Shown: positions 1-64,000 of the stretch, in pieces
Numbering within the stretch: position 1 is the stretch's first letter
Layout: each line of letters starts with the position of its first letter
Source of the DNA: Hymenobacter guriensis
GTDB taxonomy: Bacteria; Bacteroidota; Bacteroidia; Cytophagales; Hymenobacteraceae
Assembly: GCF_015773195.1 (NCBI RefSeq)
Contig: NZ_JADWYK010000003.1
Span: 248,001 to 312,000 of the forward strand
Direction of reading: 5' to 3'
Length of the DNA: 64,000 nucleotides
Program-made: the position numbers and the translations under genes
Notes under the pieces: model-generated
The model's input: only the letters and a program-made list of their open reading frames with translations
What the model was told of the DNA's origin: nothing
Databases searched by the model: none

Positions 1-24
1 TTGAGCCGGTTCGGCTACCAGTAG
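1..24 (+). CDS. Possible C-terminal end of GTPase Era (partial)
   Basis: Reading from base 1 gives seven codons ending in RFGYQ and a TAG stop. Era proteins commonly end in a short segment with an aromatic-glycine tail (RxFGY-like), and Era often lies just upstream of Der in Bacteroidota, so this may be the end of era. Only eight codons are visible, so the identification is a guess from context. The TAG stop coincides with the first bases of the inverted-repeat element at 22-109. Confidence 0.3.
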   Translation: MSRFGYQ

Positions 25-109
25 TAGTGAGTAGTTGGTATTGAGTAATGAGACAGGTCTTTATTGATATTCAAGAGTCTCACTACTCAATACCAACTAC
101 TCACTACTA
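22..109. repeat. Short inverted-repeat element (MITE-like)
   Basis: Bases 22-55 are repeated in inverted orientation at 76-109 with about 33 of 34 positions matching. The arms start TAGTAGTGAGTAGTTGG and enclose a 20-base loop. The left arm closely matches the left end of the element carrying the four-helix-bundle gene at 13170-13617, so this looks like a non-coding derivative of the same family. It fills most of the gap before der and would form a strong hairpin in the transcript. Confidence 0.75.
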
Positions 110-190
110 AAACAACCCCCGACCTCACACTCACTTAACTACTCCGGGCACTGCCGAAACTGGTCGGGCCGGCGGCTGGAGTCAGACAAC

Positions 191-1513
191 ATGAAAAATA
201 CCATTGCCATTGTGGGCCGCCCGAATGTGGGTAAGTCCACGCTGTTCAACCGCCTGGTGGGCCAGCGCAAAGCTATTATGGACAACGAGTCGGGTGTGAC
301 GCGCGACCGGCACTACGGCTACGGTGACTGGACCGGCAAATACTTCACCGTGATTGACACGGGCGGCTACGTGCACAACTCCGAAGACATCTTCGAGGGC
401 GAAATCAACAAGCAGGTAAAGCTGGCCATTGAAGAAGCCGATGTAGTGCTGTTTATGGTGGATGTAGACTCCGGCCTGCACCACCTCGACGAAGAGTTTG
501 CCAACGTGCTGCGCCGCTACCAGGGCAAAAAGCCCATGTACCTGGTAGCCAACAAGGCTGATACCAACGTGCGTGCCCATGCTGCCGGCGAGTTCTACGC
601 CCTCGGCATCGGCGACGGGGAAATTTTCCCCATCAGCTCCCAGAGCGGTTCCGGCACCGGCGACCTGCTTGATGCCGTGGTGAGCCACTTCCCCGAAGAA
701 GGTATTGAAGAGCCCGACGCCGGCGTGCCCAAAATTGCTATTGTGGGCCGCCCCAACGTGGGCAAATCCTCATTCGTGAACCTGCTGCTGGGTACCGAGC
801 GCAGCATCGTGACGGATATTGCCGGCACCACCCGCGACTCTATCCAGGCCCGCTACAATGCCTTCGGGCAGGAGTTTATCTTGGTAGATACGGCCGGACT
901 GCGCCGCAAAACCAAGGTGCACGAAGACATCGAATTCTACTCCGTGCTACGCTCCCTGCGGGCGCTGGAAGAGTCGGATGTGTGTATCGTGATGCTCGAC
1001 GCCACCCGCGGTATTGAGGCCCAGGACATGAACATCATCGGCCTGGCCGATAAGAACCGCAAGGGCATCGTGATTCTGGTGAACAAGTGGGACCTGATCG
1101 AAAACAAGGAAACCAATACGGCCAAGGAGTTCGAGGAAAAGATCCGCGAGAAGATTGCGCCTATTAGCTACCCGCCCATCATTTTCGTGTCGGTGCTCAA
1201 CAAGCAGCGCGTGCACAAGGCCATCGAAACCGCCGTGCAGGTGTACGAGAGCAAGCGCCGCAAAATCCCGACTTCGGAGCTGAACGAGGTGATGCTGAAG
1301 GAAATCGAGAAGTACCCGCCGCCTATCCAGAAGGGCAAGCTGGTGCGCATCAAGTACGCCACCCAGCTGCCCACGCACAATCCGGTGTTTGCCTTTTTCT
1401 GCAACCTGCCGCAGTACGTGAAGGAAAGCTACGCCCGCTACCTCGAAAACCGCCTCCGCGAGCATTTCGACTTTACGGGCGTGCCCATCGGTATCGTGTT
1501 CCGAAAAAAATAA
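191..1513 (+). CDS. der: Ribosome-associated GTPase Der (EngA)
   Basis: Essential GTPase with two tandem G domains that acts in maturation of the 50S ribosomal subunit. The first P-loop, GRPNVGKST, is near residue 9 and the second, GRPNVGKSS, near residue 187. Each is followed by its DTGG or DTAG switch motif and a NKxD motif (NKAD, NKWD). The C-terminal KH-like domain runs from about residue 355 to the basic end FRKK. The length of 440 residues is normal for the family. The ATG at 191 follows an 80-base leader after the inverted-repeat element. If the upstream fragment is era, this is the usual Bacteroidota era-der arrangement. Confidence 0.97.
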
Positions 1514-1633
1514 TCGTACTGTCGGGTTACCTTCCGGGGGGGAGGGTATAAAGCCCCGTAGCTCACCAAAACTTCCGGTGGAACGCCGGTGCCGCTACGT
1601 TTCTTTCGACATCCATTTTACCCAACCCCCACA

Positions 1634-1873
1634 ATGAAAAAGGTTCTGTTCCTCGCCCTGGCTGCTGCTTCGTTCACCTTCGCTTCTTGCGACAGCAAAA
1701 CCGAAAACAACCAGGAAGCTGCTGCTGAGCAGGTAGAAGAAAATGCTGAAGCCAAGGCTGATGCTATGGAAGATGCCGGTGCTTCGGATGCCGCTGCTGA
1801 CACTGTAGAAGCCGCTGGCGAAGCCAAGGCTGACGCTATGGAAAACGCTGCTGACGCAACCGACGCTAAGTAG
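1634..1873 (+). CDS. Small Ala/Glu/Asp-rich lipoprotein
   Basis: The 79-residue product starts MKKVLFLALAAASFTFASC, a lipoprotein signal with the acceptor Cys at residue 19. The mature part is highly acidic and almost all Ala, Glu, Asp, Asn and Lys, with an imperfect repeat containing EAKADAME (two copies, about 25 residues apart). It is probably an extended or helical surface-anchored peptide; no catalytic domain is visible and I cannot assign a function. The ATG at 1634 is preferred over an upstream in-frame start at 1589 because it begins the signal peptide exactly. A strong terminator follows at once, so it is probably a single-gene transcript. Confidence 0.8.
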   Translation: MKKVLFLALAAASFTFASCDSKTENNQEAAAEQVEENAEAKADAMEDAGASDAAADTVEAAGEAKADAMENAADATDAK

Positions 1874-1900
1874 TTTGCTGCGCCTCTCGGCGCACAAAAA

Positions 1901-1932
1901 AGGCCGCCTCTGCAAAGAGGTGGCCTTTTTTT
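1901..1932 (+). terminator. Rho-independent terminator after the small lipoprotein
   Basis: GGCC(G)CCTCT and AGAGGTGGCC pair around a short CAA-type loop, followed by a run of seven T. A preceding A-run may make it work in both directions. Confidence 0.85.
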
Positions 1933-1986
1933 GTTGCGGTAAATCCTCAAAGCCGGGCGCCGGCCCAGCCGCCGGAGCAAACCACG

Positions 1987-2070
1987 GCGGGGCTGCGTAG
2001 CGCGAGCGAAGCAGCCCCGCAACGTCAGAACGAAATCGTGAGGCTCCTCCTCTCCACGGGAGAGGGGGCC
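1987..2070. repeat. GC-rich hairpins between the lipoprotein and the 2.1-kb gene
   Basis: Bases 1987-1996 (GCGGGGCTGC) pair perfectly with 2011-2020. A second hairpin (CCTCTCC / GGAGAGG) lies at about 2049-2068 and is followed by a C/G-rich tract. Similar GGGAGAGGGGG blocks occur as dispersed intergenic repeats in many Bacteroidota and cyanobacteria. No gene is seen here. The second hairpin may terminate transcription of one of the flanking genes, but it lacks a T-run. Confidence 0.5.
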
Positions 2071-2091
2071 GGGGGGTGAGGCCAATCGGTC

Positions 2092-2658
2092 CTACCCCAA
2101 CCGGCGGCGCAGCAACCCATCCACCACCTCGAAGAGTTTGCGCGGGGCATACGTGCGCCAGGGCAGCTCGTCGAGCTGGCCGCCAAAGTTCACGTAGTTG
2201 TCGATGTTGAACTGGTGCATTTCGCGCACCACGTGCTCCTGGAAGTTGACACCCGCAATCCAGCCGTCCTCCACGTCCTCAAACCACTCCTCGTAGTACG
2301 AGTCGTCGGAGCCATGGAAGTTGAACACGTTTTCGCCGATGAGCACGAATTTGCGGATGCCCTCATGCGTCATCAAATCAATGATGTTGCGCTTGAGGTG
2401 CATGATGTCGTTTTCGATGGCGTCGTTCCATTCCCCGATAAACTCGATGACGGCCGTGCCCAGGTCGTAATCCACAAACAGGATTTTCAGGTACAGCGTC
2501 TCCGATTCGAGGCTGTCCCACTGGGGGTGAATGTAGTAGCCGTAGATGGTATTGGTAAAGGTTTCCAGGCTGTTTTCGGCCTCGAACAGCGGGGAGCGGG
2601 GGTCTTCGGTAGCGGAGTACTGGTCAATCCAGGCGTAGTGCGGCTCAATGGTATGCAC
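2092..2658 (-). CDS. Uncharacterised conserved-looking protein (188 aa)
   Basis: I do not recognise the family. From a GTG at 2658 the product is 188 residues, acidic and rich in aromatics, with alternating hydrophobic strands (LYLKILFVDYDLG, AVIEFIGEW) and a region around residue 110 (IRKFVLIGENVFNFHG) that suggests a compact alpha/beta fold. There is no signal peptide, so it is probably cytoplasmic. An upstream in-frame extension to 2793 is Pro/Ala/Arg-rich, unlike the rest, so I set the start at the GTG. The 21-bp tandem repeat lies about 150 bases upstream, on the promoter side. Confidence 0.65.
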   Translation of the reverse strand: MHTIEPHYAWIDQYSATEDPRSPLFEAENSLETFTNTIYGYYIHPQWDSLESETLYLKILFVDYDLGTAVIEFIGEWNDAIENDIMHLKRNIIDLMTHEGIRKFVLIGENVFNFHGSDDSYYEEWFEDVEDGWIAGVNFQEHVVREMHQFNIDNYVNFGGQLDELPWRTYAPRKLFEVVDGLLRRRLG

Positions 2659-2803
2659 GGCAGAGGCGGGTGTGGTGGTAGGGACAGATGCAACAACTCG
2701 GGGCGGAAAAAGCTCCCGTAGGCATACGCGGATTCTGGCGTGGCGGCTACCGGAGCCGGCAGGTTGGGCGGGGCAATGCTTAGGGTAAGCCAAGTGGTGT
2801 CGT

Positions 2804-3072
2804 AGCCTTCGCTGTCATGTAGTAAACTTCGCTGTCGTCCTAGCAACCTTCGCTAGCATACTAGCCAGCTTCGCTGTCGTCCTGTAAGCTTCGCTACCGT
2901 TCCAGCAGGCTTCGCTACCGTTGCAGCAAGCTTCGCTGTCACTCTCGCAAGCTTCGCTGTCACTCTCGCAAGCTTCGCTGTCACTCTCGCAAGCTTCGCT
3001 GTCGTCTTAGCAGGCTTCGCCGTTATTCTGGCAGGCTTTACTACTGTGGCAGCAGGCGTTGCCGTAGCTTCC
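2804..3072. repeat. 21-bp tandem repeat array, about 12-13 degenerate units
   Basis: The unit is close to AGCTTCGCTGTCACTCTCGC plus A (21 bases). Three adjacent copies around 2930-2992 are identical and the outer copies diverge. One unit near 2875 is a base short. Read on the minus strand, the array encodes a heptad repeat resembling AKLARVT within an open frame of 110 codons (3185 to 2853). It lies between two divergently oriented genes, the minus-strand gene at 2092-2658 and the plus-strand gene starting at 3176. Confidence 0.85.
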
Positions 3073-3175
3073 AAACCGGAGGCGGAGCAGGAAACGGCTG
3101 CGCCGCAAAGGACATTTTGATAATCTGAAAATTCTGGTAGTTTACCGGCGGTATTCACCTTAACTGTCTGATAGT

Positions 3176-3895
3176 ATGCCTGCAAACCCCGCTGAATTTA
3201 CTTTTCGCCACGAAGAGCTGGTACCCCTGGCCAAGCTGCTGCGCGAGCAGTACACCCGCGACAAAGCCGACTTCGTGGACCTGTTACCTGATGAATACAC
3301 CGACGCTTTCCTGACCGAGTACGACCGGCGCCTGGCTGCCGCAGGCAAGCTCGTGAGCCAGCTGGTGCGGCAGGGGCAGGCTGCCGCCATCGGCCAGCGC
3401 CTGAAAGAGAAGGGCGAGGCCCTGCCCGCGCTGCTCAACCGCCTCGAAGCCCGCGCCCGCCGCGTCACCGGCCTCACCGTGCCCCTGAAGAAGCTCGGCT
3501 TGAAGGAAGTGCGCGCCGCCTACGCCAGCAACGACCTGGAAAACCTGGATACCGCCCTCAAAGACCTGCTCCAGAACCTCACCGACAATGCCACCGCCCT
3601 GGCCGCCAAGGGCCACACCGCCGCCGAAACCACCAAGATCCGCCAGCTGCACACCGCCCTCATGGCCGACAGCGCCGCCCAGGACGCCACCCAAACCAGC
3701 AACCAGCGCATCACGGCCGCCAACATCACGGTGCTCAACCAACTCTACGCCCTCATGCGGGAGCTGATGCAGGACGGCAAAAGCCTTTACCGGGGCACCG
3801 ACAAGGCCAAACTCAAAAGCTACACCCTCCGCCAGCTCCTCAAGCGCGTCCGCCAGCAGCGCCAGGAGCCGGAGGAAGGGGAGAGCGAGGGGTAG
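3176..3895 (+). CDS. Uncharacterised helical protein (239 aa)
   Basis: The family is unknown to me. The sequence is almost entirely alpha-helical, with regular Leu/Ala heptads and many charged residues, and the last 40 residues are strongly basic then acidic (KSYTLRQLLKRVRQQRQ then EEGESEG). The N-terminal half (EELVPLAKLLREQYTRDKAD) and C-terminal half look like two helical bundles joined by a segment around residues 100-125. There is no signal peptide or membrane segment, so it is predicted to be cytoplasmic. The start is the ATG at 3176, about 100 bases after the tandem repeat. A clear terminator follows. Confidence 0.7.
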   Translation: MPANPAEFTFRHEELVPLAKLLREQYTRDKADFVDLLPDEYTDAFLTEYDRRLAAAGKLVSQLVRQGQAAAIGQRLKEKGEALPALLNRLEARARRVTGLTVPLKKLGLKEVRAAYASNDLENLDTALKDLLQNLTDNATALAAKGHTAAETTKIRQLHTALMADSAAQDATQTSNQRITAANITVLNQLYALMRELMQDGKSLYRGTDKAKLKSYTLRQLLKRVRQQRQEPEEGESEG

Positions 3896-3918
3896 CGGAG
3901 AATGGCTTGAAAGAGCAA

Positions 3919-3945
3919 CGGGCACCCAACTGGGTGCCCGTTTTC
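3919..3945 (+). terminator. Rho-independent terminator
   Basis: CGGGCACCC pairs with GGGTGCCCG around AACT and is followed by TTTT. Confidence 0.85.
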
Positions 3946-4002
3946 TGTATATACTCGTCGCAAACCACTCCGCGACGAATACAAAGCAGTTTTCTGAGCG
4001 GT

Positions 4003-4077
4003 GTAGAGACGCAACTTGCGTCTCATCGTACGCGCCTCGTACCGTTCAACTATGAGACGCAAGTATGCGTCTCTACA
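4003..4077. repeat. Nested palindromic element (GAGACGCAA family)
   Basis: GTAGAGACGCAACTTGCGTC at the left and GACGCAAGTATGCGTCTCTA at the right are each self-complementary, and they are inverted copies of each other about 27 bases apart. This gives a hairpin-within-hairpin structure of 75 bases. Very similar GTAGAGACGC...GCGTCTCTAC repeats are widespread between genes in Bacteroidota and cyanobacteria. The remaining bases from 4078 to 4321 are AT-rich and hold nothing I can support. Confidence 0.7.
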
Positions 4078-4321
4078 TAGCCGCTACAGCATTTGTGAAC
4101 CTGCTACATATAGAAACTATATCTCGAGCAGGTATTGCCGATAGTGAGGATTTTATATTCGTCCGTCCGGAACCACTGGCTGGCGTTTTGATAAAGTTAA
4201 ATATTAAGAATAAAAGATGGGCTTTGCTCGTCAAGCCCCGAACCACAGCACAGCAGAAGTACCGCTGCTGATTGATCCAATGTCCCGCCCCACTGTTGGC
4301 AATGCCAATGTTGTATGCAGT

Positions 4322-4960
4322 TTATCTAATCACAATTCCCTTATATCCTTTGCTGATATTTATGAGGTTTCCTGTCTTAGCGTCTATTTTAATGATTTCA
4401 AATTCTCCAATGTCTTTGCCTGTACTATTTAACACAACAGTCAAATCGTGTGAAGAAGTATAGATATACTGTTTTAGCTTTTCGTTGTAAGCAAGAGTTG
4501 GAATAGATACTTTGTAGATGTTAGGCTTACTATTTGATTTTGCGATTGTCAAAGCTGAATCAACAGAAATAAAATCCAAAGGCTTGTCTTCAGTAATAAA
4601 TCTTGGAATGAATTCAAAATTTAAAGTATCAATTAATTTGAAGTTATTGTCAACTATTAACCAAAGACCACCTCTTATACCTTTTACATTAGGGTAATCG
4701 AAATGATACAAAAAATGCAGTGTTACGAAGGACTTAGGAAGTCGGTTTTTTTCTAAAAATTTCCCAGTCCATTGTTTTTCACGTCTATCTTCGTAACTGT
4801 AATAGGAGCCTTCAGAAAGGATAAAATATTGAAATAATCTTTCTCCAATTTGCGATTTTAAAATGCTATCGGCTATAAGGACTGCTTCTTTCGTTTTTGT
4901 TGATTGAGAATAAGTATTAATAGAAACGAGTAAGAGGATAGATAAAATAAATTTTCTCAC
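4322..4960 (-). CDS. AT-rich exported protein, possibly acquired
   Basis: A 212-residue protein starting with a Sec signal (RKFILSILLLVSINTYSQ) if the GTG at 4960 is used; a TTG at 4969 is an alternative. The C-terminal segment (EIIKIDAKTGNLINI) resembles the strand-turn-strand found in PepSY-type domains, and a similar pattern occurs near residue 95 (GLWLIVDNNFKLID). That resemblance is weak. Base composition is far more AT-rich than neighbouring genes and the codons favour A/T endings, so recent transfer is likely. The flanks (4078-4321 and 4961-5121) are also AT-rich. No mobility gene is present. Function unknown. Confidence 0.65.
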   Translation of the reverse strand: MRKFILSILLLVSINTYSQSTKTKEAVLIADSILKSQIGERLFQYFILSEGSYYSYEDRREKQWTGKFLEKNRLPKSFVTLHFLYHFDYPNVKGIRGGLWLIVDNNFKLIDTLNFEFIPRFITEDKPLDFISVDSALTIAKSNSKPNIYKVSIPTLAYNEKLKQYIYTSSHDLTVVLNSTGKDIGEFEIIKIDAKTGNLINISKGYKGIVIR

Positions 4961-5121
4961 AGTGTCCAAATGAAGTATTTGCTAGAGGGAATACAGAAAA
5001 TGCTTACAACATTTGTATCCCCGAAGGTTAATGTACCAACCAGTTTCGTAAAGCGGTGCTAAGTACACGAAAAACCTTCGGGAAGCAAGCCAGATATGGG
5101 CTGCTTCCCGAAGGTACTTAA

Positions 5122-5406
5122 TTAAAGCACTAACATATACATAGAGCCGCCCGAGACAAGTAGGCTACATGCACTTAAAAGCAGCGTGCTTACTCCGCTC
5201 ACCCAATGTCTGGCCCGAAAATAACATGCCGATAGACCAAGCAGCAAAGCACTAAACGGCAGCAACATAAAACCCCAATCGGCAATACCCATTAGCGGGT
5301 CGTCTGCATCCAGGGTCCACAGAAACACAACCACAGCTACATGCACTGCAAGCAGAGTTATACCAAAATAATCGGCCCGGATAGCTAGAAAGCGCACCTT
5401 GTACAT
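5122..5406 (-). CDS. Small integral membrane protein (94 aa)
   Basis: Three hydrophobic segments (about residues 14-32, 44-62 and 70-92) are separated by short polar turns, so this is a small inner-membrane protein of unknown role. It starts at an ATG and ends 15 bases beyond murQ's end on the same strand, so the two could share a transcript with murQ first. The codon composition is closer to the chromosome average than that of the AT-rich neighbour. Confidence 0.6.
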   Translation of the reverse strand: MYKVRFLAIRADYFGITLLAVHVAVVVFLWTLDADDPLMGIADWGFMLLPFSALLLGLSACYFRARHWVSGVSTLLLSACSLLVSGGSMYMLVL

Positions 5407-5420
5407 GGCATTACGAAAGC

Positions 5421-6218
5421 CTACTGCCCGGCCTCAATAGCGGCCCGCACGGAGCCGTGCTGCTGCAGAAGCGCCGCCGCTTCGGCCTGGGGGATGCCCA
5501 ACTCGTCCATGATCATCTTTTCGCCCCGGTCCACGAGCTTGTGGTTGGAGAGCTGCATGTCCACCATCTTGTTGCCCTTCACCCGACCCAGCCGAATCAT
5601 AGTGGCGGTGGTGAGCATGTTGAGCACCAGCTTCTGGGCGGTGCCGGCCTTTAAGCGGGTGCTGCCCGTCACAAACTCGGGGCCGGTTACCACTTCCACG
5701 GGAAAGTCGGCCACGGCGGCCACGGCGGAGGCAGGATTACACACAATGCAGCCGGTGGCAATGCCCCGGAGGCGGGCCTGCTCCAGGCCGCCAATGACGT
5801 AGGGCGTGCGGCCCGAGGCGGCAATGCCCACCAGCATATCATCGGCCGTGATGTGGTGAGCCTGCAAGTCCAGCCAGGCCTGCCGCGGGTCGTCCTCGGC
5901 GTTTTCCACGGCCTGGCGGATGGCGGTGTCGCCGCCGGCAATGAGGCCCACTACCAAGCCGGCCGGCACCCCGAACGTAGGCGGACACTCCGAGGCATCC
6001 AGAATGCCTAGCCGCCCGCTCGTGCCCGCCCCGATGTAGAACAACCGTCCCCCACGCTGCAACCGGGCCACCGTGGCTTCTACCAGCGCCTCAATCTGCG
6101 GCAGAGCACCGGCCACCACCTGTGGCACCGTCTGGTCGACGCTGTTGATGCCGGCCAGCAGCTCGCGGGTAGAAAGGGTTTCGAGGTCGTGGAAGTTGGA
6201 AGGGCTTTCGGTGGTCAC
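5421..6218 (-). CDS. murQ: N-acetylmuramic acid 6-phosphate etherase MurQ
   Basis: Cleaves the lactyl ether of MurNAc-6-phosphate to give GlcNAc-6-phosphate and D-lactate in peptidoglycan recycling. The SIS domain is clear: the sugar-phosphate motif GAGTSGRLGILDASE near residue 50, VGIAASGRTP near residue 123, and a typical TATMIRLGRVKGNKMVDMQ segment near 210. The C-terminal three-helix part ends in EAAALLQQHGSVRAAIEAG. From the GTG at 6218 the protein is 265 residues. A longer in-frame extension reaches 6305 but runs into GTGAAGTG direct repeats and the palindromic element, so I reject it. No PTS transporter or anhydro-MurNAc kinase lies nearby. Confidence 0.93.
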   Translation of the reverse strand: MTTESPSNFHDLETLSTRELLAGINSVDQTVPQVVAGALPQIEALVEATVARLQRGGRLFYIGAGTSGRLGILDASECPPTFGVPAGLVVGLIAGGDTAIRQAVENAEDDPRQAWLDLQAHHITADDMLVGIAASGRTPYVIGGLEQARLRGIATGCIVCNPASAVAAVADFPVEVVTGPEFVTGSTRLKAGTAQKLVLNMLTTATMIRLGRVKGNKMVDMQLSNHKLVDRGEKMIMDELGIPQAEAAALLQQHGSVRAAIEAGQ

Positions 6219-6259
6219 GGGAGGTGAAAGGTGAAGTGGTGAAAGGTGAAGTGGTGAAG

Positions 6260-6428
6260 CGCTGTCATTGCGAGGAGGCACGACGAAGCAATCCGTCCTG
6301 GACAATGTGCTACGCCCTCAGATGTGACAAGCTCTTGCTATACGCACAAACGTCAGGGGCTTTCTGGTAGAAGAAAGTGCCTGGTTTTGCCCAGGACGGA
6401 TTGCTTCGCTAAGCTCGCAATAACAGCG
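6260..6428. repeat. Inverted-repeat intergenic element (TGTCATTGCGAG type)
   Basis: About 38 bases at 6260-6300 (starting CGCTGTCATTGCGAGGAGGC and running into GAAGCAATCCGTCC) recur inverted at 6391-6428, enclosing roughly 90 bases with no reading frame. The arms share the TGTCATT-CGAG-AAGC-AATC theme with the palindromes at 52266 and 53985, so these are probably subfamilies of one dispersed repeat. Just beside it, 6221-6259 carries two copies of GTGAAAGGTGAAGTG directly upstream of murQ. Confidence 0.75.
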
Positions 6429-6447
6429 TTTTCTTGCCAGGGCATGT

Positions 6448-6819
6448 TCACTTCAACCGGCCAATCACCTTGAAGTTGTCGAAGACGTGCGCGGTGTGCG
6501 GGGCGTCTTTATCCAGCTCCCCGGTGAGGTCCTGGCCGGCCCAGTGCTCGTAGTGGTTGCCGCGCCGCCACAGGCGGGAGCGGGTCACGTCGTAAATCTG
6601 CCCCTGGTACGCCACCCAGATTTCGTCCCGGTCCTGACCGTTGCGCAGTGCAAGCTGGGCGCGGGTATAGGTTTCTAGTTGCTGGTTGCTGGTTGCCAGT
6701 TCAGGCAGGCCCGCCGAAGGCAAGGAAGTTGCCCCAGTGGCGTCTGCGTCTGCAGTAGTGGCAAGCTTTTCTGCTTCCGCAGAAGAATCATCAGGCGCAA
6801 CAGGCTTTGGCGTAGACAT
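6448..6819 (-). CDS. Cytochrome b5-like heme/steroid-binding domain protein
   Basis: 123 residues. The first 48 are a low-complexity Ala/Ser/Thr/Glu linker; the rest matches the cytochrome b5 fold: YTRAQLALRNGQDRDEIWVA, YQGQIYDVT, W..GNHYEHWAGQDLT and a terminal helix with APHTAHVFDNF. Classical b5 heme ligands lie in HPGG and a later His. Here the first is replaced by GNHYEHWAG, so heme binding through His is possible but the geometry is not canonical, as in small bacterial b5-like proteins. It has no signal peptide and follows the arginase-family gene by 32 bases on the same strand, suggesting co-transcription. Confidence 0.7.
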   Translation of the reverse strand: MSTPKPVAPDDSSAEAEKLATTADADATGATSLPSAGLPELATSNQQLETYTRAQLALRNGQDRDEIWVAYQGQIYDVTRSRLWRRGNHYEHWAGQDLTGELDKDAPHTAHVFDNFKVIGRLK

Positions 6820-6851
6820 TAACTAGAAACTAAAAACCATAAACCAGCAAC

Positions 6852-8000
6852 TTACCCTAAAAGGGCCTGGGTAAGAATCCAGCGGTTGGGCAGGTCGCCC
6901 TGGGAGGCGTGCAGGTAGTCCTGGTAGCTGCAGGGCACAATGCGCTTCACGGAGCTGTCGGCCATGCTTTCCACTTCCAGCCACCACTTTTCGGTGCGGC
7001 GGGCTTTGTAGAACACCAGCTTGGCCGGCGTGCCCGGCAGCCCAATAGCGTAGCGCATAAAGCGGCGGCTCTGGAAGTCGGTTTCGCCTAGGCGGTGGTA
7101 GAACCCTTCGATGAAGTACCAGAGCATGGTAGCGGCGGCAAACGCGGCCAGGCCATGCTCGTCGCGGCAGGGGCGGTAGCCGTAGAGGCCAAAGGAACTG
7201 AGCTGGTCGTTGTGGCCGGCGTACCAGCATAGCTGCGACGCTTCCTCGCCCGTGAGGCCGTAGGGGCTGGCCGGGTAGTAGCCAGGGAAATCGGGCCAGC
7301 GCAGGGCCGAGAGGTCGAAGCTGAGCATATCGGCCTGCCGAATGAGTGGCTCGGCCTGGCGCACGTCGGTGTGTACCTCGCCCAGGCGCAGCGTTTCGAA
7401 GTGCAGCTTTTCCAAGGTGCCCAGCACGCCCGGCGGCACCAGGTACTGCTGGTGCCCGATCTGGCTGAAGCAGAACAGAAAGTTCGGCTCGTGCATCAGA
7501 ATGCGGCGCAGATGCGTGTCTTCGGCCGTGGCGCCATCGTGCTCGGCCATGTCCACGCGGGCATCAATGGTAACGTGGCTGACGGGGCGCTCTAGGGTTT
7601 CGTAAGCCAGAAACTGCCCGTAGTCGAGGTCCTGTGAGCCGCCCAGCAATAGCGGAATGGTCTTGTTTTCCAGCAGAGCCGCCACAATCTCGCGCAGCCG
7701 CAGGTAGGTGTCTTCCAGGGTAAGGCCGGGCCGCAGGTTGCCCAGATCTACCAGCCGGATGGGGCCGGTACCTTTCTGCAGCTGGTAAAACCGTTCCCGC
7801 ACCGCGTTGGCCCCGTGGGCAGCGGGAGGGCCGGCTGCGCTGCCTCGCCACTCGTCCAGCCCAATCAGGGCCAGATCGGCCGTGCGCCAGTCGGGAAACG
7901 TATCCACAAAGCGCGAGGCGTAGGCCCCCAGCGTGGTGGGAGCCGGCGCAGCAGCCAGCGGGTCTTCGGGCAATGGATCAAAAAAGATAGCGAGATTCAT
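6852..8000 (-). CDS. Arginase/formimidoylglutamase-family protein, metal ligands degenerate
   Basis: A ureohydrolase (arginase/agmatinase) fold protein of 382 residues, probably cytoplasmic. The three signature blocks are present but altered. GGDHS becomes GGSQDLD (near residue 121), DAHxD becomes DARVD (near 147), and SxDxDxxDP becomes SFDLSALRW (near 250). Four to five of the usual Mn-binding His/Asp positions are therefore changed, so arginase or formimidoylglutamase activity is doubtful. Proteins of this type are often annotated formimidoylglutamase in Bacteroidota. No histidine-degradation (hut) gene is nearby. It lies upstream of the cytochrome b5-like gene and may be its functional partner. 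Confidence 0.8.
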   Translation of the reverse strand: MNLAIFFDPLPEDPLAAAPAPTTLGAYASRFVDTFPDWRTADLALIGLDEWRGSAAGPPAAHGANAVRERFYQLQKGTGPIRLVDLGNLRPGLTLEDTYLRLREIVAALLENKTIPLLLGGSQDLDYGQFLAYETLERPVSHVTIDARVDMAEHDGATAEDTHLRRILMHEPNFLFCFSQIGHQQYLVPPGVLGTLEKLHFETLRLGEVHTDVRQAEPLIRQADMLSFDLSALRWPDFPGYYPASPYGLTGEEASQLCWYAGHNDQLSSFGLYGYRPCRDEHGLAAFAAATMLWYFIEGFYHRLGETDFQSRRFMRYAIGLPGTPAKLVFYKARRTEKWWLEVESMADSSVKRIVPCSYQDYLHASQGDLPNRWILTQALLG

Positions 8001-8207
8001 CGGACGCAGACGGAGCGGACTCCCACAAAGCTACGCAAAACCCGGCCACGGCCCTAGCTGCTGCGTAGAGCATTCTTGCAGGATAAGCTGGACAACCGGC
8101 AAAAAAAGTAGTTATTTAAGCTGCGGTTTGTGTTGGGCAGAAGTTCTTCGCCCTCCGGTCCGTCGTTCCGCGTCTTTGCATCTTCCCACCAGTGCCTTTC
8201 TCTCTTC

Positions 8208-9989
8208 ATGGACATTCGCCGTACCTTCGACATCCTGCCCCACCTGCAGCAGAAGTACAATAAGCCCGACTGCTTTGCCGCCAAAATCGACGGCAAATAC
8301 GTGCCCATCAGCACCGATACGGTGGTGGAAAAGGCCAATCAGACCAGCCTGGGTTTGCGCAGCTTGGGCATCGGCAAAGACGACAAGGTGGCTATTATCT
8401 CCATGAACCGCCCCGAGTGGATGTTCGCCGACTTCGGCATCGCGCAGCTGGGCGCTACCAGCGTACCCATGTACCCCAGCATCACGGTTGAGGACTACAA
8501 GTACATCTTCACCGATGCCGGCGTGAAGGCCGTGTTCGTGTCGGATAAGAAGCTGCTCGACAAAGTGCGCGAAGCTACCCAGGGCCTGAACATCCCCCCG
8601 GAAAACGTCTTCACCTTCGATAAGATAGAAGGCGCCCGGCACTTCGACGAGCTGCTGGAGCTGGGCAAAAAAGGCAACCCCGCCGATCTGGAGCCCCTGA
8701 AAGCCGCCGTGCAGCCCGACGACCTGCTCACGCTCATTTACACCTCGGGTACCACCGGCCAGCCCAAAGGGGTGATGCTCACACACAACAACCTGCTCAG
8801 CAACTGCCGTAACTCCCAGCCCTTCGTGCCCGTCACCAAGGACGACAAAGCTCTGAGCTTTCTGCCGCTCTGCCACATCTTCGAGCGGATGGTCACGCAC
8901 CTCTACCTCATCAACGGCGTGAGCATCTACTACGCCGAGAGCATGGAAACCATTGCCGACAACCTGCGCGAAGTGAAGCCCGAAATCTTCACGACCGTAC
9001 CCCGTCTGCTGGAAAAGGTCTACGATAAGATTGTAGCGAAGGGCCACGAGCAAACCGGCGTGAAGAAAAGCCTGTTCTTCTGGGCCCTGGACCTAGGGTT
9101 GAAATACGACAACCAGAAGGACAATGGCTTCCTGTACAACACCCAGCTGAAGCTTGCCAACAAGCTTATTTTCAGCAAATGGCGTGAGGCTTTGGGCGGC
9201 AACCTCCGCTGCATCGTGAGTGGGGGCGGTGCTCTGCAGCCGCGTCTGGCCCGCGTATTCTGGGCCGGCGGCATTCGGGTGATGGAAGGCTACGGCCTGA
9301 CGGAAACTTCCCCGGTAATTGCTGTGGGCGGCTACGAGCCCGAAAACAACATGATTGGCACCGTGGGCCCCATCATCAATAACACCGAAGTGAAGATTGC
9401 CAAAGACGGTGAAATTCTCACTAAGTCGGAGTCGGTGATGAAAGGCTACTACAACAAACCCGAGCTGACGGCCAAGGAATTCGACGAGGAAGGCTGGTTC
9501 CACACCGGCGACATCGGCGAAATCGTGGACGGCAAGTTCCTGAAAATCACCGACCGCAAAAAGGAAATGTTCAAGACCTCGGGCGGCAAGTACATTGCCC
9601 CGCAGGTAATTGAAGGCAAGCTGAAAGAGTCGCCGCTGGTAGAGCAGGCTATGGTCGTCGGCGACGGGCAGAAGTTTCCCTCGGCCCTCGTCATTCCCTC
9701 CTTTGATGACCTCAAAGGCTGGTGCAAGCGCAACGGCGTAGATTACAACTGCTCCAACCAGGATTTGGTGAAAAACGAGAAGGTAGTGCAGATGTATGAG
9801 GACCTCGTGCAGAAATACAACAGCGGCTTCGCCCAGTGGGAGCAGGTAAAGAAAATTGCCCTGCTTCCCCAGCTCTGGACTGTGGAAACCGGTGAGATGA
9901 CGCCCACCATGAAAGTGAAGCGCAAGGTCATCACCGAGAACAACAAGGACATCATCGAAGGCCTGTATAACCAGAACGGCCAGCGCTAA
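8208..9989 (+). CDS. Long-chain fatty acid--CoA ligase (AMP-binding)
   Basis: Activates free fatty acids to acyl-CoA with ATP, the entry step for beta-oxidation. The ANL-superfamily motifs are intact: P-loop YTSGTTGQPKG near residue 184, GYGLTETSP near 364, the hinge segment TGDIGEIVDGKFLKITDRKK near 434 and a C-terminal lysine region (TPTMKVKRK) near 570. At 593 residues it fits the bacterial FadD-like/long-chain synthetase class. I chose the ATG at 8208 because 26 upstream in-frame codons look non-coding. The gene stands alone with its own terminator but is followed by a fatty-acid regulator and oxidation genes. Confidence 0.93.
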   Translation: MDIRRTFDILPHLQQKYNKPDCFAAKIDGKYVPISTDTVVEKANQTSLGLRSLGIGKDDKVAIISMNRPEWMFADFGIAQLGATSVPMYPSITVEDYKYIFTDAGVKAVFVSDKKLLDKVREATQGLNIPPENVFTFDKIEGARHFDELLELGKKGNPADLEPLKAAVQPDDLLTLIYTSGTTGQPKGVMLTHNNLLSNCRNSQPFVPVTKDDKALSFLPLCHIFERMVTHLYLINGVSIYYAESMETIADNLREVKPEIFTTVPRLLEKVYDKIVAKGHEQTGVKKSLFFWALDLGLKYDNQKDNGFLYNTQLKLANKLIFSKWREALGGNLRCIVSGGGALQPRLARVFWAGGIRVMEGYGLTETSPVIAVGGYEPENNMIGTVGPIINNTEVKIAKDGEILTKSESVMKGYYNKPELTAKEFDEEGWFHTGDIGEIVDGKFLKITDRKKEMFKTSGGKYIAPQVIEGKLKESPLVEQAMVVGDGQKFPSALVIPSFDDLKGWCKRNGVDYNCSNQDLVKNEKVVQMYEDLVQKYNSGFAQWEQVKKIALLPQLWTVETGEMTPTMKVKRKVITENNKDIIEGLYNQNGQR

Positions 9990-9991
9990 AC

Positions 9992-10031
9992 CCAGAGCGG
10001 CCCTGTAGATAGTGCTACGGGGCCGCTCTGG
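9992..10031 (+). terminator. Hairpin after the acyl-CoA ligase gene
   Basis: CCAGAGCGGCCC at 9992-10003 pairs perfectly with GGGCCGCTCTGG at 10020-10031. There is no long T-run, so it may be a weak or Rho-assisted terminator. Confidence 0.7.
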
Positions 10032-10067
10032 TAGTTATGTCAAAACTTTTTTAGGGGAAGTTAGTAT

Positions 10068-10094
10068 GCAAGCATAACATATTTTCGTATGTTT
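10068..10094 (+). promoter_or_regulatory. Candidate operator/promoter of the MarR gene
   Basis: This 27-base stretch begins GCAAGCATAACA and ends GTATGTTT. It matches 24 of 27 bases with 14861-14887 upstream of the acyl-CoA dehydrogenase gene. The centre contains AACATA-6N-TATGTT, an inverted repeat of the size MarR dimers bind. Its right half (TATGTTT) also fits the Bacteroidetes -7 box TAnnTTTG except for the last base. A repressor bound here would block its own promoter. The inference is from position and symmetry only. Confidence 0.55.
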
Positions 10095-10116
10095 ACCGGA
10101 CTTGCCATCCCATCCT

Positions 10117-10596
10117 ATGACCCCCGAAGAAACTGTCGATTATAACATCAAAGTTGCCTGGCACGCCATTTCGCGCATGTATAATACGCAGGCGGCCAAG
10201 CACGACATTACCACCAGCATTGGTTTCGTGCTGCTGAACATCGACCAGGAAAATGGGACGCCAGCCACCAAAATAGCCCCGCTGCTGGGCCTCGAAACCC
10301 GCTCCCTGACGCGCATCCTGCGCAGCATGGAGGAAAAGGGACTGATCTACAAGCAGGCCGATGCCCAGGACAAACGCTCGGTGCGCATTTTTCTGACCGA
10401 AGAAGGCCTGCGCGGCAAGGAAATTTCCCGCCAGACGGTGCGCCACTTCAACCTAAAGGTGCGCGAGAAAATCCCGCAGAATGAGTTGAATGTGTTCTTC
10501 AAAGTTGTCGGGCAGATTACCGGCATGATTGAAAGCAAAACCCTCTACGACGACTTCACGCTAAAGCCCCTGCGCTCCGAATCTTCCGCCGCCTAG
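10117..10596 (+). CDS. MarR-family transcriptional regulator
   Basis: A 159-residue winged-helix repressor. The recognition region is clear: TPATKIAPLLGLETRSLTRI (about residues 49-68), then LRSMEEKGLIYKQADAQDKR, where the wing carries the conserved D-x-R and R-V-R-I pattern, then the C-terminal dimerisation helices. It sits between the acyl-CoA ligase and the beta-oxidation genes, all on the same strand, so it probably senses fatty acids or acyl-CoA and represses the block, including itself through the site at 10068-10094. The ATG at 10117 is chosen over a TTG 15 bases upstream. Confidence 0.9.
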   Translation: MTPEETVDYNIKVAWHAISRMYNTQAAKHDITTSIGFVLLNIDQENGTPATKIAPLLGLETRSLTRILRSMEEKGLIYKQADAQDKRSVRIFLTEEGLRGKEISRQTVRHFNLKVREKIPQNELNVFFKVVGQITGMIESKTLYDDFTLKPLRSESSAA

Positions 10597-10763
10597 CAGC
10601 GTCAGTTTCGGGGTGGCTACAAGCTGCCCGCAAACCTTTGCAGTGCCTCCATGCTTCTATAAAGTAGGCATGACGAATAGTTCAACTGAAAGCTGACAGC
10701 CGCCGAAGCTGTCGACCGACAACCAACTAACTCATTTCTCACCCACCTCATTCCTCTCCAAGA

Positions 10764-13172
10764 ATGAATCGTACCATCAAAAAAGTAGCTGTATTAGGCT
10801 CCGGGGTGATGGGCTCGCGCATTGCGTGCCACTTCGCCAACATCGGGGTGCAGGTGCTGCTGCTCGACATTGCCCCCAAGGAACTGCTGCCCGCCGAAGA
10901 AGCCAAAGGTCTGAAGCTGGACAACCCGGCGGTGAAAAACCGCATTGTCAACAGCTCGTTGCAGGCGGCCGTAGCGGCTAACCCCTCACCGCTGTACCGC
11001 AAGGCCGATGCCGCGCGCATCAAAACCGGCAACTTCGACGACAACCTCAAGGACATTGCCGGCTGCGACTGGACGATTGAGGTAGTAGTGGAGCGCCTCG
11101 ATATCAAAAAGAGCCTGTTTGAGCGCGTGGAGCAGTTCCGCAAGCCCGGCACGCTCATCACCTCGAACACCAGCGGCATCCCGATTCATATGATGACGGA
11201 GGGCCGCTCCGACGACTTTAAAAAGTATTTCTGCGGCACCCACTTCTTCAACCCGCCGCGCTACCTGAAGCTGCTCGAAATCATTCCGACCCCGGACACG
11301 GACCAGTCGGTGGTAGATTTCCTGATGCACTACGGCGACCTGTACCTGGGCAAAACCACCGTGCTGGCCAAAGACACGCCCGCTTTCATTGCCAACCGCG
11401 TGGGCGTTTTCGCCATCATGGACGTGGTGCAGGTGATGAGCCAGCTCGGCCTCACGGTGGAGGAAGTAGATAAACTCACCGGTCCGGTTATTGGCCACGC
11501 CAAATCGGCTACCTTTCGTACTTCCGACGTGGTGGGCCTGGATACGATGATCAACGTAGCCAACGGCCTCGCCCAAAACCTGCCGAATGATGAAGCTAAA
11601 GCGGTATTCCAGCTGCCGGACTTCATCAAAAAGATGGCCGAGAACAAGTGGCTGGGCGACAAAACCGCCCAGGGCTTCTACAAGAAAGTGAAGGGAGCCG
11701 GCGGCAAGTCCGAAATTCAGGCTCTGGATCTGAACACGCTGGAATACAAGCCCAGCGCCAAGGTGAAGTTTGCCACGCTGGAAGCCACCAAGCCGATTGA
11801 GAAACTGGCAGACCGCTTCAAGGTGCTGGCTGCTGGTAAAGACAAAGCTGGAGACTTCTACCGCAAGACCTTCGCAGGTCTGTTTGCCTACGTGAGCAAC
11901 CGGATTCCGGAAATCACCGACTCACTCTATAAGATTGACGACGCCCTGCGCGCCGGCTTCGGCTGGGACATGGGCCCCTTTGAAACCTGGGACGCCCTGG
12001 GCGTACAGAAAGGACTGGAGTTAGCACAGGCTGAAGGCAAGACTGTTGCTCCCTGGGTAGAGGAAATGCTGGCCGCCGGCAACGCTGCCTTCTATAAGGT
12101 GAGCGAGCAGGGCGTAAAGCAGTTCTACGACATTGATTCGAAGAGCTACAAGGCTATTCCGGGCGTCGAGAACTTTATCATTCTGGATAACCTGCGCGCT
12201 ACAGGCAAAGTGCTGTGGAAAAACGCCGGGGCCTCGGTGCTCGATATGGGCGACGGAATTCTGAATGTGGAGTTCCACTCAAAGATGAACGCGCTGGGCT
12301 CCGACGTAATTCAGGGTCTGCTGAAAGGCGTGGAACTGGCCGAAAAGGACTTCCGCGGTCTAGTAGTCGGCAACGATGCGCCTAACTTCTCGGCCGGCGC
12401 CAACCTGGGCCTCGTGTACATGTTCGCGCTGGATCAGGAGTACGACGAGCTGAACCTGATGATTGCTCAGTTCCAGCAGGCTATGATGCGCATGCGCTAC
12501 AGCAGCATTCCGGTGGTAGGCGCCCCACACGGCCTAGCCCTAGGCGGCGGCTGCGAGTTGAACCTGCACTGCGACCGGGTAGTAGCAGCCGCGGAAACCT
12601 ATATGGGCCTCGTGGAATTCGGCGTGGGCCTGATTCCGGGCGGCGGTGGCTCCAAGGAAATGACCCTGCGCACGGCCGCCAAGTACGAGGAAGGTGAGCC
12701 GGAGTATAACCTGCTCCGCAACACCTTCATGACGATTTCCATGGCGAAGGTGTCTACCTCGGCCCACGAAGCTTTCGACCTGGGCTTCCTGCGCCGCGGC
12801 GACGAAGTGGTGGTGAACTCCAACCGCGTGCTGGCCCAGGCTAAAGCTGCGGCCATTGAGCTGGCTGAAGACGGCTACACCATGCCCGTACAGAAAACCA
12901 ATATCAAAGTACACGGCAAAGGCGCCCTTGGCATGTTCATGACGGGCGTACACGCCATGAAGGAAGGCCGCTACATCTCCGACCACGACGTGAAGATTGC
13001 CAACAAGCTGGCCTACATCATGTGCGGCGGCGACCTGAGCAGCCCCACCGAAGTGTCGGAGCAATACCTGCTGGACCTGGAGCGTGAGGCTTTCCTCTCG
13101 CTGACCGGTGAGCGGAAAACGCTGGAGCGCATCCAGTCGATTCTGACCACCGGCAAACCGCTTCGTAATTAG
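10764..13172 (+). CDS. 3-hydroxyacyl-CoA dehydrogenase / enoyl-CoA hydratase (FadN type)
   Basis: Bifunctional beta-oxidation enzyme of 802 residues in the FadN order: NAD-dependent hydroxyacyl-CoA dehydrogenase first, hydratase/isomerase-like domain last. The Rossmann motif GSGVMGSRIA is at residue 12, the dehydrogenase HFFNPPRYLKLLEI near 155, and the crotonase oxyanion region PHGLALGGGCELN near 588 followed by GLVEFGVGLIPGGGG, with its Glu, near 615. It hydrates enoyl-CoA and oxidises the hydroxyacyl-CoA. The gene is followed by thiolase, as in fadN-fadA-fadE operons. Its TAG stop is the first three bases of the inserted element at 13170-13617. Confidence 0.95.
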   Translation: MNRTIKKVAVLGSGVMGSRIACHFANIGVQVLLLDIAPKELLPAEEAKGLKLDNPAVKNRIVNSSLQAAVAANPSPLYRKADAARIKTGNFDDNLKDIAGCDWTIEVVVERLDIKKSLFERVEQFRKPGTLITSNTSGIPIHMMTEGRSDDFKKYFCGTHFFNPPRYLKLLEIIPTPDTDQSVVDFLMHYGDLYLGKTTVLAKDTPAFIANRVGVFAIMDVVQVMSQLGLTVEEVDKLTGPVIGHAKSATFRTSDVVGLDTMINVANGLAQNLPNDEAKAVFQLPDFIKKMAENKWLGDKTAQGFYKKVKGAGGKSEIQALDLNTLEYKPSAKVKFATLEATKPIEKLADRFKVLAAGKDKAGDFYRKTFAGLFAYVSNRIPEITDSLYKIDDALRAGFGWDMGPFETWDALGVQKGLELAQAEGKTVAPWVEEMLAAGNAAFYKVSEQGVKQFYDIDSKSYKAIPGVENFIILDNLRATGKVLWKNAGASVLDMGDGILNVEFHSKMNALGSDVIQGLLKGVELAEKDFRGLVVGNDAPNFSAGANLGLVYMFALDQEYDELNLMIAQFQQAMMRMRYSSIPVVGAPHGLALGGGCELNLHCDRVVAAAETYMGLVEFGVGLIPGGGGSKEMTLRTAAKYEEGEPEYNLLRNTFMTISMAKVSTSAHEAFDLGFLRRGDEVVVNSNRVLAQAKAAAIELAEDGYTMPVQKTNIKVHGKGALGMFMTGVHAMKEGRYISDHDVKIANKLAYIMCGGDLSSPTEVSEQYLLDLEREAFLSLTGERKTLERIQSILTTGKPLRN

Positions 13173-13617
13173 TAGTGAGTAGTTGGTATTGAGTATTGAG
13201 ATTTTCTGGCTGTGCATCAGTATAAGGAGCTGAAGGTTTGGCAGAAGGCGATGAGCATAACCAAGCTCACATATCAGCTTTGCGCCGGATTTCCGGATAA
13301 CGAACGGTACGGTCTGGTTTCGCAAATGCGGCGGGCTGCTGTGTCTTTGCCTTCCAACATTGCGGAGGGTGCAGGCCGAAATTCCAAGCCGGAATTCCGG
13401 CAGTTTCTGGCCATAGCAAATGGCTCAGCTTACGAACTGGAAACCCAATTCTTGCTAGCTGCTTCCTTCGGTTATGTTTCAGAAGAAAATCTTAATACCA
13501 TTTCCTCGCAACTCACAGAATTGCAGAAAATGCTGTTTGGCCTACAGAAGTCACTGACTTAAAATCTGCTGGAGCAGGACAGCATCTAACTACTCACGTC
13601 TCACTACTCAGTACTAA
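13170..13617. mobile_element. Inverted-repeat element carrying a four-helix-bundle (S23-like) gene
   Basis: The left end, 13170-13202, begins TAGTAGTGAGTAGTTGGTAT and matches the left arm of the short element at 22-109 almost base for base. The right end, about 13585-13617, is an imperfect inverted copy ending in AGTACTA. Between them is one gene of 116 codons. The element exactly fills the space between the stop of the FadN-type gene and the start of thiolase. No transposase is present, so the gene product or an outside enzyme would have to move it. Related S23 genes occur inside rRNA intervening sequences. Confidence 0.65.
13212..13562 (+). CDS. Four-helix-bundle protein (23S rRNA intervening-sequence / S23 family)
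   Basis: 116 residues with the family hallmarks: KELKVWQKAMSITKLTYQL at the N terminus, FPDNERYGLVSQMRRAAVSL and PSNIAEGAGRNS in the middle, FLAIANGSAYELETQFLLAA after it. The family forms small homo-oligomeric helical bundles, is named for proteins encoded in intervening sequences of Leptospira 23S rRNA, and its function is unsettled; related Avd proteins help diversity-generating retroelements. It starts at GTG 13212, inside an inverted-repeat element. It interrupts a metabolic operon on the same strand but has no obvious link to fatty acids. No reverse transcriptase is seen in the window. Confidence 0.88.
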   Translation: MHQYKELKVWQKAMSITKLTYQLCAGFPDNERYGLVSQMRRAAVSLPSNIAEGAGRNSKPEFRQFLAIANGSAYELETQFLLAASFGYVSEENLNTISSQLTELQKMLFGLQKSLT

Positions 13618-13621
13618 AGAA

Positions 13622-14800
13622 ATGAATGCATATATCGTAGCTGGTTACCGCACGGCCGTTGGCAAAGCCAACCGCGGCGGCTTCCGCTTCACCCGCCCCG
13701 ATGACCTCGCCGCCGACGTCATCAAGCACTTGGTAGCCTCGGTGCCAGCCCTCGACCCCACCCGCATCGACGACGTGATTGTGGGCAACGCCGTACCGGA
13801 AGCAGAGCAGGGCCTGCAGATGGGCCGCCTGATTTCGCTGCTGGCCCTGCCCATGAACGTCTCGGGCCTCATCGTGAACCGCTACTGCGGCTCGGGTGTG
13901 GAAACCATTGCTATGGCTGCCGGTAAAATTGCCGCCGGTATGGCCGACTGCATCGTGGCCGGTGGCACCGAGAGCATGAGCCTAGTGCCCACCGTAGGCT
14001 GGAAAACCGTGCCCAATTACAAGCTGGCCCAGCAGCACCCCGACTACTACCTCGGCATGGGCCTAACCGCCGAAGCCGTAGCCCAGGACTACAAAATCAG
14101 CCGCGAAGACCAGGACCAGTTTGCCTACAACTCTCACCAGAAGGCTATTAAAGCCATTCAGGAAGGCAAGTTCAAGGAGCAGATTGTGCCCGTAACGGTA
14201 GAGGAAACTTACCTCGACCAAGCTACTGGCAAAAAGAAAACCCGCTCCTTCGTAGTGGACACTGACGAAGGACCCCGCGCCGATACTTCGGTAGAAGCGC
14301 TGGCCCGTCTGAAGCCGGTATTTGCTGCCAATGGCTCCGTAACGGCCGGCAACTCGTCCCAGACTTCCGATGGTGCGGCTTTCGTCATCGTTATGTCGGA
14401 GCGCATGGTGAAGGAGCTGAACCTGGAGCCCATTGCTCGCATGGTAACCTACGCCACCGAGGGCATCGATCCGCGCATCATGGGTATGGGCCCCATCAAA
14501 GCCGTGCCGAAGGCATTAAAGCAGGCTGGCATGAAGCTCGACGATATCGACTTGTTTGAGTTGAACGAGGCTTTTGCTTCTCAGTCCATTGCGGTAGTGC
14601 GTGAACTGGGCATAGATGAAAGCAAGCTCAATGTGAACGGCGGAGCTATTGCCCTTGGTCACCCGCTGGGTTGCTCCGGCGCTAAGCTCAGCATTCAGCT
14701 GTTCCACGAGCTACGTGCCCGCGGCCAGAAGTACGGCATGGTAACCGCCTGCGTAGGTGGTGGTCAGGGCGTAGCAGGCATCTACGAGTTGCTCAAATAA
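13622..14800 (+). CDS. Acetyl-CoA acyltransferase (thiolase, FadA type)
   Basis: Final step of beta-oxidation: thiolytic release of acetyl-CoA from 3-ketoacyl-CoA. The nucleophile Cys is residue 89 in NRYCGSGVETI. The C-terminal catalytic His and Cys lie in NGGAIALGHPLGCSGAK (near 340) and VTACVGGGQG (near 378). 392 residues is the standard length. It follows the FadN-type gene, separated only by the four-helix-bundle element, whose right end stops four bases before this ATG, and is closed by a strong terminator. Degradative (FadA-like) rather than biosynthetic thiolase is inferred from the neighbours. Confidence 0.95.
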   Translation: MNAYIVAGYRTAVGKANRGGFRFTRPDDLAADVIKHLVASVPALDPTRIDDVIVGNAVPEAEQGLQMGRLISLLALPMNVSGLIVNRYCGSGVETIAMAAGKIAAGMADCIVAGGTESMSLVPTVGWKTVPNYKLAQQHPDYYLGMGLTAEAVAQDYKISREDQDQFAYNSHQKAIKAIQEGKFKEQIVPVTVEETYLDQATGKKKTRSFVVDTDEGPRADTSVEALARLKPVFAANGSVTAGNSSQTSDGAAFVIVMSERMVKELNLEPIARMVTYATEGIDPRIMGMGPIKAVPKALKQAGMKLDDIDLFELNEAFASQSIAVVRELGIDESKLNVNGGAIALGHPLGCSGAKLSIQLFHELRARGQKYGMVTACVGGGQGVAGIYELLK

Positions 14801-14806
14801 ACCATT

Positions 14807-14853
14807 TTCCCAAAAAGAAAACCTCGAACCATTCGAGGTTTTCTTTTTGGGAA
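14807..14853 (+). terminator. Strong Rho-independent terminator after thiolase
   Basis: A 22-base perfect stem (TTCCCAAAAAGAAAACCTCG and its complement) with a CCA loop includes a T-run inside the 3' arm. It separates the thiolase transcript from the acyl-CoA dehydrogenase gene and works symmetrically. Confidence 0.9.
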
Positions 14854-14860
14854 GTAGTCG

Positions 14861-14887
14861 GCAAGCATAACAAATTTTTGTATCTTT
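14861..14887 (+). promoter_or_regulatory. Second copy of the putative MarR operator, before acyl-CoA dehydrogenase
   Basis: It begins GCAAGCATAACA and ends GTATCTTT, differing from 10068-10094 at only three of 27 bases. The right part (TATCTTTC) resembles a -7 box, so the site may combine promoter and operator for the gene at 14994. It sits just after the thiolase terminator, consistent with a new transcription start. No copy was found before the FadN-type gene. Confidence 0.55.
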
Positions 14888-14993
14888 CGGTACGACAGAA
14901 CAACGGGGCTTGCATGCCGGTAAATAGTAGGTAAGCCGAGTAGTTCTTCTTTTTGACTTTAATATTTCCCACTCAATTTCACCTCACCCGGTC

Positions 14994-16781
14994 ATGGAAG
15001 TAACCAACCAACTTGTGAAAGGCGGCGAGTTTATCATCAAGGAAACCGACGCCCAGGATGTATTCACGCCCGCCGATTTTTCGGAGGAGCAGAACATGAT
15101 GCACCAGACTGCTCTGGACTTCGTGGATAAGGAAGTAATGCCCCTGCTGGACCGCCTCGATAATCACGAGGAAGGCCTTATGCGTGGCCTGATGGAAAAG
15201 GCTGGCGAGCTGGGTTTGTTTGGGGTGAGCATTCCCGAGCAGTACGGCGGGTTGGACATGGACTTCCCCACGTCGCTGCGCGTGACCGAGGGCGTGGGTG
15301 GTGGTCACTCGTTCCCGGTAGCTTTCGCGGCCCACACGGGCATTGCCATGCTGCCCATTCTGTACTTCGGCAATGAGGAGCAAAAGGCCAAGTACCTGCC
15401 CGGCCTTACCAATGGTCAGCTGATGGGGGCTTACTGCCTAACCGAGCCTGGCTCCGGTTCCGACGCCCTGGGCGCCAAAACCAAGGCTATGCCTACCGAG
15501 GACGGCGAGCATTATGTGCTCAACGGCCAGAAAATGTGGATTACCAACGGCGGCTTCGCTGACGTATTCATCGTGTTTGCCCAGGTGGATGGTGACAAGT
15601 TCACCGGCTTCATCGTGGAGAAAAACACGCCCGGTCTGAGCCTCGGCAACGAGGAGCACAAGATGGGCATCAAGGGCTCCTCCACGCGCCAGGTCTTCCT
15701 GTCCGACGTGAAAGTACCGAAGTCGGCGGTGCTGGGCGAAATTGGCAAAGGCCACCTCATTGCCTTCAACATCCTGAACATCGGTCGCATCAAGCTGGCC
15801 GCCGCTTGCTTAGGAGCTACCAAAATGGCTGCCACGCTGAGCGTGAAATACGCCAACGAGCGGGTGCAGTTCAAGCTGCCCATCAGCAAGTTCGGTGCTA
15901 TCAAGTATAAGCTGGCTCAGCAGGCTGTGCGCATCTACGCCGTGGAATCGGCTATCTACCGCGCTGGCATGGACATCTACCGCATGGAGCAGGAATTGCT
16001 CAGCAAAGGCCAGAGCCACAACGAAGCCCTACTGGGAGCCGCCCGCGAGTTTGCCGTGGAGTGCGCCATCCTGAAAGTAGAAGGCTCGGAAGTGCTGGAC
16101 TACGTGGTGGATGAAGGCGTGCAAATCTACGGCGGTTACGGCTTCTCAGCCGACTACCCCATGGACCGCGCCTACCGGGATTCGCGCATCAATCGTATCT
16201 TCGAAGGCACCAACGAAATCAACCGCATGCTGGCCGTCGACATGATCCTGAAGAAGGCCATGAAGGGCGAACTGGACCTGATGGGCCCGGCCCAGGCCGT
16301 GCAACAGGAGCTGATGGCCATTCCAGACTTCAACCTGGAGGAAGAAACCGGCCTGTTTGCTGCTGAAAAGAAAACCATTGCTAAGCTGAAGAAGGCCATT
16401 CTGATGGTAGCTGGTACGGCCGTGCAGAAGTACATGAACTCGCTCGCCAAAGAGCAGGAAGTACTGATGAACATTGCCGACATGGCCATCAAGGTTTACA
16501 CTGCCGAAAGCACCCTGCTGCGCGTGGAGAAGGAAGCCGCTACCAAAGGTGAAGAAGCCGTTTCGACGCAGATCGACATTGCTCGTGTGTACCTCTATGA
16601 CACCGTAGACCAAGTAAACAAGTTTGGCAAAGACGCCATCGGCACCATGACTGAGGGCGACGAGCAGCGTCTGCTGGCCATGGGCCTGAAGCGCTTTACC
16701 AAAGCCGACCTCTACAACGCCAAGGAGGCGCGTCGGCGCATTGCTGACCACATGATTGCGGCCAACGAGTACACCTACTAA
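14994..16781 (+). CDS. Acyl-CoA dehydrogenase (long/very-long-chain type)
   Basis: FAD enzyme that introduces the 2,3 double bond into acyl-CoA, the first oxidation step. The FAD-binding stretch AYCLTEPGSGSDA is near residue 146 and WITNGGFADVF near 182. The catalytic-base segment IYGGYGFSADYPMDRAYRDS is near 378 and FEGTNEINRML near 403. The 595-residue length with a roughly 160-residue C-terminal helical extension is like the VLCAD class. It is a separate transcript with its own candidate promoter/operator, so the MarR protein may control it independently. Electron-transfer flavoprotein genes are not in this window. Confidence 0.94.
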   Translation: MEVTNQLVKGGEFIIKETDAQDVFTPADFSEEQNMMHQTALDFVDKEVMPLLDRLDNHEEGLMRGLMEKAGELGLFGVSIPEQYGGLDMDFPTSLRVTEGVGGGHSFPVAFAAHTGIAMLPILYFGNEEQKAKYLPGLTNGQLMGAYCLTEPGSGSDALGAKTKAMPTEDGEHYVLNGQKMWITNGGFADVFIVFAQVDGDKFTGFIVEKNTPGLSLGNEEHKMGIKGSSTRQVFLSDVKVPKSAVLGEIGKGHLIAFNILNIGRIKLAAACLGATKMAATLSVKYANERVQFKLPISKFGAIKYKLAQQAVRIYAVESAIYRAGMDIYRMEQELLSKGQSHNEALLGAAREFAVECAILKVEGSEVLDYVVDEGVQIYGGYGFSADYPMDRAYRDSRINRIFEGTNEINRMLAVDMILKKAMKGELDLMGPAQAVQQELMAIPDFNLEEETGLFAAEKKTIAKLKKAILMVAGTAVQKYMNSLAKEQEVLMNIADMAIKVYTAESTLLRVEKEAATKGEEAVSTQIDIARVYLYDTVDQVNKFGKDAIGTMTEGDEQRLLAMGLKRFTKADLYNAKEARRRIADHMIAANEYTY

Positions 16782-16895
16782 ACCACGTATTCGCGCGGAT
16801 TTTGTGGACGATTAAACCAAACAAGAAGGCCTCGTTTTCACGAGGCCTTCTTGTTTGGTTTAATCGTCCACAAAATCCGCGCGGATCCGTGGTTT
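16781..16895. repeat. 115-bp near-perfect palindrome, probable two-way terminator
   Basis: Two arms of 55 bases pair at about 53 positions around a five-base loop. The inner stem AGAAGGCCTCG-TTTTCA-CGAGG forms the tip, and the outer part contains GCGCGGATTTTGTGG. It starts at the last base of the acyl-CoA dehydrogenase stop codon and overlaps the last bases of the convergent gene. It would end transcription from both sides and resembles dispersed GCGGAT repeats. Confidence 0.9.
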
Positions 16896-18348
16896 ACTTT
16901 ATCACAATCTTATTCAGCATCAGGGCCGCCGACTTCTTGTTGGGGCGGCTCACCCCGATGATAGTTTTGGCATCGAGCCAGGTGGTAAAATCTTTCACGT
17001 AAGCCAGGCTTTGGTCCGAGGCTACGTTCAGTCCCAACTTCTTTGGCTCCGTGACCACCCCGGTGCGGGCATTTACCCGGCGTAGGTAGAGGTCTGACTT
17101 ATTCTTGAGCTTCTCCTGGGTGACAATCTGCAACTCATTGCCAAAAGCAGCTACCCGGTAACCTATACCGGCGAAACCCTCGGCGGGTGACGCAACCTGG
17201 TCCTTGGCGATGATGCTGTGCCAGGTGGGTGTCTGGAACTGGTTGTAGCCAAACAAGTGCAGCTCGCGGGCGTGAGTAGGGGAGTTGTCGCCGCCTTCTT
17301 CGTACTTCTTCTCGGCCATGACCACCAAGGCACTATCGGGGGTGAAGACGATGTCCGACAGATACACGTCCTCAAGGCGCTTGGCGTTGGTTTGGCTGGC
17401 CTTGTTTACCTCGGCCAGGTATTCGGGCGTGAAGCGGAACTCAGGGGCAAATTTCAAGTCGCCGCCCTGGGTGGGGTCGAACTTGATGAGCTTGAGGCTG
17501 TAGTACTGGCCGGTTTCGCGTTCCGTGCAGATAGCCGCGCCAAAGATGACGCCGTTTGGCTGCATCGTGAACTTGGTATCGAACACGTTTACCACCTTGC
17601 CACCGAACGTACCACCAACGGCCACGGCCATTACCTGCACATCGTTGGAATCGAGGCGGTAGCGGCGTACAGCTATTTTCTTCATTCCGTCGCTTACCAG
17701 CGTCACATACTGGGTGCCGTCGTTGGCCACGTGCACTGCCGGCGAAAAGAAGTCTCCTAGGTCATGGAAATCGTAAGTGCGGTCCTTGATTTTGGCGAGT
17801 TGCTGATCGTAGAGCGTCGCGCTGATAGCGCGAATCTGCACCCCACGGGTCAGGTAGCGGAAAGCCAGCAGGCGCTTGCCATCGGGCGAAACAGCTATGC
17901 CGGGCCGCCGGTCGCGGGGGGCAGCGTCCATCAGCTTTTTAGCGCCCCCTTTCTGGCCGGTACTCAGCTCTACGGGCACTACGGCCAGGTACTGAGCGGC
18001 GTCATCCTTATGATGGACGACTACCAGGGCCTGGGTTGGATTAGCAGCAAAGGTTTCTATGCTTTCGCCCGTCGCTATGGGAATAGTGGCCGTCCACACC
18101 TTCTTTAGCTCTATATCATACCGCTCAACGGTGTACTCCGAAGCTGACTTGTGGCCTAGCACTACAAAGTCGGTGGTGCCAGGTATGGGCAGCGTTTTGC
18201 GCGGCACCCGCTGGTTGTAGCGGTCGTCGGTTTGCTCCGGCAAGTAGCTGAACGCGGTCTTCTTTACACTCTGGGCAAGCGCGGGTGCTGTTTGCAGAAG
18301 ACCCACCAGAATTAGAGCGGCTCCAATATATTTCAGGATAAAATGCAC
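16894..18348 (-). CDS. Secreted protein, probable beta-propeller-like
   Basis: 484 residues from a GTG start, with a signal peptide (ILKYIGAALILVGLLQTAPALAQ, cleavage after AQ). The mature part has recurring strand-rich blocks typical of WD/YVTN-like propellers, for example PGIAVSPDGKRLLAFRYLTR near residue 150 and FTPDSALVVMAEKKYEEGG near 345. I see no catalytic motif. It carries no T9SS tail; the end is ALMLNKIVIK. It is probably periplasmic or surface-located with unknown function. It converges on acyl-CoA dehydrogenase and has its own promoter region upstream at about 18350-18450. Confidence 0.7.
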   Translation of the reverse strand: MHFILKYIGAALILVGLLQTAPALAQSVKKTAFSYLPEQTDDRYNQRVPRKTLPIPGTTDFVVLGHKSASEYTVERYDIELKKVWTATIPIATGESIETFAANPTQALVVVHHKDDAAQYLAVVPVELSTGQKGGAKKLMDAAPRDRRPGIAVSPDGKRLLAFRYLTRGVQIRAISATLYDQQLAKIKDRTYDFHDLGDFFSPAVHVANDGTQYVTLVSDGMKKIAVRRYRLDSNDVQVMAVAVGGTFGGKVVNVFDTKFTMQPNGVIFGAAICTERETGQYYSLKLIKFDPTQGGDLKFAPEFRFTPEYLAEVNKASQTNAKRLEDVYLSDIVFTPDSALVVMAEKKYEEGGDNSPTHARELHLFGYNQFQTPTWHSIIAKDQVASPAEGFAGIGYRVAAFGNELQIVTQEKLKNKSDLYLRRVNARTGVVTEPKKLGLNVASDQSLAYVKDFTTWLDAKTIIGVSRPNKKSAALMLNKIVIK

Positions 18349-18719
18349 GGAAGGAGTGAGTTAGCGGGAAAAAGGGAAAAAACCGGAAAAAAGTCCTGTT
18401 CAAAGGTATCAACTCTGGCCTTACTACCGTAAACGACCCGGCTTATCGTAGTAAGCTACAGTTTGCAGAAAAAAAGTTCATTCTTTCATAATGCCGCTTT
18501 GAAGGTCTTTATGCTGCAAATCAGCTTACTTTGCCTTGTGTTTTTGCCTGTTTTTGTATAATTGCCATAATCATGTAGATAAAATCTACCTCAGATTGTG
18601 TAAGTTGTATAACCTCCTCCGCGCTACTCCGCCAACCCGAACACCAATTTACTAAGGAGCCAATGAGTTTTGGCTCAATTTTTGCACAAAAGCCGCCACA
18701 CAACCGTGGTACTGTTACT
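18349..18719. other. Intergenic region, 371 bp, divergent promoters
   Basis: It lies between the divergent secreted-protein gene and the small exported-peptide gene. It is AT-rich and contains TACTTTG near 18527, close to the Bacteroidetes -7 box, facing the plus-strand gene. No small RNA, tRNA or gene is supported. A minus-strand open frame of 97 codons (18814-18521) has no coding features. Confidence 0.4.
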
Positions 18720-18941
18720 ATGAAGTTTTTACTTAAGACCTTTCTCCTTTTCGTACTTATTGTTGCTGGCCGTTTCGTAAGAACATCAGAACAGCCCGTG
18801 ACGGCTGTTCGCAAGCCTCAGCCGGTAGCCCAGGCGCTGCCGTTTCTGGTGCAGCAGGTAAGTACCCACCCCAACGGCATCCGACAGGTACCGGGAGCGG
18901 CGCCTATAGCCACCACCTCAGCGGTAATGAGCATCGAGTAA
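18720..18941 (+). CDS. Small exported protein (73 aa)
   Basis: Starts MKFLLKTFLLFVLIVAGRFV, a clear signal sequence or membrane anchor, followed by a Pro/Val/Gln-rich 50-residue tail without Cys or a known domain. The ATG at 18720 is chosen because 19 upstream in-frame codons look like leader DNA. A terminator follows directly. Function unknown; being so short, the call rests mainly on the signal sequence and terminator. Confidence 0.55.
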   Translation: MKFLLKTFLLFVLIVAGRFVRTSEQPVTAVRKPQPVAQALPFLVQQVSTHPNGIRQVPGAAPIATTSAVMSIE

Positions 18942-18948
18942 AAGCAAT

Positions 18949-18974
18949 AAGCGGACAGTTGTTCCGCTTTTTTT
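18949..18974 (+). terminator. Rho-independent terminator
   Basis: AAGCGGA pairs with TCCGCTT, followed by seven or more T. It lies in the short gap before the convergent recG gene. Confidence 0.85.
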
Positions 18975-18998
18975 ATGCCTATTCAGCTATATAGGTAT

Positions 18999-21098
18999 CT
19001 AGCTGATGCGGCTCCAATTGACGGCGGTAGCCGGCAGACTCTCGATATGACGCCGGATGGGCTGGTTGTCGGGCTTGGCTAGTTCGGGGTCTTCGAGCAG
19101 GAGCTGTTGCGCTGCGGCGCGGCTTTCCGTCAGGATACGACCGTCTTTGGCTAAGTCGGCAATGAGCAGATCCAGCACGCCGCTTTGCTGCGTGCCCATC
19201 AGGTCGCCGGGGCCGCGCAGCTTCAGGTCGATGTCGGCAATTTCGAAGCCGTTATTGGTGCGCACCATCGTCTCGATGCGGGTACGGGAGTCTTTGCTGA
19301 GCTTGTAGCCGCTCATCAGAATGCAGTAGCTCTGCTCGGCACCCCGGCCTACACGACCGCGCAGCTGGTGCAGCTGCGAGAGGCCAAACCGCTCGGTGCT
19401 TTCAATCACCATTACCGACGCATTGGGCACATTCACTCCCACTTCGATAACGGTAGTAGCAACCATAATCTGGGTTTTGCGCTCAATAAAGCGCTGCATC
19501 TCGGCATCTTTCTCGCCGGACGTCATGCGGCCGTGTACAATGCTGATCTGGAACTCCGGAAAAGCGCGGGCAATGCTTTCGTACCCATCCATGAGGTCCT
19601 TGTAGTCGGCCATGGCTTCGCTTTCTTCGATGAGCGGGTACACGATGTAGACCTGCCGGCCCAAGTTGATCTGGTCGCGCAGAAACTGAAACACTTTCAG
19701 GCGGTTGGAGTCGAAGCGGTGCACCGTAACGATGGGCTTGCGGCCGGCCGGCAGCTCGTCGATGACGGACACATCCAGGTCACCGTAGAGCGTCATGGCC
19801 AGGGTGCGCGGGATGGGCGTGGCCGTCATTACCAGCACGTGCGGAATAACGTGTGGATTTTTCTGCCAGAGCTTGGAGCGCTGGGCCACGCCGAATCGGT
19901 GCTGCTCGTCCATGATGGTAAGGCCGAGGTTGCGGAACTGCACCACATCTTCGAGCAGGGCATGGGTGCCCACCAGCATGTGCATTTCGCCGGAGCGCAG
20001 CTGCTCGTGCAACACGCGGCGCGCGGCCGTGCGGGTTGAGCCCGTAAGCAGGCCAATCTTCAGCCCCAGCAGGTCGGCATACTGCTTCAGGCCCACATAA
20101 TGTTGGTCAGCCAGAATTTCGGTGGGCGCCATCAGGCAGCTCTGGGCACCATTGTCGGCCGCCATGAGCATGCTGATGAAGGCCACAATGGTCTTGCCCG
20201 ACCCTACGTCGCCCTGGAGTAGGCGGTTCATTTGCTTGCCCGAGCAGAAGTCCTTGTAGATGTCGTGAATAACGCGCTTCTGGGCCCCGGTGAGGTCGAA
20301 GGGCATCACGTTCTTGTAGAAGTGTACCAGGGAAGGCACTTCCCGGAATATCTGCCCGGCCAGCTCTACCTTCCGCTGGTCGCGCTGGCGCAGCAGCTTA
20401 AGCTGCACGTAAAACAGCTCCTCAAACTTCAGCCGGAAGCGCGCGGCCTGCAGCAACTCAGTGCTCTGCGGAAAGTGAATCTGCTGGAGCGCCGTGGCTT
20501 TGTCCATCAGCCCATATTGCCGGATCAGGTCGGTCGACAGCGTTTCGTTTACCTGCGGCAGCGCAATCTTCAGCAAGTCGGCCACCATGCGGGCAATGGC
20601 CTTGCTGTCGACGCGGTGGTAGTTCTTGAGCTTCTCGGTGGTATTGTAGACGGGCTGCAAAAAGCTCTGGCCAGGCTTCTGCTCGGTTACTTCCTCCAAC
20701 TCAGGGTGAGCCATCTGCGGCCGCCCGTTGAACATGGTGGGTTTGCCAAAGACAATGTATTCCTGGTGGTTCTTGATGATTTTCTCCAGGTAGTTTACCC
20801 CTTTAAACCACACGACTTCCATTTCCCCGCTAGCATCGGCTATTTTGGCTACCATGCGCTTTTTGGGGCCTTCGCCTAGCACTTCGCGGTTGCGCAAAAT
20901 GCCTTTTATCTGCACGTAGGGCAGATCGTCGTGCAGGTCGCAGATGTTGTAGAACTGCGTGCGGTCGAGGTAGCGGAAAGGGTAGCGCTGGATCAGGTCC
21001 CCGTACGTGAACAGTCCCAGCTCTTTTTGCAGCAGCTGAGCCCGTTGCAGGCCCACACCGCGCAGATATTCAATCTTGGTCTGAAAGAAAGTACTCAA
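18999..21098 (-). CDS. recG: ATP-dependent DNA helicase RecG
   Basis: Remodels stalled replication forks and branched DNA. The N-terminal wedge/OB domain covers about residues 40-200. The helicase core follows: Walker A GDVGSGKTIVAF near 292, the DEQH-type box MDEQHRFG near 393, TATPIPRTLAMTLYGD near 420, and motif VI QLHQLRGRVGRG near 595. From a TTG at 21098 the protein is 699 residues, the family length, starting STFFQTKIEYLRGVG. An extension to 21164 would run through the inverted repeat at 21107-21188 and is rejected. It lies downstream of gldD, same strand. Confidence 0.93.
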   Translation of the reverse strand: MSTFFQTKIEYLRGVGLQRAQLLQKELGLFTYGDLIQRYPFRYLDRTQFYNICDLHDDLPYVQIKGILRNREVLGEGPKKRMVAKIADASGEMEVVWFKGVNYLEKIIKNHQEYIVFGKPTMFNGRPQMAHPELEEVTEQKPGQSFLQPVYNTTEKLKNYHRVDSKAIARMVADLLKIALPQVNETLSTDLIRQYGLMDKATALQQIHFPQSTELLQAARFRLKFEELFYVQLKLLRQRDQRKVELAGQIFREVPSLVHFYKNVMPFDLTGAQKRVIHDIYKDFCSGKQMNRLLQGDVGSGKTIVAFISMLMAADNGAQSCLMAPTEILADQHYVGLKQYADLLGLKIGLLTGSTRTAARRVLHEQLRSGEMHMLVGTHALLEDVVQFRNLGLTIMDEQHRFGVAQRSKLWQKNPHVIPHVLVMTATPIPRTLAMTLYGDLDVSVIDELPAGRKPIVTVHRFDSNRLKVFQFLRDQINLGRQVYIVYPLIEESEAMADYKDLMDGYESIARAFPEFQISIVHGRMTSGEKDAEMQRFIERKTQIMVATTVIEVGVNVPNASVMVIESTERFGLSQLHQLRGRVGRGAEQSYCILMSGYKLSKDSRTRIETMVRTNNGFEIADIDLKLRGPGDLMGTQQSGVLDLLIADLAKDGRILTESRAAAQQLLLEDPELAKPDNQPIRRHIESLPATAVNWSRIS

Positions 21099-21106
21099 GG
21101 AATAAA

Positions 21107-21188
21107 TGGTTGAATAGCCAGATGGCTGAATGGTCGGCTGCGGAGAGGTGTGATCAACAGCCAACTATTCAGCCATTCAACAATTTGA
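21107..21188. repeat. Imperfect inverted repeat (GTTGAATAG type)
   Basis: GGTTGAATAGCCAGATGGCT at the left and an inverted GTTGAATGGCTGAATAGTTG at the right face each other across about 20 bases, with one arm shortened. It lies between gldD and recG. The style (two similar short words repeated and inverted) resembles the ends of the four-helix-bundle element, though the sequence differs. A related single arm occurs near 43595-43645. Confidence 0.6.
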
Positions 21189-21189
21189 C

Positions 21190-21783
21190 CTATTGATATT
21201 TCAGCGTATTCAGCAGCCGCACGATGTCCGTCTTCACGTAGTCGATGACCGGGGCGAGGGAGTCGTTGGCGGTGGCAGTGCGGAAGTACAGCGCCCCGCG
21301 GAAGAAGTGCCGGGTGCTGTCGGTGGTGTAAAACTGAAATTGGCTGGGTACTTCACCGCTCAGCTCAAACACCGAAACCCGCACGCCACTGGGTGTTTTC
21401 AGCACGGTTTCATCGATGGCCGACGCCTTGATTTCGTGCTTGCTGGTGAGCTTACGGGCGTCTTCCAGCATCTTGTTGTATAGCTTGGGGTTCTGCTGCA
21501 CGTTGGTGTAGGTAATCTGCACGTTGGCTCGCAACGAGGGGTAGTACACGTTTATCCAGTGCGGTTGCGCCAGGTAGGAGGAGTCCCGCAGGATTTTAGC
21601 GTAGCGCGAGTACTCAAACGTGTACGGGTGGCCCGGTGCCAGCTGCTGGTAGCGGTGCGGCGGCAGGTCGATGCGGTTGTAGCCCTTGGGCTTGGGCGTG
21701 TACTCGGGCGCCGACAAGCAGCCAGCCAGCATCAGCGTGAGGCCGGCAATCAACGCAGCCCGGAAAAAGGAGAAAACAGACAT
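21190..21783 (-). CDS. gldD: Gliding motility lipoprotein GldD
   Basis: 197 residues with a lipoprotein signal, acceptor Cys in LTLMLAGCLS at residue 22, followed by PKPKGYNRIDLPPHRYQQL, the GldD hallmark, then PYTFEYSRYAKI and the conserved INVYYPSLRANVQITYTNVQ and FRGALYFRTATANDSLAP. GldD is required for gliding and T9SS function in Flavobacterium johnsoniae and is anchored at the cell envelope. In that genus the order is ssb-gldE-gldD; here gldE is absent from the 110-base gap to ssb. A terminator-like hairpin after ssb suggests a separate transcript. Confidence 0.92.
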   Translation of the reverse strand: MSVFSFFRAALIAGLTLMLAGCLSAPEYTPKPKGYNRIDLPPHRYQQLAPGHPYTFEYSRYAKILRDSSYLAQPHWINVYYPSLRANVQITYTNVQQNPKLYNKMLEDARKLTSKHEIKASAIDETVLKTPSGVRVSVFELSGEVPSQFQFYTTDSTRHFFRGALYFRTATANDSLAPVIDYVKTDIVRLLNTLKYQ

Positions 21784-21845
21784 TCAGAAATGCATTTACC
21801 TACCAAAGGTAACCACTGCCGGGCACTGTACCCTATAACGCAAAA

Positions 21846-21869
21846 AGCCCCGGCCACGTGCCAGGGCTC
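21846..21869 (-). terminator. Hairpin after ssb
   Basis: On the minus strand AGCCCTGG and CCGGGGCT form a stem with one mismatch and run into a T-rich tract (TTTTTG), as expected for termination of ssb before gldD. Confidence 0.65.
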
Positions 21870-21893
21870 TATCAGGAAGAAAGAGTGAAAATA

Positions 21894-22322
21894 TTAGAAC
21901 GGCAGCTGGTCCAACTCCGGCTCCTGTCGGAAAGTGACAGGAGCCACGGCAACCGCCTGCTCGGGGGCTGCCGGGCCGTCGGAGCCGGAAGGACGCCCAC
22001 CGAGCATGGTAATTTCATCAGCCACAATTTCGGTGATATAGCGGGTCTGGTTGTCCTTGTCCTGATACTGGCGGGTGCGCAGCTTGCCCTCAATGTACAC
22101 CTGGTGGCCCTTTTTGAGGTACTTCTCCGCCATTTCGGCCAGCCCGCGCCAGGCCGTGATGTTATGCCACTCAGTGCGCTCTACGCGGTTGCCTTGCTTG
22201 TCTTTATAATGGTCGTTGGTGGCCAGCGTGAAGTGGGCTACGCTGGCGCCGCCTTCCAGGTGACGTACTTCCGGGTCTTTGCCCAGGTTGCCAATCAGGA
22301 TTACTTTGTTGATGCCTGCCAT
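21894..22322 (-). CDS. ssb: Single-stranded DNA-binding protein
   Basis: 142-residue SSB. The OB fold is typical: INKVILIGNLGKDPEVRHLE at the start, FTLATNDHYKDKQG, ERTEWHNITAWRGLAEMAEK, KGHQVYIEGKLRTRQYQDKD, then EIVADEITML. A flexible linker with Gly/Ala/Pro and Gln follows and the acidic tip LDQLPF, which recruits partner proteins, is intact. It binds ssDNA in replication and repair. It sits between mutY and gldD, a neighbourhood shared with Flavobacterium. Confidence 0.96.
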   Translation of the reverse strand: MAGINKVILIGNLGKDPEVRHLEGGASVAHFTLATNDHYKDKQGNRVERTEWHNITAWRGLAEMAEKYLKKGHQVYIEGKLRTRQYQDKDNQTRYITEIVADEITMLGGRPSGSDGPAAPEQAVAVAPVTFRQEPELDQLPF

Positions 22323-22423
22323 GTTCTGATCTGTAGAAAGTTAAGAGAGTAAATACAGGAATGCTTTCTGGTATTAAAGATACTATAGCGAAAACAAAAT
22401 ACCAAAGAAATTAGCTTAAAATA

Positions 22424-23503
22424 TCAGCTAAAAAAATTAGTAATTAGCACTGGCTTGGGCAGATTCTCCACTTCGGCCAGCGTGAACGGCTGCAACCCCG
22501 ATGCTGCCAGATGCTCGGCAGCCAGCGGTGCCTGCAGCCACAACGGGTGAAAGCGTGCTTCCAGTTTCTGGTGGCTGAGCACGTGGCGAAACGTGGCGCT
22601 AGGCTCCTCGGCGCGGTTGGGGGCTAGCTGGCCGCCCATCTGTTCCACATGTGCTACTACTGCCGTAGCCGCCACCTCCGAGGAATCAGTTTCCAGCAAG
22701 GCGAAATCGTACAAGCCCTGCCAGATGTCTTTACCGGTACGCTTGCGCATGTACACGGTATCGTTGTGGCGCAGCACCAGGTAGTGAAAGTGGCGCGTGC
22801 GGGTTGCTTTGGCCTTACTTTTCACGGGTAGCTCGTGCACCATGCCGTGCTGAAACGCAAAGCACTGGCTTTGCAGCGGGCAGAACAGGCAGTCAGGCTT
22901 GGCAGGCGTGCACTGCAGGGCCCCGAACTCCATCACTGCCTGGTTGAACTCGGCGGGTTGCCCGGCCGGAATGAGCGTATCGGCCAGCTGCTGGAATATC
23001 TTACGGCTGGCAGGTGCCGCAATATCGGCCGTAAGGCCGAACACCCGCGCCAGCACCCGGTATACGTTCCCATCCAGCACGGCCACCGGCTCATCGTAGG
23101 CAAAGGAGGCAATGGCGGCGGCCGTGTACTGGCCCACGCCGCGCAGCTTCAGCAGTCCGGCGTAGGAGCCCGGAAAACGGCCGTCATATTCCTGCACCAC
23201 CTGCCGGGCCGTGTGGTGCATGTTGCGGGCCCGGGAGTAGTAGCCCAGGCCCTGCCAGTGGCGTAGCACTTCATCCTCCGGCGCGGTGGCCAGATCGTGC
23301 ACGGTAGGGTAAGTGCTGATGAAGTCGAGGTAGTAGGGGAGGCCCTGCTTAACCCGAGTTTGCTGCAGAATTACCTCCGACAGCCAGATGGCGTACGGGT
23401 CGCGGGTATGGCGCCAGGGCAGGTCGCGGCGGTGGCGTGGGTACCACCCCAACAGGGCATTAGCAAAAAAGGACGAAGGCGGTAGAGAAGTGGATACAGA
23501 CAA
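22424..23503 (-). CDS. mutY: A/G-specific adenine glycosylase MutY
   Basis: Removes adenine mispaired with 8-oxoguanine. The catalytic Glu lies in the helix IWLSEVILQQTRV near residue 37, the helix-hairpin-helix in LRGVGQYTAAAIASFAY with catalytic Asp in VLDGNVYRV near 135, and the 4Fe-4S loop is C-x6-C-x2-C-x5-C (CTPAKPDCLFCPLQSQC). The C-terminal NUDIX-like domain that recognises oxoG begins near residue 230. From the TTG at 23503 the protein is 359 residues, typical; a longer frame reaches 23665 but crosses the HU promoter and is rejected. It is divergent from the HU gene. Confidence 0.92.
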   Translation of the reverse strand: MSVSTSLPPSSFFANALLGWYPRHRRDLPWRHTRDPYAIWLSEVILQQTRVKQGLPYYLDFISTYPTVHDLATAPEDEVLRHWQGLGYYSRARNMHHTARQVVQEYDGRFPGSYAGLLKLRGVGQYTAAAIASFAYDEPVAVLDGNVYRVLARVFGLTADIAAPASRKIFQQLADTLIPAGQPAEFNQAVMEFGALQCTPAKPDCLFCPLQSQCFAFQHGMVHELPVKSKAKATRTRHFHYLVLRHNDTVYMRKRTGKDIWQGLYDFALLETDSSEVAATAVVAHVEQMGGQLAPNRAEEPSATFRHVLSHQKLEARFHPLWLQAPLAAEHLAASGLQPFTLAEVENLPKPVLITNFFS

Positions 23504-23563
23504 GAAGTTGAAGCAGAAAGGGTTGTCGGAAAGGCAGATGCCCGAATGGTTTAGGCGAAAACG

Positions 23564-23594
23564 TTTGTAAAACAAAAAAAGGGGACTACCTTTG
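23564..23594 (+). promoter_or_regulatory. Bacteroidetes-type promoter for the HU gene
   Basis: TTTG at 23564-23567 and TACCTTTG at 23587-23594 are separated by 19 bases, matching the -33 (TTTG) and -7 (TAnnTTTG) elements of the Bacteroidetes primary sigma factor. The start of transcription would lie near 23600, giving a leader of about 95 bases. Confidence 0.7.
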
Positions 23595-23695
23595 TGGCCC
23601 CAATTCGTAAGCGAACCGCCTATCGGGCAAAGGCTTACGTTTGGCTCCGGGGAATCAGACCCCAATTTTTTTCACCCCATAGTACACTTACCAGC

Positions 23696-24001
23696 GTGAC
23701 TAAAGCAGAAGTAATTGCCGAAATTGCCGACAAGACCGGCATCGAGAAAGCAGACGTTTCGGCTACCGTAGAGGCTTTCTTCAAAGTCGTGAAGGATTCG
23801 ATGGCCGAAGGCAACAACATTTACGTGCGCGGCTTCGGCTCTTTCGTGAACAAAAAACGCGCGAAGAAAGTGGCCCGCAACATCTCGAAAAACACGTCGA
23901 TTATCATCGACGAGCACTTCATCCCCAGCTTCAAGCCGTCGAAAACCTTCATCGGCAAGATCAAAAACAGCAAGAAGATCAAAGAACTGGCTCAGGCCTA
24001 A
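23696..24001 (+). CDS. HU/IHF-family DNA-binding protein
   Basis: A 101-residue nucleoid protein. It has the HU fold: two N-terminal helices (TKAEVIAEIADKTGIEKADV), a helix with AEGNNIYVRGFGSFVNKKRA, then the beta-arm region RNISKNTSIIIDEHFIPSFK carrying the conserved Pro that intercalates into DNA, and a C-terminal helix ending KIKELAQA. A GTG at 23696 is used because the open frame upstream contains the promoter. It is part of the mutY-ssb neighbourhood known next to gld genes in Flavobacterium, where the homologue is called himA. Confidence 0.93.
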   Translation: MTKAEVIAEIADKTGIEKADVSATVEAFFKVVKDSMAEGNNIYVRGFGSFVNKKRAKKVARNISKNTSIIIDEHFIPSFKPSKTFIGKIKNSKKIKELAQA

Positions 24002-24076
24002 GTTCGTTTCTTCGTAACATTGTGGCAGCGCCGCTGGGTTTTCCATGAAAGCCGGGCGGCCTGCTTTTTTCTCCGA

Positions 24077-24964
24077 ATGACCCGTACTTCCTCGCATCAA
24101 CTTCTTTTGGTTCTCGTCGCGCTGGCGGTTGTGGGTGCCCTGTTTGCCCTGCCCAAAGGCATTGTGAAGCCCAAGGAAGGCAAAGGGGAACTAGCCCAGA
24201 CGGCGGCCCGTACGGCCAACCGTGACCAGGGCGCTGCAGCTCCTTCCACGGCTTCCGTAGAGGGTGCTGCTCCTGCGGGTGCTTCCGCCGAAAAGCCACA
24301 CATGAGCGCCACGCCAACCCAGCAGAAAGAGCTGGCTAAGCTGCGCGCCCGCTACACCGCCGCCAATGCCAGCACCAAGCTGCAGCTGGCGTCGGAGCTG
24401 GCGGCTAAGTACGCGGCGGTAACCAAGTTCGACAGCGCAGGCTACTACTACGAGCAAGTAGCCGTAGCCCGGCCCGGCGAGCAGGCATGGAAAAAAGCAG
24501 CAGATCAGTACTTCGAGGCGTTCAGCTTTGCAGCTACTGAGGAGCGGGCCAAAACGCTCAGTGCCAAAGCCCGGGAGTTATACGAGCGGGTGCTGAAAAA
24601 CAACCCCGACAACCTGGACGCCAAAACCAACCTGGGAATGGCGTACATGGCCAGCGAAAACCCCGTACAAGGCGTAGTGCTCCTGCGCGAGGTGCTGGCT
24701 ACTGACCCCCGCAACGAAAAGGCGCTCTACAACCTGGGCGTGCTGTCGTTGCAGAGCAACCAGGCCGAAAAAGCCGTGGAGCGTTTCCGGGAGCTGGTGA
24801 AATATCACCCCGAAAACGAAAGCGGCCAGTTCTACCTCGGGGTTTCCCTGGCGCAGACGGAGAACCGGGCCGAGGCGCGCAAGGTCTTCACCCAACTAAA
24901 ACAAAACAGCACCGATCCGGCCTTGTCGGCATCGGTCGATCAGGAATTGCAGAAGCTGCAATAA
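24077..24964 (+). CDS. TPR-repeat protein with N-terminal membrane anchor
   Basis: 295 residues. A hydrophobic segment (QLLLVLVALAVVGALFALP) at residues 8-26 anchors it or acts as an uncleaved signal; an Ala/Pro/Glu-rich linker follows to about residue 75. The rest is tetratricopeptide repeats, clearest as NPDNLDAKTNLGMAYMASEN, DPRNEKALYNLGVLSLQSNQ and HPENESGQFYLGVSLAQTEN at about 33-residue spacing. TPR domains bind partner proteins, so it is probably an envelope scaffold. It lies 76 bases after HU on the same strand. No specific role can be named. Confidence 0.8.
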   Translation: MTRTSSHQLLLVLVALAVVGALFALPKGIVKPKEGKGELAQTAARTANRDQGAAAPSTASVEGAAPAGASAEKPHMSATPTQQKELAKLRARYTAANASTKLQLASELAAKYAAVTKFDSAGYYYEQVAVARPGEQAWKKAADQYFEAFSFAATEERAKTLSAKARELYERVLKNNPDNLDAKTNLGMAYMASENPVQGVVLLREVLATDPRNEKALYNLGVLSLQSNQAEKAVERFRELVKYHPENESGQFYLGVSLAQTENRAEARKVFTQLKQNSTDPALSASVDQELQKLQ

Positions 24965-24993
24965 TCATTTCTTCAACCTAACCCTTTTAACCC

Positions 24994-25083
24994 ATGCCCT
25001 GCGGTAAAAAAAGAAAGCGTCATAAGATTGCTACCCACAAACGCAAGAAGCGTCTGCGCAAGAACCGTCACAAGAAGAAGTAA
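24994..25083 (+). CDS. 29-residue AURKAIP1/COX24-like basic protein
   Basis: The peptide MPCGKKRKRHKIATHKRKKR continues to LRKNRHKKK and is two-thirds basic. Bacteroidota carry short proteins of this type, annotated AURKAIP1/COX24 domain, related to mitochondrial ribosomal protein mS38 and, as far as I recall, mycobacterial bS22. A role in the ribosome is therefore likely but is family knowledge, not shown here. It starts at ATG 24994, 29 bases after the TPR gene, in front of RNase G. Its small size means it is often missed by gene finders. Confidence 0.8.
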   Translation: MPCGKKRKRHKIATHKRKKRLRKNRHKKK

Positions 25084-25198
25084 GCCTTTCGGGGTTTGCT
25101 GGCGAATGTAGCCGCTACCGGCGGCCGACCAAGCATTCGTCTATCTCTCATTTAGTATCCCCGAGAGTGGCTGATTCTGCGCTTTCCCCGTGGCCTGG

Positions 25199-25234
25199 AA
25201 GGGAAGCTGGTGCTCTGATGCACCGGCTTCCCTT
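25199..25234 (+). other. Hairpin in the leader of the RNase G gene
   Basis: A 15-base stem (AAGGGAAGC...GGTGC and its complement, with one G-T pair) encloses TCTGAT. No clean T-run follows, so it may be a terminator for the mini protein gene or a leader structure of the RNase G mRNA. E. coli RNase E binds its own leader, so autoregulation is possible, but nothing here shows it. Confidence 0.5.
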
Positions 25235-25297
25235 TGCGGGTTTCCGGGCCGCTGGCTCCGCCACGCACTTGTGGGTGCTTCCTAACCGCTTAATCCA

Positions 25298-26905
25298 TTG
25301 AGTAACGAATTAATCATTAATTCTACTCAGGACGGAGAACGGATTGCCCTGCTACAGGACAAGCGGCTCATCGAATATCATTTCGACCGCAACGACACCA
25401 ACTACTCGGTTGGTGACATCTTCCTGGGCACGGTCAAGAAAGTTATGCCCGGTCTGAACGCCGCGTTCATTGACATCGGGTATCAAAAAGACGCCTTTCT
25501 GCACTACGGAGACCTAGGGGAGAATTTCCCCTCGCTCAACAAGTGGGTGAAAGGTGTGCATTCGCAGAAAATTGCCGTTGGACCGCTCAAAACCTTTCAG
25601 TTTGACGGGCAGCTCGACAAGGTTGGCAAGATTGCCGACACCCTGAAGAAGAGCCAGCAGCTGCTGGTTCAGATCATCAAGGAACCGATTTCGACCAAGG
25701 GCCCACGCCTGTCCACGGATATTTCCATGGCCGGCCGCTACCTCGTACTGGTTCCTTTTTCCAATACCATCAGCGTCTCAAAGAAAATCGTGAGCCGCAC
25801 GGAGCGGGAGCGTCTCAAGCGCCTCATTGCCTCCATCAAGCCCGACAACTTTGGCGTCATCATCCGTACCGTGGCCGAAGGCCGGGAAGTAGCGGAGCTC
25901 GACAAAGACATGCAAAGCATGGTAGACAACTGGAATCAGTTGTTTCAGACGCTGCGCAAAGCCAAGCCCAACGATAAAGTGTTGGGCGAGCTGGGCCGGA
26001 GCAGTTCCATGCTGCGCGACATGCTGAATGAGAGCTTCGACTCTATCATCGTGGATTCGCCCCCGATGTACGAGGAGATGCGGAGCTACCTGCAGAAGAT
26101 TGCCCCCGATAAAGTAGGCCTGCTCAAGCTCCACAGCGGCAAAGTGAAGGTGTTTGAGCACCACGGCATCGAGAAGCAGCTCAAGTCGCTGTTTGGCAAG
26201 ACCGTGACCGTGCCTGGCGGCGGCTACCTCGTGATTGAGCACACTGAAGCTTTGCACGTAGTAGACGTAAACTCGGGCAACAAAAGCAACCAGGAAGGCG
26301 ACCAGGAAGCCACGGCTCTAATGGTGAACATGCTGGCAGCCAAAGAAATAGCCCGGCAGCTGCGCCTGCGCGACATGGGCGGCATCATCGTGGTCGATTT
26401 CATTGATATGAAGTCGGCCGAGAGCCGCAAAAAGGTGGAGGATGTGGTGAAGGACGTGATGAAGCACGACAAGGCTCGCTTCACCGTGCTGCCTATCACT
26501 AAGTTCGGGCTGCTGCAAATCACGCGGCAGCGCGTGCGGCCCGCCGAAAGCATCGTGACCGGTGAGGTGTGCCCCACCTGCGGCGGCACGGGCAAGATTT
26601 CGGCCTCCATCCTGGTAACGGATGAAATCGACAACAGCATTGAAGACCTGCTGGTAACTCAAAACCAGTCGGGCGTCACGCTGAACGTACATCCCTTCCT
26701 GCACGCTTACTACACCAAAGGGCTGGTGAGCCGCCAGATGAAGTGGTACCTGAAGTACTACAAATGGGTGAAAGTGATGAAAGACACTTCCCTCGGCATT
26801 ACCGAATACCGCATCGAGGACGAGTACGGCGAGGAAATCGAGCTGCACTCGGCAGCGGCGGCCATGAGCCGCCTGCAGGACCGCGAAGTGGAAATTATTG
26901 ATTAA
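25298..26905 (+). CDS. rng: Ribonuclease E/G (RNase G-like)
   Basis: Endoribonuclease of rRNA maturation and mRNA decay, 535 residues. An N-terminal S1 RNA-binding domain covers YSVGDIFLGTVKKVMPGLNA to LHYGDLGE. The DNase I-like catalytic part carries the metal-binding Asp residues in VVDVNSGN (near 325) and GGIIVVDFIDM (near 365), and the Zn-link CPTCGGTG is near 426. The start is a TTG at 25298. There is no long C-terminal scaffold, so it is RNase G-like rather than RNase E-like. RNase G (cafA) also neighbours himA-mutY-ssb-gld genes in Flavobacterium. Confidence 0.92.
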   Translation: MSNELIINSTQDGERIALLQDKRLIEYHFDRNDTNYSVGDIFLGTVKKVMPGLNAAFIDIGYQKDAFLHYGDLGENFPSLNKWVKGVHSQKIAVGPLKTFQFDGQLDKVGKIADTLKKSQQLLVQIIKEPISTKGPRLSTDISMAGRYLVLVPFSNTISVSKKIVSRTERERLKRLIASIKPDNFGVIIRTVAEGREVAELDKDMQSMVDNWNQLFQTLRKAKPNDKVLGELGRSSSMLRDMLNESFDSIIVDSPPMYEEMRSYLQKIAPDKVGLLKLHSGKVKVFEHHGIEKQLKSLFGKTVTVPGGGYLVIEHTEALHVVDVNSGNKSNQEGDQEATALMVNMLAAKEIARQLRLRDMGGIIVVDFIDMKSAESRKKVEDVVKDVMKHDKARFTVLPITKFGLLQITRQRVRPAESIVTGEVCPTCGGTGKISASILVTDEIDNSIEDLLVTQNQSGVTLNVHPFLHAYYTKGLVSRQMKWYLKYYKWVKVMKDTSLGITEYRIEDEYGEEIELHSAAAAMSRLQDREVEIID

Positions 26906-26949
26906 TTGACGGCCGTTTTCTGCGAAACTCCGCCTGAACAAGTAGAAGA

Positions 26950-26982
26950 AACGCCCGCGCTGCTTTAAGCAACGCGGGCGTT
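26950..26982 (+). terminator. Terminator hairpin after RNase G
   Basis: AACGCCCGCG pairs with CGCGGGCGTT around a 13-base loop. There is no long T-run, but it is well placed 44 bases after the stop and before a convergent gene. Confidence 0.7.
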
Positions 26983-27036
26983 ATCTGTTTATGGCAGATT
27001 ATATGGACTGGCTAATTATGCTGCCAAGTCAACCAC

Positions 27037-27714
27037 TTAGAATTTCATACCCAAGTCTAAGACGAACTCACTGTTTTTGATAACAACGTTGCTGAAGCTC
27101 CGCTCGTCCTCAAAATAGTTGTCGATGTTGGGCAAACCGCGCTGGTAGCGCAGGCCGGCAAATACCTTGGTGCTTTGGCCAACCTGGTATTCGGTGCCGA
27201 AGCCCGCCAGCACACCGGCATCAGGAATCAGCAGAAATTTGTTGCTCTTGAAGGTTTCACCGGAACCGGGGTCGGTAAATTCCTTTTCACCATCAATGCG
27301 GGTGCCGATGTTGGCGCCTAAATAGCCGCCCAGCTGGAAATATAGCTTGGTATCGGTGGCAATATCGTTGGTGAACAGCTTGATGGTAAGCGGCACCTGC
27401 AAATATTGCGCGCCGATTTTTAGCTCTTGCTGAAGAGTGGCTTGAGTATTAGGATCTTTGTCCGTGTACGTGAGCTTGCCGCCTTTGCCTACCAGGTCGA
27501 TGCCGGTGCTAAAGGCGTAGTTTTCGCCAAAGAAATAATCGACCACCAGGCCGCCCCCGAGGCTGACTTTCGACTTGCCCTCGAATTTATTGGCCGAGCC
27601 ATCGGCGCGCAGAGAGGTAACAGCGGGCGAAAGGCGCAGGCCGATTTCAACCTGAGCCGAAGCCGCCGAGGCCGAAACGCCCACGGCCAGTAGTGCTAGA
27701 AAGAGTTTTTTCAT
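27037..27714 (-). CDS. Outer-membrane beta-barrel protein (PorT-like family)
   Basis: 225 residues with a signal peptide cleaved after ASAASAQ (residue 21). The remainder is alternating strands, for example VEIGLRLSPAVTSLRADG, SKVSLGGGLVVDYFFGENYA, QYLQVPLTIKLFTN, KLYFQLGGYLGANIGTRI and GLRYQRGLPNI, with an aromatic last residue in EFVLDLGMKF, the outer-membrane barrel signal. It belongs to the eight-strand Bacteroidetes OmpW/PorT-like group; substrate or role unknown. Divergent from gldB with about 85 bases between, so they may share a regulatory region. Confidence 0.85.
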   Translation of the reverse strand: MKKLFLALLAVGVSASAASAQVEIGLRLSPAVTSLRADGSANKFEGKSKVSLGGGLVVDYFFGENYAFSTGIDLVGKGGKLTYTDKDPNTQATLQQELKIGAQYLQVPLTIKLFTNDIATDTKLYFQLGGYLGANIGTRIDGEKEFTDPGSGETFKSNKFLLIPDAGVLAGFGTEYQVGQSTKVFAGLRYQRGLPNIDNYFEDERSFSNVVIKNSEFVLDLGMKF

Positions 27715-27799
27715 AAAGCAGCGAAGAAATGAAGGGTCAGATACTAGCGCCTACGTTGAGGCGTTCGGTTTTGGCTAATTTCGCCTCAAAGATAGAAAC

Positions 27800-28828
27800 G
27801 TGAACCTTAAACGAATTTGTATGCGGGCAGTATTCCAAATGGCGCTGAGCGTAGGGCTGCTGGCGGGCCTGGCCAGCTGCGGCCGCGACAAGCAAACCTG
27901 CGAGCAGAACCCTGAAGTTGCCCGCGTGGCTGCCCCGGTGCATCTGGAAAGCCTGATTAAGCCCTTCTTTCAAATAAAGAACCCCACCGATGCGCAGCAG
28001 TTCTTGCAGGCGCACCCCGGCTTTGCCAACCAGTTTCTGCAGCGTCGGCAGTTTCCTTCGGATAATGTATTGGCCCAGCGCCTCACGCAGCTGGCCACTA
28101 ATGCGGGCCTGCAGAAGCTGGGACGCGAAACCGAAGCGGCTTTCCAGGACACGGCCGCCCTGCGCCAGCAGCTGCACCAGGCGTTTCAGCACGTGCGCTA
28201 CGAGTTTCCGGATTTCCGGGTGCCGCCCGTCAATCTGTTTGTGAGCGGCCTGAGCCAGGATGTGTTCGTGAACGACAGCCTGCTGGTGCTGGGGCTGGAT
28301 TTCTTTGTGGGCCCCAAGGCGAGCTACCGGCCCAACGTGCCTGAGTATATTCTGCGCCGCTACACGCCGGCGCACCTGCTGCCCACCGTGGTGCTGGCCG
28401 TATCGAGCAAGTACAACCAGCGCCCGCGCACCAATCCCACGATGCTGAGTGAGATGGTGCAGTTTGGCAAGGCCTTGTACTTCGCCGAAAAAATCCTGCC
28501 CTGCACCCCCGATTCACTGCTGATTGGCTACACCGGCCGGGAACTGGAGGGGCTGGAGTTCAATGAAGGCAAAGTATGGGGGCATTTCATCGAAAAGAAC
28601 CTGCTGTACAATACCACGCCGTTCGTTATTCAGAAATATGTGGGCGAGCGGCCCAATACGCCCGAAATCGACCGCGCCGCGCCGGGCCGCATCGGTACGT
28701 GGCTGGGCTGGCAGATCGTGCGCAAGTACATGGCTGAGCACCCCAACGTGACGCTACGCCAGCTGATGGCCGAGCAGGATGCCCAGCGCATCCTCACGCA
28801 GTCGAAGTACCGCCCGCGCAAGAAGTAG
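27800..28828 (+). CDS. gldB: Gliding motility lipoprotein GldB
   Basis: 342 residues from GTG 27800 (ATG 27821 is a good alternative that gives a shorter signal). The acceptor Cys follows LLAGLAS. The body shows GldB signatures: PFFQIKNPTDAQQFLQAHPG, a central region FRVPPVNLFVSGLSQDVFV, LLVLGLDFFVGP, NPTMLSEMVQFGKALYFAEK and the C-terminal IGTWLGWQIVRKYMAEHPNV. GldB is a lipoprotein required for gliding and T9SS function in Flavobacterium, where it is usually followed by gldC; here a glycosyltransferase follows instead. With gldD 6 kb away, this part of the window is a gliding/T9SS-associated region. Confidence 0.88.
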   Translation: MNLKRICMRAVFQMALSVGLLAGLASCGRDKQTCEQNPEVARVAAPVHLESLIKPFFQIKNPTDAQQFLQAHPGFANQFLQRRQFPSDNVLAQRLTQLATNAGLQKLGRETEAAFQDTAALRQQLHQAFQHVRYEFPDFRVPPVNLFVSGLSQDVFVNDSLLVLGLDFFVGPKASYRPNVPEYILRRYTPAHLLPTVVLAVSSKYNQRPRTNPTMLSEMVQFGKALYFAEKILPCTPDSLLIGYTGRELEGLEFNEGKVWGHFIEKNLLYNTTPFVIQKYVGERPNTPEIDRAAPGRIGTWLGWQIVRKYMAEHPNVTLRQLMAEQDAQRILTQSKYRPRKK

Positions 28829-28897
28829 CCTCAAAATGATGCGGACTGGATGGATAGGCATAGCGAAGAGGAATTCATAATTCAGAAGTAATCTGCT

Positions 28898-30100
28898 GTG
28901 CATATTGCCGTCTTCAGCCAGTACCACACCAACCCCGACTGCCCGGCTACCAGTCGGCACTATGCCCTGCTGGAGCATATTGCGCGCACGCACCGCGTCA
29001 CGCTGATTACCACCAGCACCTGGGAGCGGCAACGGCTGACACACGAGTTTCCGTGGCTGCCAGCCGGCGTGGAAATGCGCGCGGCCGACGTGCCCTATGA
29101 GAACCGGATGGGCGTCGCGCGGCGCATCGTGTCGTTTGGGCAGTATGCTGCCTATGCTGTGCGCGAGGGCCTGCGAATAAAGAAGCCCGACGTTATCTGG
29201 GGCATCAGTACGCCACTCACGGCAGCCTGGGCAGCGGCGCAGGTGGCGCGCTTACGGCGGGTTCCCTGGGTGTTTGAAGTACAGGACTTGTGGCCTTCCT
29301 TTCCTATTGCCATGGGCGCCGTACCGAGCAAGCTGGCGCAACGCGGGCTGTATGCATTGGAAAAAAGCCTGTACCAGTCGGCACGACACATACTTCCATT
29401 GTCCCCGGATATGACGCGCTACGTGGAGCAGGTCGGTATTGCGCCGAAAAAAGTTACCACTGTACTCAACGGCACTGATCTGGACCTGGCGGCCCGCGCA
29501 ACCGCAGAATCGGTATGGGCCCTACGGGAGCAACATGGACTAACCGGTCGGCGCGTGCTCCTCTACGCCGGTACGTTTGGGCGCGCCAACGATATTCCCA
29601 CCCTGCTGGAAGCCGCTGAGCAGCTCTTTGCCCAGGATGCCAGCGTGTGCTGGCTGTTTATGGGGCACGGCTACCACGAGCCGCTGGTACGGGAAGCGGC
29701 GGCGCGGTGCCAGGGCATCCGGCTCGTGGCCCCACAGCCCCGCCACGCGGTGTTTGCCTGGTTTAAGCTGGCGGAGGTATCAGTGGCATCATTTCTGGCG
29801 CTGCCGGTGCTGGACGCCAATTCCCCGGCCAAGTTTTACGACAGTCTCGCGGTGGGTACGCCCGTCATCGTCACTAACAAGGGCTGGACACGGGAGCTAG
29901 TGGAAAAGGAACAGGTTGGATGGTACGTACCCGCTTCGGAGCCGGTACGGCTGGCGCAACAACTACAGATGCTGCTGAATAATCCGCAGCAGCTTCAGGC
30001 AGCGGGCCAGCGCGGTCGGCAAGTAGCAGTAAAGTATTTTGACCGGCAACAGATTGCTGCAGTGGTGCAAGAAGTATTGGAACGAGCCAGGGGATTATAG
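28898..30100 (+). CDS. Family 4 glycosyltransferase (WbuB-like)
   Basis: A 400-residue GT-B fold enzyme that transfers sugar from a nucleotide donor, probably in surface polysaccharide or lipooligosaccharide synthesis. The N-terminal acceptor domain begins HIAVFSQYHTNPDCPATSRH and includes FEVQDLWPSFPIAMG near residue 127. The donor domain has NGTDLD near 190, LLYAGTFGRANDIPTLLEA near 215 and the E-x7-E-type segment around FLALPVLDANSPAKFYDSLA near 305. It starts at GTG 28898, 69 bases after gldB. It stands without other capsule genes. Exact sugar unknown. Confidence 0.88.
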   Translation: MHIAVFSQYHTNPDCPATSRHYALLEHIARTHRVTLITTSTWERQRLTHEFPWLPAGVEMRAADVPYENRMGVARRIVSFGQYAAYAVREGLRIKKPDVIWGISTPLTAAWAAAQVARLRRVPWVFEVQDLWPSFPIAMGAVPSKLAQRGLYALEKSLYQSARHILPLSPDMTRYVEQVGIAPKKVTTVLNGTDLDLAARATAESVWALREQHGLTGRRVLLYAGTFGRANDIPTLLEAAEQLFAQDASVCWLFMGHGYHEPLVREAAARCQGIRLVAPQPRHAVFAWFKLAEVSVASFLALPVLDANSPAKFYDSLAVGTPVIVTNKGWTRELVEKEQVGWYVPASEPVRLAQQLQMLLNNPQQLQAAGQRGRQVAVKYFDRQQIAAVVQEVLERARGL

Positions 30101-30158
30101 ACTCACTAGTACTGATTTTATACTAAGATAAACTCAAAAGCTTGCATAATCCTCGTTT

Positions 30159-30860
30159 TCAGGCCTGAGGTGGCAGTTCAGGTGCTGATGGCAAGCTCGG
30201 TAAATTTTCCAGCAAAGGTGCTATCTGCCGGGCGTAGTAGGCACAGATAGAAGTAAGCGGGCACACGGCACACTTAGGCGTGCGCGCCACGCAAATGTAG
30301 CGGCCGTGCAGAATCAGCCAATGATGTGCCTTGGGGATAAGCTCTGTTGGAATGTAGCGCACCAGCTCTTTCTCCACAGCTAGCGGTGTTTTGGCGGCTT
30401 TGCTCACGAGTCCCAACCGGTGCGAAACCCGGAACACGTGCGTATCCACGGCCATAGCCGGCTGGTTGTAAATCACCGACATCACCACGTTGGCCGTCTT
30501 GCGGCCTACGCCGGGCAGGCGCTGCAGGTCTTCCAGGTTGCTGGGTACTTCGGAGTTGAACTCCTCAACCAACAGCCGGCCCAGCCCCGCCAGGTGCTTG
30601 GCTTTGTTGTTGGGGTACGATACACTCCGAATCAGCGGGAAAATGTCGTCGGCGGTGGCGGCGGCCAGGTGAGCGGGCGTGGGGAATTGCCGGAAAAGCT
30701 CCGGAGTTATCTGATTCACGCGCTTGTCGGTGCACTGGGCACTCAGGACTACGGACACAATCAGCTCGTAGGGGCTGCCGTACTGCAGCTCCGTTTCGGG
30801 CTCGGGAAAGTGGGTGGTAAAGTATTCCAGAAAACGCTGGAAACGCTCGGCTTTACGCAT
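30159..30860 (-). CDS. nth: Endonuclease III (Nth)
   Basis: DNA glycosylase/AP lyase that removes oxidised pyrimidines. The catalytic Lys sits in the helix-hairpin-helix LPGVGRKTANVV near residue 117 and the Asp in MAVDTHVFRV near 134. The 4Fe-4S cluster is C-x6-C-x2-C-x5-C (CVARTPKCAVCPLTSIC). The ATG at 30860 gives 233 residues, about 20 more than E. coli Nth because of a Pro-rich C-terminal tail. Convergent with the glycosyltransferase gene. The first upstream in-frame codon, a TTG at 30875, is less likely. Confidence 0.95.
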   Translation of the reverse strand: MRKAERFQRFLEYFTTHFPEPETELQYGSPYELIVSVVLSAQCTDKRVNQITPELFRQFPTPAHLAAATADDIFPLIRSVSYPNNKAKHLAGLGRLLVEEFNSEVPSNLEDLQRLPGVGRKTANVVMSVIYNQPAMAVDTHVFRVSHRLGLVSKAAKTPLAVEKELVRYIPTELIPKAHHWLILHGRYICVARTPKCAVCPLTSICAYYARQIAPLLENLPSLPSAPELPPQA

Positions 30861-30980
30861 AACGCAACGGGGCAACGGGAGCCCGCAAGTTCGGCCAAAA
30901 AAATGGCATCCAATACCAGCATACCCCGGCGGCAGCCAGGAAGTATACAGGTATCAGATGCCGGAGGAAAGAAGGGCAGC

Positions 30981-31211
30981 CTAGCCGGCCTTCAGAAACG
31001 TGCGCGAATACTGCAGGATGGCCTGCGTGGTATCAGGGCGCGGGTTCTGTTGCAGCGAGTTGAGGGCGCGCTGGGCCAGCAGCAAGTCAGCGCATTTGGC
31101 GGCCAGGTCGGCGTCGTGCACCAGGGCCTGTTCGATTTCGCTTTGTTCGTCAGCCGGCAATTCGTTGTACACGTACCGGAGGAGCTTCTCGTGGGTAAAG
31201 GTTTTGATCAT
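30981..31211 (-). CDS. Small anti-sigma-like protein overlapping the sigma gene
   Basis: 76 residues: FTHEKLLRYVYNELPADEQS followed by EIEQALVHDADLAAKCADLL, the N-terminal pattern of zinc-free anti-sigma (FecR/RskA-like) domains, but no membrane segment follows. It starts inside the end of the ECF sigma gene (overlap 62 bases, different frame), implying translational coupling and a sigma/anti-sigma pair. The short length suggests a cytoplasmic modulator. That function is inferred only from the pattern and the overlap. Confidence 0.7.
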   Translation of the reverse strand: MIKTFTHEKLLRYVYNELPADEQSEIEQALVHDADLAAKCADLLLAQRALNSLQQNPRPDTTQAILQYSRTFLKAG

Positions 31212-31785
31212 AGAGTTCGGGTTGCGCGGACATCATTTTCCGCAGGTTGATCAGCGCGTAGCGCATCCGGCCCAGCGCCGTGTTGATGCTCACCCCCGTC
31301 GCGTCGGCAATTTCCTGGAAGCTCATCTCGCCGTAATGACGCATGATGAGTACTTCCTTTTGCGCGGGCGGCAGGTCTTGTATTAACTCCCGCAGACGGG
31401 CATAGGTTTCTTCGCGGGTGAAAGCGGCCTCTGCACCCTCTTCCGCAAAGGAAAGCGCGTTGAAGGCGTGGCTGGACGTATCCAGGTTCTGCAGGGGGCT
31501 GCGCTTTTCCTTGCGAAAGAAATCAATGGCCAGATTGTGGGCAATACGGCAGATCCACGACGAGAACTTGCCTTCCTCGTTGTAGCGGCCGCTTTTCATG
31601 GTGTGAATAGCCTTGATAAAGGTATCCTGCAGCAGATCATCGGCCACGTCGGTGTCCCGCACGATCAGCATGATGGTGGTAAATACACGGCTTTTGTGCC
31701 GGGCCAGCAAGAGGGCAAAGGCATCTTCTTGTCCGTTGATGTAGAGCGAAATCAACGCGGAGTCGCTCGGCTGCATGGTTTCCAT
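31150..31785 (-). CDS. ECF-type RNA polymerase sigma factor
   Basis: 211 residues from ATG 31785 (a second ATG at 31776 is possible). Region 2 is clear: LLARHKSRVFTTIMLIVRDT, then ADDLLQDTFIKAIHTMKSGR and GKFSSWICRIAHNLAIDFFR. Region 4 is LRELIQDLPPAQKEVLIMRH, YGEMSFQEIADATGVSINTA and LGRMRYALINLRKMM. An upstream in-frame stretch to 31914 is not like a sigma N terminus. It directs an alternative regulon and overlaps the small anti-sigma-like gene at its 3' end. Confidence 0.92.
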   Translation of the reverse strand: METMQPSDSALISLYINGQEDAFALLLARHKSRVFTTIMLIVRDTDVADDLLQDTFIKAIHTMKSGRYNEEGKFSSWICRIAHNLAIDFFRKEKRSPLQNLDTSSHAFNALSFAEEGAEAAFTREETYARLRELIQDLPPAQKEVLIMRHYGEMSFQEIADATGVSINTALGRMRYALINLRKMMSAQPELYDQNLYPREAPPVRVQRIAG

Positions 31786-32047
31786 AAAGGCTACGGGTAA
31801 GGGAACGTAGAGCTTTAGGCCATATTGCGCAGCTAAGGGAGAAGAAGGGGTATAAAATTTGGGGATTGGAGCAACCTCCTGACCAAATGTAGAAAACCGG
31901 CTGACCAAACACAATACCGGCCGGGCCCAAAACCAAACTTTTTTTCACGCCTTCTTCACGAAGTCCGCTAATCGGGCGTTAAAAAGGGCTGGGCACTCCA
32001 TAACAGAGCTGCTCACTTGGCGCTAAAGCTAACTAAGAGCACCAGAA

Positions 32048-32605
32048 TCAAGGTTTCTGGCGGGCTTCCAGCGCGCTGAGCTCCGCGTTGATGCGGGTAG
32101 CTTCTTCCGATACCGGTACGGCCTGGGCGGTACGCTCCGCCAGCTTTTCCGTGAACTGCTGCACCAACGCGGCCTTGCGTTCCAGGCGTGCAAGGGCCTT
32201 GGCCGCATCGGCAGGCACGGCGTTGGGCATGGCTATCGTCGTGCCTTTGTAGCCCGTCACCATCTCATCCAGCTGCTGAATGGCGTCGGCTGTCAGCATA
32301 TCGTCGCTCAGGCCCACAATATCGCCCTGCATATTGATGGCGCGGCCATTGGGGAGCTGCTGGGTGCCATTTTTACCTACGATGCGTCCATCGGGGTGCA
32401 CGATGGTACCATTGGTGAGCTTGAGGGGAGCAGTCAGACGGGAGATTTTGCCGCTTTGGATGCGCATCATGGTGCCCTGGCGACGGAAGGCTCCATCCTT
32501 CAGAGCCGTTTTCACGCCAACATTGGCGGGCGCGGTGGTTTGAGCATGCGCGGGCGTAGCGCCCAGAGCTGCCAGAAATAGGGAAATGTAGAGGAGGCGT
32601 GACAT
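32048..32605 (-). CDS. DUF6799-like exported protein
   Basis: 185 residues with a signal (LLYISLFLAALGATPAHAQ). The central part repeats a short Gly-Asn pattern, GAFRRQGTMMRIQSGKIS, NGTIVHPDGRIVGKNGTQ and NGRAINMQGDIVGLSDD, that fits the DUF6799 fold seen in Hymenobacter, as I recall it. The C-terminal 70 residues are a helical coil (ALARLERKAALVQQFTEK). Function unknown, periplasmic or surface. ATG 32605 starts the signal; an upstream start at 32632 is less likely. Divergent from the MFS gene. Confidence 0.6.
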   Translation of the reverse strand: MSRLLYISLFLAALGATPAHAQTTAPANVGVKTALKDGAFRRQGTMMRIQSGKISRLTAPLKLTNGTIVHPDGRIVGKNGTQQLPNGRAINMQGDIVGLSDDMLTADAIQQLDEMVTGYKGTTIAMPNAVPADAAKALARLERKAALVQQFTEKLAERTAQAVPVSEEATRINAELSALEARQKP

Positions 32606-32718
32606 AGAAACCAGACGGTAGGAGGTGGGCAATGAAACCGGGATGCCAGCCTACTACGCAATTGCGGTCAAGAAGTCGATTTGCCATTGTCGGGCTGGTG
32701 AGGCCATGGGGCAGGCCC

Positions 32719-32726
32719 TACCTTTG
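32719..32726 (+). promoter_or_regulatory. -7 box for the MFS gene
   Basis: TACCTTTG matches TAnnTTTG exactly and lies 23 bases before the ATG at 32749. No well-spaced TTTG -33 element is seen. Confidence 0.45.
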
Positions 32727-32748
32727 TGGCCTACGCCCGCCTTGCCCT

Positions 32749-34050
32749 ATGCCCGACCCTGCCGCTGCCCGCCCGGGCCACGACCCTTACGCTGCGCTTC
32801 GCCTGCCGGAGTTCCGGCGGTTTATCAGTGCCCGCGCGCTGTTCGTTATTGCTACCCGCATCCAGGGGCTGGTCGTGAGCTGGCAGCTGTTCAAGCTTAC
32901 CGGTGACCCATGGAAGCTGGGGCTGATTGGCCTGACGGAAGCTATTCCGAGCATTGCCGTCTCCCTGTACGCCGGGCACCTGGCCGATTCCGTCAGGCGC
33001 AAGAACATCATTATGTCGGCGGTGGCGGTGCTGCTGCTATGTGCCGGGGCGCTGGCGCTGCTGGCCTCGCCCTACGGCCTGGAGCTGCTAAAAGACGGCC
33101 GACTTGGCACACTGCCTATTTACGCCGTCATCTTCGTGAGTGGCATTGCACGGGGTTTTCTGGGACCGGCCTTGTTTTCGTTTATGCCGCAGCTGCTTCC
33201 CGACCGCGAAAAGCTGGCCAACGCCATTACCTGGAACAGCACCACCTGGCAAGGCTCTTCGGTGCTGGGGCCGGTAATCGGGGGCTACCTCATTGCGCAC
33301 CTGGGCGTAGCCAGCGCCTACACGGTATCTACCGTGCTACTGCTGCTGACACTTTTGATGTTCGGCAGTATTGCGTCGCGGCCCCTGCCCGCGCAGGTTG
33401 GCGCCCGGCTCGATTTCCGCGAGAGTATTCTCACGGGCCTGCAGTTTATTTTTTCCAATCAGCTGGTGCTGGCGGCGCTTTCCCTGGATTTGTTTGCCGT
33501 GCTGTTTGGGGGGGCGGTGGCGCTGCTGCCGGTTTTCGCCGAAGATATTCTGAAGGTGGGGGCCGCCGGGCTGGGTCACCTGGAGGCCGCGCCGGCCGTG
33601 GGCTCGGTGCTGATGGCGGTGCTGCTTACCTACTTCCCGCTGCGGCGCCACGCCGGCCGCAAGCTGCTGTGGGCCGTGGGCGGCTTTGGGCTGGCTACCA
33701 TCTGCTTTGCCCTGTCGCGCAACTTCTGGCTTTCCCTGGTGCTGCTGTTCCTCACCGGCGTGTTCGACTCCGTATCGGTGATTGTGCGCTCCACGCTGCT
33801 GCACACCTTCACGCCGGAGCACATGAAAGGGCGCGTGTCGGCTGTTAATAACATCTTCATCGGCTCCAGCAACGAAATTGGGGCCTTTGAGTCGGGCGCT
33901 ATGGCCAAGTGGCTGGGCACGGCGGCCTCGGTGGTTTTCGGGGGCTCGATGACGATACTGGTAGTCATGGTGACGGCCTGGCGCGCCAACAAGCTGCGCG
34001 AGCTGGACATGACGCCCACCAAACCCGCTGAGCCTGCTCCGACCGCCTGA
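32749..34050 (+). CDS. MFS transporter (EntS/MFS_3-type exporter)
   Basis: 433 residues with about 11-12 membrane segments. It begins DPYAALRLPEFRRFISARAL and has the loop 2-3 signature as AGHLADSVRRKNIIM near residue 80, the pattern of the EntS-like exporter group (enterobactin and drug exporters). The second half has HLEAAPAVGSVLMAVLLTYF and a similar loop. The substrate cannot be told from sequence. The ATG at 32749 is right after the promoter. Its stop (34048-34050) is immediately followed by the stop of the convergent NlpE gene with no gap. Confidence 0.88.
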   Translation: MPDPAAARPGHDPYAALRLPEFRRFISARALFVIATRIQGLVVSWQLFKLTGDPWKLGLIGLTEAIPSIAVSLYAGHLADSVRRKNIIMSAVAVLLLCAGALALLASPYGLELLKDGRLGTLPIYAVIFVSGIARGFLGPALFSFMPQLLPDREKLANAITWNSTTWQGSSVLGPVIGGYLIAHLGVASAYTVSTVLLLLTLLMFGSIASRPLPAQVGARLDFRESILTGLQFIFSNQLVLAALSLDLFAVLFGGAVALLPVFAEDILKVGAAGLGHLEAAPAVGSVLMAVLLTYFPLRRHAGRKLLWAVGGFGLATICFALSRNFWLSLVLLFLTGVFDSVSVIVRSTLLHTFTPEHMKGRVSAVNNIFIGSSNEIGAFESGAMAKWLGTAASVVFGGSMTILVVMVTAWRANKLRELDMTPTKPAEPAPTA

Positions 34051-34485
34051 TTACTGCCGCTCCAGCGAATAGTCGAGGTTGGCGTCCCGGATGGGCTTGC
34101 CGCTGCCATCCAGCAACAAAAGCTGGCTGCTGGTTTCTACCAGGTAGCTGCGGCCGGGATGGGTGCCGCTGGGCGGCAGCGTGAGTACCTGCCCGCGCAG
34201 GCGCCAGTTGCCGCGTTGCGCGGTTGGCGCAGGCTGCTTATCGAGGTAGGTTTCCCGCAGCACGTAAGTGCTGTCGGCATTCAGCTGCAGATTGGTGAGG
34301 ATGCCGCGGCAGTCGGCGCAGGGAATGGTATCGGTGTAGGTACCGGCCAGGCGCTGAGCCACGGGCGGTGCCTCTTTTTCGGCGGCCGGATTCTCTGGGC
34401 CGGTACCGTACGGGTTTTCACGACCCTGGCAGGCGGCAAACAGCAACAGCGCCGCTACGGCGGCAGAGGTAGAGGAGCGAGGCAT
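34051..34485 (-). CDS. NlpE-like lipoprotein
   Basis: 144 residues, lipoprotein signal with the acceptor Cys in LLLFAACQG (residue 19). After a Pro/Ala/Glu linker comes the NlpE N-terminal domain: GTYTDTIPCADCRGILTNLQ, the hallmark CxxC, NADSTYVLRETYL, then a second beta-barrel half with GNWRLRGQVLTLPPSGTHPG. NlpE proteins sense copper or surface stress in enterobacteria. Here the role is inferred only from the family. It abuts the stop codon of the convergent MFS gene. Confidence 0.8.
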   Translation of the reverse strand: MPRSSTSAAVAALLLFAACQGRENPYGTGPENPAAEKEAPPVAQRLAGTYTDTIPCADCRGILTNLQLNADSTYVLRETYLDKQPAPTAQRGNWRLRGQVLTLPPSGTHPGRSYLVETSSQLLLLDGSGKPIRDANLDYSLERQ

Positions 34486-34600
34486 AAGCAGAAAGCAGTA
34501 AGATGCCCGCTATACGACAGACGCCGTGCGAAGGGTCAAAATCCGGCCGCAGAAACGCGCCGAAACCTGTAGCTTTAGGCCGCGATTCGCCTTCATACGC

Positions 34601-35182
34601 ATGGCTGCAGCCCTTTCTTCCGACGCGCTTGAAACCCGGTTGGCGCAGCTGCGCAGTACCAACGAGGCCGCATTTATGGAAGTGCTGTTCCGGGAGTTTT
34701 ACCGGCCCCTGGGGCAGGTGATTCAGCGCGTAGTGCAGGACCGGGAGGCCACGGAGGATTTGTTGCAGGATGTGTTTGCGCGCGTATGGCAAAGCCGGGA
34801 AACGCTTGTCATTACCACAACCTACCGGGCCTACCTCTACCGGGCAGCTCTGAACGCGGCTTTGCGCTACGTGGAGCGGGGCAAGCGGCAGGTAGCCTGG
34901 GACGAAGCCACCGGCAATGCGGAACCCCTCGGGCAGAGCGCCGACGAGGAATTGCACCACCAGGAAGCAACTGAGTCGATAGAAGCGGCGCTGGCTGCCT
35001 TGCCGCCGCAGTGCCGGGCCGTGTTTATGCTAAGCCGCTACGAGGAAATGACTTACCAGCAGATAGCCGAAACGCTGGAAATTTCGCCGAAAACCGTGGA
35101 AAATCAGATGGGCAAAGCCCTGCGGGTGCTGCGTCAGCAGCTAAGCGGCGTTCTGCGTAACCTATACAGCTGGCTGTTTTAG
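34601..35182 (+). CDS. ECF sigma factor (FecI-like)
   Basis: 193 residues from ATG 34601. Region 2 is FMEVLFREFYRPLGQVIQRV, then EATEDLLQDVFARVWQSRET and YRAYLYRAALNAALRYVERG. Region 4 is IEAALAALPPQCRAVFMLSR, YEEMTYQQIAETLEISPKTV and ENQMGKALRVLRQQL. This is the Bacteroidetes FecI-like class that is normally paired with FecR and a SusC/TonB receptor. The probable partner is the FecR gene at 38082, separated by the opposite-strand T9SS gene and the DUF2807 gene; the gap is unusual. Confidence 0.9.
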   Translation: MAAALSSDALETRLAQLRSTNEAAFMEVLFREFYRPLGQVIQRVVQDREATEDLLQDVFARVWQSRETLVITTTYRAYLYRAALNAALRYVERGKRQVAWDEATGNAEPLGQSADEELHHQEATESIEAALAALPPQCRAVFMLSRYEEMTYQQIAETLEISPKTVENQMGKALRVLRQQLSGVLRNLYSWLF

Positions 35183-35194
35183 CCGTGACCAATA

Positions 35195-35259
35195 AAGGCC
35201 CGTTGAGGCCGGTGAGTTAGCTGAGAAATTCAACCAACAACCGGACCCCAACGGGCCTT
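35195..35259. terminator. Long-stem terminator between sigma and the T9SS gene
   Basis: AAGGCCCGTTGAGGCCGG and CCGGACCCCAACGGGCCTT pair at most positions across a loop of about 27 bases. It sits exactly between two convergent genes and can serve both. Confidence 0.6.
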
Positions 35260-35275
35260 GCTGACCGACTGGGAG

Positions 35276-36727
35276 TTATTCCCGGATAAGCTTCAGGACT
35301 TCCTGCTGTGGACCCTGCTGTACGCGCAGCAAGTAGAAACCCTGTGACCATTGCTGAGCTTCCGGCAACGCTACTTCGTTGCTGCCTTTGCCCAGCGTTA
35401 CTTTCCGCGACACCAGCACGCGGCCCACGGCATCGGTCACGAGCAGCGTGGCGGGGCTGGTCTGCGACGTACGGACTACCACGCCCACGCCCGCATTCTG
35501 GAAAGGGTTGGGATACGCCTGCACTGCGAAAAATGCCTGTAAAGGCACGTTGATGGTGCGCACCGGGGCCAGGTGCTCCACCCCGTTATTGTCTACCTGC
35601 CGCAGCCGGTAATAAACCAGCTCCGTGGCGTAGCGAGCTACGTTCACGTCCTTGAACCGGTAATCCTGACGTTGCGCGGTGGTACCGTGCCCGTCTACCT
35701 GCCCAATGCGCCGGAACGTGGTGCCATCCACGGAGGCTTCCACTACGAAGTGGGCATTGTCCTTTTCGGTGGCTGTGGTCCAGCGCAGGATGCCATTTTC
35801 GCCCTGGCGCTCGGCCGTGAAGCTAAGCAGCTCCACCGGCAGCGGGTTGGCCAGGTTGCTGACGGTGAAAAAGCCCAGCGCATTGGAGCTGCCGCTAATG
35901 CTGCGGCTGCTGGCGTTGGTGGGGGCGCCCAGTGCCACCCAGGGGCCCGCAGCGGCCGAACCGCGCCAGATCTGGGCCTGCGAGAAATCCGTCAGCCCAT
36001 TATCATTATCCGCAAGCCAGCTGAGCTGCACCTGCACGGGCGTGGTCGGCGCGGTGCCTGCGTCTACCCACCACAGCTGGTCGATGCCTTTGTTGCTGCC
36101 CAGCTGACCGTAGCTCACGCCAGCAGTCTGCAGGCCGGCCGTGCGTGTGGCGGCTACCGCGCCCAGCGCGTTGGTGCCGGGGTTGAGGCTGAAGCCGTGG
36201 CCGAAATCGGTGGCGCTGCCGCCAGCCAGGCTGCTGCGCTCAATACGCAGATTGCCCTGCACGTACTGTTTGGTGCCTTCGCCGGTTAGCACGGCGTCAT
36301 TGGGTAAGGTGATGGTAACGGCCACCGGCGTTTGCACCATGCCCTTGGTGAGCGTGAGCGAATCGGTGATAGTGGTGTTGGCGAGAAACTTCAGTTGGTT
36401 GCTGCCGTCGGGGCCGGAGTTGCTCACGCGCACGCGGGCCAGGGTGGCGCCGGTGGCATCCAGCTCCTGCGGTGCGCTGCCTGCAAATACCAACTGCCCG
36501 CCGGACGTAAGGCTGCCGGCATTGGTGAGGTTGCCCCCTATCACCAGCCGGCCGTTGTTGGTAAGCGTGCTACTTGCCTTGTTGGTTACAGCTTCCGAAA
36601 CGTAGACCGTGGCCCCGGCTTCGATGGTGATGACGGCGCCATCATTGGTAAGGCCCTGGGCCCCGGCGGCAAGAGGGGTCAGCCCCAGCAACGTGGCTGT
36701 CATTCGTTGAGCGAGTAGCGTTTTCAT
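35276..36727 (-). CDS. Secreted protein with T9SS type A sorting domain
   Basis: 483 residues. The N terminus from ATG 36727 (MKTLLAQRMTATLLGLTPLA) is a signal peptide. The first 150 residues are Gly/Asn/Thr-rich repeats (GRLVIGGNLTNAGSLTSGGQ, LVFAGSAPQELDATGATLAR), a beta-helical or passenger-like part, followed by a mid region with WLADNDNGLTDFSQAQIWRG. The last 80 residues are a T9SS C-terminal domain: QAYPNPFQNAGVGVVVRTSQ, LLVTDAVGRVLVSRKVTLGK, GSNEVALPE, GFYLLRVQ and VLKLIRE. It is therefore exported and surface-attached by T9SS. Function unknown. Confidence 0.85.
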   Translation of the reverse strand: MKTLLAQRMTATLLGLTPLAAGAQGLTNDGAVITIEAGATVYVSEAVTNKASSTLTNNGRLVIGGNLTNAGSLTSGGQLVFAGSAPQELDATGATLARVRVSNSGPDGSNQLKFLANTTITDSLTLTKGMVQTPVAVTITLPNDAVLTGEGTKQYVQGNLRIERSSLAGGSATDFGHGFSLNPGTNALGAVAATRTAGLQTAGVSYGQLGSNKGIDQLWWVDAGTAPTTPVQVQLSWLADNDNGLTDFSQAQIWRGSAAAGPWVALGAPTNASSRSISGSSNALGFFTVSNLANPLPVELLSFTAERQGENGILRWTTATEKDNAHFVVEASVDGTTFRRIGQVDGHGTTAQRQDYRFKDVNVARYATELVYYRLRQVDNNGVEHLAPVRTINVPLQAFFAVQAYPNPFQNAGVGVVVRTSQTSPATLLVTDAVGRVLVSRKVTLGKGSNEVALPEAQQWSQGFYLLRVQQGPQQEVLKLIRE

Positions 36728-37200
36728 CAATAGAGGCAGGAAAGAGCGGTGCGAAAAACGGTAAATGGCAGAGACACAAACAAAAACATCTACTATCCGG
36801 CATAAAGATACAAGGCGGGGTAGCTTTCCTGTACCGGCATAAACATGCTGGGTGCTTGGAGCCCTGCTACAGCTATGCCTGGGTACGGCGCGCATTCGCT
36901 GCCAAGGACTTATCAAACGAATATAGGAAATAGGCTGCTATTCCTTACCCGTGATGAATGCCAACGACCGGGTTTGGGTGGTGAGCGGGTGCTTTCGGAC
37001 CGTGGCTACGCCTTCGCTTATGAGGGCATGAACGTACCGGAAGCGGGTGCAACGGGGCAAAATAGCCAGCGCATTGGGGCGGCAGCTGAGTTGCTGAAAA
37101 ACTTTTTTGAAAAAACTTTCGGCCGCGTAGGGGTAGGAGCCGGGTTGTGGGTCTTAGAAGAGAAACCAATCTTCTGTTCTCTTCAACCCCCTTTTCTGCT
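36728..37200. other. Intergenic region, 473 bp
   Basis: The divergent leader region of the T9SS gene and the DUF2807 gene. On the minus strand TATCTTTA (around 36803-36810) resembles a -7 box for the T9SS gene. A 119-codon plus-strand open frame from 36845 has no protein-like composition and ends inside the start of the DUF2807 gene. I see no RNA gene or palindrome here. Confidence 0.4.
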
Positions 37201-37926
37201 ATGAAAACTTTCCTGCTCTCCGCTCTGCTGCCGCTGACCGTTCTGCTGGCCAGCTGCCACAACGACCTCATGGGCCCTACCGTGCGCGGTAGCGGCCCCA
37301 TGACGTCGGAAAACCGTTCTATCCGGGACTTCACGGAGCTTGAGCTGCCCATCGATGCGGAGGTATACCTCACCCAGGGCCTCACGCAGGAAGTGCGCGT
37401 AGAAGCGCAGCGCAACATTCTTGACGTGCTGGAAACCGACGTAGAGGGCAACCGGCTGCACATTGACTTTGGCCGCACCACCGTGCGCAAGCATGACCGG
37501 ATTCGCGTGTACCTCACCACACCCACGCTCAGCCGGGTTATTCTGGCGGGCTCCGGACGTATCGAAAGCACCAACACTTGGCTGCTGCCTCGCCTTGAGG
37601 TGTCCATCAGCGGCTCCGGCAGCACCGACCTGGCTTGTGAGCAGGCTACGGCCGTGGCTACTACGATTTCGGGCTCCGGGCGCGCTAACTGGCGGGGCAA
37701 CGCCGCCCGCCACGAAATCAGCATCAGCGGCTCCGGGCAGGTAAACAGCTATGACCTCGATACCGATGCCGTTGACGTGGATCTGGTTGGCTCGGGCCGG
37801 GCACGGGTAAGCGCGACCGAAAAGCTGGATGTACGCATCAGCGGAAGCGGCAATGTGTACTACAAAGGCGAGCCCAGTATCAATACCCAGATATCGGGCT
37901 CGGGCCGGGTGCTGAGCGACAACTAG
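37201..37926 (+). CDS. DUF2807 (GIN domain) lipoprotein
   Basis: 241 residues, lipoprotein acceptor Cys at residue 19 (LTVLLASC). The mature part is one right-handed parallel beta-helix of the GIN domain: the ISGSG motif recurs at about 20-residue spacing (VSISGSGSTD, TISGSGRANW, ISISGSGQVN, LVGSGRARVS, RISGSGNVYY, QISGSGRVLS). GIN-domain proteins are common in Bacteroidetes and are thought to bind the envelope, but their function is unknown. The ATG at 37201 begins the signal. It lies between the FecI-like sigma and FecR genes, so it may be part of that regulon. Confidence 0.88.
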   Translation: MKTFLLSALLPLTVLLASCHNDLMGPTVRGSGPMTSENRSIRDFTELELPIDAEVYLTQGLTQEVRVEAQRNILDVLETDVEGNRLHIDFGRTTVRKHDRIRVYLTTPTLSRVILAGSGRIESTNTWLLPRLEVSISGSGSTDLACEQATAVATTISGSGRANWRGNAARHEISISGSGQVNSYDLDTDAVDVDLVGSGRARVSATEKLDVRISGSGNVYYKGEPSINTQISGSGRVLSDN

Positions 37927-38081
37927 CGTCCGGCCGCCCTGCCCGCCTGGGTTGAAGGAGGGGGCAGAGCGACACTTTCCAGGACCGGACATAGTGGGCA
38001 CCAGTCGGAAAATCCCGAATTTGGCGGGCCAGTCGGTTCCTTTGGTACCAGCCATTGGCTGACTCATCGTTTCTTCGCGCT

Positions 38082-39158
38082 ATGTCTGCCCCCGTTCCTG
38101 CGTCCGATGCTCCCTGGGAGCTGCTTGCCAAGCAGCTGGCGGGCGAGGCGACGCCGGCTGAGCAGGCCGAGCTACAGGCCTGGGTTCAGGCCCAGCCCGA
38201 GCGGCAGCAGTGGCTGCGGGAGACTACCCGGGCCTGGGAGCAGGCCACCCCACCAACCGTGCTCTTTACGGAAGCCAGTGTTGAAACAGCTTGGCAACGC
38301 TTTCGGACACGGGAAAACATTCCGGCTGCAAAAGCCGAAGCTGCGGCCCAGCCCGAGGCACGTGTGGTATCGATGTGGGCCTCGCAAGGCTGGTTGCGCG
38401 TAGCGGCGGCCATTCTGTTGCTGCTGGGCGCCGTGGGCTTGTGGCGCTTAACCCGCTCCGGGGCTCCGGCCAGCCTCCCAATGGTGGCCGTGGAGGCCGG
38501 CAGCGCGGTGCGCGTGGTAGGCTTGCCGGATGGGAGCAAGGTGTGGCTGAACCGCCAATCCAGCCTCCGGTACGCCGCTGGTTTCAGGGCCGGGCAGCGG
38601 GAAGTACAGCTGACGGGAGAAGCTTTCTTCGAAGTTACGAAAAACCCGCAGCGGCCCTTCACCGTGCTGAGTTCAACGTCCCGCACGCAGGTTTTGGGCA
38701 CATCGTTTAACGTGCGGGCTTATCCGGGGGAGGACTCCGTGGAAGTTTCCGTAGTAACGGGTAAGGTAGCCTTTGGGCCCCGGGCTGCGCCCGCCGATAC
38801 CGTGCTGCTGCTGCCCGGCCGGCGGGGCGTAGTTCAGGGTAAGCAGTCCCAGCGGCCCCGCCGTACACTTACGGCTGACCCCAACTTCCGGGCCTGGCAG
38901 CAGCAGGAAATGAGCTTCGACAATGCGCCGGTAGCGCACGTCTTGCGCACCCTCGAAACCACTTTCCACACGCACGTAGCGGTGTCCGATTCAGCGCTGC
39001 TCACCTGCCGCTTTACGGGCACGTTTCCGGCGCCTACGCCCGCCCAGGTGTTGCGCGTGCTTAGCTTGGCCCTAAGTGCTGAACTCTCCACCAGCCCAGA
39101 CGGCAGCTACGTGCTCCGTGGGGCCGGCTGCTCCGCGGCGGGGGCTCCGCGTCCGTAA
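38082..39158 (+). CDS. FecR-family anti-sigma factor
   Basis: 358 residues. The cytoplasmic N-terminal anti-sigma part (WELLAKQLAGEATPAEQAEL and the following helices) is followed by one membrane segment, LRVAAAILLLLGAVGLWRL, near residue 108. The periplasmic FecR domain has VRVVGLPDGSKVWLNRQSSL, LTGEAFFEVTKNPQRPFTV and LGTSFNVRAYPGEDSVEVSV, then a C-terminal STN-like strand set (FRAWQQQEMSFDNAPVAHVL). It should hold the sigma factor at 34601 inactive until a periplasmic partner signals. ATG 38082 is chosen over a TTG at 38055. It is followed by an STN-domain protein, not a TonB receptor. Confidence 0.88.
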   Translation: MSAPVPASDAPWELLAKQLAGEATPAEQAELQAWVQAQPERQQWLRETTRAWEQATPPTVLFTEASVETAWQRFRTRENIPAAKAEAAAQPEARVVSMWASQGWLRVAAAILLLLGAVGLWRLTRSGAPASLPMVAVEAGSAVRVVGLPDGSKVWLNRQSSLRYAAGFRAGQREVQLTGEAFFEVTKNPQRPFTVLSSTSRTQVLGTSFNVRAYPGEDSVEVSVVTGKVAFGPRAAPADTVLLLPGRRGVVQGKQSQRPRRTLTADPNFRAWQQQEMSFDNAPVAHVLRTLETTFHTHVAVSDSALLTCRFTGTFPAPTPAQVLRVLSLALSAELSTSPDGSYVLRGAGCSAAGAPRP

Positions 39159-39203
39159 ACAACGCCACTATTTTTTGCTTTCCGGCTCTATACCGACGCT
39201 CCG

Positions 39204-39211
39204 TACTTTTG
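39204..39211 (+). promoter_or_regulatory. -7 box for the STN-repeat gene
   Basis: TACTTTTG matches TAnnTTTG and lies 18 bases before the ATG at 39230. A TTTG occurs 26 bases further upstream, slightly too far for the usual -33 spacing. It suggests an independent promoter. Confidence 0.4.
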
Positions 39212-39229
39212 CTGGGCTATCCGGTCTGT

Positions 39230-41122
39230 ATGCGGCACCTGCTCCTGTTTCTGCTTTGTTGGCTGCCCCTGCTGACCTGGGCCCAGATGCCCCCGGTGCT
39301 CCAGCGGCCGGTGCCTGTTACAGCCGAGAATCAGCCCTTAAGCATCGTGCTACGCCAGTTGAGCCGGCAGGCGCGCGTATCATTTAGCTATAGCAGTACC
39401 GTAGTACCGCTGCAAACCCGCGTTACGATTCCACCGGGCCCGCCCCGGCCCCTATATTATACCCTTGATGCCTTCTGCCGGCCGTTGCGACTCTCCTACG
39501 CCGTGGTGGAAGGCCAGGTAGTGCTCTGGCGCACCGACGACCGGCCCCCGGCGGGACTTTTGGCGGGCGCGGGCGTTTATCCCAAGCCTCTTGGGCCACC
39601 GGCTCCACCCCGGCAGGCGGTACCGCTGCGCCCCCTGCCTACCCGCCGGGTAGGAGTGCGGGTAAAAAAGTCCCCTTTGGCCCGGCAACTGACCACTACC
39701 GCTAATGCCACGGCTTCCGTGGCCGCTATGCCGGTGCCTGACTTATCAGGCCCGACGCTCTCCGCCGCCGATACCATCAACATGGCGGCCGATACAGCCG
39801 CGTATTTCAACCTGGGCAATATTATGGCGAAGGCGCAGCAGACCTTAGCCGCCATGAAGCGCCAGGCCCAGATCAAGGGCCGGCAGCTGAAAACCACTGC
39901 CCAGCGCGTGGCCGCCGTGCCGCCCCTGGACTTTAGCGCCGACTCGGCCCGCTGGCATCAGCGGGGCGCGCGGGCTTCCCATTTCATCGACAGCCTTACC
40001 GTGAGCATCATGCGGGCAAAAGCGGGCCTGCACGCGCGCGACACGGCTCTGGCCAACGTAGTATTCCCACGCTCTGATAACTCATTGTATGACGAGCACA
40101 AATGGCAGATAACCCTGGTTCCACCCTTGGGCACCAACGGGCTCCGGGCCGGCCGGGCCGTTAACCGCTATTCCGTGAATGTGCTGGTAGGCTACGCCGC
40201 CGGGCTGCGCGGTCTGGAACTGGGGTCAGTACTCAACCTCGACCGTGACACGGTGCGCGGCGGGCAGCTGGCGGGGGTAGGCAATCTGGCCGGGCGCCAC
40301 CTGCGCGGATTGCAGGCCGCCGGCGCGCTCAACGTAGTAGGGGGCAGGGGCCGGGGTGTGCAGCTGGCCGGGGTGCTGAACATAGCGGCGCGCCCCCTGG
40401 CCGGCTGGCAGGCGGCCGGTGTGCTCAACTATGCCGGCCCGCCCCGCCCCGATGCAACGGAGCCTAGTGGTCCTTTGATGCAAACTGCGGGTGTGCTGAA
40501 TGTGTCTTTGGCCGAGGTGCGGGGACTACAGGCCGCCGGCGTGTTGAACGTAGCCCGCCGCGTGCGCGGAGTGCAGCTGGGCCTACTCAACGTAGCCGAT
40601 ACGGTAACCGGAGCAAGTATTGGTCTGCTCAACTTTGTGCGTCACGGCTACCACCGCCTGGATGTGCTCTACAGTAAAACCTGGCCCATGCTGACCACGC
40701 TCAAGCTGGGCGGCAGTGCGCTGTTCTACACGCAGTTTGTGGGGGCAGCGCAGCCATTCGATGGTCAGCTGCGCTGGGGCCTTGGGTACGGTTTGGGCAC
40801 GGAGGTGGCCGCCCGGAGGCGGTTCAGCCTTAGCCTCGATGCGCTGGCCCTGCACGTAAACGAGGAGCCCAGCGGCTGGACGAAAAAGCTGAACCTGCAA
40901 AGCCAGCTCCGGCTGCTGGTGGGCTGGGCTTTGTGGAAGGGAGGCAGGATACGCATGGTCGCCGGGCCGGAAGTAAATGTTCTGGTATCGCAGCGCTATG
41001 ACGCCGACCGCCAGGCGGTGTATTCGCAGATAGGGCAGGGCCAGCATCTGCTAACCGAAAACCTGAACAACTCTACGCTGGTGCGCGTCTGGGCCGGATA
41101 CAGCGCCGGGGTGCGTTTCTGA
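39230..41122 (+). CDS. STN-domain surface-repeat protein (LA_2272-type repeats)
   Basis: 630 residues with a signal peptide ending TWAQ. Residues about 28-95 form an STN (secretin/TonB N-terminal) domain: VTAENQPLSIVLRQLSRQAR, VSFSYSSTVV. A Pro-rich linker and helical region follow. From about residue 315 to 475 there are repeats of the form G-x-Q-x-A-G-x-x-N at about 15-25-residue spacing (GGQLAGVGNLA, GLQAAGALNVV, GVQLAGVLNIA, WQAAGVLNYA, MQTAGVLNV, GLQAAGVLNV, GVQLGLLNV), like LA_2272 surface repeats. The last 150 residues form strands ending in an aromatic (SAGVRF), as in an outer-membrane barrel. It probably replaces the TonB receptor as FecR's signalling partner. Confidence 0.75.
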   Translation: MRHLLLFLLCWLPLLTWAQMPPVLQRPVPVTAENQPLSIVLRQLSRQARVSFSYSSTVVPLQTRVTIPPGPPRPLYYTLDAFCRPLRLSYAVVEGQVVLWRTDDRPPAGLLAGAGVYPKPLGPPAPPRQAVPLRPLPTRRVGVRVKKSPLARQLTTTANATASVAAMPVPDLSGPTLSAADTINMAADTAAYFNLGNIMAKAQQTLAAMKRQAQIKGRQLKTTAQRVAAVPPLDFSADSARWHQRGARASHFIDSLTVSIMRAKAGLHARDTALANVVFPRSDNSLYDEHKWQITLVPPLGTNGLRAGRAVNRYSVNVLVGYAAGLRGLELGSVLNLDRDTVRGGQLAGVGNLAGRHLRGLQAAGALNVVGGRGRGVQLAGVLNIAARPLAGWQAAGVLNYAGPPRPDATEPSGPLMQTAGVLNVSLAEVRGLQAAGVLNVARRVRGVQLGLLNVADTVTGASIGLLNFVRHGYHRLDVLYSKTWPMLTTLKLGGSALFYTQFVGAAQPFDGQLRWGLGYGLGTEVAARRRFSLSLDALALHVNEEPSGWTKKLNLQSQLRLLVGWALWKGGRIRMVAGPEVNVLVSQRYDADRQAVYSQIGQGQHLLTENLNNSTLVRVWAGYSAGVRF

Positions 41123-41284
41123 TTTCTGCATCGCCGGAAAACTGCCCGCAGCCAGGCAAAGCGTCCAACAGCATCGGCCTACCAAACGGGGTTGTCTGCC
41201 TCCATAAATCCGGTTGTTGACTACCTATTCCCGGCTCTGCGTACCGGTGGCAGCTTCCTTTGGGCTTTCTATTCCAGCTAGCCC

Positions 41285-43435
41285 ATGCTACACGTGCTAC
41301 GTACTACGGCAGTTTGCCGGTTGAAATTCTGGTTACTTGCCTGCCTGCTGTTTTGCCTGGGGCTGGGCGCCCTGCCCGGCCGGGCCCAAACGCCGGCCGG
41401 TAACGTAGGTATCGGCACTACTGCCCCCACGCAAAAGCTGGATGTGGATGGCAACCTGCGCGTTCGGGGCCTTTCCGGCACCGGCGTGCGCCTGCCCCAG
41501 GTTCAGCCCGATGGTACTCTTGGGGTGGGGGCTCCACTTTTCTCCTCGGCTCCGGGTGGTTCGGTTCTACCGCTGGACGCGCTGCGCATTGCGCCGGATG
41601 GCGAAGAGCGCACCTATGATGTGGTGCTGTACAACAACCGCCTCTATGCCGCCACCGACAACGGGCTGCGAATCTACGACGTGAGCAACCCCGCGGTGCC
41701 CGTGCTGCTGGGGCAGCAGGCCAGCGGCGCCAACGCCATAGCGGTAAGCACCAGCGCCGGCCGCACCCTGCTGTACTCGGCCGACTATGGTAACCTGTTG
41801 CAGGTATTCGACGTCACCAACCCGGCCGCCGTTTCCTTGCTTAGCCAAGCGGCTACGGGAGAAGGCTCACCCACCAGCTCGTATCCTATTGATATAGCCG
41901 TGAGCGGTACGACGGTGTACGTCGTTAATGCTGATGGCAATACCCTGGAAATATTTGACGTGAGCAACCCTCTCGCGCCGCCCGTGCGCCGCAGCACCAC
42001 GCTGCTGGCTCCCTACACCAGCACGCTGAATGGCCTACGCGTGACCGTGGCGGGTACTACAGTGTACATCATCGATGCTGAAAACAAGGCGCTGTACGTG
42101 TATAATGCCAGCAACCCCAGCGCCCCCACGCGCCTGAATGGTGCTGGTGGCCTCGCGCTGAGTGCAGCTCCGTACGGACTGGCGTTGGCCGGCACTGCCC
42201 TCTACATTGCCACCAACGACGGCAAACTGCACGTGTATGATGTAGCTACCCCTGCCAACCCGACGCTGCTGGGTAGCGCGGCGGGCGGCTCGTCCCCCAT
42301 CGACTTGGCCGTGGCGGGCACGAAAGCCGTGTTGGTCAACTACGACGCTACCGGCGTACAGATATTCGACATAAGCAATCCGGCCGCCCCTACGCTGGAA
42401 AGCACCGGCCCGGCTCTTCCGGCCGCCGTGGCGGCTACCGTGCCCAGCTATGCCTATCCGTACTCCCTGGCTACGGATGGCACCACGGCATACATCGGCG
42501 TTGATTTTTCCAGCCTGATTGGTGTGGTGACGTTGGGCGGGGCCCCTCGCGTGGTTGTGGTCGGGCCAGACGGCTCGTTGGGCTCGGTACCGGCACCCGC
42601 CGCGCCGACGCCCGCGCCTACGCTGAGTTTGAGCGGCCAAACGCTAAGCATCAGCGGAGGCAATAGCGTAACGCTACCCTCCACCGCCACGCCCGGCGAC
42701 AACCTGGGCAACCATACGGCCACGGAAAATCTAAAGCTGACCGGCAAGTGGCTCAGCAACGACGGCGGCAATGAAGGCCTGCGGGTAGACAATGCCGGCA
42801 ACGTAGGCGTGGGCAGTGCGCCGGCTGCCTCGCGCCTGCACGTACTCAATAGCGGCTCCTACGACGTAGCAACCTTCGAAAGCGGCAACGCCGGCCCGCA
42901 CCTGCAGCTAACCAAGACCGGGGCCGGCACCGCCGTGGTCGACTACATCGGCACCGACTTTGGGGATGCCAACCGGCAGGGGGCGCTGGAGCTGCGCGGG
43001 GTGAAATCGGTGACGGTGAGCGGGGACGGCAACCCAGATGCTCCCGACCTGGTGGTGACGGAAGCCGGTAACGTAGGCGTTGGTACGGGCAGCGCGGCGG
43101 CCACTTCCCTGGATGTAAATGGTGCTCTGACGCTACGGCCTAATGCCGCCCTCATCAACCTGACCGGGGACAACCAAGCCGTGGCGGTGGGCAACCGCTC
43201 GTTTTTGCAGGTATCTTCCAACTCGGTCACGGCCACCGACCGCACCATTGTTCTTGGGGCCGGGACGCAGGCCGGGCAAGTGCTTTATTTGATGAATATG
43301 GCCAACAACTGCGAACTGGTGGATTTCACTGGTGTGGTGAACCTAAGCCAGACGCGTATTCTCACCGCCGGCGACGTGCTGCAGCTTATCTGGAGCGGCA
43401 CTAAGTGGTTTGAGGTGTCCTACAGCGACAATTAG
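41285..43435 (+). CDS. Secreted LVIVD-repeat propeller with tail-fibre-like segments
   Basis: 716 residues with a signal peptide ending GRAQ. Residues 38-60 carry GNVGIGTTAPTQKLDVDGNL, a phrase common to Bacteroidetes surface and phage tail-fibre proteins. Residues 90-430 contain LVIVD-type beta-propeller blades (LRIYDVSNPAVPVLL, LQVFDVTNPAAVSLL, LEIFDVSNPLAPPVR, LHVYDVATPANPTLL, VQIFDISNPAAPTLE). Residues from about 490 repeat GNVGVG phrases and end without a T9SS tail. Export by T9SS is therefore uncertain. It follows the STN-repeat gene by 160 bases on the same strand and may be its surface partner. Confidence 0.78.
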   Translation: MLHVLRTTAVCRLKFWLLACLLFCLGLGALPGRAQTPAGNVGIGTTAPTQKLDVDGNLRVRGLSGTGVRLPQVQPDGTLGVGAPLFSSAPGGSVLPLDALRIAPDGEERTYDVVLYNNRLYAATDNGLRIYDVSNPAVPVLLGQQASGANAIAVSTSAGRTLLYSADYGNLLQVFDVTNPAAVSLLSQAATGEGSPTSSYPIDIAVSGTTVYVVNADGNTLEIFDVSNPLAPPVRRSTTLLAPYTSTLNGLRVTVAGTTVYIIDAENKALYVYNASNPSAPTRLNGAGGLALSAAPYGLALAGTALYIATNDGKLHVYDVATPANPTLLGSAAGGSSPIDLAVAGTKAVLVNYDATGVQIFDISNPAAPTLESTGPALPAAVAATVPSYAYPYSLATDGTTAYIGVDFSSLIGVVTLGGAPRVVVVGPDGSLGSVPAPAAPTPAPTLSLSGQTLSISGGNSVTLPSTATPGDNLGNHTATENLKLTGKWLSNDGGNEGLRVDNAGNVGVGSAPAASRLHVLNSGSYDVATFESGNAGPHLQLTKTGAGTAVVDYIGTDFGDANRQGALELRGVKSVTVSGDGNPDAPDLVVTEAGNVGVGTGSAAATSLDVNGALTLRPNAALINLTGDNQAVAVGNRSFLQVSSNSVTATDRTIVLGAGTQAGQVLYLMNMANNCELVDFTGVVNLSQTRILTAGDVLQLIWSGTKWFEVSYSDN

Positions 43436-43593
43436 CGCGGGCTTTCCTCAGAATTATCTTATTCGGGGCCTAGGGTTGGTATAGGCTTCTAATAGACTTC
43501 TCTCGAACTCCTCCTGGACCCCCCAGCTTGCCCGTTAGTAAAAAAGTGCAAAACGAGGAGCAGCCGTCTGTGCCCCAGCGTTTCAACAACTGG

Positions 43594-43645
43594 CACGGCC
43601 AGCCGTTCAACTATTTACGCAGTCAACTATCCAGCCATCCAGCCA
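43594..43645. repeat. Single arm of GTTCAACTAT-type repeat
   Basis: CCGTTCAACTATTTACGCAG and TCAACTATCCAGCCATCCAG follow each other, repeating TCAACTAT and CAGCCAT words resembling the arms at 21107-21188. Located just downstream of the hydrolase stop codon. No partner arm was found. Confidence 0.35.
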
Positions 43646-43647
43646 TA

Positions 43648-45102
43648 TCACCCCCGTGGCTTATCGGGGGCGGGGGCGCGCTTGGTAGGCAACAGCCGGC
43701 TTTTCAGGGAAGATGATACGGTGGGCTGGGTTTGCTTTACCAGCCAGTCATTCATCAGCTGCAGGGCTTTGGGCGAGAAAACGGGCTGCTGCTGGCCGCT
43801 CACCATAGCCCATTCAGCTACAGGCGGCTGAAACCAGTGGTTCACGTTGGCGAGCTTTTCGGTTTTCACCTCCGGGCTGTTGCGCAGGCCTTTGCTGAGA
43901 ATCGATAGGTTTTTTCCCGAGGCCACCTGCAGGTCGTCGGTGCCGTTGAGGGCCAGCACGGGGCACTTCACCTCGCCCAGCCGGGCCGCCGGATCAAAGT
44001 CCAGGTAAAACCGGTGCCAGGTGGAGGTAAGCTGGTCGGCGCGGGCCGATACCATGGTATGGTCGATGTCGGCGTTGTTCTGGCGCAGCATCACACCTAC
44101 TTTGGCACGGGCCAAGGCGTTGTTGGGCGTCTGGCGGATGGTTTCCACCATGCGGTCTTCCAGATCCAGCGCCGCCTTCACCTGGGCCGTGTTGGCTCCA
44201 ATCAGCCGCATAATCTCTACCTGCTGCTGGCGCAGCACTTCCCGGCCGGGCTGCCCGTAGCCCGCCAGCGAAATTAGAAAATCGGGGCCTTTGGGCTGGG
44301 CGGCGGCCAGCAGCGCGATATTGGCGCCCTCGCCGTGCCCGATCAGGCCTACCTGGGTTTTCTTCACGCGGTAGTGGGCCCGCAGGTAGCCCAGCGCAGA
44401 TTGTGCGTCGCTCACCAGGTCGGCGGTAGTGGCGGCCAGGTACTTGCCGTTGGATTGGCCCACGCCCCGGTCGTCGTAGCGAAGCACGGCAAAGCCCCGG
44501 CGGGTGAGGTAGTCGGCCAGAATGGCGAACATGCGGTACTGCTCCTGGGACGCGTCGCGGTCTTGGGCGCCCATATCCGATACCAGCGCCACGGCCGGAA
44601 ACGGCCCGGTGCCGCTGGGCATCGTGAGCGTGGCCCCCAGCCGCAGCTTGGCTACTTTATTGGGCACAATAACTTCTTCCTTTTTATAAGGCGGGGCCGC
44701 CTTGAAAGCGGCGTTGACGGCCGAGGTGGCCGTGCGCGTCAGGATCAGCTCACTTTTGAGGCCAGGCTGCTCCCAGGTGCCGGCCATAAGCTTGCCATCT
44801 TCACTCAGCTTGCCCACAAAGCGGCTGCCGGCCTGGTCGATGCGCAGCTGCACGTCCCGGCCTTTCACCTGGGCCTCCACCGGCATGCGGCTTACCTTCT
44901 GCTTGGGCACATCGAGGGCCGCGTAGTAGCCGCCGGTGCTCAGCGGTACAATGGTGACGATAAGCTCCATCTCGCCGCCGGGCACTTTGAGCTGCCCTGT
45001 CCATTGTCCGTTTAGTACGGGAGGCTCGGCACCAGCCCAGGCCGAAGACACCGACCACAAAAAGCCCCAGATAAGAAGGAATACGGGTAACATTTTCTTC
45101 AT
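43648..45102 (-). CDS. Secreted alpha/beta hydrolase lacking the nucleophile serine
   Basis: 484 residues with a signal peptide ending AWAG. Residues 30-130 are a beta domain (NGQWTGQLKVPGGEMELIVT and following); the alpha/beta hydrolase part starts near 160. The nucleophile elbow reads IGHGEGANIA where the family has GHSEGG: codon GGC (Gly) stands for AGC (Ser). The acid (LNGTDDLQV) and His (ANVNHWFQP) are kept, and the oxyanion region is VSDMGAQDRD. The family is usually esterases or acyl-transferases. With Ser lost it is probably inactive as a hydrolase, or a single-base error. Confidence 0.85.
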   Translation of the reverse strand: MKKMLPVFLLIWGFLWSVSSAWAGAEPPVLNGQWTGQLKVPGGEMELIVTIVPLSTGGYYAALDVPKQKVSRMPVEAQVKGRDVQLRIDQAGSRFVGKLSEDGKLMAGTWEQPGLKSELILTRTATSAVNAAFKAAPPYKKEEVIVPNKVAKLRLGATLTMPSGTGPFPAVALVSDMGAQDRDASQEQYRMFAILADYLTRRGFAVLRYDDRGVGQSNGKYLAATTADLVSDAQSALGYLRAHYRVKKTQVGLIGHGEGANIALLAAAQPKGPDFLISLAGYGQPGREVLRQQQVEIMRLIGANTAQVKAALDLEDRMVETIRQTPNNALARAKVGVMLRQNNADIDHTMVSARADQLTSTWHRFYLDFDPAARLGEVKCPVLALNGTDDLQVASGKNLSILSKGLRNSPEVKTEKLANVNHWFQPPVAEWAMVSGQQQPVFSPKALQLMNDWLVKQTQPTVSSSLKSRLLPTKRAPAPDKPRG

Positions 45103-45396
45103 AAAATTAAAATAAGCAGTGGTTAAATGCAGGAAGGTGTGCTAAGCGGCAGGGAAAATACCAAAAGAGGCGTAGACTTGCCCGTTGGAGTTGGGCATTG
45201 CGGCCAGGATGACGCTTGCGGTGCGAAAAACGCTGAAAAAATCTGCCGGTCACTGGCCGTCTTCAACAGCAGTTCGTGGGCCAACCCTTATGTTTGAGAA
45301 GCTGCCGGAAAACCATGTCATCTGAGCCGCCGGGACGCCTGCTGCCGCACCTGCAACAGAGCGGCAACAGGCGTCATCCGTTATATTCGTTGCTGT

Positions 45397-46104
45397 ATGC
45401 TACACGCTGTTCTCTCTCGTTTCTTCAGCGGCGCGGCCCTGCTTGTGCTGACGTCCGCCGCCGGTTTGGCACAAAACGCTGCGCCGGGCGCGTCATCTAC
45501 TGACCCAGCGCAGTGGACCGCCGAAATGCGCGCCTTCGCCCGTCAGGATAGTCTTACCCCGCCACCCAGGCGGCCCATCCTGTTCTATGGCAGCTCCTCG
45601 CTGCGCAAGTGGACGACGCTCCAGCAGGATTTTCCGGGCCTGCCGGTGCTCAACCGGGGCTTCGGCGGCTCGCGCTTCCCCGACGCGCTGTACTTCTTCG
45701 ACCCTGTAGTGCTGGGCTACGAGCCCCGGCAAGTGGTGATATATGAGGGCGACAACGACATCGGGGCCGGGGCCAGCGCCCAGGAAGTGTATGCCTCTTT
45801 CCTGGAGTTTGAGCGGCGTATGCGCCAGCATAAGCCCCTGCGCCGGGTGCCGCTGGTGTTTCTGGCCATCAAGCCCAGCCCGCTGCGCTGGGCGCTCTAC
45901 TCCAAGGTGCAGGAAGCCAACCGGCTTATCCGCACCTACATTGAGGCGCACCCGCAGTACCTGCGCTTCGTGGACACGGTTACGCCCCTGCTGGGCCCCG
46001 GCGGTAAGCCCCGCCCGGAACTCTACGAAGCCGACAGCCTGCACCTGAACTCCGCCGGCTATAAGGTGTGGACGCAGACGCTGGCACCTTATCTGCGCCG
46101 GTAA
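45397..46104 (+). CDS. SGNH/GDSL-family hydrolase, exported
   Basis: 235 residues with a signal peptide ending AAGLAQ. Block I is FYGSSSLRKW near residue 64 (nucleophile Ser in GSSS), block II is LNRGFGGSRFPDAL near 85, block III is IYEGDNDIGAGAS near 116 and block V is DSLHLNSAGY near 215 with the catalytic Asp and His. The set fits the GDSL esterase/acetylesterase class, probably acting on polysaccharide acetyl groups or lipids; the substrate is unknown. ATG 45397 begins the signal. It is followed by a good terminator. Confidence 0.88.
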   Translation: MLHAVLSRFFSGAALLVLTSAAGLAQNAAPGASSTDPAQWTAEMRAFARQDSLTPPPRRPILFYGSSSLRKWTTLQQDFPGLPVLNRGFGGSRFPDALYFFDPVVLGYEPRQVVIYEGDNDIGAGASAQEVYASFLEFERRMRQHKPLRRVPLVFLAIKPSPLRWALYSKVQEANRLIRTYIEAHPQYLRFVDTVTPLLGPGGKPRPELYEADSLHLNSAGYKVWTQTLAPYLRR

Positions 46105-46116
46105 GCAGAAAAAGCA

Positions 46117-46151
46117 AAACGGGCCGGCAGAACGTATCTGTCGGCCCGTTT
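46117..46151. terminator. Terminator hairpin after the SGNH gene
   Basis: AAACGGGCCGGCAG pairs with CTGTCGGCCCGTTT (one G-T pair) around ACGTAT. The A and T tracts on the two sides let it serve the convergent small gene too. Confidence 0.8.
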
Positions 46152-46176
46152 CAGCAAAAGGAAAGCTGCGCCGGGG

Positions 46177-46386
46177 CTACTTGCTCAGCAGGAAACCGAT
46201 GGTGAAGTTGGCCTCCCGCACGGCGCGGTAGATGTTCTGGCCGGCCTTCGATTTGGCGTTGTCGAGCTTGTAGACGCCGGCAGCGTTGAGCACGGTGTGG
46301 AACCCGGCTTTCGCCACCTTCCGACTTTTCTGCTCATTGATGCGTTCAATAAAGGAGCTGAAGCATTCAGCACGAAAGGTGAACAC
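46177..46386 (-). CDS. Short hypothetical protein or gene remnant (69 aa)
   Basis: An open frame of 69 codons ending KSKAGQNIYRAVREANFTIG-FLLSK, starting FTFRAECFSSFIERINEQKS. The composition is protein-like (balanced Ala, Lys, Arg and aromatics) and it is correctly placed for the terminator just downstream, but no known domain or signal is visible. It could be a truncated remnant of a longer gene or a genuine small protein. The leader contains an 18-bp tandem duplication. Confidence 0.35.
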   Translation of the reverse strand: MFTFRAECFSSFIERINEQKSRKVAKAGFHTVLNAAGVYKLDNAKSKAGQNIYRAVREANFTIGFLLSK

Positions 46387-46424
46387 ACAATTTTATCGGT
46401 TTAGAGGATTAATTGGCGCGGTAG

Positions 46425-46460
46425 GGCGGGAGAAGAGAGAAAGGCGGGAGAAGAGAGAAA
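46425..46460. repeat. 18-bp perfect tandem duplication
   Basis: GGCGGGAGAAGAGAGAAA occurs twice in a row. Located in the gap between two minus-strand genes (46386 and 46531). Confidence 0.8.
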
Positions 46461-46530
46461 TAGAAAGCACTGCCAAATAGCCTCATCCGCTACCCGCAAC
46501 GAACTGCTGGGAAGCCCTGAGTGAACTGCA

Positions 46531-47451
46531 CTACCAAACTTTAGGCATGGTACGGGTTATGGTATCCCTAAGCCATTGATAATCCGGCAGCTGTGCCAGC
46601 TTCTGCAGCAACTCCGGTGGCACACCGGCCAGCCCAACCAACGCCCCGGCAATCTGGCCGGCCATAGAGGCATTGGTATCAGTGTCGCCCCCGGTGGCCA
46701 TAAGCTGCTGCAGCAGGCGGGTTAGCCCCAGGTCCGGAACTTTGGTGGCGCAAAAAATAGCAAACGGGACAGAGTTGACAACGTGCCCATTGTTGCCCAG
46801 CCGGGCGGCCTCAACAATAGTGGCCTCGGGTGGGTAGAGGCTTAGTTCCTGCAGCCGGTCCTTCAGATTGGTATCCGGCAGTTCGGGCAGAACAAGCGCC
46901 AGCAGATTGTTGCGGCCGGTCCAGGTCTGGTGCAAAGCGGCCCTGATAGCCAGATACACGGCCAGCGCGCCGGCGTAGGCGTCTTCGTTCTGGTGCGTAA
47001 TGCGGCAGGCGTCGTAAATAGTTTTCCGGGTGGTGGTCGGGTAAAAGGCGAAGGGAGCTATGCGCATGGCGGCTCCGTTGCCTGCCGCAAAATGCCCCCG
47101 CCGGCCGGTTTGCGTCCAGTGCATACCCGCTTCCGTGTCGCGGATGGCCTGCAGCGTAGTGGCCCCCAGACCGGTGAGTTTGCCTTGCCGATAATACGCC
47201 ACAAACTGCTGCCCCAGATGGCCCGGGTCGAAGGGGCCGGCGGCCAGCACTTCGCACGTTGCCAAGGTCAGTTGCGTGTCATCGGTCAGGGCCCAGTTCC
47301 GGGTCCGGGCCGGTTGGCCGCCGAGGTAGAAGGTAGAAGCCGCAGGAAGTGCTTGCTCGTTTTCAAAGCTGCTGCCCCAGGCATCACCAATGGCCCCGGC
47401 CAGCAGACAGCCCTGAAATTTCTCATATAGCATATGTTGCAGCAGCTGCAT
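46531..47451 (-). CDS. ADP-ribosylglycohydrolase (DraG-like)
   Basis: 306 residues of the DraG fold that removes ADP-ribose from modified proteins or small molecules. Motifs are intact: CLLAGAIGDAWGSSFE at the start, LTDDTQLTL near residue 56, GNGAAMRIAPFAF near 125 and GGDTDTNASMAGQIAGALVG near 254, giving the two-metal Asp/Thr cluster. It starts at ATG 47451, a second ATG at 47433 being possible. It is near an Arr-type ADP-ribosyltransferase 102 bases upstream on the same strand, so the pair may add and remove ADP-ribose. Confidence 0.9.
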   Translation of the reverse strand: MQLLQHMLYEKFQGCLLAGAIGDAWGSSFENEQALPAASTFYLGGQPARTRNWALTDDTQLTLATCEVLAAGPFDPGHLGQQFVAYYRQGKLTGLGATTLQAIRDTEAGMHWTQTGRRGHFAAGNGAAMRIAPFAFYPTTTRKTIYDACRITHQNEDAYAGALAVYLAIRAALHQTWTGRNNLLALVLPELPDTNLKDRLQELSLYPPEATIVEAARLGNNGHVVNSVPFAIFCATKVPDLGLTRLLQQLMATGGDTDTNASMAGQIAGALVGLAGVPPELLQKLAQLPDYQWLRDTITRTMPKVW

Positions 47452-47553
47452 CCTGATTTTTGAACCAAAGGCGACGGGCGAGATTCAAGGAATAACTTCT
47501 CAGGCGTAATGTTACTCAGCGCAGCCAAGCAACTGCGGCAGAGCCGTGCTCCA

Positions 47554-47970
47554 TTAGTCCTCTATTGCCTCAATTCCCTGCTGCCGGAGGCGCTCCAGAT
47601 TATCCCGCATAGCCTTGAGCTTATCGGGCGAGTGGCCCTGCCACTGCGTCACCTCACCGGCAACCCGTAGCGGACTGCGGGAGCGGTAAGACCGGGTAGG
47701 GTTACCGGGAAACTTCTTGTCCGTCAGGTTAGGGTCGTCTTCTATCGGGCCGGTGGGCTCCACTATATAGATGCGGCCCGGGCCTTTGCCCTGAGCCAGC
47801 TCGGCGCCCCAGATAGCCGCGTCCAGGGTAGCGCTCAGGTACACGAAGGAAGCCTTCTTCCGCTGGCCGTAGTTGGACTGGTAGCCGGGCGCAATCAGGT
47901 CGCCGGGTTGCAGCGCGGCCTTAGTACCGTGGTAGAATGGCTGGGAGCCGGGGTCGGGAGAAGTTTGCAT
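47554..47970 (-). CDS. Arr-type ADP-ribosyltransferase (rifampin ADP-ribosyltransferase family)
   Basis: 138 residues. The Arr signatures are present: FYHGTKAALQPGDLIAPGYQ at the start, FVYLSATLDAAIWGAELAQG, then RIYIVEPTGPIEDDPNLTDK, KFPGNPTRSYRSRSPL and VAGEV. Arr transfers ADP-ribose from NAD to a hydroxyl of rifampin and inactivates it, but many environmental Arr-like proteins have unknown natural substrates, so resistance is not proven. It precedes the ADP-ribosylglycohydrolase gene on the same strand, probably in one transcript. It begins with a short Pro/Ser leader. Confidence 0.88.
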   Translation of the reverse strand: MQTSPDPGSQPFYHGTKAALQPGDLIAPGYQSNYGQRKKASFVYLSATLDAAIWGAELAQGKGPGRIYIVEPTGPIEDDPNLTDKKFPGNPTRSYRSRSPLRVAGEVTQWQGHSPDKLKAMRDNLERLRQQGIEAIED

Positions 47971-48141
47971 GGGATTCTGAAGCGGTTAATACGTTTGCTG
48001 CTTGACGCTATTCAACGATGCCGGGTGTAGCGTGCAAGCTGGAATGACACGGCGGAAGGTAGCTGCTGGTTGGCGGGCGTCAGTTTCAGCAGGGGCAGGG
48101 TATTAGCCATACAAAAAGCCGCTGCAGCCACAACGGCCACC

Positions 48142-48705
48142 TCAGACGCTTAGCACTCCCCGAAACCCCCGGGCTGCATAATAAGCTGAGGCGCCATTAT
48201 GGTACACGAAAACTGCGCCGTAGCGGTAATCAGCGAAAAGGGCGCCGCCAAGCTGCCGGATTTCTGACGGCGTTTTTAGCCAACTGGAGGTTTTTGCATC
48301 AAACGGGCCGAGCTGCTGCAGGTGCCGGTATTGCGCTTCCGTCAGCAGCTCAATGCCCATAGCGGCGGCCATGTCCACCGCGTTGTTGACGGGTTTGGCC
48401 TCTTTTCTGGCATCCTGCGCTGCCCGGTCATAGCAGAAACTTCTGCGGCCCTGGGGGCTTTCCGGGGCGCAATCATAGAAAACATACTCGCCCGTGTCGG
48501 CGTCATACCCCACAACGTCCGGTTCGCCGCCGGTTCTTTCCATTTCCTGCAGCGACCAGAGCTTCTCACCCGCGGCTTCCAGCTTTTCCTGAACGTTGCT
48601 CCAAACCAGCCCCGGATGGCGCACCATATTTTTCTCGAAGCGGGCTTGCAGCAGGCTGAGTAATTCTTCGCGCTGTTCTGGCGGCAACTCCCGTTTGGTA
48701 TTCAT
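48142..48705 (-). CDS. DUF4256-domain protein
   Basis: 187 residues, no signal. The conserved segments LLSLLQARFEKNMVRHPGLV, VGYDADTGEYVFYDCAPESP, RRSFCYDRAAQDARKEAKP and SSWLKTPSEIRQLGGALFAD fit the DUF4256 family, which is widespread and uncharacterised. YGAVFVYHNGASAYYAARGF is near the end. It lies 171 bases upstream of the Arr gene on the same strand and may be co-transcribed or simply adjacent. Function unknown. Confidence 0.75.
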   Translation of the reverse strand: MNTKRELPPEQREELLSLLQARFEKNMVRHPGLVWSNVQEKLEAAGEKLWSLQEMERTGGEPDVVGYDADTGEYVFYDCAPESPQGRRSFCYDRAAQDARKEAKPVNNAVDMAAAMGIELLTEAQYRHLQQLGPFDAKTSSWLKTPSEIRQLGGALFADYRYGAVFVYHNGASAYYAARGFRGVLSV

Positions 48706-48806
48706 GGGCAGGGGTGTTTTTTTGTGCAGAGCATCAGGCTCAACAGCAAACGTGGAGGCAATAAAGCAATTGGGCTATTCTGGTGCGAGGTATAGCCTCG
48801 CTCGGA

Positions 48807-49235
48807 TTAACTTTTATTCACGTGCTTTATAATAGCTGGCAAATTCTCAATTGGTGAAAACCAGCCATTCAGCTCATTGAATCTTAGGCCATATACGCCT
48901 TGTGAGGCAAGCGCTAGCAGGTAGTCAATGGCTTTTTGTGTGTCCGTGGATATTACCAGCACGTTGCCGCTTTCATCCACAAATCCACTGTTTGGGATTG
49001 TTCTTGCGTACTCCTGCGCCCTTTGTCTGTCAGTGAACAGGAATGCCCAGGGCTTATTATCCATAACTCCCACGAACGGTTTCCGGTCCTCAATATTCGC
49101 CGTTTGCCGCGTTATAAAATGCCATTGCGGCAAGTTGAGGGCCGCTTTCCATAAGGCGGAAAGATCTTCAGGTCTTCCAGAACTTTTGGCTTTTGCTAAC
49201 AGAAGGTCGATTTCGTTGTGGGCAGATGCGTCCAT
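48807..49235 (-). CDS. SseB-like protein
   Basis: 142 residues. LSALWKAALNLPQWHFITRQ, then KPFVGVMDNKPWAFLFTDRQ-RAQEYARTIP and DTQKAIDYLLALASQGVYGL fit the SseB N-terminal domain pattern, a small domain common in putative immunity and polymorphic-toxin loci and in serine-sensitivity proteins. No toxin gene is next to it. Its bases are less GC-rich than the flanking uvrA. Divergent from uvrA. Function unknown. Confidence 0.55.
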   Translation of the reverse strand: MDASAHNEIDLLLAKAKSSGRPEDLSALWKAALNLPQWHFITRQTANIEDRKPFVGVMDNKPWAFLFTDRQRAQEYARTIPNSGFVDESGNVLVISTDTQKAIDYLLALASQGVYGLRFNELNGWFSPIENLPAIIKHVNKS

Positions 49236-49411
49236 ATGTCCTTGTCTAAGTTGCCGATGAGGCGCCTGTTGGGGTTGGAATACTACGTATCGGGTATTTG
49301 GTTGTCTGCGCTTACTATCCCAGCCACCCCCGCCGTACCTTCGCCGGACGTAAACCGCGCCTCGGGAAGCTACAGGAAACCAAACCCCCGGCTGCGGCTG
49401 TTTAACGACCT

Positions 49412-52246
49412 ATGGCCGACAACTCCGCTCTGCAAATGGCTGCCCCCGCGGCCGACCCCATTGACCAGCTCGACCCGCGCGAGTTTATCCTCATCAAAAA
49501 CGCCCGGGTTCATAATCTTAAAAACCTAAGCGTGGCCCTGCCGCGCAATAAGTTCATTGTGGTCACGGGCCTTTCGGGCTCGGGCAAGTCGTCGCTGGCG
49601 TTTGATACGCTGTATGCCGAGGGCCAGCGCATGTACGTGGAAAGCTTAAGCTCCTACGCCCGCCAGTTTCTGGGCCGCATGGACAAGCCCGACGTGGACT
49701 ACATCCGCGGCATTTCGCCGGCCATTGCCATCGAGCAGAAGGTTAGCATCAAGAATAACCGCTCCACGGTGGGTACCAGCACCGAAATCTACGACTACCT
49801 CAAGCTGCTGTTTGCGCGGGTGGGCCGCACCTACTCACCCGTGAGCGGGGAGCAGGTGAAGAAGGACAACGTCGCCGACGTGGTGGACCACCTCATGCAG
49901 CTGCCTGAGGGCACCCGCGTGACGCTGCTCTCCCCACTGCTGCCCTCCGAAGACGGTCGCCCCATGAGCAAGGAGCTGGATTTGCTGCTCCAGAAAGGCT
50001 ATAGCCGCGTGGTGGTGAACGGCGAAACCGCCTTCATCGAGGAGCTGATTGCCGAAGGCCAGCCCGAAGTGCAGGGCGACGTGTTCATCATGATTGACCG
50101 CACCGCCATTCAGCCCGGCGACGAAGACCTGATGTTCCGCCTCGCCGACTCGGTGCAAACTGCCTTCTTCGAGGGGCACGGTACCTGCGTCGTGAAGATG
50201 GACGAGGAAACCCGCACGTTTTCCGACCGGTTTGAGCTGGACGGACTGGTTTTTGAGGAGCCGAGCGTTAACTTCTTCTCCTTCAACAACCCCTACGGCG
50301 CCTGCCAGACCTGCGAAGGGTTCGGCTCGGTGCTGGGCATTGACGAGGACTTGGTCATCCCCGATAAGAGCCTGACGGTGTACGAGGGTGCCATTGCCCC
50401 CTGGCGCACCGATAAGCAGAGCGAGTGGTTGAAGCCCCTGCTCAAAAACGGCATCCGCTTCGATTTTCCCATTCACCGGCCCTACAACGAACTGAGTGAG
50501 GCCGAGCGAAACCTGCTGTGGAAAGGCAACAAGTACTTCGACGGGCTGGATAAATACTTCAAGTGGGTATCGGAGCAGACCCACAAAATTCAGTACCGCG
50601 TGCTGCAAAGCCGCTACCGGGGTCGTACCACCTGCCCCGACTGCCGCGGTACCCGCCTGCGCAAGGACGCCCAGTACGTGAAAATCCAGGGCCAGAGCAT
50701 TACCGATCTGGTGCTGCTGCCGGTGAGCCGGGCCCTGGAGTTTTTCCAGAACCTCGACCTGCCTGCGCACGAAGCCAAAGTAGCCGAGCGCCTCGTGACG
50801 GAAGTCACGAACCGCTTGGAGTACCTGAACCGCGTGGGCTTGGGTTACCTCACGCTCAACCGCCTAAGCAGCACGCTCTCGGGCGGGGAAAGTCAGCGCA
50901 TTTCGCTGGCTACCTCGCTTGGTTCGGCACTGGTGGGCTCCATGTACATTCTCGATGAGCCTTCGATTGGCCTGCACCCCAAGGATGCGGAGCAGCTGAT
51001 TGGGGTGCTGCGCTCCTTGCAGCAGCTTGGCAACACCGTGATTGTGGTGGAGCACGAGGACAAGATGATGGAGCAGGCCGACCAGATTATCGACATCGGG
51101 CCCGAGGCCGGTAGTGGCGGCGGTATTCTGCAGTTCCAGGGCACCTACGCCGAGGTGCTGACTTCCGACACCTACACCGGCCAGTACCTGAGCGGCCGCA
51201 TGCAGGTAGCCGTGCCCAAAACGCGCCGCCCCTGGCGCAACGCCCTGGAGCTGACCGGCGCCCGCGAAAACAACCTCAAAAACGTGTCGGTGAAGTTTCC
51301 GCTGAACGTGATGACGGTGGTAACAGGCGTATCCGGCTCCGGCAAATCCACGCTCATTCGGCGGATTCTGGCTCCGGCCCTGCTCAAGCAGCTCGGTGGC
51401 GGCGCCGGCGAAGCCACCGGCAAGTTCGACCGACTCACCGGCGTGAACGGGCAGGTAACCCACGTCGAGTTCGTCGACCAAAACCCCATCGGCAAGAGCA
51501 GCCGCTCCAACCCCGTCACCTACGTGAAGGCCTACGACGCCATCCGCAGCCTGTTTGCCGACCAGCAGCTAGCCAAAGCCCGGGGCTTCAAACCTTCACA
51601 CTTTAGCTTCAACATCGACGGAGGCCGTTGCGAGGTGTGCCAGGGCGAAGGTCAGGTGAAGATTGAAATGCAGTTCATGGCCGACATCTACCTGACCTGC
51701 GAAGCCTGTGAGGGCCGCAAGTTCAAGCAGGACGTGCTGGACGTGCAGTACAAGGAGAAAAGCATCAACGAGGTGCTCGAAATGACCATTGAGGACAGCA
51801 TCGAGTTCTTCAAAGACCAGCCGAAGATTGTGGAGCGCCTCAAACCGCTCGACGATGTGGGACTGGGCTACATCCGCCTGGGACAGTCGGCCAACACGCT
51901 GTCGGGCGGGGAAGCCCAGCGCGTGAAGCTGGCTTCCTTCCTAACTAAGGGAAACACCCTGCAGAACGATAAAATCCTGTTCATCTTCGACGAACCCAGC
52001 ACCGGCCTGCACTTCCACGACATCAACAAGCTGATGACGGCCCTGAACGCGCTGGTGGAGCAGGGCAACTCCGTGCTCATCATCGAGCACAACATGGACA
52101 TCATCAAGTGCGCCGACTGGATTATCGACCTCGGCCCCGAGGGCGGCATCAACGGCGGGCACCTGCTGTTCGAGGGCACGCCCGAAGAAATGGTGAAGCT
52201 CAAGGACACCAACCACACCGCCCGCTTCCTGGTAGATAAGCTGTAA
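49412..52246 (+). CDS. uvrA: Excinuclease ABC subunit A (UvrA)
   Basis: Damage-recognition ATPase of nucleotide excision repair, 944 residues. It has two ABC units: Walker [14 protein letters not shown] near residue 49 and [13 protein letters not shown] near 637, with signatures [20 protein letters not shown] near 492 and [20 protein letters not shown] near 832. Zinc modules are at [10 protein letters not shown] near 295, [13 protein letters not shown] near 408 and [20 protein letters not shown] (near 740) with CEACEGRKF. Both Walker B Asp/Glu pairs (ILDEP, IFDEP) are kept. Full length. A large palindrome follows. Confidence 0.97.
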
Positions 52247-52265
52247 TCAGACATCAACAGCAAAC

Positions 52266-52347
52266 GAAACTGTCATTCCGAGCGAAGCGAGGAATCTGGG
52301 TTGGCCTGTAACCCAGATTCCTCGCTTCGCTCGGAATGACAGTTTCA
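52266..52347. repeat. Palindrome after uvrA (TGTCATTCCGAG family)
   Basis: GAAACTGTCATTCCGAGCGA and its continuation through AATCTGGGTT are perfectly complementary to the right arm (37 bases per arm, 8-base loop). This is one of the two most regular copies of a dispersed palindrome family in the window (others at 53985 and the more divergent 6260). It probably ends uvrA transcription. Confidence 0.9.
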
Positions 52348-52363
52348 AGAGCATATTCGCCTT

Positions 52364-53137
52364 ATGGACGTTACTTCTTCTTCCGCCACCCAGCCCGAAA
52401 GCCGTGTGTGGCGCTGGCTGGCCCTGGCCGCAGTGTTGGGCAATATTCTGTGCAACTACGTGGCGCAGCGCTACCCGTTCAATGGGCAAACCAATGCGGT
52501 GGTTTCCGGCAAGTACTACACCTTGCTTACGCCGGCCGGCTACGCGTTCAGCATCTGGGGGCTGATTTTTCTGGGCATCCTGGGCTACGCCATCTGGCAG
52601 CTGCTGCCCGCGCAGCGCCAGAATCCGCTGCCCGACGCCGTGGCCGAGCCCTTCATTCTGGCCAACTTGGCTACGGCGGGCTGGCTAGTGGTCTTTGCCT
52701 ATGAGCAGCTGGGACTGAGCGTGCTGGTTATATTCCTGATTCTCGGGTCGTTGGCCGTGGCGTATGGTCGGGCGCGACGGCTGATCCGCAGCGGGCAGGC
52801 CGGCTGGGGCAGCAGCGTGCCGCTGGGGTTGTACTTCGGCTGGGTTACGGTGGCCACGGTGGTCAACGCTACGCTATGGCTGAGCACGGTTTGGCAACCC
52901 GCCGCCGGCACTGCCGCCACCGCGGCTATGCTGCTGCTGAACGTGGTGCTGGTGCTGGGGGTGGTCGTCACGCATCAGTTTCGGGAGCTGGCTTACCCGC
53001 TCACGCTAGCCTGGGGGCTGGTGGGCATAGCGCTGGCCCGGAGCGGGAACGCACCGGGGCTGGCGGGCGTGGCCCTGAGCGCGGCCCTCACGTTGGTGCT
53101 GGCTGCCGCCTGGCTGGTGTGGCAGAAACGCCGGTAG
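52364..53137 (+). CDS. Polytopic membrane protein, TspO/MBR-related (tryptophan-rich sensory type)
   Basis: 257 residues with about 8-9 membrane segments starting WRWLALAAVLGNILCNYVAQ. The piece QTNAVVSGKYYTLLTPAGYA-FSIWGLIFLGIL around residues 41-70 resembles TspO/MBR-like proteins, which bind porphyrins in other bacteria, and Trp is frequent. The length is greater than the usual 155-residue TspO, so this is at most a distant relative. It ends with basic KRR. Sits between the uvrA palindrome and tpiA. The role is unknown. Confidence 0.5.
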   Translation: MDVTSSSATQPESRVWRWLALAAVLGNILCNYVAQRYPFNGQTNAVVSGKYYTLLTPAGYAFSIWGLIFLGILGYAIWQLLPAQRQNPLPDAVAEPFILANLATAGWLVVFAYEQLGLSVLVIFLILGSLAVAYGRARRLIRSGQAGWGSSVPLGLYFGWVTVATVVNATLWLSTVWQPAAGTAATAAMLLLNVVLVLGVVVTHQFRELAYPLTLAWGLVGIALARSGNAPGLAGVALSAALTLVLAAAWLVWQKRR

Positions 53138-53218
53138 GGCAGGCTAGGGCATTCCACGGCGTAGCGCTTACCTTGCGGCTGCAATCAATTCACCTTCTGA
53201 TCAAACTCTCCCTTCGCT

Positions 53219-53983
53219 ATGCGTAAGAACATTGTGGCCGGCAACTGGAAAATGAACACCACGTTGCAGGACGGCCAGGCCCTGATTTCTGAAATTGTGA
53301 ACATGGTGCAGGACGAAACCACCGGCTCCTCGGTAGAGGTGGTGGTGTGCCCGCCATTTCCGTTTCTGTCGGCCATTGGCCGCCAGCTGCCCGAGGGTGG
53401 CCGCCTGCACCTGGGTGCGCAGAACTGCCACCAGAAGGAAACCGGCGCGTTTACCGGCGAAGTATCGGCCAAAATGCTGCAGTCGGTAGGGGTGGAGTAC
53501 GTGATTCTGGGCCACTCGGAGCGCCGCCAGTATTTCGGCGAGGACGATGAGCTGCTGAGCCAGAAGCTGAAAGCCGCCCTGGCCGCCGGCCTGAAGCCCA
53601 TTTTCTGCGTGGGCGAGTCGCTGGAAACCCGCGAAGCCGACGACACTTTCAGCTTCATCAGCAAGCAGCTGAAAGACGGCCTGTTTCACCTCAGCAATGA
53701 GGAGTTCGACCAGGTAGTTATTGCCTACGAGCCCATTTGGGCCATTGGTACCGGCAAAACGGCTACGAGCCAGCAGGCCCAGGAAGTACACGCCTTCATT
53801 CGGGAGCAGATTGCCCGCGCCTACGACGCCGAAGCAGCCCTGAATACGAGCATTTTGTACGGTGGCTCGGCCAACGCCCAGAACGCCCGGGAGCTGTTTT
53901 CGCAGCCCGACGTAGATGGCGGCCTCATCGGTGGTGCTTCCCTCAAGTCCCGCGACTTCACCGAGATTATCAAGTCGTTCTAA
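53219..53983 (+). CDS. tpiA: Triosephosphate isomerase
   Basis: Interconverts dihydroxyacetone phosphate and glyceraldehyde-3-phosphate in glycolysis. 254 residues. The Lys in NIVAGNWKMN (near residue 12), the catalytic His in ILGHSERR (near 101), the Glu in AYEPIWAIGTGKTA (near 172) and the phosphate loop LYGGSANAQN (near 218), plus GGLIGGASL, are all present. ATG 53219 is a clear start. Stands alone in front of the palindrome at 53985. Confidence 0.97.
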   Translation: MRKNIVAGNWKMNTTLQDGQALISEIVNMVQDETTGSSVEVVVCPPFPFLSAIGRQLPEGGRLHLGAQNCHQKETGAFTGEVSAKMLQSVGVEYVILGHSERRQYFGEDDELLSQKLKAALAAGLKPIFCVGESLETREADDTFSFISKQLKDGLFHLSNEEFDQVVIAYEPIWAIGTGKTATSQQAQEVHAFIREQIARAYDAEAALNTSILYGGSANAQNARELFSQPDVDGGLIGGASLKSRDFTEIIKSF

Positions 53984-53984
53984 C

Positions 53985-54062
53985 TGTCATTCCGAACAAA
54001 GTGAGGAATCTGAGGTACCTGCTAGCAGCCGACCCAGATTCCTCACTTTGTTCGGAATGACA
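53985..54062. repeat. Palindrome after tpiA (TGTCATTCCGAA family)
   Basis: TGTCATTCCGAACAAAGTGA and its continuation through GGAATCTG are complementary to the right arm at 28-30 positions across about 20 bases of loop. The arm resembles the uvrA palindrome (TGTCATTCCGAG...AGGAATCTG) with changes in the middle. The stem starts one base after the tpiA stop codon and probably serves as its terminator. Confidence 0.88.
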
Positions 54063-54116
54063 AAGAACCTTTTTCGGCCAGATAATTGTCGGAAGGGCAA
54101 GTCTTAGCAATTCTCC

Positions 54117-54500
54117 ATGCTCACAAGTCTGCTACTTTCCGGGTTCCTCACGCTGAATCCGTTTCAGCCCGCACCGGCTGTGCCCTTCACCGCGGCCACG
54201 GTAGCTACCTCGGTGGAGCCTTGCCGGATTTACGGTTCCATCTTTCTGGAGAAGGACCCGCGCCGCCGGGGGCAGTCCTTTGCTACGGTGTATGTGGAGC
54301 CGGAAGAGGCTTTTGCCGACGTGCTGGTGTACGAGGAAAGCAACAAGCTTTTCGCCGATAAAACGGGTTTCTGGTACTTCACCGGGGCCCGCGACTTTGC
54401 CGATTACGTGCTGTTCGTGACCGATAACCGCGCCCTGGCTGACTTCAGCATTCAGTACACCAAAATCCGATCCTACGCCGGCTGCCGCAACGGTAAGTAG
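54117..54500 (+). CDS. DUF6150-like exported protein
   Basis: 127 residues. A hydrophobic leader (TSLLLSGFLTLNPFQPAPA) is followed by CRIYGSIFLEKDPRRRG, YVEPEEAFADVLVYEESNKL, FADKTGFWYFTGARDFADYV and NRALADFSIQYTKI, which fits DUF6150 (short Bacteroidetes proteins with an all-beta fold) as I recall the family. Function unknown. A terminator follows. The single Cys (CRIYGS) and AGC near the end may pair. Confidence 0.7.
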   Translation: MLTSLLLSGFLTLNPFQPAPAVPFTAATVATSVEPCRIYGSIFLEKDPRRRGQSFATVYVEPEEAFADVLVYEESNKLFADKTGFWYFTGARDFADYVLFVTDNRALADFSIQYTKIRSYAGCRNGK

Positions 54501-54526
54501 CGCCTGAGCCTACTCCTTCCGGCCCC

Positions 54527-54564
54527 GAAGCCCCGCTACCGCCGCAGCCCGGTAGCGGGGCTTC
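54527..54564 (+). terminator. Terminator hairpin after the DUF6150 gene
   Basis: GAAGCCCCGCTACC pairs with GGTAGCGGGGCTTC around a 10-base loop. Confidence 0.8.
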
Positions 54565-54655
54565 CTGTTTGATTTCGGTTATTTGTACGCTGATACGGAA
54601 ACACCCGGCGGAACACTCCGCCAGTTGGCGTCCATCTCATTTTCATTCCGATACC

Positions 54656-55486
54656 ATGGATTTCATTGAACTGCGCGTAAAAGCACCCGGCGAGCTGTCG
54701 GACATACTGGTGGCTGAACTGGCCGAAGTGGGCTTCGATACCTTCGAAGACAACGACGAAGGCTTCTGCGCCTACACCACCGAAGACGTGTTCAACCCCG
54801 ACGACGTAGCCGAAATCATGAGCCGCTACGAGGGACTGGGCGAGCTGGAGTATAGCCACCGCACCATCACGCGCCAGAACTGGAATGCCGAGTGGGAAAA
54901 GAACTTTCAGCCCCTGGTTATTGCCGATAAAGTTTCGGTGCGGGCCCCGTTCCACCCGGCCCGGCCTGATCTGCCCTACGAAATCGTGATTATGCCGCGC
55001 ATGTCCTTCGGCACCGGCCACCACGACACCACGGCGCTGATGATTGAAAACCAGCTCACCATCGACCACCAGAACAAGCGCGTGCTGGATATGGGCTGCG
55101 GCACGGGCATTCTGGCCGTCATGGCCGTGCACCTCGGCGCTGCCTCGGTGCTGGCCGTGGACGTGGAGCCCTGGACGGCCGAAAATGCCGCCGACAACGC
55201 CGCCGAAAACCATGTACAGGACCGCGTAGAAGCCCGCCTGGGCGACGTAACGGCCCTGGAAGGGGAGGCGCCATTCGATATCATCCTGGCCAACATCAAC
55301 CGTAACGTACTGCTGGAAGATATGGGCACCTACGGGCAGTACCTGAAAGCGGGCGGCCCCATCCTGTTTTCCGGCTTTTATGAAGAAGACCTGCCCCTGA
55401 TCCGCGCGGCAGCCGAGCAGGCCGGCTTCACCTATGAATCGATGCGAACCAGCAACCACTGGGTGTCGGCCGTTTTCCGGAAATAG
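54656..55486 (+). CDS. prmA: Ribosomal protein L11 methyltransferase PrmA
   Basis: SAM-dependent enzyme that trimethylates ribosomal protein L11. 276 residues from ATG 54656. The N-terminal substrate domain (KAPGELSDILVAELAEVGFD) binds L11. The Rossmann part has MPRMSFGTGHHDTT near residue 110, VLDMGCGTGILAVMAV (motif I) near 141, AVDVEPWTAENAADNAAEN, then ILANINRNVLLEDM near 207. All match the family. An upstream in-frame extension to 54569 crosses the terminator region and is rejected. Confidence 0.93.
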   Translation: MDFIELRVKAPGELSDILVAELAEVGFDTFEDNDEGFCAYTTEDVFNPDDVAEIMSRYEGLGELEYSHRTITRQNWNAEWEKNFQPLVIADKVSVRAPFHPARPDLPYEIVIMPRMSFGTGHHDTTALMIENQLTIDHQNKRVLDMGCGTGILAVMAVHLGAASVLAVDVEPWTAENAADNAAENHVQDRVEARLGDVTALEGEAPFDIILANINRNVLLEDMGTYGQYLKAGGPILFSGFYEEDLPLIRAAAEQAGFTYESMRTSNHWVSAVFRK

Positions 55487-55699
55487 GCCGGACCGTAGCT
55501 GCTGCTTACCGCCCGCCCGGATAGTACAAAACCGGGGGTAACTGTGGGCACTATTGCGCGTCTGGTTAGCGTTAGCCAGCGCAAGAACCTGCCTGCCACG
55601 GTGCTGCTGCCCCGAAACGGGCAACAGCGGGCCAATGCGCAAATGCGGTGAATTTTAGCGAAATTGGAGACGAATAAGTTTGTTCTGACGGTAGTGAGT

Positions 55700-58600
55700 A
55701 TGAAGCAAGTAGTAATTGGTTGGCTGTGGGCGGCGCTGCTGCTCGTATCGGTAGGGGCCTGGGCGCAGCAGCCGGCGGCTCCGGCCACGGCTCCCGCGGC
55801 CCCGCGCACCCAGCCCGGCAAGCTGTCAACCGACCCGGCCCAGTACATTGTGGATGTGCAGGCCATGATGGCCTCAACCAAAAACCCGGCGGCTATTGCC
55901 AGCGCTGCTGCCCTGCAAACGCTCTGGGCCAGCAACAAGCTCACGGCTTCCCAGCAGCGCCTGATTGTGGATATTTCACAGCGGCTGCTGGCCAAGCGCT
56001 TTAAGCCCCGGCCTCACTTCGAAACGTTCTTCAACGTGATTCTGGCCGGCTCGACCAAGCAGAACCTGAGCGACCAGCAGATGGATGGGCTGTTGTCGAC
56101 CATTAGCACCACCCTGGACCGGGAGCAGGTGCGCGACACGGAAAGGTTCATGACCATGGCCGCGCAGTTTCTGCAAACCAACCGCCTGTACTACTCCCGC
56201 TACAACCGCGTGCAGCTGGTGCGTGGGGCTTTTTCGTTTGCCTACAACCAGAGCGACCAGTCCCTGGAGCCGGCCGTAGCGCCTGAGCCTACGCCCACGG
56301 CCTCGGATCCGGTGCGCACGGGAGCGGCCATCAAAACCACCAAGCCCGCCGCCAAGCCGGCCAAAAAGAAAAGCTCGGATGGCTGGGACACAGTTTCGGA
56401 CTGGGGCACCAACGACGGGTGGAGCTCATCGTCGAACGATGGGTGGAGCACGCCGGCCAAGAAGCCTGCGCCCGCCAAAACAGCTCCGAAAACCGCCGGC
56501 ACCAAAGCCGCTGCAGCCCCGGTGAAAGAGCCCGAACCCGAGCCAACGATGGTGGCGCCCGCCTACTACGACGACTACATGGCCCCAACCACCCGCGGCC
56601 CGGTTATCGTGCTCAAGGACGTAGACCTGCTGATAGGCAGCTTTGGGGCCGACTCGGCCGTCATCACCAAAACCACGGGCTACGTGGTGCCGCTCACCAA
56701 CCGCTTTGTAGGCTACGGCGGGCAGTACACCTGGCAGGTGAAGGCAAACCCCGCCACCGCCGACCTCACCCACTTCGACTTTGACATGGGCAAGCCGGAG
56801 TTCAAGGCCGAGCCCGTGACCCTGACGTACCCTGCCGTGCTGGAAAGCCCGGTGCGCGGGGCGCTGTCGTTCAAGAGCTTCAAGAAAAAGCCCGGCAGTA
56901 CCGACACCTCGTACCCGCGCTTTATCTCCCTCACCAACGATGCCCGCGTCAAGAACATCGGCGACAATATCAAGTACGTGGGGGGCTTCGCCCTGAACGG
57001 GCAGCGCACCTTCAGCGCCAGCCTCGACGGGTCGCTGTCGAGCATCAGTGTGCAGTCGAACGGCCAAACCAAGTTCAAGGCCTCGGCCCGCGCCTACGAG
57101 CTGGGCGACACGCTGCTGTCCTCGAGCCGGGCGGCCGTGTCCATCTACGAAGACAAGCTGGACTCCGTGTATCACCCCGGCGTGAAGCTCAAGTTCTCGA
57201 AGGCCCGGCAGGTGCTGCAACTGGCCCGCGAAGAAGGTCTCTACAAAACCACGCCCTACTACGACTCCTACCATCAGATGGAAATTACGACGGAGCTGCT
57301 CACCTGGCCCATCAATACCCCGCTGATGAACTTTTCGATGCTAACGGCCAAAAACCAGGTGGCCGCCAAGTTTGAGTCGCGCGAGTTCTACACCAACACG
57401 CGCTACCAGCAGGTGAAAAGCATCAACCGTATGCACCCGCTGCAGATGGTGGTGAGCTACAGCAAGACGCACTCCAATGCGAAGACGTTTACCATCAGCC
57501 AGCTGGTGCAGGAGTACAATCTTAGTGAGCCAAACGTGCGCTCCGCCGTGTCGGGCCTGGCGCGGGATGGATACGTGCGCCTGAACCCGGATGGCAACAG
57601 TCTGACGGTGCTGCCCAAAGCCTCGCACTACGTAAACTCGGCGCAGGGCAAGAAAGACTACGACCACATTGCCATCAAATCGGTGGCGCCGGGCGGGCGC
57701 AACGCCGTGCTCAACCTCGATAACAAAGTGCTGACGGTGCGCGGCGTGGACCGTTTCAACTTTTCCGACGACTCGGTGGCCGTGTACGTGCAGCCCGACA
57801 GCAGCGTGGTGCGCATCCTCAAAAACCGCAACATCGAGTTCAACGGTACGCTGGTGGCCTCGGCTTTCGTGTTCAAGGGCCGGGAGTTCCGCTTCGACTA
57901 CGACGGGTTCTTCGTGGACCTGGTCAAGATTGACTCCATCATCGTGAAGGGCAAAAACTCGAAAGGCACCTCCATCAAGGCCCGCAAGGACGTGGACTGG
58001 GCCCTGACCAACAAGAGCAAGAACTCGGCGGGCAAGCTCTACATCAACCACCCCAAAAATAAGTCGGGGCGCAAGAAAATCGGTTCCTACCCGTCGTTCG
58101 ACGCTACCACCGGGGCCTACGTATTCTTCAATAAGCCCGAGGTGCTGGGCGGCGCCTACGATACCACCGTGTACTTCGATATTCCGCCGTTCCGCATCGA
58201 CTCCCTGAACAACAAGAACCGCTCGGCGGTAGGCTTCAAAGGCAAGTTTGTGACGGGTGACATCATGCCGTCCTTCGACACCAAGCTCACGATGCAGGAC
58301 GACGGCTCCCTGGGCTTCGTGTACCAGCTGCCCAAGGAAGGTTTCCCGCTTTACGGCAACAAAGGCCGCCTGTATAATACCGTGAAGATGAGCAACCGCG
58401 GTATCCAGGGCGTGGGCGAAATCAAGTACCTGGCCGCTACGCTCCAGAGCAAACAGTTTATCTTCTACAAAGACTCGGTGGTGACGGTGGGCACTACCGC
58501 CTCCCTGGCCGAGGGCCCGTACAAAGGAGCCGAGTACCCAAAGGTGGATCTGCTGCCCGGCTATCAGATGAAGTGGGCCGTGCGTCAAGACTCTATGTAC

Positions 58601-60985
58601 TGGAGCACGGCTAAATCGGGGCAGGATATGCGCTTCTACGGCGGGGCCTTCTCGTACCGGGGCGAGGCCGTGCTGACGCCCACCGGCCTGTATGGCAACG
58701 GCCGAATCGAGGGGCCGCAGTCCTTGGTTCGCTCGCGCAGCTTCACCTTCCTGCAGCACCACTACAAGGGCAACGGCGCCACGCTCAGCATCAAATCCAG
58801 CGAGGTGAACAAGCCGGCCGTGCAGGCTACCGACGTTGCCATCGACTACGACATCAAGCAGGGCTTTGCCGACTTCTCGCCCGAGAAAACCGGCTCGGCC
58901 AACGTAGAGCTGCCTTACACCCAGTACCGCACGTCGCTGAGCGGCGGCAAGTGGGACTTCAAGAAAAAGACCGTGGTGTTCCGGGTGTCGCCCGGGGCTG
59001 ATTCTACTCGTTCTTATTTCTACTCCACCCGGCCCGACCAGCACGGCCTCAAGTTCCAGGCCTCCAGCGGGGTCTACGACCTGAAGCAGTATACCTTGCT
59101 GGCCGGCGGCGTGCCGCGCATTTCCTCGGCTGATGCCTGGATTGAGCCCGACTCCAACAAAGTGTACGTGGCTGCCAGCGCCGATATGCGCGCCTTCCGC
59201 AACGCCCGCGTAACGATGGACACGCTGCAGAAATACCACGCGCTCTACCAGGGCGAAGTAGACGTGCAGTCGCGCCTGGCCTTTACCGGCAGCGCGCTCT
59301 ACAGCTACAAAAACGCCGCCGCCGACTCGTTTGCCCTGAAGTTTGCCAACTTCCGCATCGACTCCACGCAGGGGCTGGCGGGCCTCACGGCCAGCACCGG
59401 CAAAGGGCTGGGTTCCCGCCTGCTGGGCCGCAACGGCGACAACAAAGCGGGCCCGGTGACGCTGGCTACGGCGTCCATCAAAGCGGAGGATAAGTTTCAC
59501 CTAGCCCCGCGCATTGCCTACCGGGGCAGCGCCATCATGAACTCCAAGAAAAAGCGCTTTGCCTTCGATGGGCAGTCGAAGCTGGAGTTTGTGAAAAGCC
59601 CCAACGCTTCCACCTGGTTTGCCGTGCAGGACTCCATCGACCCTAAACGCATTCAGCTGCGGGTGCAGGATCCGAAGGCGGAGGACGGCACCCCGCTGTT
59701 TACGGGGCTGTTTCTGTCGGAAAGCAACAAGGTGTACCCGCTGTTTGTGGGGCAGAAGCCCAGCGTGACGGACCTGAACGTGTTTCAGGTGGATGGCACC
59801 CTGAGCTTTGATGCGGCCAAGCGCACCTTCCGTATGGGCCGCCAGGAAGAAAGCCCCGACGTGTACGAAGGCAGCGTAATGACCTTCAACGACTCGACCA
59901 CCACCATGACGTTCCGGGGCAAGGTGGAGCTGATAAACTCCAACAAGGACTACACCCTGGAGGCGTCGGCCATCGGCTTTGGCAAGCCCGATAGCAGCCG
60001 CTATACCATGGACACGTTTATGGCCCTCGACATCAACCTGCCCGAAAAAGCCATTATAGCTATGGGCGAGGATATGGGCCGCTACGCCAAAGGCCTGCCC
60101 GAGGCCATGACCGGTACCCGCGAGGAATACCTGAAGCTGGGCGAGTTTGTGGGCAGCAAGGCCGTGCAGCAGTACCAGAACCGCAAAGGCGGCTACTCGC
60201 CCCTGCAGAAACTCTCGCCAAAGCTGCTGCGCACCATCGTGCTCAACCGGGTGAAGCTCACGTGGTCCGACAAGCAGCGGGCCTGGTACTCCACTGGCAA
60301 GATTGGCCTGGTCAGCATTTACAAGAAGGACATCAACGCGGAAATCGACGGCTTCATCGAAATCAAGAAAGAGTCGACGGGGGACGTGGTGGAAATGTAC
60401 CTGGAGGCCGAGCCCCAGACCTGGTACTACATCAAGTACTCCAACAATACGGTACTCACCAAGGCCCAGCACGGCTCCTACGACGAAATCGTGGGCTTCA
60501 AGGCCAAGGGCGACTACAACACGGCCACGGAATACGGCTTCTTCCTGGGCGACGACCAGGAGGTGCAGTCCTTCCTCACGCGCTTCCGCAAAACCTACCT
60601 GGGCCTCACGGGCAAGGACGCGGCCAAGAAGATTGTGACCACCCAGCCCGAGCCGGAGCCCGATGCTACCGAGGAAACGGGCAAGAAAAAGAAAAAGAAA
60701 GGCTCCGAGTTCGACGTAGCTACCGACCCTGCCGCCGATGCTCCCGTTGACGATGCGCCGGTAGACCGCAAAAAGAAAAAGAAAAAGGACGAAGTCACCG
60801 AAGCCCCGGCTGCCACGCCCACCGATGCTGCTCCAGCCGAAGACACTGGCAAAAAGAAAAAGAAGAAAGACGAGCCGGTTGTTACCGAGCCCACCGTGGA
60901 CACGCCCACGACCCCGACCGAGGATACCAGCAAAAAGAAAAAGAAGAAAAAGGAATCCGCCGACGACCCCTTCGGCGAGCAGTAA
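55700..60985 (+). CDS. Giant exported protein of unknown function (1761 aa)
   Basis: Signal peptide VVIGWLWAALLLVSVGAWAQ, then a Pro/Ala-rich stretch, a Lys/Asp/Trp/Ser-rich linker near residues 210-290, and about 1300 residues of beta-strand-rich sequence without a known domain. At about 590-640 there is a helix-turn-helix-like segment (FTISQLVQEYNLSEPNVRSA and GLARDGYVRLNPDG), odd in a secreted protein. The last 100 residues carry four poly-Lys clusters (KKKKKK) separated by acidic/Ala/Thr stretches. I do not recognise the family. It may be an envelope scaffold. The ATG at 55700 starts the signal. Single gene, terminator at 61003. Confidence 0.85.
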   Translation: MKQVVIGWLWAALLLVSVGAWAQQPAAPATAPAAPRTQPGKLSTDPAQYIVDVQAMMASTKNPAAIASAAALQTLWASNKLTASQQRLIVDISQRLLAKRFKPRPHFETFFNVILAGSTKQNLSDQQMDGLLSTISTTLDREQVRDTERFMTMAAQFLQTNRLYYSRYNRVQLVRGAFSFAYNQSDQSLEPAVAPEPTPTASDPVRTGAAIKTTKPAAKPAKKKSSDGWDTVSDWGTNDGWSSSSNDGWSTPAKKPAPAKTAPKTAGTKAAAAPVKEPEPEPTMVAPAYYDDYMAPTTRGPVIVLKDVDLLIGSFGADSAVITKTTGYVVPLTNRFVGYGGQYTWQVKANPATADLTHFDFDMGKPEFKAEPVTLTYPAVLESPVRGALSFKSFKKKPGSTDTSYPRFISLTNDARVKNIGDNIKYVGGFALNGQRTFSASLDGSLSSISVQSNGQTKFKASARAYELGDTLLSSSRAAVSIYEDKLDSVYHPGVKLKFSKARQVLQLAREEGLYKTTPYYDSYHQMEITTELLTWPINTPLMNFSMLTAKNQVAAKFESREFYTNTRYQQVKSINRMHPLQMVVSYSKTHSNAKTFTISQLVQEYNLSEPNVRSAVSGLARDGYVRLNPDGNSLTVLPKASHYVNSAQGKKDYDHIAIKSVAPGGRNAVLNLDNKVLTVRGVDRFNFSDDSVAVYVQPDSSVVRILKNRNIEFNGTLVASAFVFKGREFRFDYDGFFVDLVKIDSIIVKGKNSKGTSIKARKDVDWALTNKSKNSAGKLYINHPKNKSGRKKIGSYPSFDATTGAYVFFNKPEVLGGAYDTTVYFDIPPFRIDSLNNKNRSAVGFKGKFVTGDIMPSFDTKLTMQDDGSLGFVYQLPKEGFPLYGNKGRLYNTVKMSNRGIQGVGEIKYLAATLQSKQFIFYKDSVVTVGTTASLAEGPYKGAEYPKVDLLPGYQMKWAVRQDSMYWSTAKSGQDMRFYGGAFSYRGEAVLTPTGLYGNGRIEGPQSLVRSRSFTFLQHHYKGNGATLSIKSSEVNKPAVQATDVAIDYDIKQGFADFSPEKTGSANVELPYTQYRTSLSGGKWDFKKKTVVFRVSPGADSTRSYFYSTRPDQHGLKFQASSGVYDLKQYTLLAGGVPRISSADAWIEPDSNKVYVAASADMRAFRNARVTMDTLQKYHALYQGEVDVQSRLAFTGSALYSYKNAAADSFALKFANFRIDSTQGLAGLTASTGKGLGSRLLGRNGDNKAGPVTLATASIKAEDKFHLAPRIAYRGSAIMNSKKKRFAFDGQSKLEFVKSPNASTWFAVQDSIDPKRIQLRVQDPKAEDGTPLFTGLFLSESNKVYPLFVGQKPSVTDLNVFQVDGTLSFDAAKRTFRMGRQEESPDVYEGSVMTFNDSTTTMTFRGKVELINSNKDYTLEASAIGFGKPDSSRYTMDTFMALDINLPEKAIIAMGEDMGRYAKGLPEAMTGTREEYLKLGEFVGSKAVQQYQNRKGGYSPLQKLSPKLLRTIVLNRVKLTWSDKQRAWYSTGKIGLVSIYKKDINAEIDGFIEIKKESTGDVVEMYLEAEPQTWYYIKYSNNTVLTKAQHGSYDEIVGFKAKGDYNTATEYGFFLGDDQEVQSFLTRFRKTYLGLTGKDAAKKIVTTQPEPEPDATEETGKKKKKKGSEFDVATDPAADAPVDDAPVDRKKKKKKDEVTEAPAATPTDAAPAEDTGKKKKKKDEPVVTEPTVDTPTTPTEDTSKKKKKKKESADDPFGEQ

Positions 60986-61002
60986 GCTCTTTTGGCAATA
61001 GG

Positions 61003-61036
61003 AAAGCCCCCGCTGGTTCTGCTGGCGGGGGCTTTT
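61003..61036 (+). terminator. Rho-independent terminator after the giant gene
   Basis: AAAGCCCCCGC pairs with GCGGGGGCTTT around TGGTTCTGCTG and ends in TTTTT. Confidence 0.9.
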
Positions 61037-61093
61037 TGCGCCTGTACCTTCCTATTGACGAAAACCGTAGGAAGGCCACCAATGCGGTTCCGT

Positions 61094-61101
61094 TATCTTT
61101 G
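61094..61101 (+). promoter_or_regulatory. -7 box for plsY
   Basis: TATCTTTG matches TAnnTTTG exactly and lies 28 bases before the ATG at 61129. No obvious TTTG at -33. Confidence 0.5.
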
Positions 61102-61128
61102 AACTCTTCCCTCCCCGTTCCTCCGCTT

Positions 61129-61773
61129 ATGCATCTGATTCTGATTCTGGGCGCCCTGCTGGCCGCTTACCTGCTTGGCTCCATTCCCACTGCGCTTTGG
61201 GTGGGCCGCCGCTTCTACGGCCTTGATGTGCGTGAGCATGGCTCCGGCAACGCGGGCGCCACCAACACCTTTCGGGTGCTGGGCAAAAAGCCCGGCTCTT
61301 TCGTGCTGGTGGTCGATGCGCTGAAGGGCTTCGTGGCGGCCTACGTGCTGCCGGCCTGGCTGGTAAGCCAGGGCGCTATTGCGCCCGAGCACGAGGTGTA
61401 CTACCGCCTGGCCTGTGGTGTGCTGGCGGTGGTAGGGCACATTTACCCGGTGTTTGCGCAGTTTCGGGGAGGTAAGGGCGTGGCTACCATCCTGGGCATG
61501 ATGCTGGGCGTGGCCCCGGCTACCGTGGGCGTATGCCTGCTCATCTTTCTGGCGGTGCTGCTGACTTCGCGCTACGTGTCCCTGAGCAGTATGACAGCCG
61601 GCGTGAGCTTTGCCCTGTTGCAGCTGCTGCCCCAGTTCCGGCCCCCGCAGCCCTTCCTCATTGGAGTGGGCTTCGTGCTGGCGGCTTTGCTCGTGTACAC
61701 CCACCGCGCCAACATCGGCCGCCTGCGCACCGGCACCGAGAGCCGCGTGCCCATGCCGTGGGATAAGAAGTAA
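61129..61773 (+). CDS. plsY: Glycerol-3-phosphate acyltransferase PlsY
   Basis: Membrane enzyme that uses acyl-phosphate to acylate glycerol-3-phosphate, the first step of phospholipid synthesis. 214 residues with five to six membrane segments. The PlsY motifs are LLGSIPTALWVGRRFYGLDV followed by GSGNAGATNTFRVLGKK near residue 36, GHIYPVFAQFRGGKGVAT near 104 and a later NIGRLRTGTESR. ATG 61129 starts at HLILILGALLAAYLLG. It is downstream of the giant protein's terminator with its own promoter. The partner plsX is not in view. Confidence 0.95.
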   Translation: MHLILILGALLAAYLLGSIPTALWVGRRFYGLDVREHGSGNAGATNTFRVLGKKPGSFVLVVDALKGFVAAYVLPAWLVSQGAIAPEHEVYYRLACGVLAVVGHIYPVFAQFRGGKGVATILGMMLGVAPATVGVCLLIFLAVLLTSRYVSLSSMTAGVSFALLQLLPQFRPPQPFLIGVGFVLAALLVYTHRANIGRLRTGTESRVPMPWDKK

Positions 61774-61800
61774 AGCATATAACAAGCCAGGTCGCTATTG

Positions 61801-62244
61801 ATGAATCAAATTCTACGACGCATCGGTGCTATTATACTGTTTGCAGCAGTTTGCCAGCCCGCGTATGCGTTGGGAGATTTTATAATTCCTCAAACTTTCG
61901 GATTAGTCGTTGGCCTTCCAGTGGCAATCGGATTGTTCTGGCTTGTTCTCCTTGCAACGCTACAAGGTCAGGAAACGGCAAAGTTGCAGGTAGGTCGTTT
62001 GCTGTTGGTTGGCCTGTTGACTACCCTATTCAATAGCATATATGTATGGTTAATCTGGGTATTTGACTCTGCCACATGGAGCTTTTTAGAAGTGCCCAAC
62101 AAAACCAAGCAGGGTGTCATTTATTTATTGCCAACCGCAATACTTATAATGCTGGCTGTGATACGTCGATGGCCATATCGGGCTTTAGTTCTAGCAGTAA
62201 GCTGCCTTCTAGTGTGGATAGGGTATTTGACGATGGATGCTTAA
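61801..62244 (+). CDS. Hypothetical membrane protein (147 aa)
   Basis: 147 residues from ATG 61801 with four hydrophobic segments (about 7-24, 31-53, 65-85 and 105-145), no conserved charged residues in them, so a small membrane protein of unknown function. Codons are more AT-rich than in the flanking genes. It follows plsY by 27 bases on the same strand, so read-through from plsY is possible. A small hairpin with complementary AAAGACCA arms follows. Confidence 0.5.
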   Translation: MNQILRRIGAIILFAAVCQPAYALGDFIIPQTFGLVVGLPVAIGLFWLVLLATLQGQETAKLQVGRLLLVGLLTTLFNSIYVWLIWVFDSATWSFLEVPNKTKQGVIYLLPTAILIMLAVIRRWPYRALVLAVSCLLVWIGYLTMDA

Positions 62245-62255
62245 TTGGTAAGACC

Positions 62256-62277
62256 AAAGACCAGAAAAATGGTCTTT
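62256..62277 (+). terminator. Hairpin after the membrane protein gene
   Basis: AAAGACCA pairs perfectly with TGGTCTTT around GAAAAA. No T-run beyond TTT, so a weak terminator. Confidence 0.55.
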
Positions 62278-62328
62278 GAGTACTCTTAGCTCTATGGGCT
62301 TCGTATTAAGCCCTACCATTTCCTTCCC

Positions 62329-62336
62329 TACTTTTG
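62329..62336 (+). promoter_or_regulatory. -7 box for the dipeptidase gene
   Basis: TACTTTTG matches TAnnTTTG and lies 24 bases before the ATG at 62360. Confidence 0.5.
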
Positions 62337-62359
62337 CGCTCATCCCTAATTTCCCGCCT

Positions 62360-63727
62360 ATGTCCACCTACATTGAACAACACCAGGAGCGGTTTCTGAG
62401 CGAGCTGCTGGAGTGGCTCCGTATCCCTTCTGTTTCGGCCGACCCCAAATTTCACCAGGATGTGCTGCGGGCCGCCGACTACCTGAAAATGCGTCTGGAA
62501 GAAGCTGGCCTGGAGAACGTAGAGCTGTGCCCCACGGCCGGCAACCCCATCGTGTACGGCGAAAAGCTCATCGACCCCAGCCTGCCCACTGTCCTCGTCT
62601 ACGGCCACTACGACGTGCAGCCTGCCGACCCCTACGAGCTTTGGGATTCGCCGCCCTTCGAGCCCGTTATCAAGAATGAGAAGATTTATGCCCGCGGCGC
62701 CTGCGACGACAAAGGGCAGGTGTACATGCACGTGAAGGCCTTCGAGCTGATGCAGCGCAGCCAGGGCGGCGTGCCCTGCAACGTGAAGATCATGATTGAG
62801 GGCGAGGAGGAAGTGGGCTCAAGCAACCTGGCCCTGTTCGTGCGCGCCAACAAGGAAAAGCTGAAGGCCGATGTCATCCTGATTTCCGATACCGGCATCC
62901 TCAGCAACGACCAGCCCAGCATCGAAGTAGGCCTGCGGGGCCTCAGCTACCACGAGGTAGAAGTGACGGGCCCCAACCGCGACCTGCACTCCGGCCTTTA
63001 CGGCGGGGCCGTGCCCAATCCCATCAACATCCTCTGCAAGATGATTGCCTCCTTGCACGATGAAAACAACGACATCACCATCCCCGGCTTCTACGACAAC
63101 GTGGCCGTGCTCAGCGCCGAGGAGCGTGCCGAGCTGAACCGCGTGCCGCACTCCGACGAGGAGTTCAAGCGAAGCATCGGCCTGAAGGACATCTACGGCG
63201 AGCAAGGCTACACCACCGTGGAGCGCATCGGCATCCGGCCTACGCTGGACGTAAACGGCATCTGGGGCGGCTACACCGGCGAAGGTGCCAAAACGGTTAT
63301 TGCCTCCAAGGCTTACGCCAAGATTTCCATGCGCCTGGTGCCCAACCAGACCTCCGACGAAATCACCCAGCTGTTTCAGCAGCACTTTGAGCGTATTGCC
63401 CCGCCCAGCGTCACGGTGAAAGTAACGCCTCATCACGGCGGTGAGCCGGTGGTTACGCCCACCGATTCGGTGGCTTACCGGGCAGCAGCTAAGGCCCTTG
63501 AAACCACCTTCGGCAAAAAGCCCATTCCAACCCGGGGCGGGGGCTCTATTCCCATCGTGGCCATGTTCAAAACGGAGTTGGGCCTGGATTCCGTGCTGCT
63601 CGGCTTTGGGCTGGACTCCGACGCCATCCACTCGCCCAACGAGCATTACGGGGTATTCAACTTCCTGAAGGGTATTGAGACGATTCCGCACTTCTTCCAG
63701 AACTACGTAGCCGCCAGCCGGAGCTAA
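62360..63727 (+). CDS. M20-family dipeptidase
   Basis: 455 residues. Metal-binding motifs of M20 peptidases are intact: VLVYGHYDVQPADPYELWDS (His and Asp) near residue 77, ARGACDDKGQVYMHVKAFEL near 112, IEGEEEVGSS (the catalytic Glu pair) near 147, and FGLDSDAIHSPNEHYGV near 419. The central dimerisation domain begins around SYHEVEVTGPNRDLHSGLYG. It is related to beta-Ala dipeptidases (CNDP, PepV-like) and probably hydrolyses dipeptides in the cytoplasm. The ATG at 62360 is chosen because the upstream extension contains the promoter. Closed by a terminator. Confidence 0.93.
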   Translation: MSTYIEQHQERFLSELLEWLRIPSVSADPKFHQDVLRAADYLKMRLEEAGLENVELCPTAGNPIVYGEKLIDPSLPTVLVYGHYDVQPADPYELWDSPPFEPVIKNEKIYARGACDDKGQVYMHVKAFELMQRSQGGVPCNVKIMIEGEEEVGSSNLALFVRANKEKLKADVILISDTGILSNDQPSIEVGLRGLSYHEVEVTGPNRDLHSGLYGGAVPNPINILCKMIASLHDENNDITIPGFYDNVAVLSAEERAELNRVPHSDEEFKRSIGLKDIYGEQGYTTVERIGIRPTLDVNGIWGGYTGEGAKTVIASKAYAKISMRLVPNQTSDEITQLFQQHFERIAPPSVTVKVTPHHGGEPVVTPTDSVAYRAAAKALETTFGKKPIPTRGGGSIPIVAMFKTELGLDSVLLGFGLDSDAIHSPNEHYGVFNFLKGIETIPHFFQNYVAASRS

Positions 63728-63745
63728 GCCACCGCTGCTGCGAAA

Positions 63746-63787
63746 CAGCAACGCCCCGCTTGCCGATTGGCAGGCGGGGCGTTGCTG
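63746..63787. terminator. Terminator hairpin after the dipeptidase
   Basis: CAGCAACGCCCCGC pairs with GCGGGGCGTTGCTG around 14 bases. It lies between convergent genes and works for both. Confidence 0.85.
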
Positions 63788-63805
63788 TGTAATGGGCCAA
63801 GTAGC

Positions 63806-64000
63806 TTATTTACTGGGGATGAGGTAGCCGATAGAGGCCTGAAACACGGAGTTGCGGGCATTGCGTACGTCGGCGTCGCCCGTGTAGCCGTCCTTGGCGA
63901 AGTCAGTGAAGGAGCCGTTGTAGCGAATACCTACCAGGAAACCCGCCGTCGACTGGTAGCCCAGCCCGGCTGCATACCCGATTTCGCTGCGGTTTACGTC
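63806..64000 (-). CDS. C-terminal part of an outer-membrane beta-barrel protein (partial)
   Basis: The last 64 codons are visible and run off the window edge. They give barrel strands EIGYAAGLGYQSTAGFLVG, IRYNGSFTDFAKDG and SVFQASIGYLIPSK, ending in the short tail of Bacteroidetes PorT-like barrels. The stop TAA is at 63806-63808 on the reverse strand. The N terminus and the signal peptide are outside the window. Confidence 0.8.
   Translation of the reverse strand, partial: DVNRSEIGYAAGLGYQSTAGFLVGIRYNGSFTDFAKDGYTGDADVRNARNSVFQASIGYLIPSK

Follow-up and report, generated by a model that had tools for sequence, protein, structure and literature searches.

Inverted heptamer arms around S23 genes: candidate intervening-sequence-like mobile elements in bacterial messenger RNA

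In a 64,000-nucleotide stretch of Hymenobacter guriensis DNA (hereafter, the window), an S23 (PF05635) gene is bounded on both sides by inverted arms made of degenerate tandem 7-mers, and these arms are common to one gene-carrying and several gene-less forms in the same genome. We marginally favour the view that the gene-carrying form is a mobile element that resembles the intervening sequences (IVS) of rRNA, resides in messenger RNA and encodes an S23 ring that recognizes the element's own 7-mers. As the gene-plus-arms design occurs in many phyla, our data suggest a widespread and little-recognized kind of mobile element.

The S23 element and its gene-less counterparts

The element is 448 bp long and lies between fadB- and fadA-like genes, not inside an rRNA gene (Table 1), a location between metabolic genes that the original prediction had described correctly. 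The stop codon of the fadB-like gene (bases 13170–13172) forms the first three bases of the 5′ arm, and the start codon of the fadA-like gene follows 4 bases past the end of the 3′ arm. The S23 gene is the sole gene recognized in the element and, as anticipated, there is no transposase; a search of the window against Rfam gave no match. The terminal inverted repeats are present and, in the window copy, weak, given that the right arm is the poorer partner and agrees with the left arm at 25 of 33 bases (best ungapped shift), with a pairing score of 14.0 that barely exceeds the 95% point (13.5) of the mispaired control. When the whole element was folded as RNA, its ends paired (z = −5.7); either arm folded alone showed no structure.

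Table 1 Coordinates of the features in the window
Feature	Position	Strand	Details
fadB-like gene, upstream	10764..13172	+	3-hydroxyacyl-CoA dehydrogenase / enoyl-CoA hydratase domains
5′ arm of S23 element	13170..13202	+	degenerate tandem 7-mers, unit AGTAGTG / AGTATTG; lag-7 tract 13162–13205
S23 / four-helix-bundle gene	13212..13562	+	116 aa, GTG start; PF05635 and TIGR02436 matches
3′ arm of S23 element, inverted	13584..13617	+	7-mer unit as in 5′ arm
fadA-like thiolase gene, downstream	13622..14800	+	
Left arm of gene-less palindrome	22..54	+	
Loop of gene-less palindrome	55..76	+	no similarity to S23 element interior
Right arm of gene-less palindrome	77..109	-	
7-mer tract of a different unit, first of pair	6662..6705	+	unit GGTTGCT; conserved in relative G003
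7-mer tract, second of pair	6817..6855	-	unit complementary to that of 6662–6705

The match of the gene to PF05635 (E = 1.9e-39) is accompanied by one to TIGR02436, also above cut-off, and its product is predicted to be a four-helix bundle (AF2 pLDDT 96.8) whose fold equals that of 2gsc, an S23 protein of solved structure (TM up to 0.96). This fold also resembles Avd of diversity-generating retroelements (TM 0.75–0.81 with weak E-values; 9–11% identity to the Avd chains listed), and matches to PF22296 and the Avd model were weak and below cut-off. The structure entries of the relatives 2gsc and 2rld contain five chains each, and the S23 protein of Xanthomonas is a toroidal homopentamer of a family described as being without known function (PMC4990558). 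Three orthologues whose arms carry the same unit (unit A) begin with MHQ at a position that matches the window gene, and dN/dS values of 0.02–0.06 among four unit-A orthologues, with dS often near saturation, indicate purifying selection. S23 genes are present in many phyla; none was found in 14 well-known control genomes, and the phages searched gave no match.

The left arm of the element agrees at 31 of 33 bases with the left arm of a gene-less palindrome at the start of the window, and at 31 of 33 with the reverse complement of its right arm, which bears out the original prediction that the left end of the element closely resembles both. The two arms of the palindrome agree with each other at 32 of 33 bases, its RNA fold reaches −51.5 kcal/mol (z = −11.3), and its bases 22–24 are the stop codon of a frame that enters from upstream. 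When positions 13150–13640 were searched against the whole genome, 15 places reached E ≤ 0.001: besides the element, these were both arms of the palindrome (E = 2.9e-8 and 1.0e-7) and a further 12 places, so that the further copies called for earlier do exist. Five S23 genes were found in the genome, all with inverted arms and each with a unit of its own. The earlier idea that gene-less forms are deletion derivatives (that is, MITEs) found no support: loops differ between copies, the loops of five gene-less copies showed no convincing similarity to each other, and their 10 comparisons with the S23 element interior gave p = 0.02 once and p ≥ 0.14 otherwise.

Gene-carrying and gene-less palindromes in one genome, served by a trans-acting protein, are also found in REP/REPIN systems with RAYT. 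A REP/REPIN-like nature of the present hairpins, with a Y1 (RAYT) transposase moving them, or their membership of a retroelement that uses an Avd-like S23 protein, would agree with their palindromic, intergenic and multi-copy nature and with the fold of S23; we nevertheless consider this very improbable, given that the genome (29 contigs) contains no match to the Y1 transposase family PF01797 or the reverse transcriptase family PF00078, both of which gave matches among the 14 control genomes (in 5 and 3, respectively). The 7-base periodicity of the arms, the stop codons that open both the element and the palindrome, and the four additional S23 genes with other units had escaped the first reading of the sequence.

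Period 7 across S23 genes

In 59 of 71 S23 genes from the genus (part of the PF05635 matches listed, mostly the stronger ones) and in 63 of 80 from many phyla, arm pairing scored above the 95% point of a mispaired control, whereas 12 and 17 genes, respectively, did not pass. Duplicate S23 loci (four) and a fragment of locus L050 were removed before counting. The same point was exceeded by 7 of 10 plasmid S23 loci, all cyanobacterial (10 of 29 records, chosen from 20 listed). The best period was 7 in 50 of the 63 multi-phylum genes that passed, and period 8 occurs in some units. Lag 7 was found in 44% of 142 genus S23 flanks (the next lag, 8, reached 5–6%), compared with 37 of 967 flanks of other genes more than 1,500 nt away; this genus control replaces a first one (6.5% of 1,116; 21% of 378) that was contaminated by neighbours of S23 genes. 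The median tract spans 32 nt (approximately 4.6 units), and the tract upstream of the gene is richer in G than in C in 45 of 50 and 43 of 47 cases.

Such repeats might have a purely mutational origin in which 7-mers expand by slippage, palindromes arise by template switching and S23 genes are carried along. Unique-sequence inner stems in several hairpins suggest template switching, and long near-perfect 7-mer arrays at some loci (for example, on cyanobacterial plasmids) are likewise in favour of such an origin. We regard this origin as quite unlikely, as period 7 dominates (101 tracts, against 1–23 for periods 5, 6 and 8–13 and 51 for the harmonic 14), a single gene family is associated with the repeats across phyla with consistent polarity, and variant units recur, by inspection, in like order in copies at different sites.

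Gene-less tracts also correspond to the S23 genes of their own genome beyond the common ends foreseen in the original prediction: 46% carried a unit that agrees at 6 of 7 bases with that of an S23 gene in the same genome, compared with 15% after permutation (p = 0.001, kinship ignored; stretches mostly around S23 genes, 22 of 50 tracts from genomes G000 and G003, the overlapping locus L048 excluded), and 54% were without such a unit. The more alike two S23 proteins are, the more similar their units tend to be (Mantel r = 0.12 for all, 0.18 for the diverse and 0.35 for the genus set; p = 0.001 each, kinship ignored) among the 114 of 151 S23 genes that have a lag-7 arm, same-site pairs having been removed only within the genus. 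Genomes with more PF05635 matches also have more hits to 7-mer patterns (rho = 0.57, kinship ignored); these matches include some fragments, pattern hits overlap and the third pattern is unit A written backwards. Unit-A hits were more numerous in genomes with a unit-A S23 gene (n = 5, chosen from fetched genes; p = 0.001) and unit-E hits in those with a unit-E S23 gene (n = 4; p = 0.002). However, genomes with a unit-A S23 gene had an excess of unit-E hits too (p = 0.006, kinship ignored), so the cognate test by pattern counts alone is weak and 7-mer richness is partly a genome trait; the backwards unit-A pattern, moreover, seems to match a real further unit (GAGTTAT-like) and is thus not a clean control.

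Exchange of elements at gene junctions

At the junctions read, elements take up the space from the stop codon of one gene to the start codon of the next, and among relatives they are exchanged in one piece. The fadB–fadA junction holds an S23 gene in 10 of 61 genomes by coordinate comparison (one non-S23 genome ends at a contig edge there), with unit A in G000 and unit E in G003 between flanks that are 91–92% identical; 6 of 30 gaps in the gap comparison at this junction were not delimitable automatically. At pdxA, an S23 gene is present in G000 and absent from its close relative G003. S23-free sites in relatives, which the original prediction had proposed comparing with occupied ones, therefore exist at both junctions, but the target duplication sought there was not visible in the one pair compared (pdxA), in which the spacer had been replaced. 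Spacers at pdxA, read in other genomes for the ancestral state, are highly variable. Neither ordinary insertion nor frequent jumping of the gene is borne out, as elements elsewhere are exchanged whole and several S23 subfamilies hold one site across species, from which we infer that the gene moves slowly.

The atpF–atpH gap was compared in the 30 genus genomes of highest AtpF identity (of 61). One 7-mer hairpin of like size, typed by eye, fills the gap in 29 of them (G032 is odd and was left untyped), and its unit has changed at least 16 times among the 29 typed genomes. We rejected the possibility that loops are kept while arms are rewritten, given that loops of different-unit hairpins are dissimilar (mean z = 0.35, 367 pairs), and it follows that whole hairpins are exchanged. 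Such exchange, seen between close relatives at junctions that stay fixed, is in itself a way of changing genomes that has no explanation as yet.

Homologous recombination between species could produce this exchange without any mobility of the element. Loops of same-unit hairpins resemble each other to some extent (mean z = 2.0, median 0.9, 68 pairs) and, by inspection, some same-unit alleles from distant species (G027 and G040, for instance) look alike. Nevertheless, we think this unlikely, as in switched pairs the flank identity remains near background up to 25–50 nt from the junction, although the pair G015/G040, whose identity drops to 92% over the final 50 nt upstream, leaves room for a very short tract.

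The same gap bears on whether the hairpins are host intercistronic RNA elements (stabilizing, processing or translational) that S23 binds as a regulator, with nothing selfish involved, a reading close to that proposed for TAACTGA heptamers in PMC4679880. The recurrence of a like-sized hairpin in 29 of 30 genomes, the purifying selection on S23, the stability of S23 sites over species and the position of the hairpin just before start codons, as in the text of PMC4679880, are what a host function would lead one to expect. We hold it to be doubtful, given the repeated changes of unit, the retention of the hairpin in genomes without a PF05635 match (G001, G004, G015, G018 and G055) and its absence or unclear form elsewhere. 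Of the 11 other genus genomes in which this gap was read, one (G041) carries an unrelated palindrome, one (G046) has 58 nt without any 7-mers and a third (G012) shows no clear hairpin; in three genomes of other genera the gap measures 55–69 nt and is without a 7-mer hairpin.

Proposed mechanism and known systems

For the IVS-like element that we favour, we envision that the S23 ring recognizes the G-rich strand of tandem 7-mers, perhaps with one unit per subunit (the median tract of about 4.6 units being close to five), and that its binding extends from its own arms to all hairpins of the same unit in trans, thereby helping their spread or persistence; gene-less hairpins would then be passengers of S23. 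In the transcript, pairing of the arms may give a long stem open to cutting by RNase III, the enzyme that excises rRNA IVS (without ligation). The element may sit where such a cut is tolerated (that is, in the gap between two operon genes), which would explain its location. Given that no transposase or reverse transcriptase was found, the hairpins would have to be moved by the replication and repair machinery of the host, the least supported step of this scheme. Weighing against the scheme are the hairpins kept by genomes that lack a PF05635 match, the 54% of gene-less tracts without an own-genome unit, the excess of unit-E hits in unit-A S23 genomes, the differing loops, the fixed sites of several S23 subfamilies and the S23 genes whose arms did not pass the pairing comparison.

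The closest parallel is a published rRNA intervening sequence of 428–444 nt, with tandem heptamers upstream of the S23 start, terminal inverted repeats and reported excision by RNase III (PMC4990558). The present element likewise has an S23 open reading frame within terminal inverted repeats, heptamers before the S23 start and a similar length, and the connection to rRNA IVS made in the original prediction is strengthened by that published heptamer repeat. Unlike that sequence, it lies between protein genes and has gene-less copies with matching arms, and its S23 gene is under purifying selection, whereas decay of S23 was inferred in the species studied in PMC4990558. TAACTGA and other tandem heptamers are described in the text of PMC4679880, from Bacteroidetes, Cyanobacteria and Beggiatoaceae, as intergenic and in many cases close to a start codon; they share with the present arms the tandem 7-mers between genes, but are presented there as direct repeats without a source protein, and neither 'S23' nor 'four helix' appears in the main text. 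The main text of PMC2700814 likewise describes, in Geobacter, four or five tandem heptanucleotides, with one class drawn as strand-switching pairs; these are read as regulator binding sites, and 'S23' does not occur in that text.

A broader possibility, which we put forward tentatively and would not expect to hold in full, is that S23 rings and tandem-7-mer hairpins form one large transposase-free mobile class across phyla, in which each subfamily has its own 7-mer code acting in trans on all its hairpins and spreads as whole cassettes that replace intergenic gaps by hairpin-guided template switching. If true, this class would unite rRNA IVS, cyanobacterial STRRs, TAACTGA repeats and other unexplained heptamer repeats of bacteria; intervening sequences and heptamer repeats have been treated separately until now. 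The link of one S23 subfamily to one 7-mer unit would provide a likely ligand for S23 and make the origin of the repeats testable. Cyanobacterial STRRs are tandem 7-mers that, to our knowledge, have not been tied to S23 so far; S23 genes on cyanobacterial plasmids carry tandem 7-mer arms.

The window element and its counterparts in the genus

The S23-family gene of the window (that is, a gene of the four-helix-bundle family PF05635) has a fadB-like gene upstream and a fadA-like gene downstream, and is enclosed by inverted arms of degenerate 7-mers in tandem, the right arm being the weaker partner (25/33). That a gene-carrying and a gene-less form have common arms was borne out, the left arm being identical at 31 of 33 bases to each arm of the palindrome near the start of the window; at both places (13170 and 22) the first three arm bases are the stop codon of the upstream frame. 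Searching the source genome with the element returned 15 significant places, the element itself included. Among the matches listed, the named S23 closest to it comes from Hymenobacter aerophilus (91%), which makes Hymenobacter the probable genus.

Repeat features of the window
Feature	Position	Remark
Gene-less palindrome	22-109	
Second inverted 7-mer tract pair	6662-6855	unit GGTTGCT, ~110 bases apart; conserved in the close relative G003
S23 left arm	13170-13202	
S23-family gene	13212-13562	PF05635 E=1.9e-39; TIGR02436 match
S23 right arm	13584-13617	
Non-7-mer palindrome	16779-16896	arm 57 bases
Non-7-mer palindrome	52266-52346	
Non-7-mer palindrome	53985-54062	

The predicted structure of the S23 protein (pLDDT 96.8) has the fold of 2gsc, a solved S23 protein (TM up to 0.96). 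It also lies close to 2rld (TM 0.80-0.84) and resembles Avd chains (TM 0.75-0.81, with E-values of 0.02 or weaker). Purifying selection acts on S23: dN/dS is 0.02-0.10 for those pairs of one unit type or site whose dS allowed an estimate, many pairs being saturated in dS. Apparent decay of single copies was seen at two loci (L050 in genome G024, and G058:C9), where an in-frame TAG interrupts the gene.

All five PF05635 matches in the source genome are flanked by inverted arms, each with a different unit (that is, the tandemly repeated word): AGTAGTG, GGGACTT (period 7-8), GTGCTTA, GTAATTA and an 8-mer like GTGAAATG. The family is present in 50 of 61 genus genomes, and for 71 distinct genus S23 genes the upstream flank was scored against the reverse-complemented downstream flank. 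The score exceeded the 95% point of mispaired flanks in 59 genes, and in 23 it was higher than in any of 300 mispairings. Periodic tracts in 857 kb numbered 101 at period 7, 51 at its harmonic 14 and 1-23 at periods 5, 6 and 8-13. The arms of one S23 subfamily (L013, L080-L082) are mostly 8-base periodic.

Arms across phyla and their link to the S23 protein

A scan of 84,980 species genomes gave at least 561 S23 relatives, the best 80 of which carry titles from Bacteroidota, Acidobacteria, Planctomycetes, Chloroflexi, Desulfobacterota-type groups, Alphaproteobacteria, candidate phyla and others. Arm pairing in these 80 surpassed the 95% point in 63, the 99% point in 41 and the maximum of 400 mispairings in 20, and period 7 was the best arm period in 50 of the 63. 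Lag 7 (24-base window, 75% identity) was present in 44% of the 142 S23 flanks from the genus and in 52% of the 156 from elsewhere, with every other lag at or below 6.4%; control flanks of other genus genes (>1500 nt from any S23 gene) showed lag 7 in 37 of 967. In the genus and other sets, respectively, G exceeds C in 45/50 and 43/47 upstream tracts and C exceeds G in 32/40 and 46/51 downstream tracts; the median tract is 32 nt long in each set.

S23 was also found in 29 plasmid records (at least 20 cyanobacterial) and not in phage records. Pairing exceeded the 95% point of mispairing in 7 of 10 plasmid loci read, several with near-perfect 7-mers. The Picosynechococcus locus scores lower and its repeats are 8-mers, the pair in Stanieria is short, and Calothrix PCC 7716 shows no convincing arm pair. 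Three S23 genes of cyanobacterial plasmids (L291, L294 and L295) sit within CRISPR gene clusters: two are flanked by cas6 and cas4, and one by cas10 and a gene of the Cmr3 family.

Of 151 S23 genes, 114 have a lag-7 arm, and among these protein identity correlates with unit similarity (Mantel r 0.12 overall, 0.18 in the diverse set and 0.35 in the genus; p=0.001 each, same-site pairs dropped within the genus only, kinship ignored), genus pairs at 60-80% identity (n=38) sharing 5.55 of 7 unit bases versus 3.49-4.29 in lower classes. Across 50 gene-less 7-mer tracts in 14 genomes, 46% matched an own-genome S23 unit (at least 6/7) versus 15 +/- 7% when S23 sets were permuted among genomes (p=0.001, kinship ignored). 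Summed counts of three 7-mer patterns, to which the S23 arms themselves contribute a few matches, increase with the number of PF05635 matches (rho 0.57, kinship ignored), the median being 10 in the 11 genomes without a match and 48 in the 50 with one.

Exchange of elements at fixed junctions

The fadB-fadA junction holds S23 in 10 of 61 genomes by coordinate comparison. In G003, the closest relative (DNA ~92% identical), the S23 gene at this junction belongs to a different subfamily (71% protein identity) and has a different unit; the flanks are 91-92% identical, and the exchanged element extends from the stop codon to a few bases short of the start codon. Within the 224-kb stretch compared between these genomes, two gene-less junctions (C23:102081 and C23:153212) differ wholly in unit, the hairpin at C23:157014 has no clear counterpart and other hairpins keep their unit, with arms altered in some; in G003 an unrelated palindrome occupies the place of the window's palindrome.

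The atpF-atpH gap is filled by a 7-mer hairpin in 29 of 30 genomes (the 30 of 61 with the highest AtpF identity). Its six unit types, assigned by eye, require at least 16 changes on a quick tree of neighbouring genes (17 if G032 is given a type of its own); with types shuffled, the mean was 18.9, and 24 of 200 shuffles came out as low as observed. In switched pairs, identity remains near background close to the junction. Eight of 11 further genus genomes have 7-mers there (G012, G041 and G046 lack clear ones), and 7- or 8-mer hairpins occur in other genera (g5, g2 and g4) and are absent from three genomes of g3 and g6.

For several S23 subfamilies the site is constant over several species, and same-subfamily, same-unit genes are also found at different sites. 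The pdxA site carries an S23 element in the source genome and a 51-nt spacer after the stop codon, with no S23 element, in G003. Classical insertion is unsupported, given that no target duplication is visible between the two, and the proposal that gene-less forms are deletion derivatives likewise lacks support. In the source genome the final codons of the upstream gene, stop included, seem to come from the arm (L049 9660-9690); the gene ends VRRA there and RSRV in G003. Hairpins at L276 and L289 have, besides 7-mer arms, long inner stems of unique sequence, hinting at fold-back copying.

Relation to rRNA intervening sequences and other repeats

According to PMC4990558, RNase III excises intervening sequences and no ligation follows, and the S23 open reading frame of the one studied is usually preceded by three tandem GACAGAT heptamers (two in some strains). 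The same paper describes the Xanthomonas S23 protein as a toroidal homopentamer. The predicted likeness to these sequences holds, and the window element may work like one; however, as it lies between fadB- and fadA-like genes rather than inside an rRNA gene, we do not class it as such. Most economically, it can be read as an element akin to an intervening sequence, whose S23 ring would recognise tandem 7-mers and whose gene-less hairpins would travel as passengers; the RNA of the element would be cut, and the element would sit where such a cut is harmless. Among the open-licence papers listed, none connects inverted heptamer arms with S23 genes as a whole. S23 is absent from the main text of a tandem heptamer paper (PMC4679880), and another describes Geobacter tandem heptanucleotides without S23 (PMC2700814).

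The source genome has no match to the Y1 transposase or reverse transcriptase families. The non-7-mer palindromes of the window are perfect or near-perfect (some of the TGTCATTCCGA... type), and REP-like palindromes of similar kind occupy intergenic gaps in relatives.
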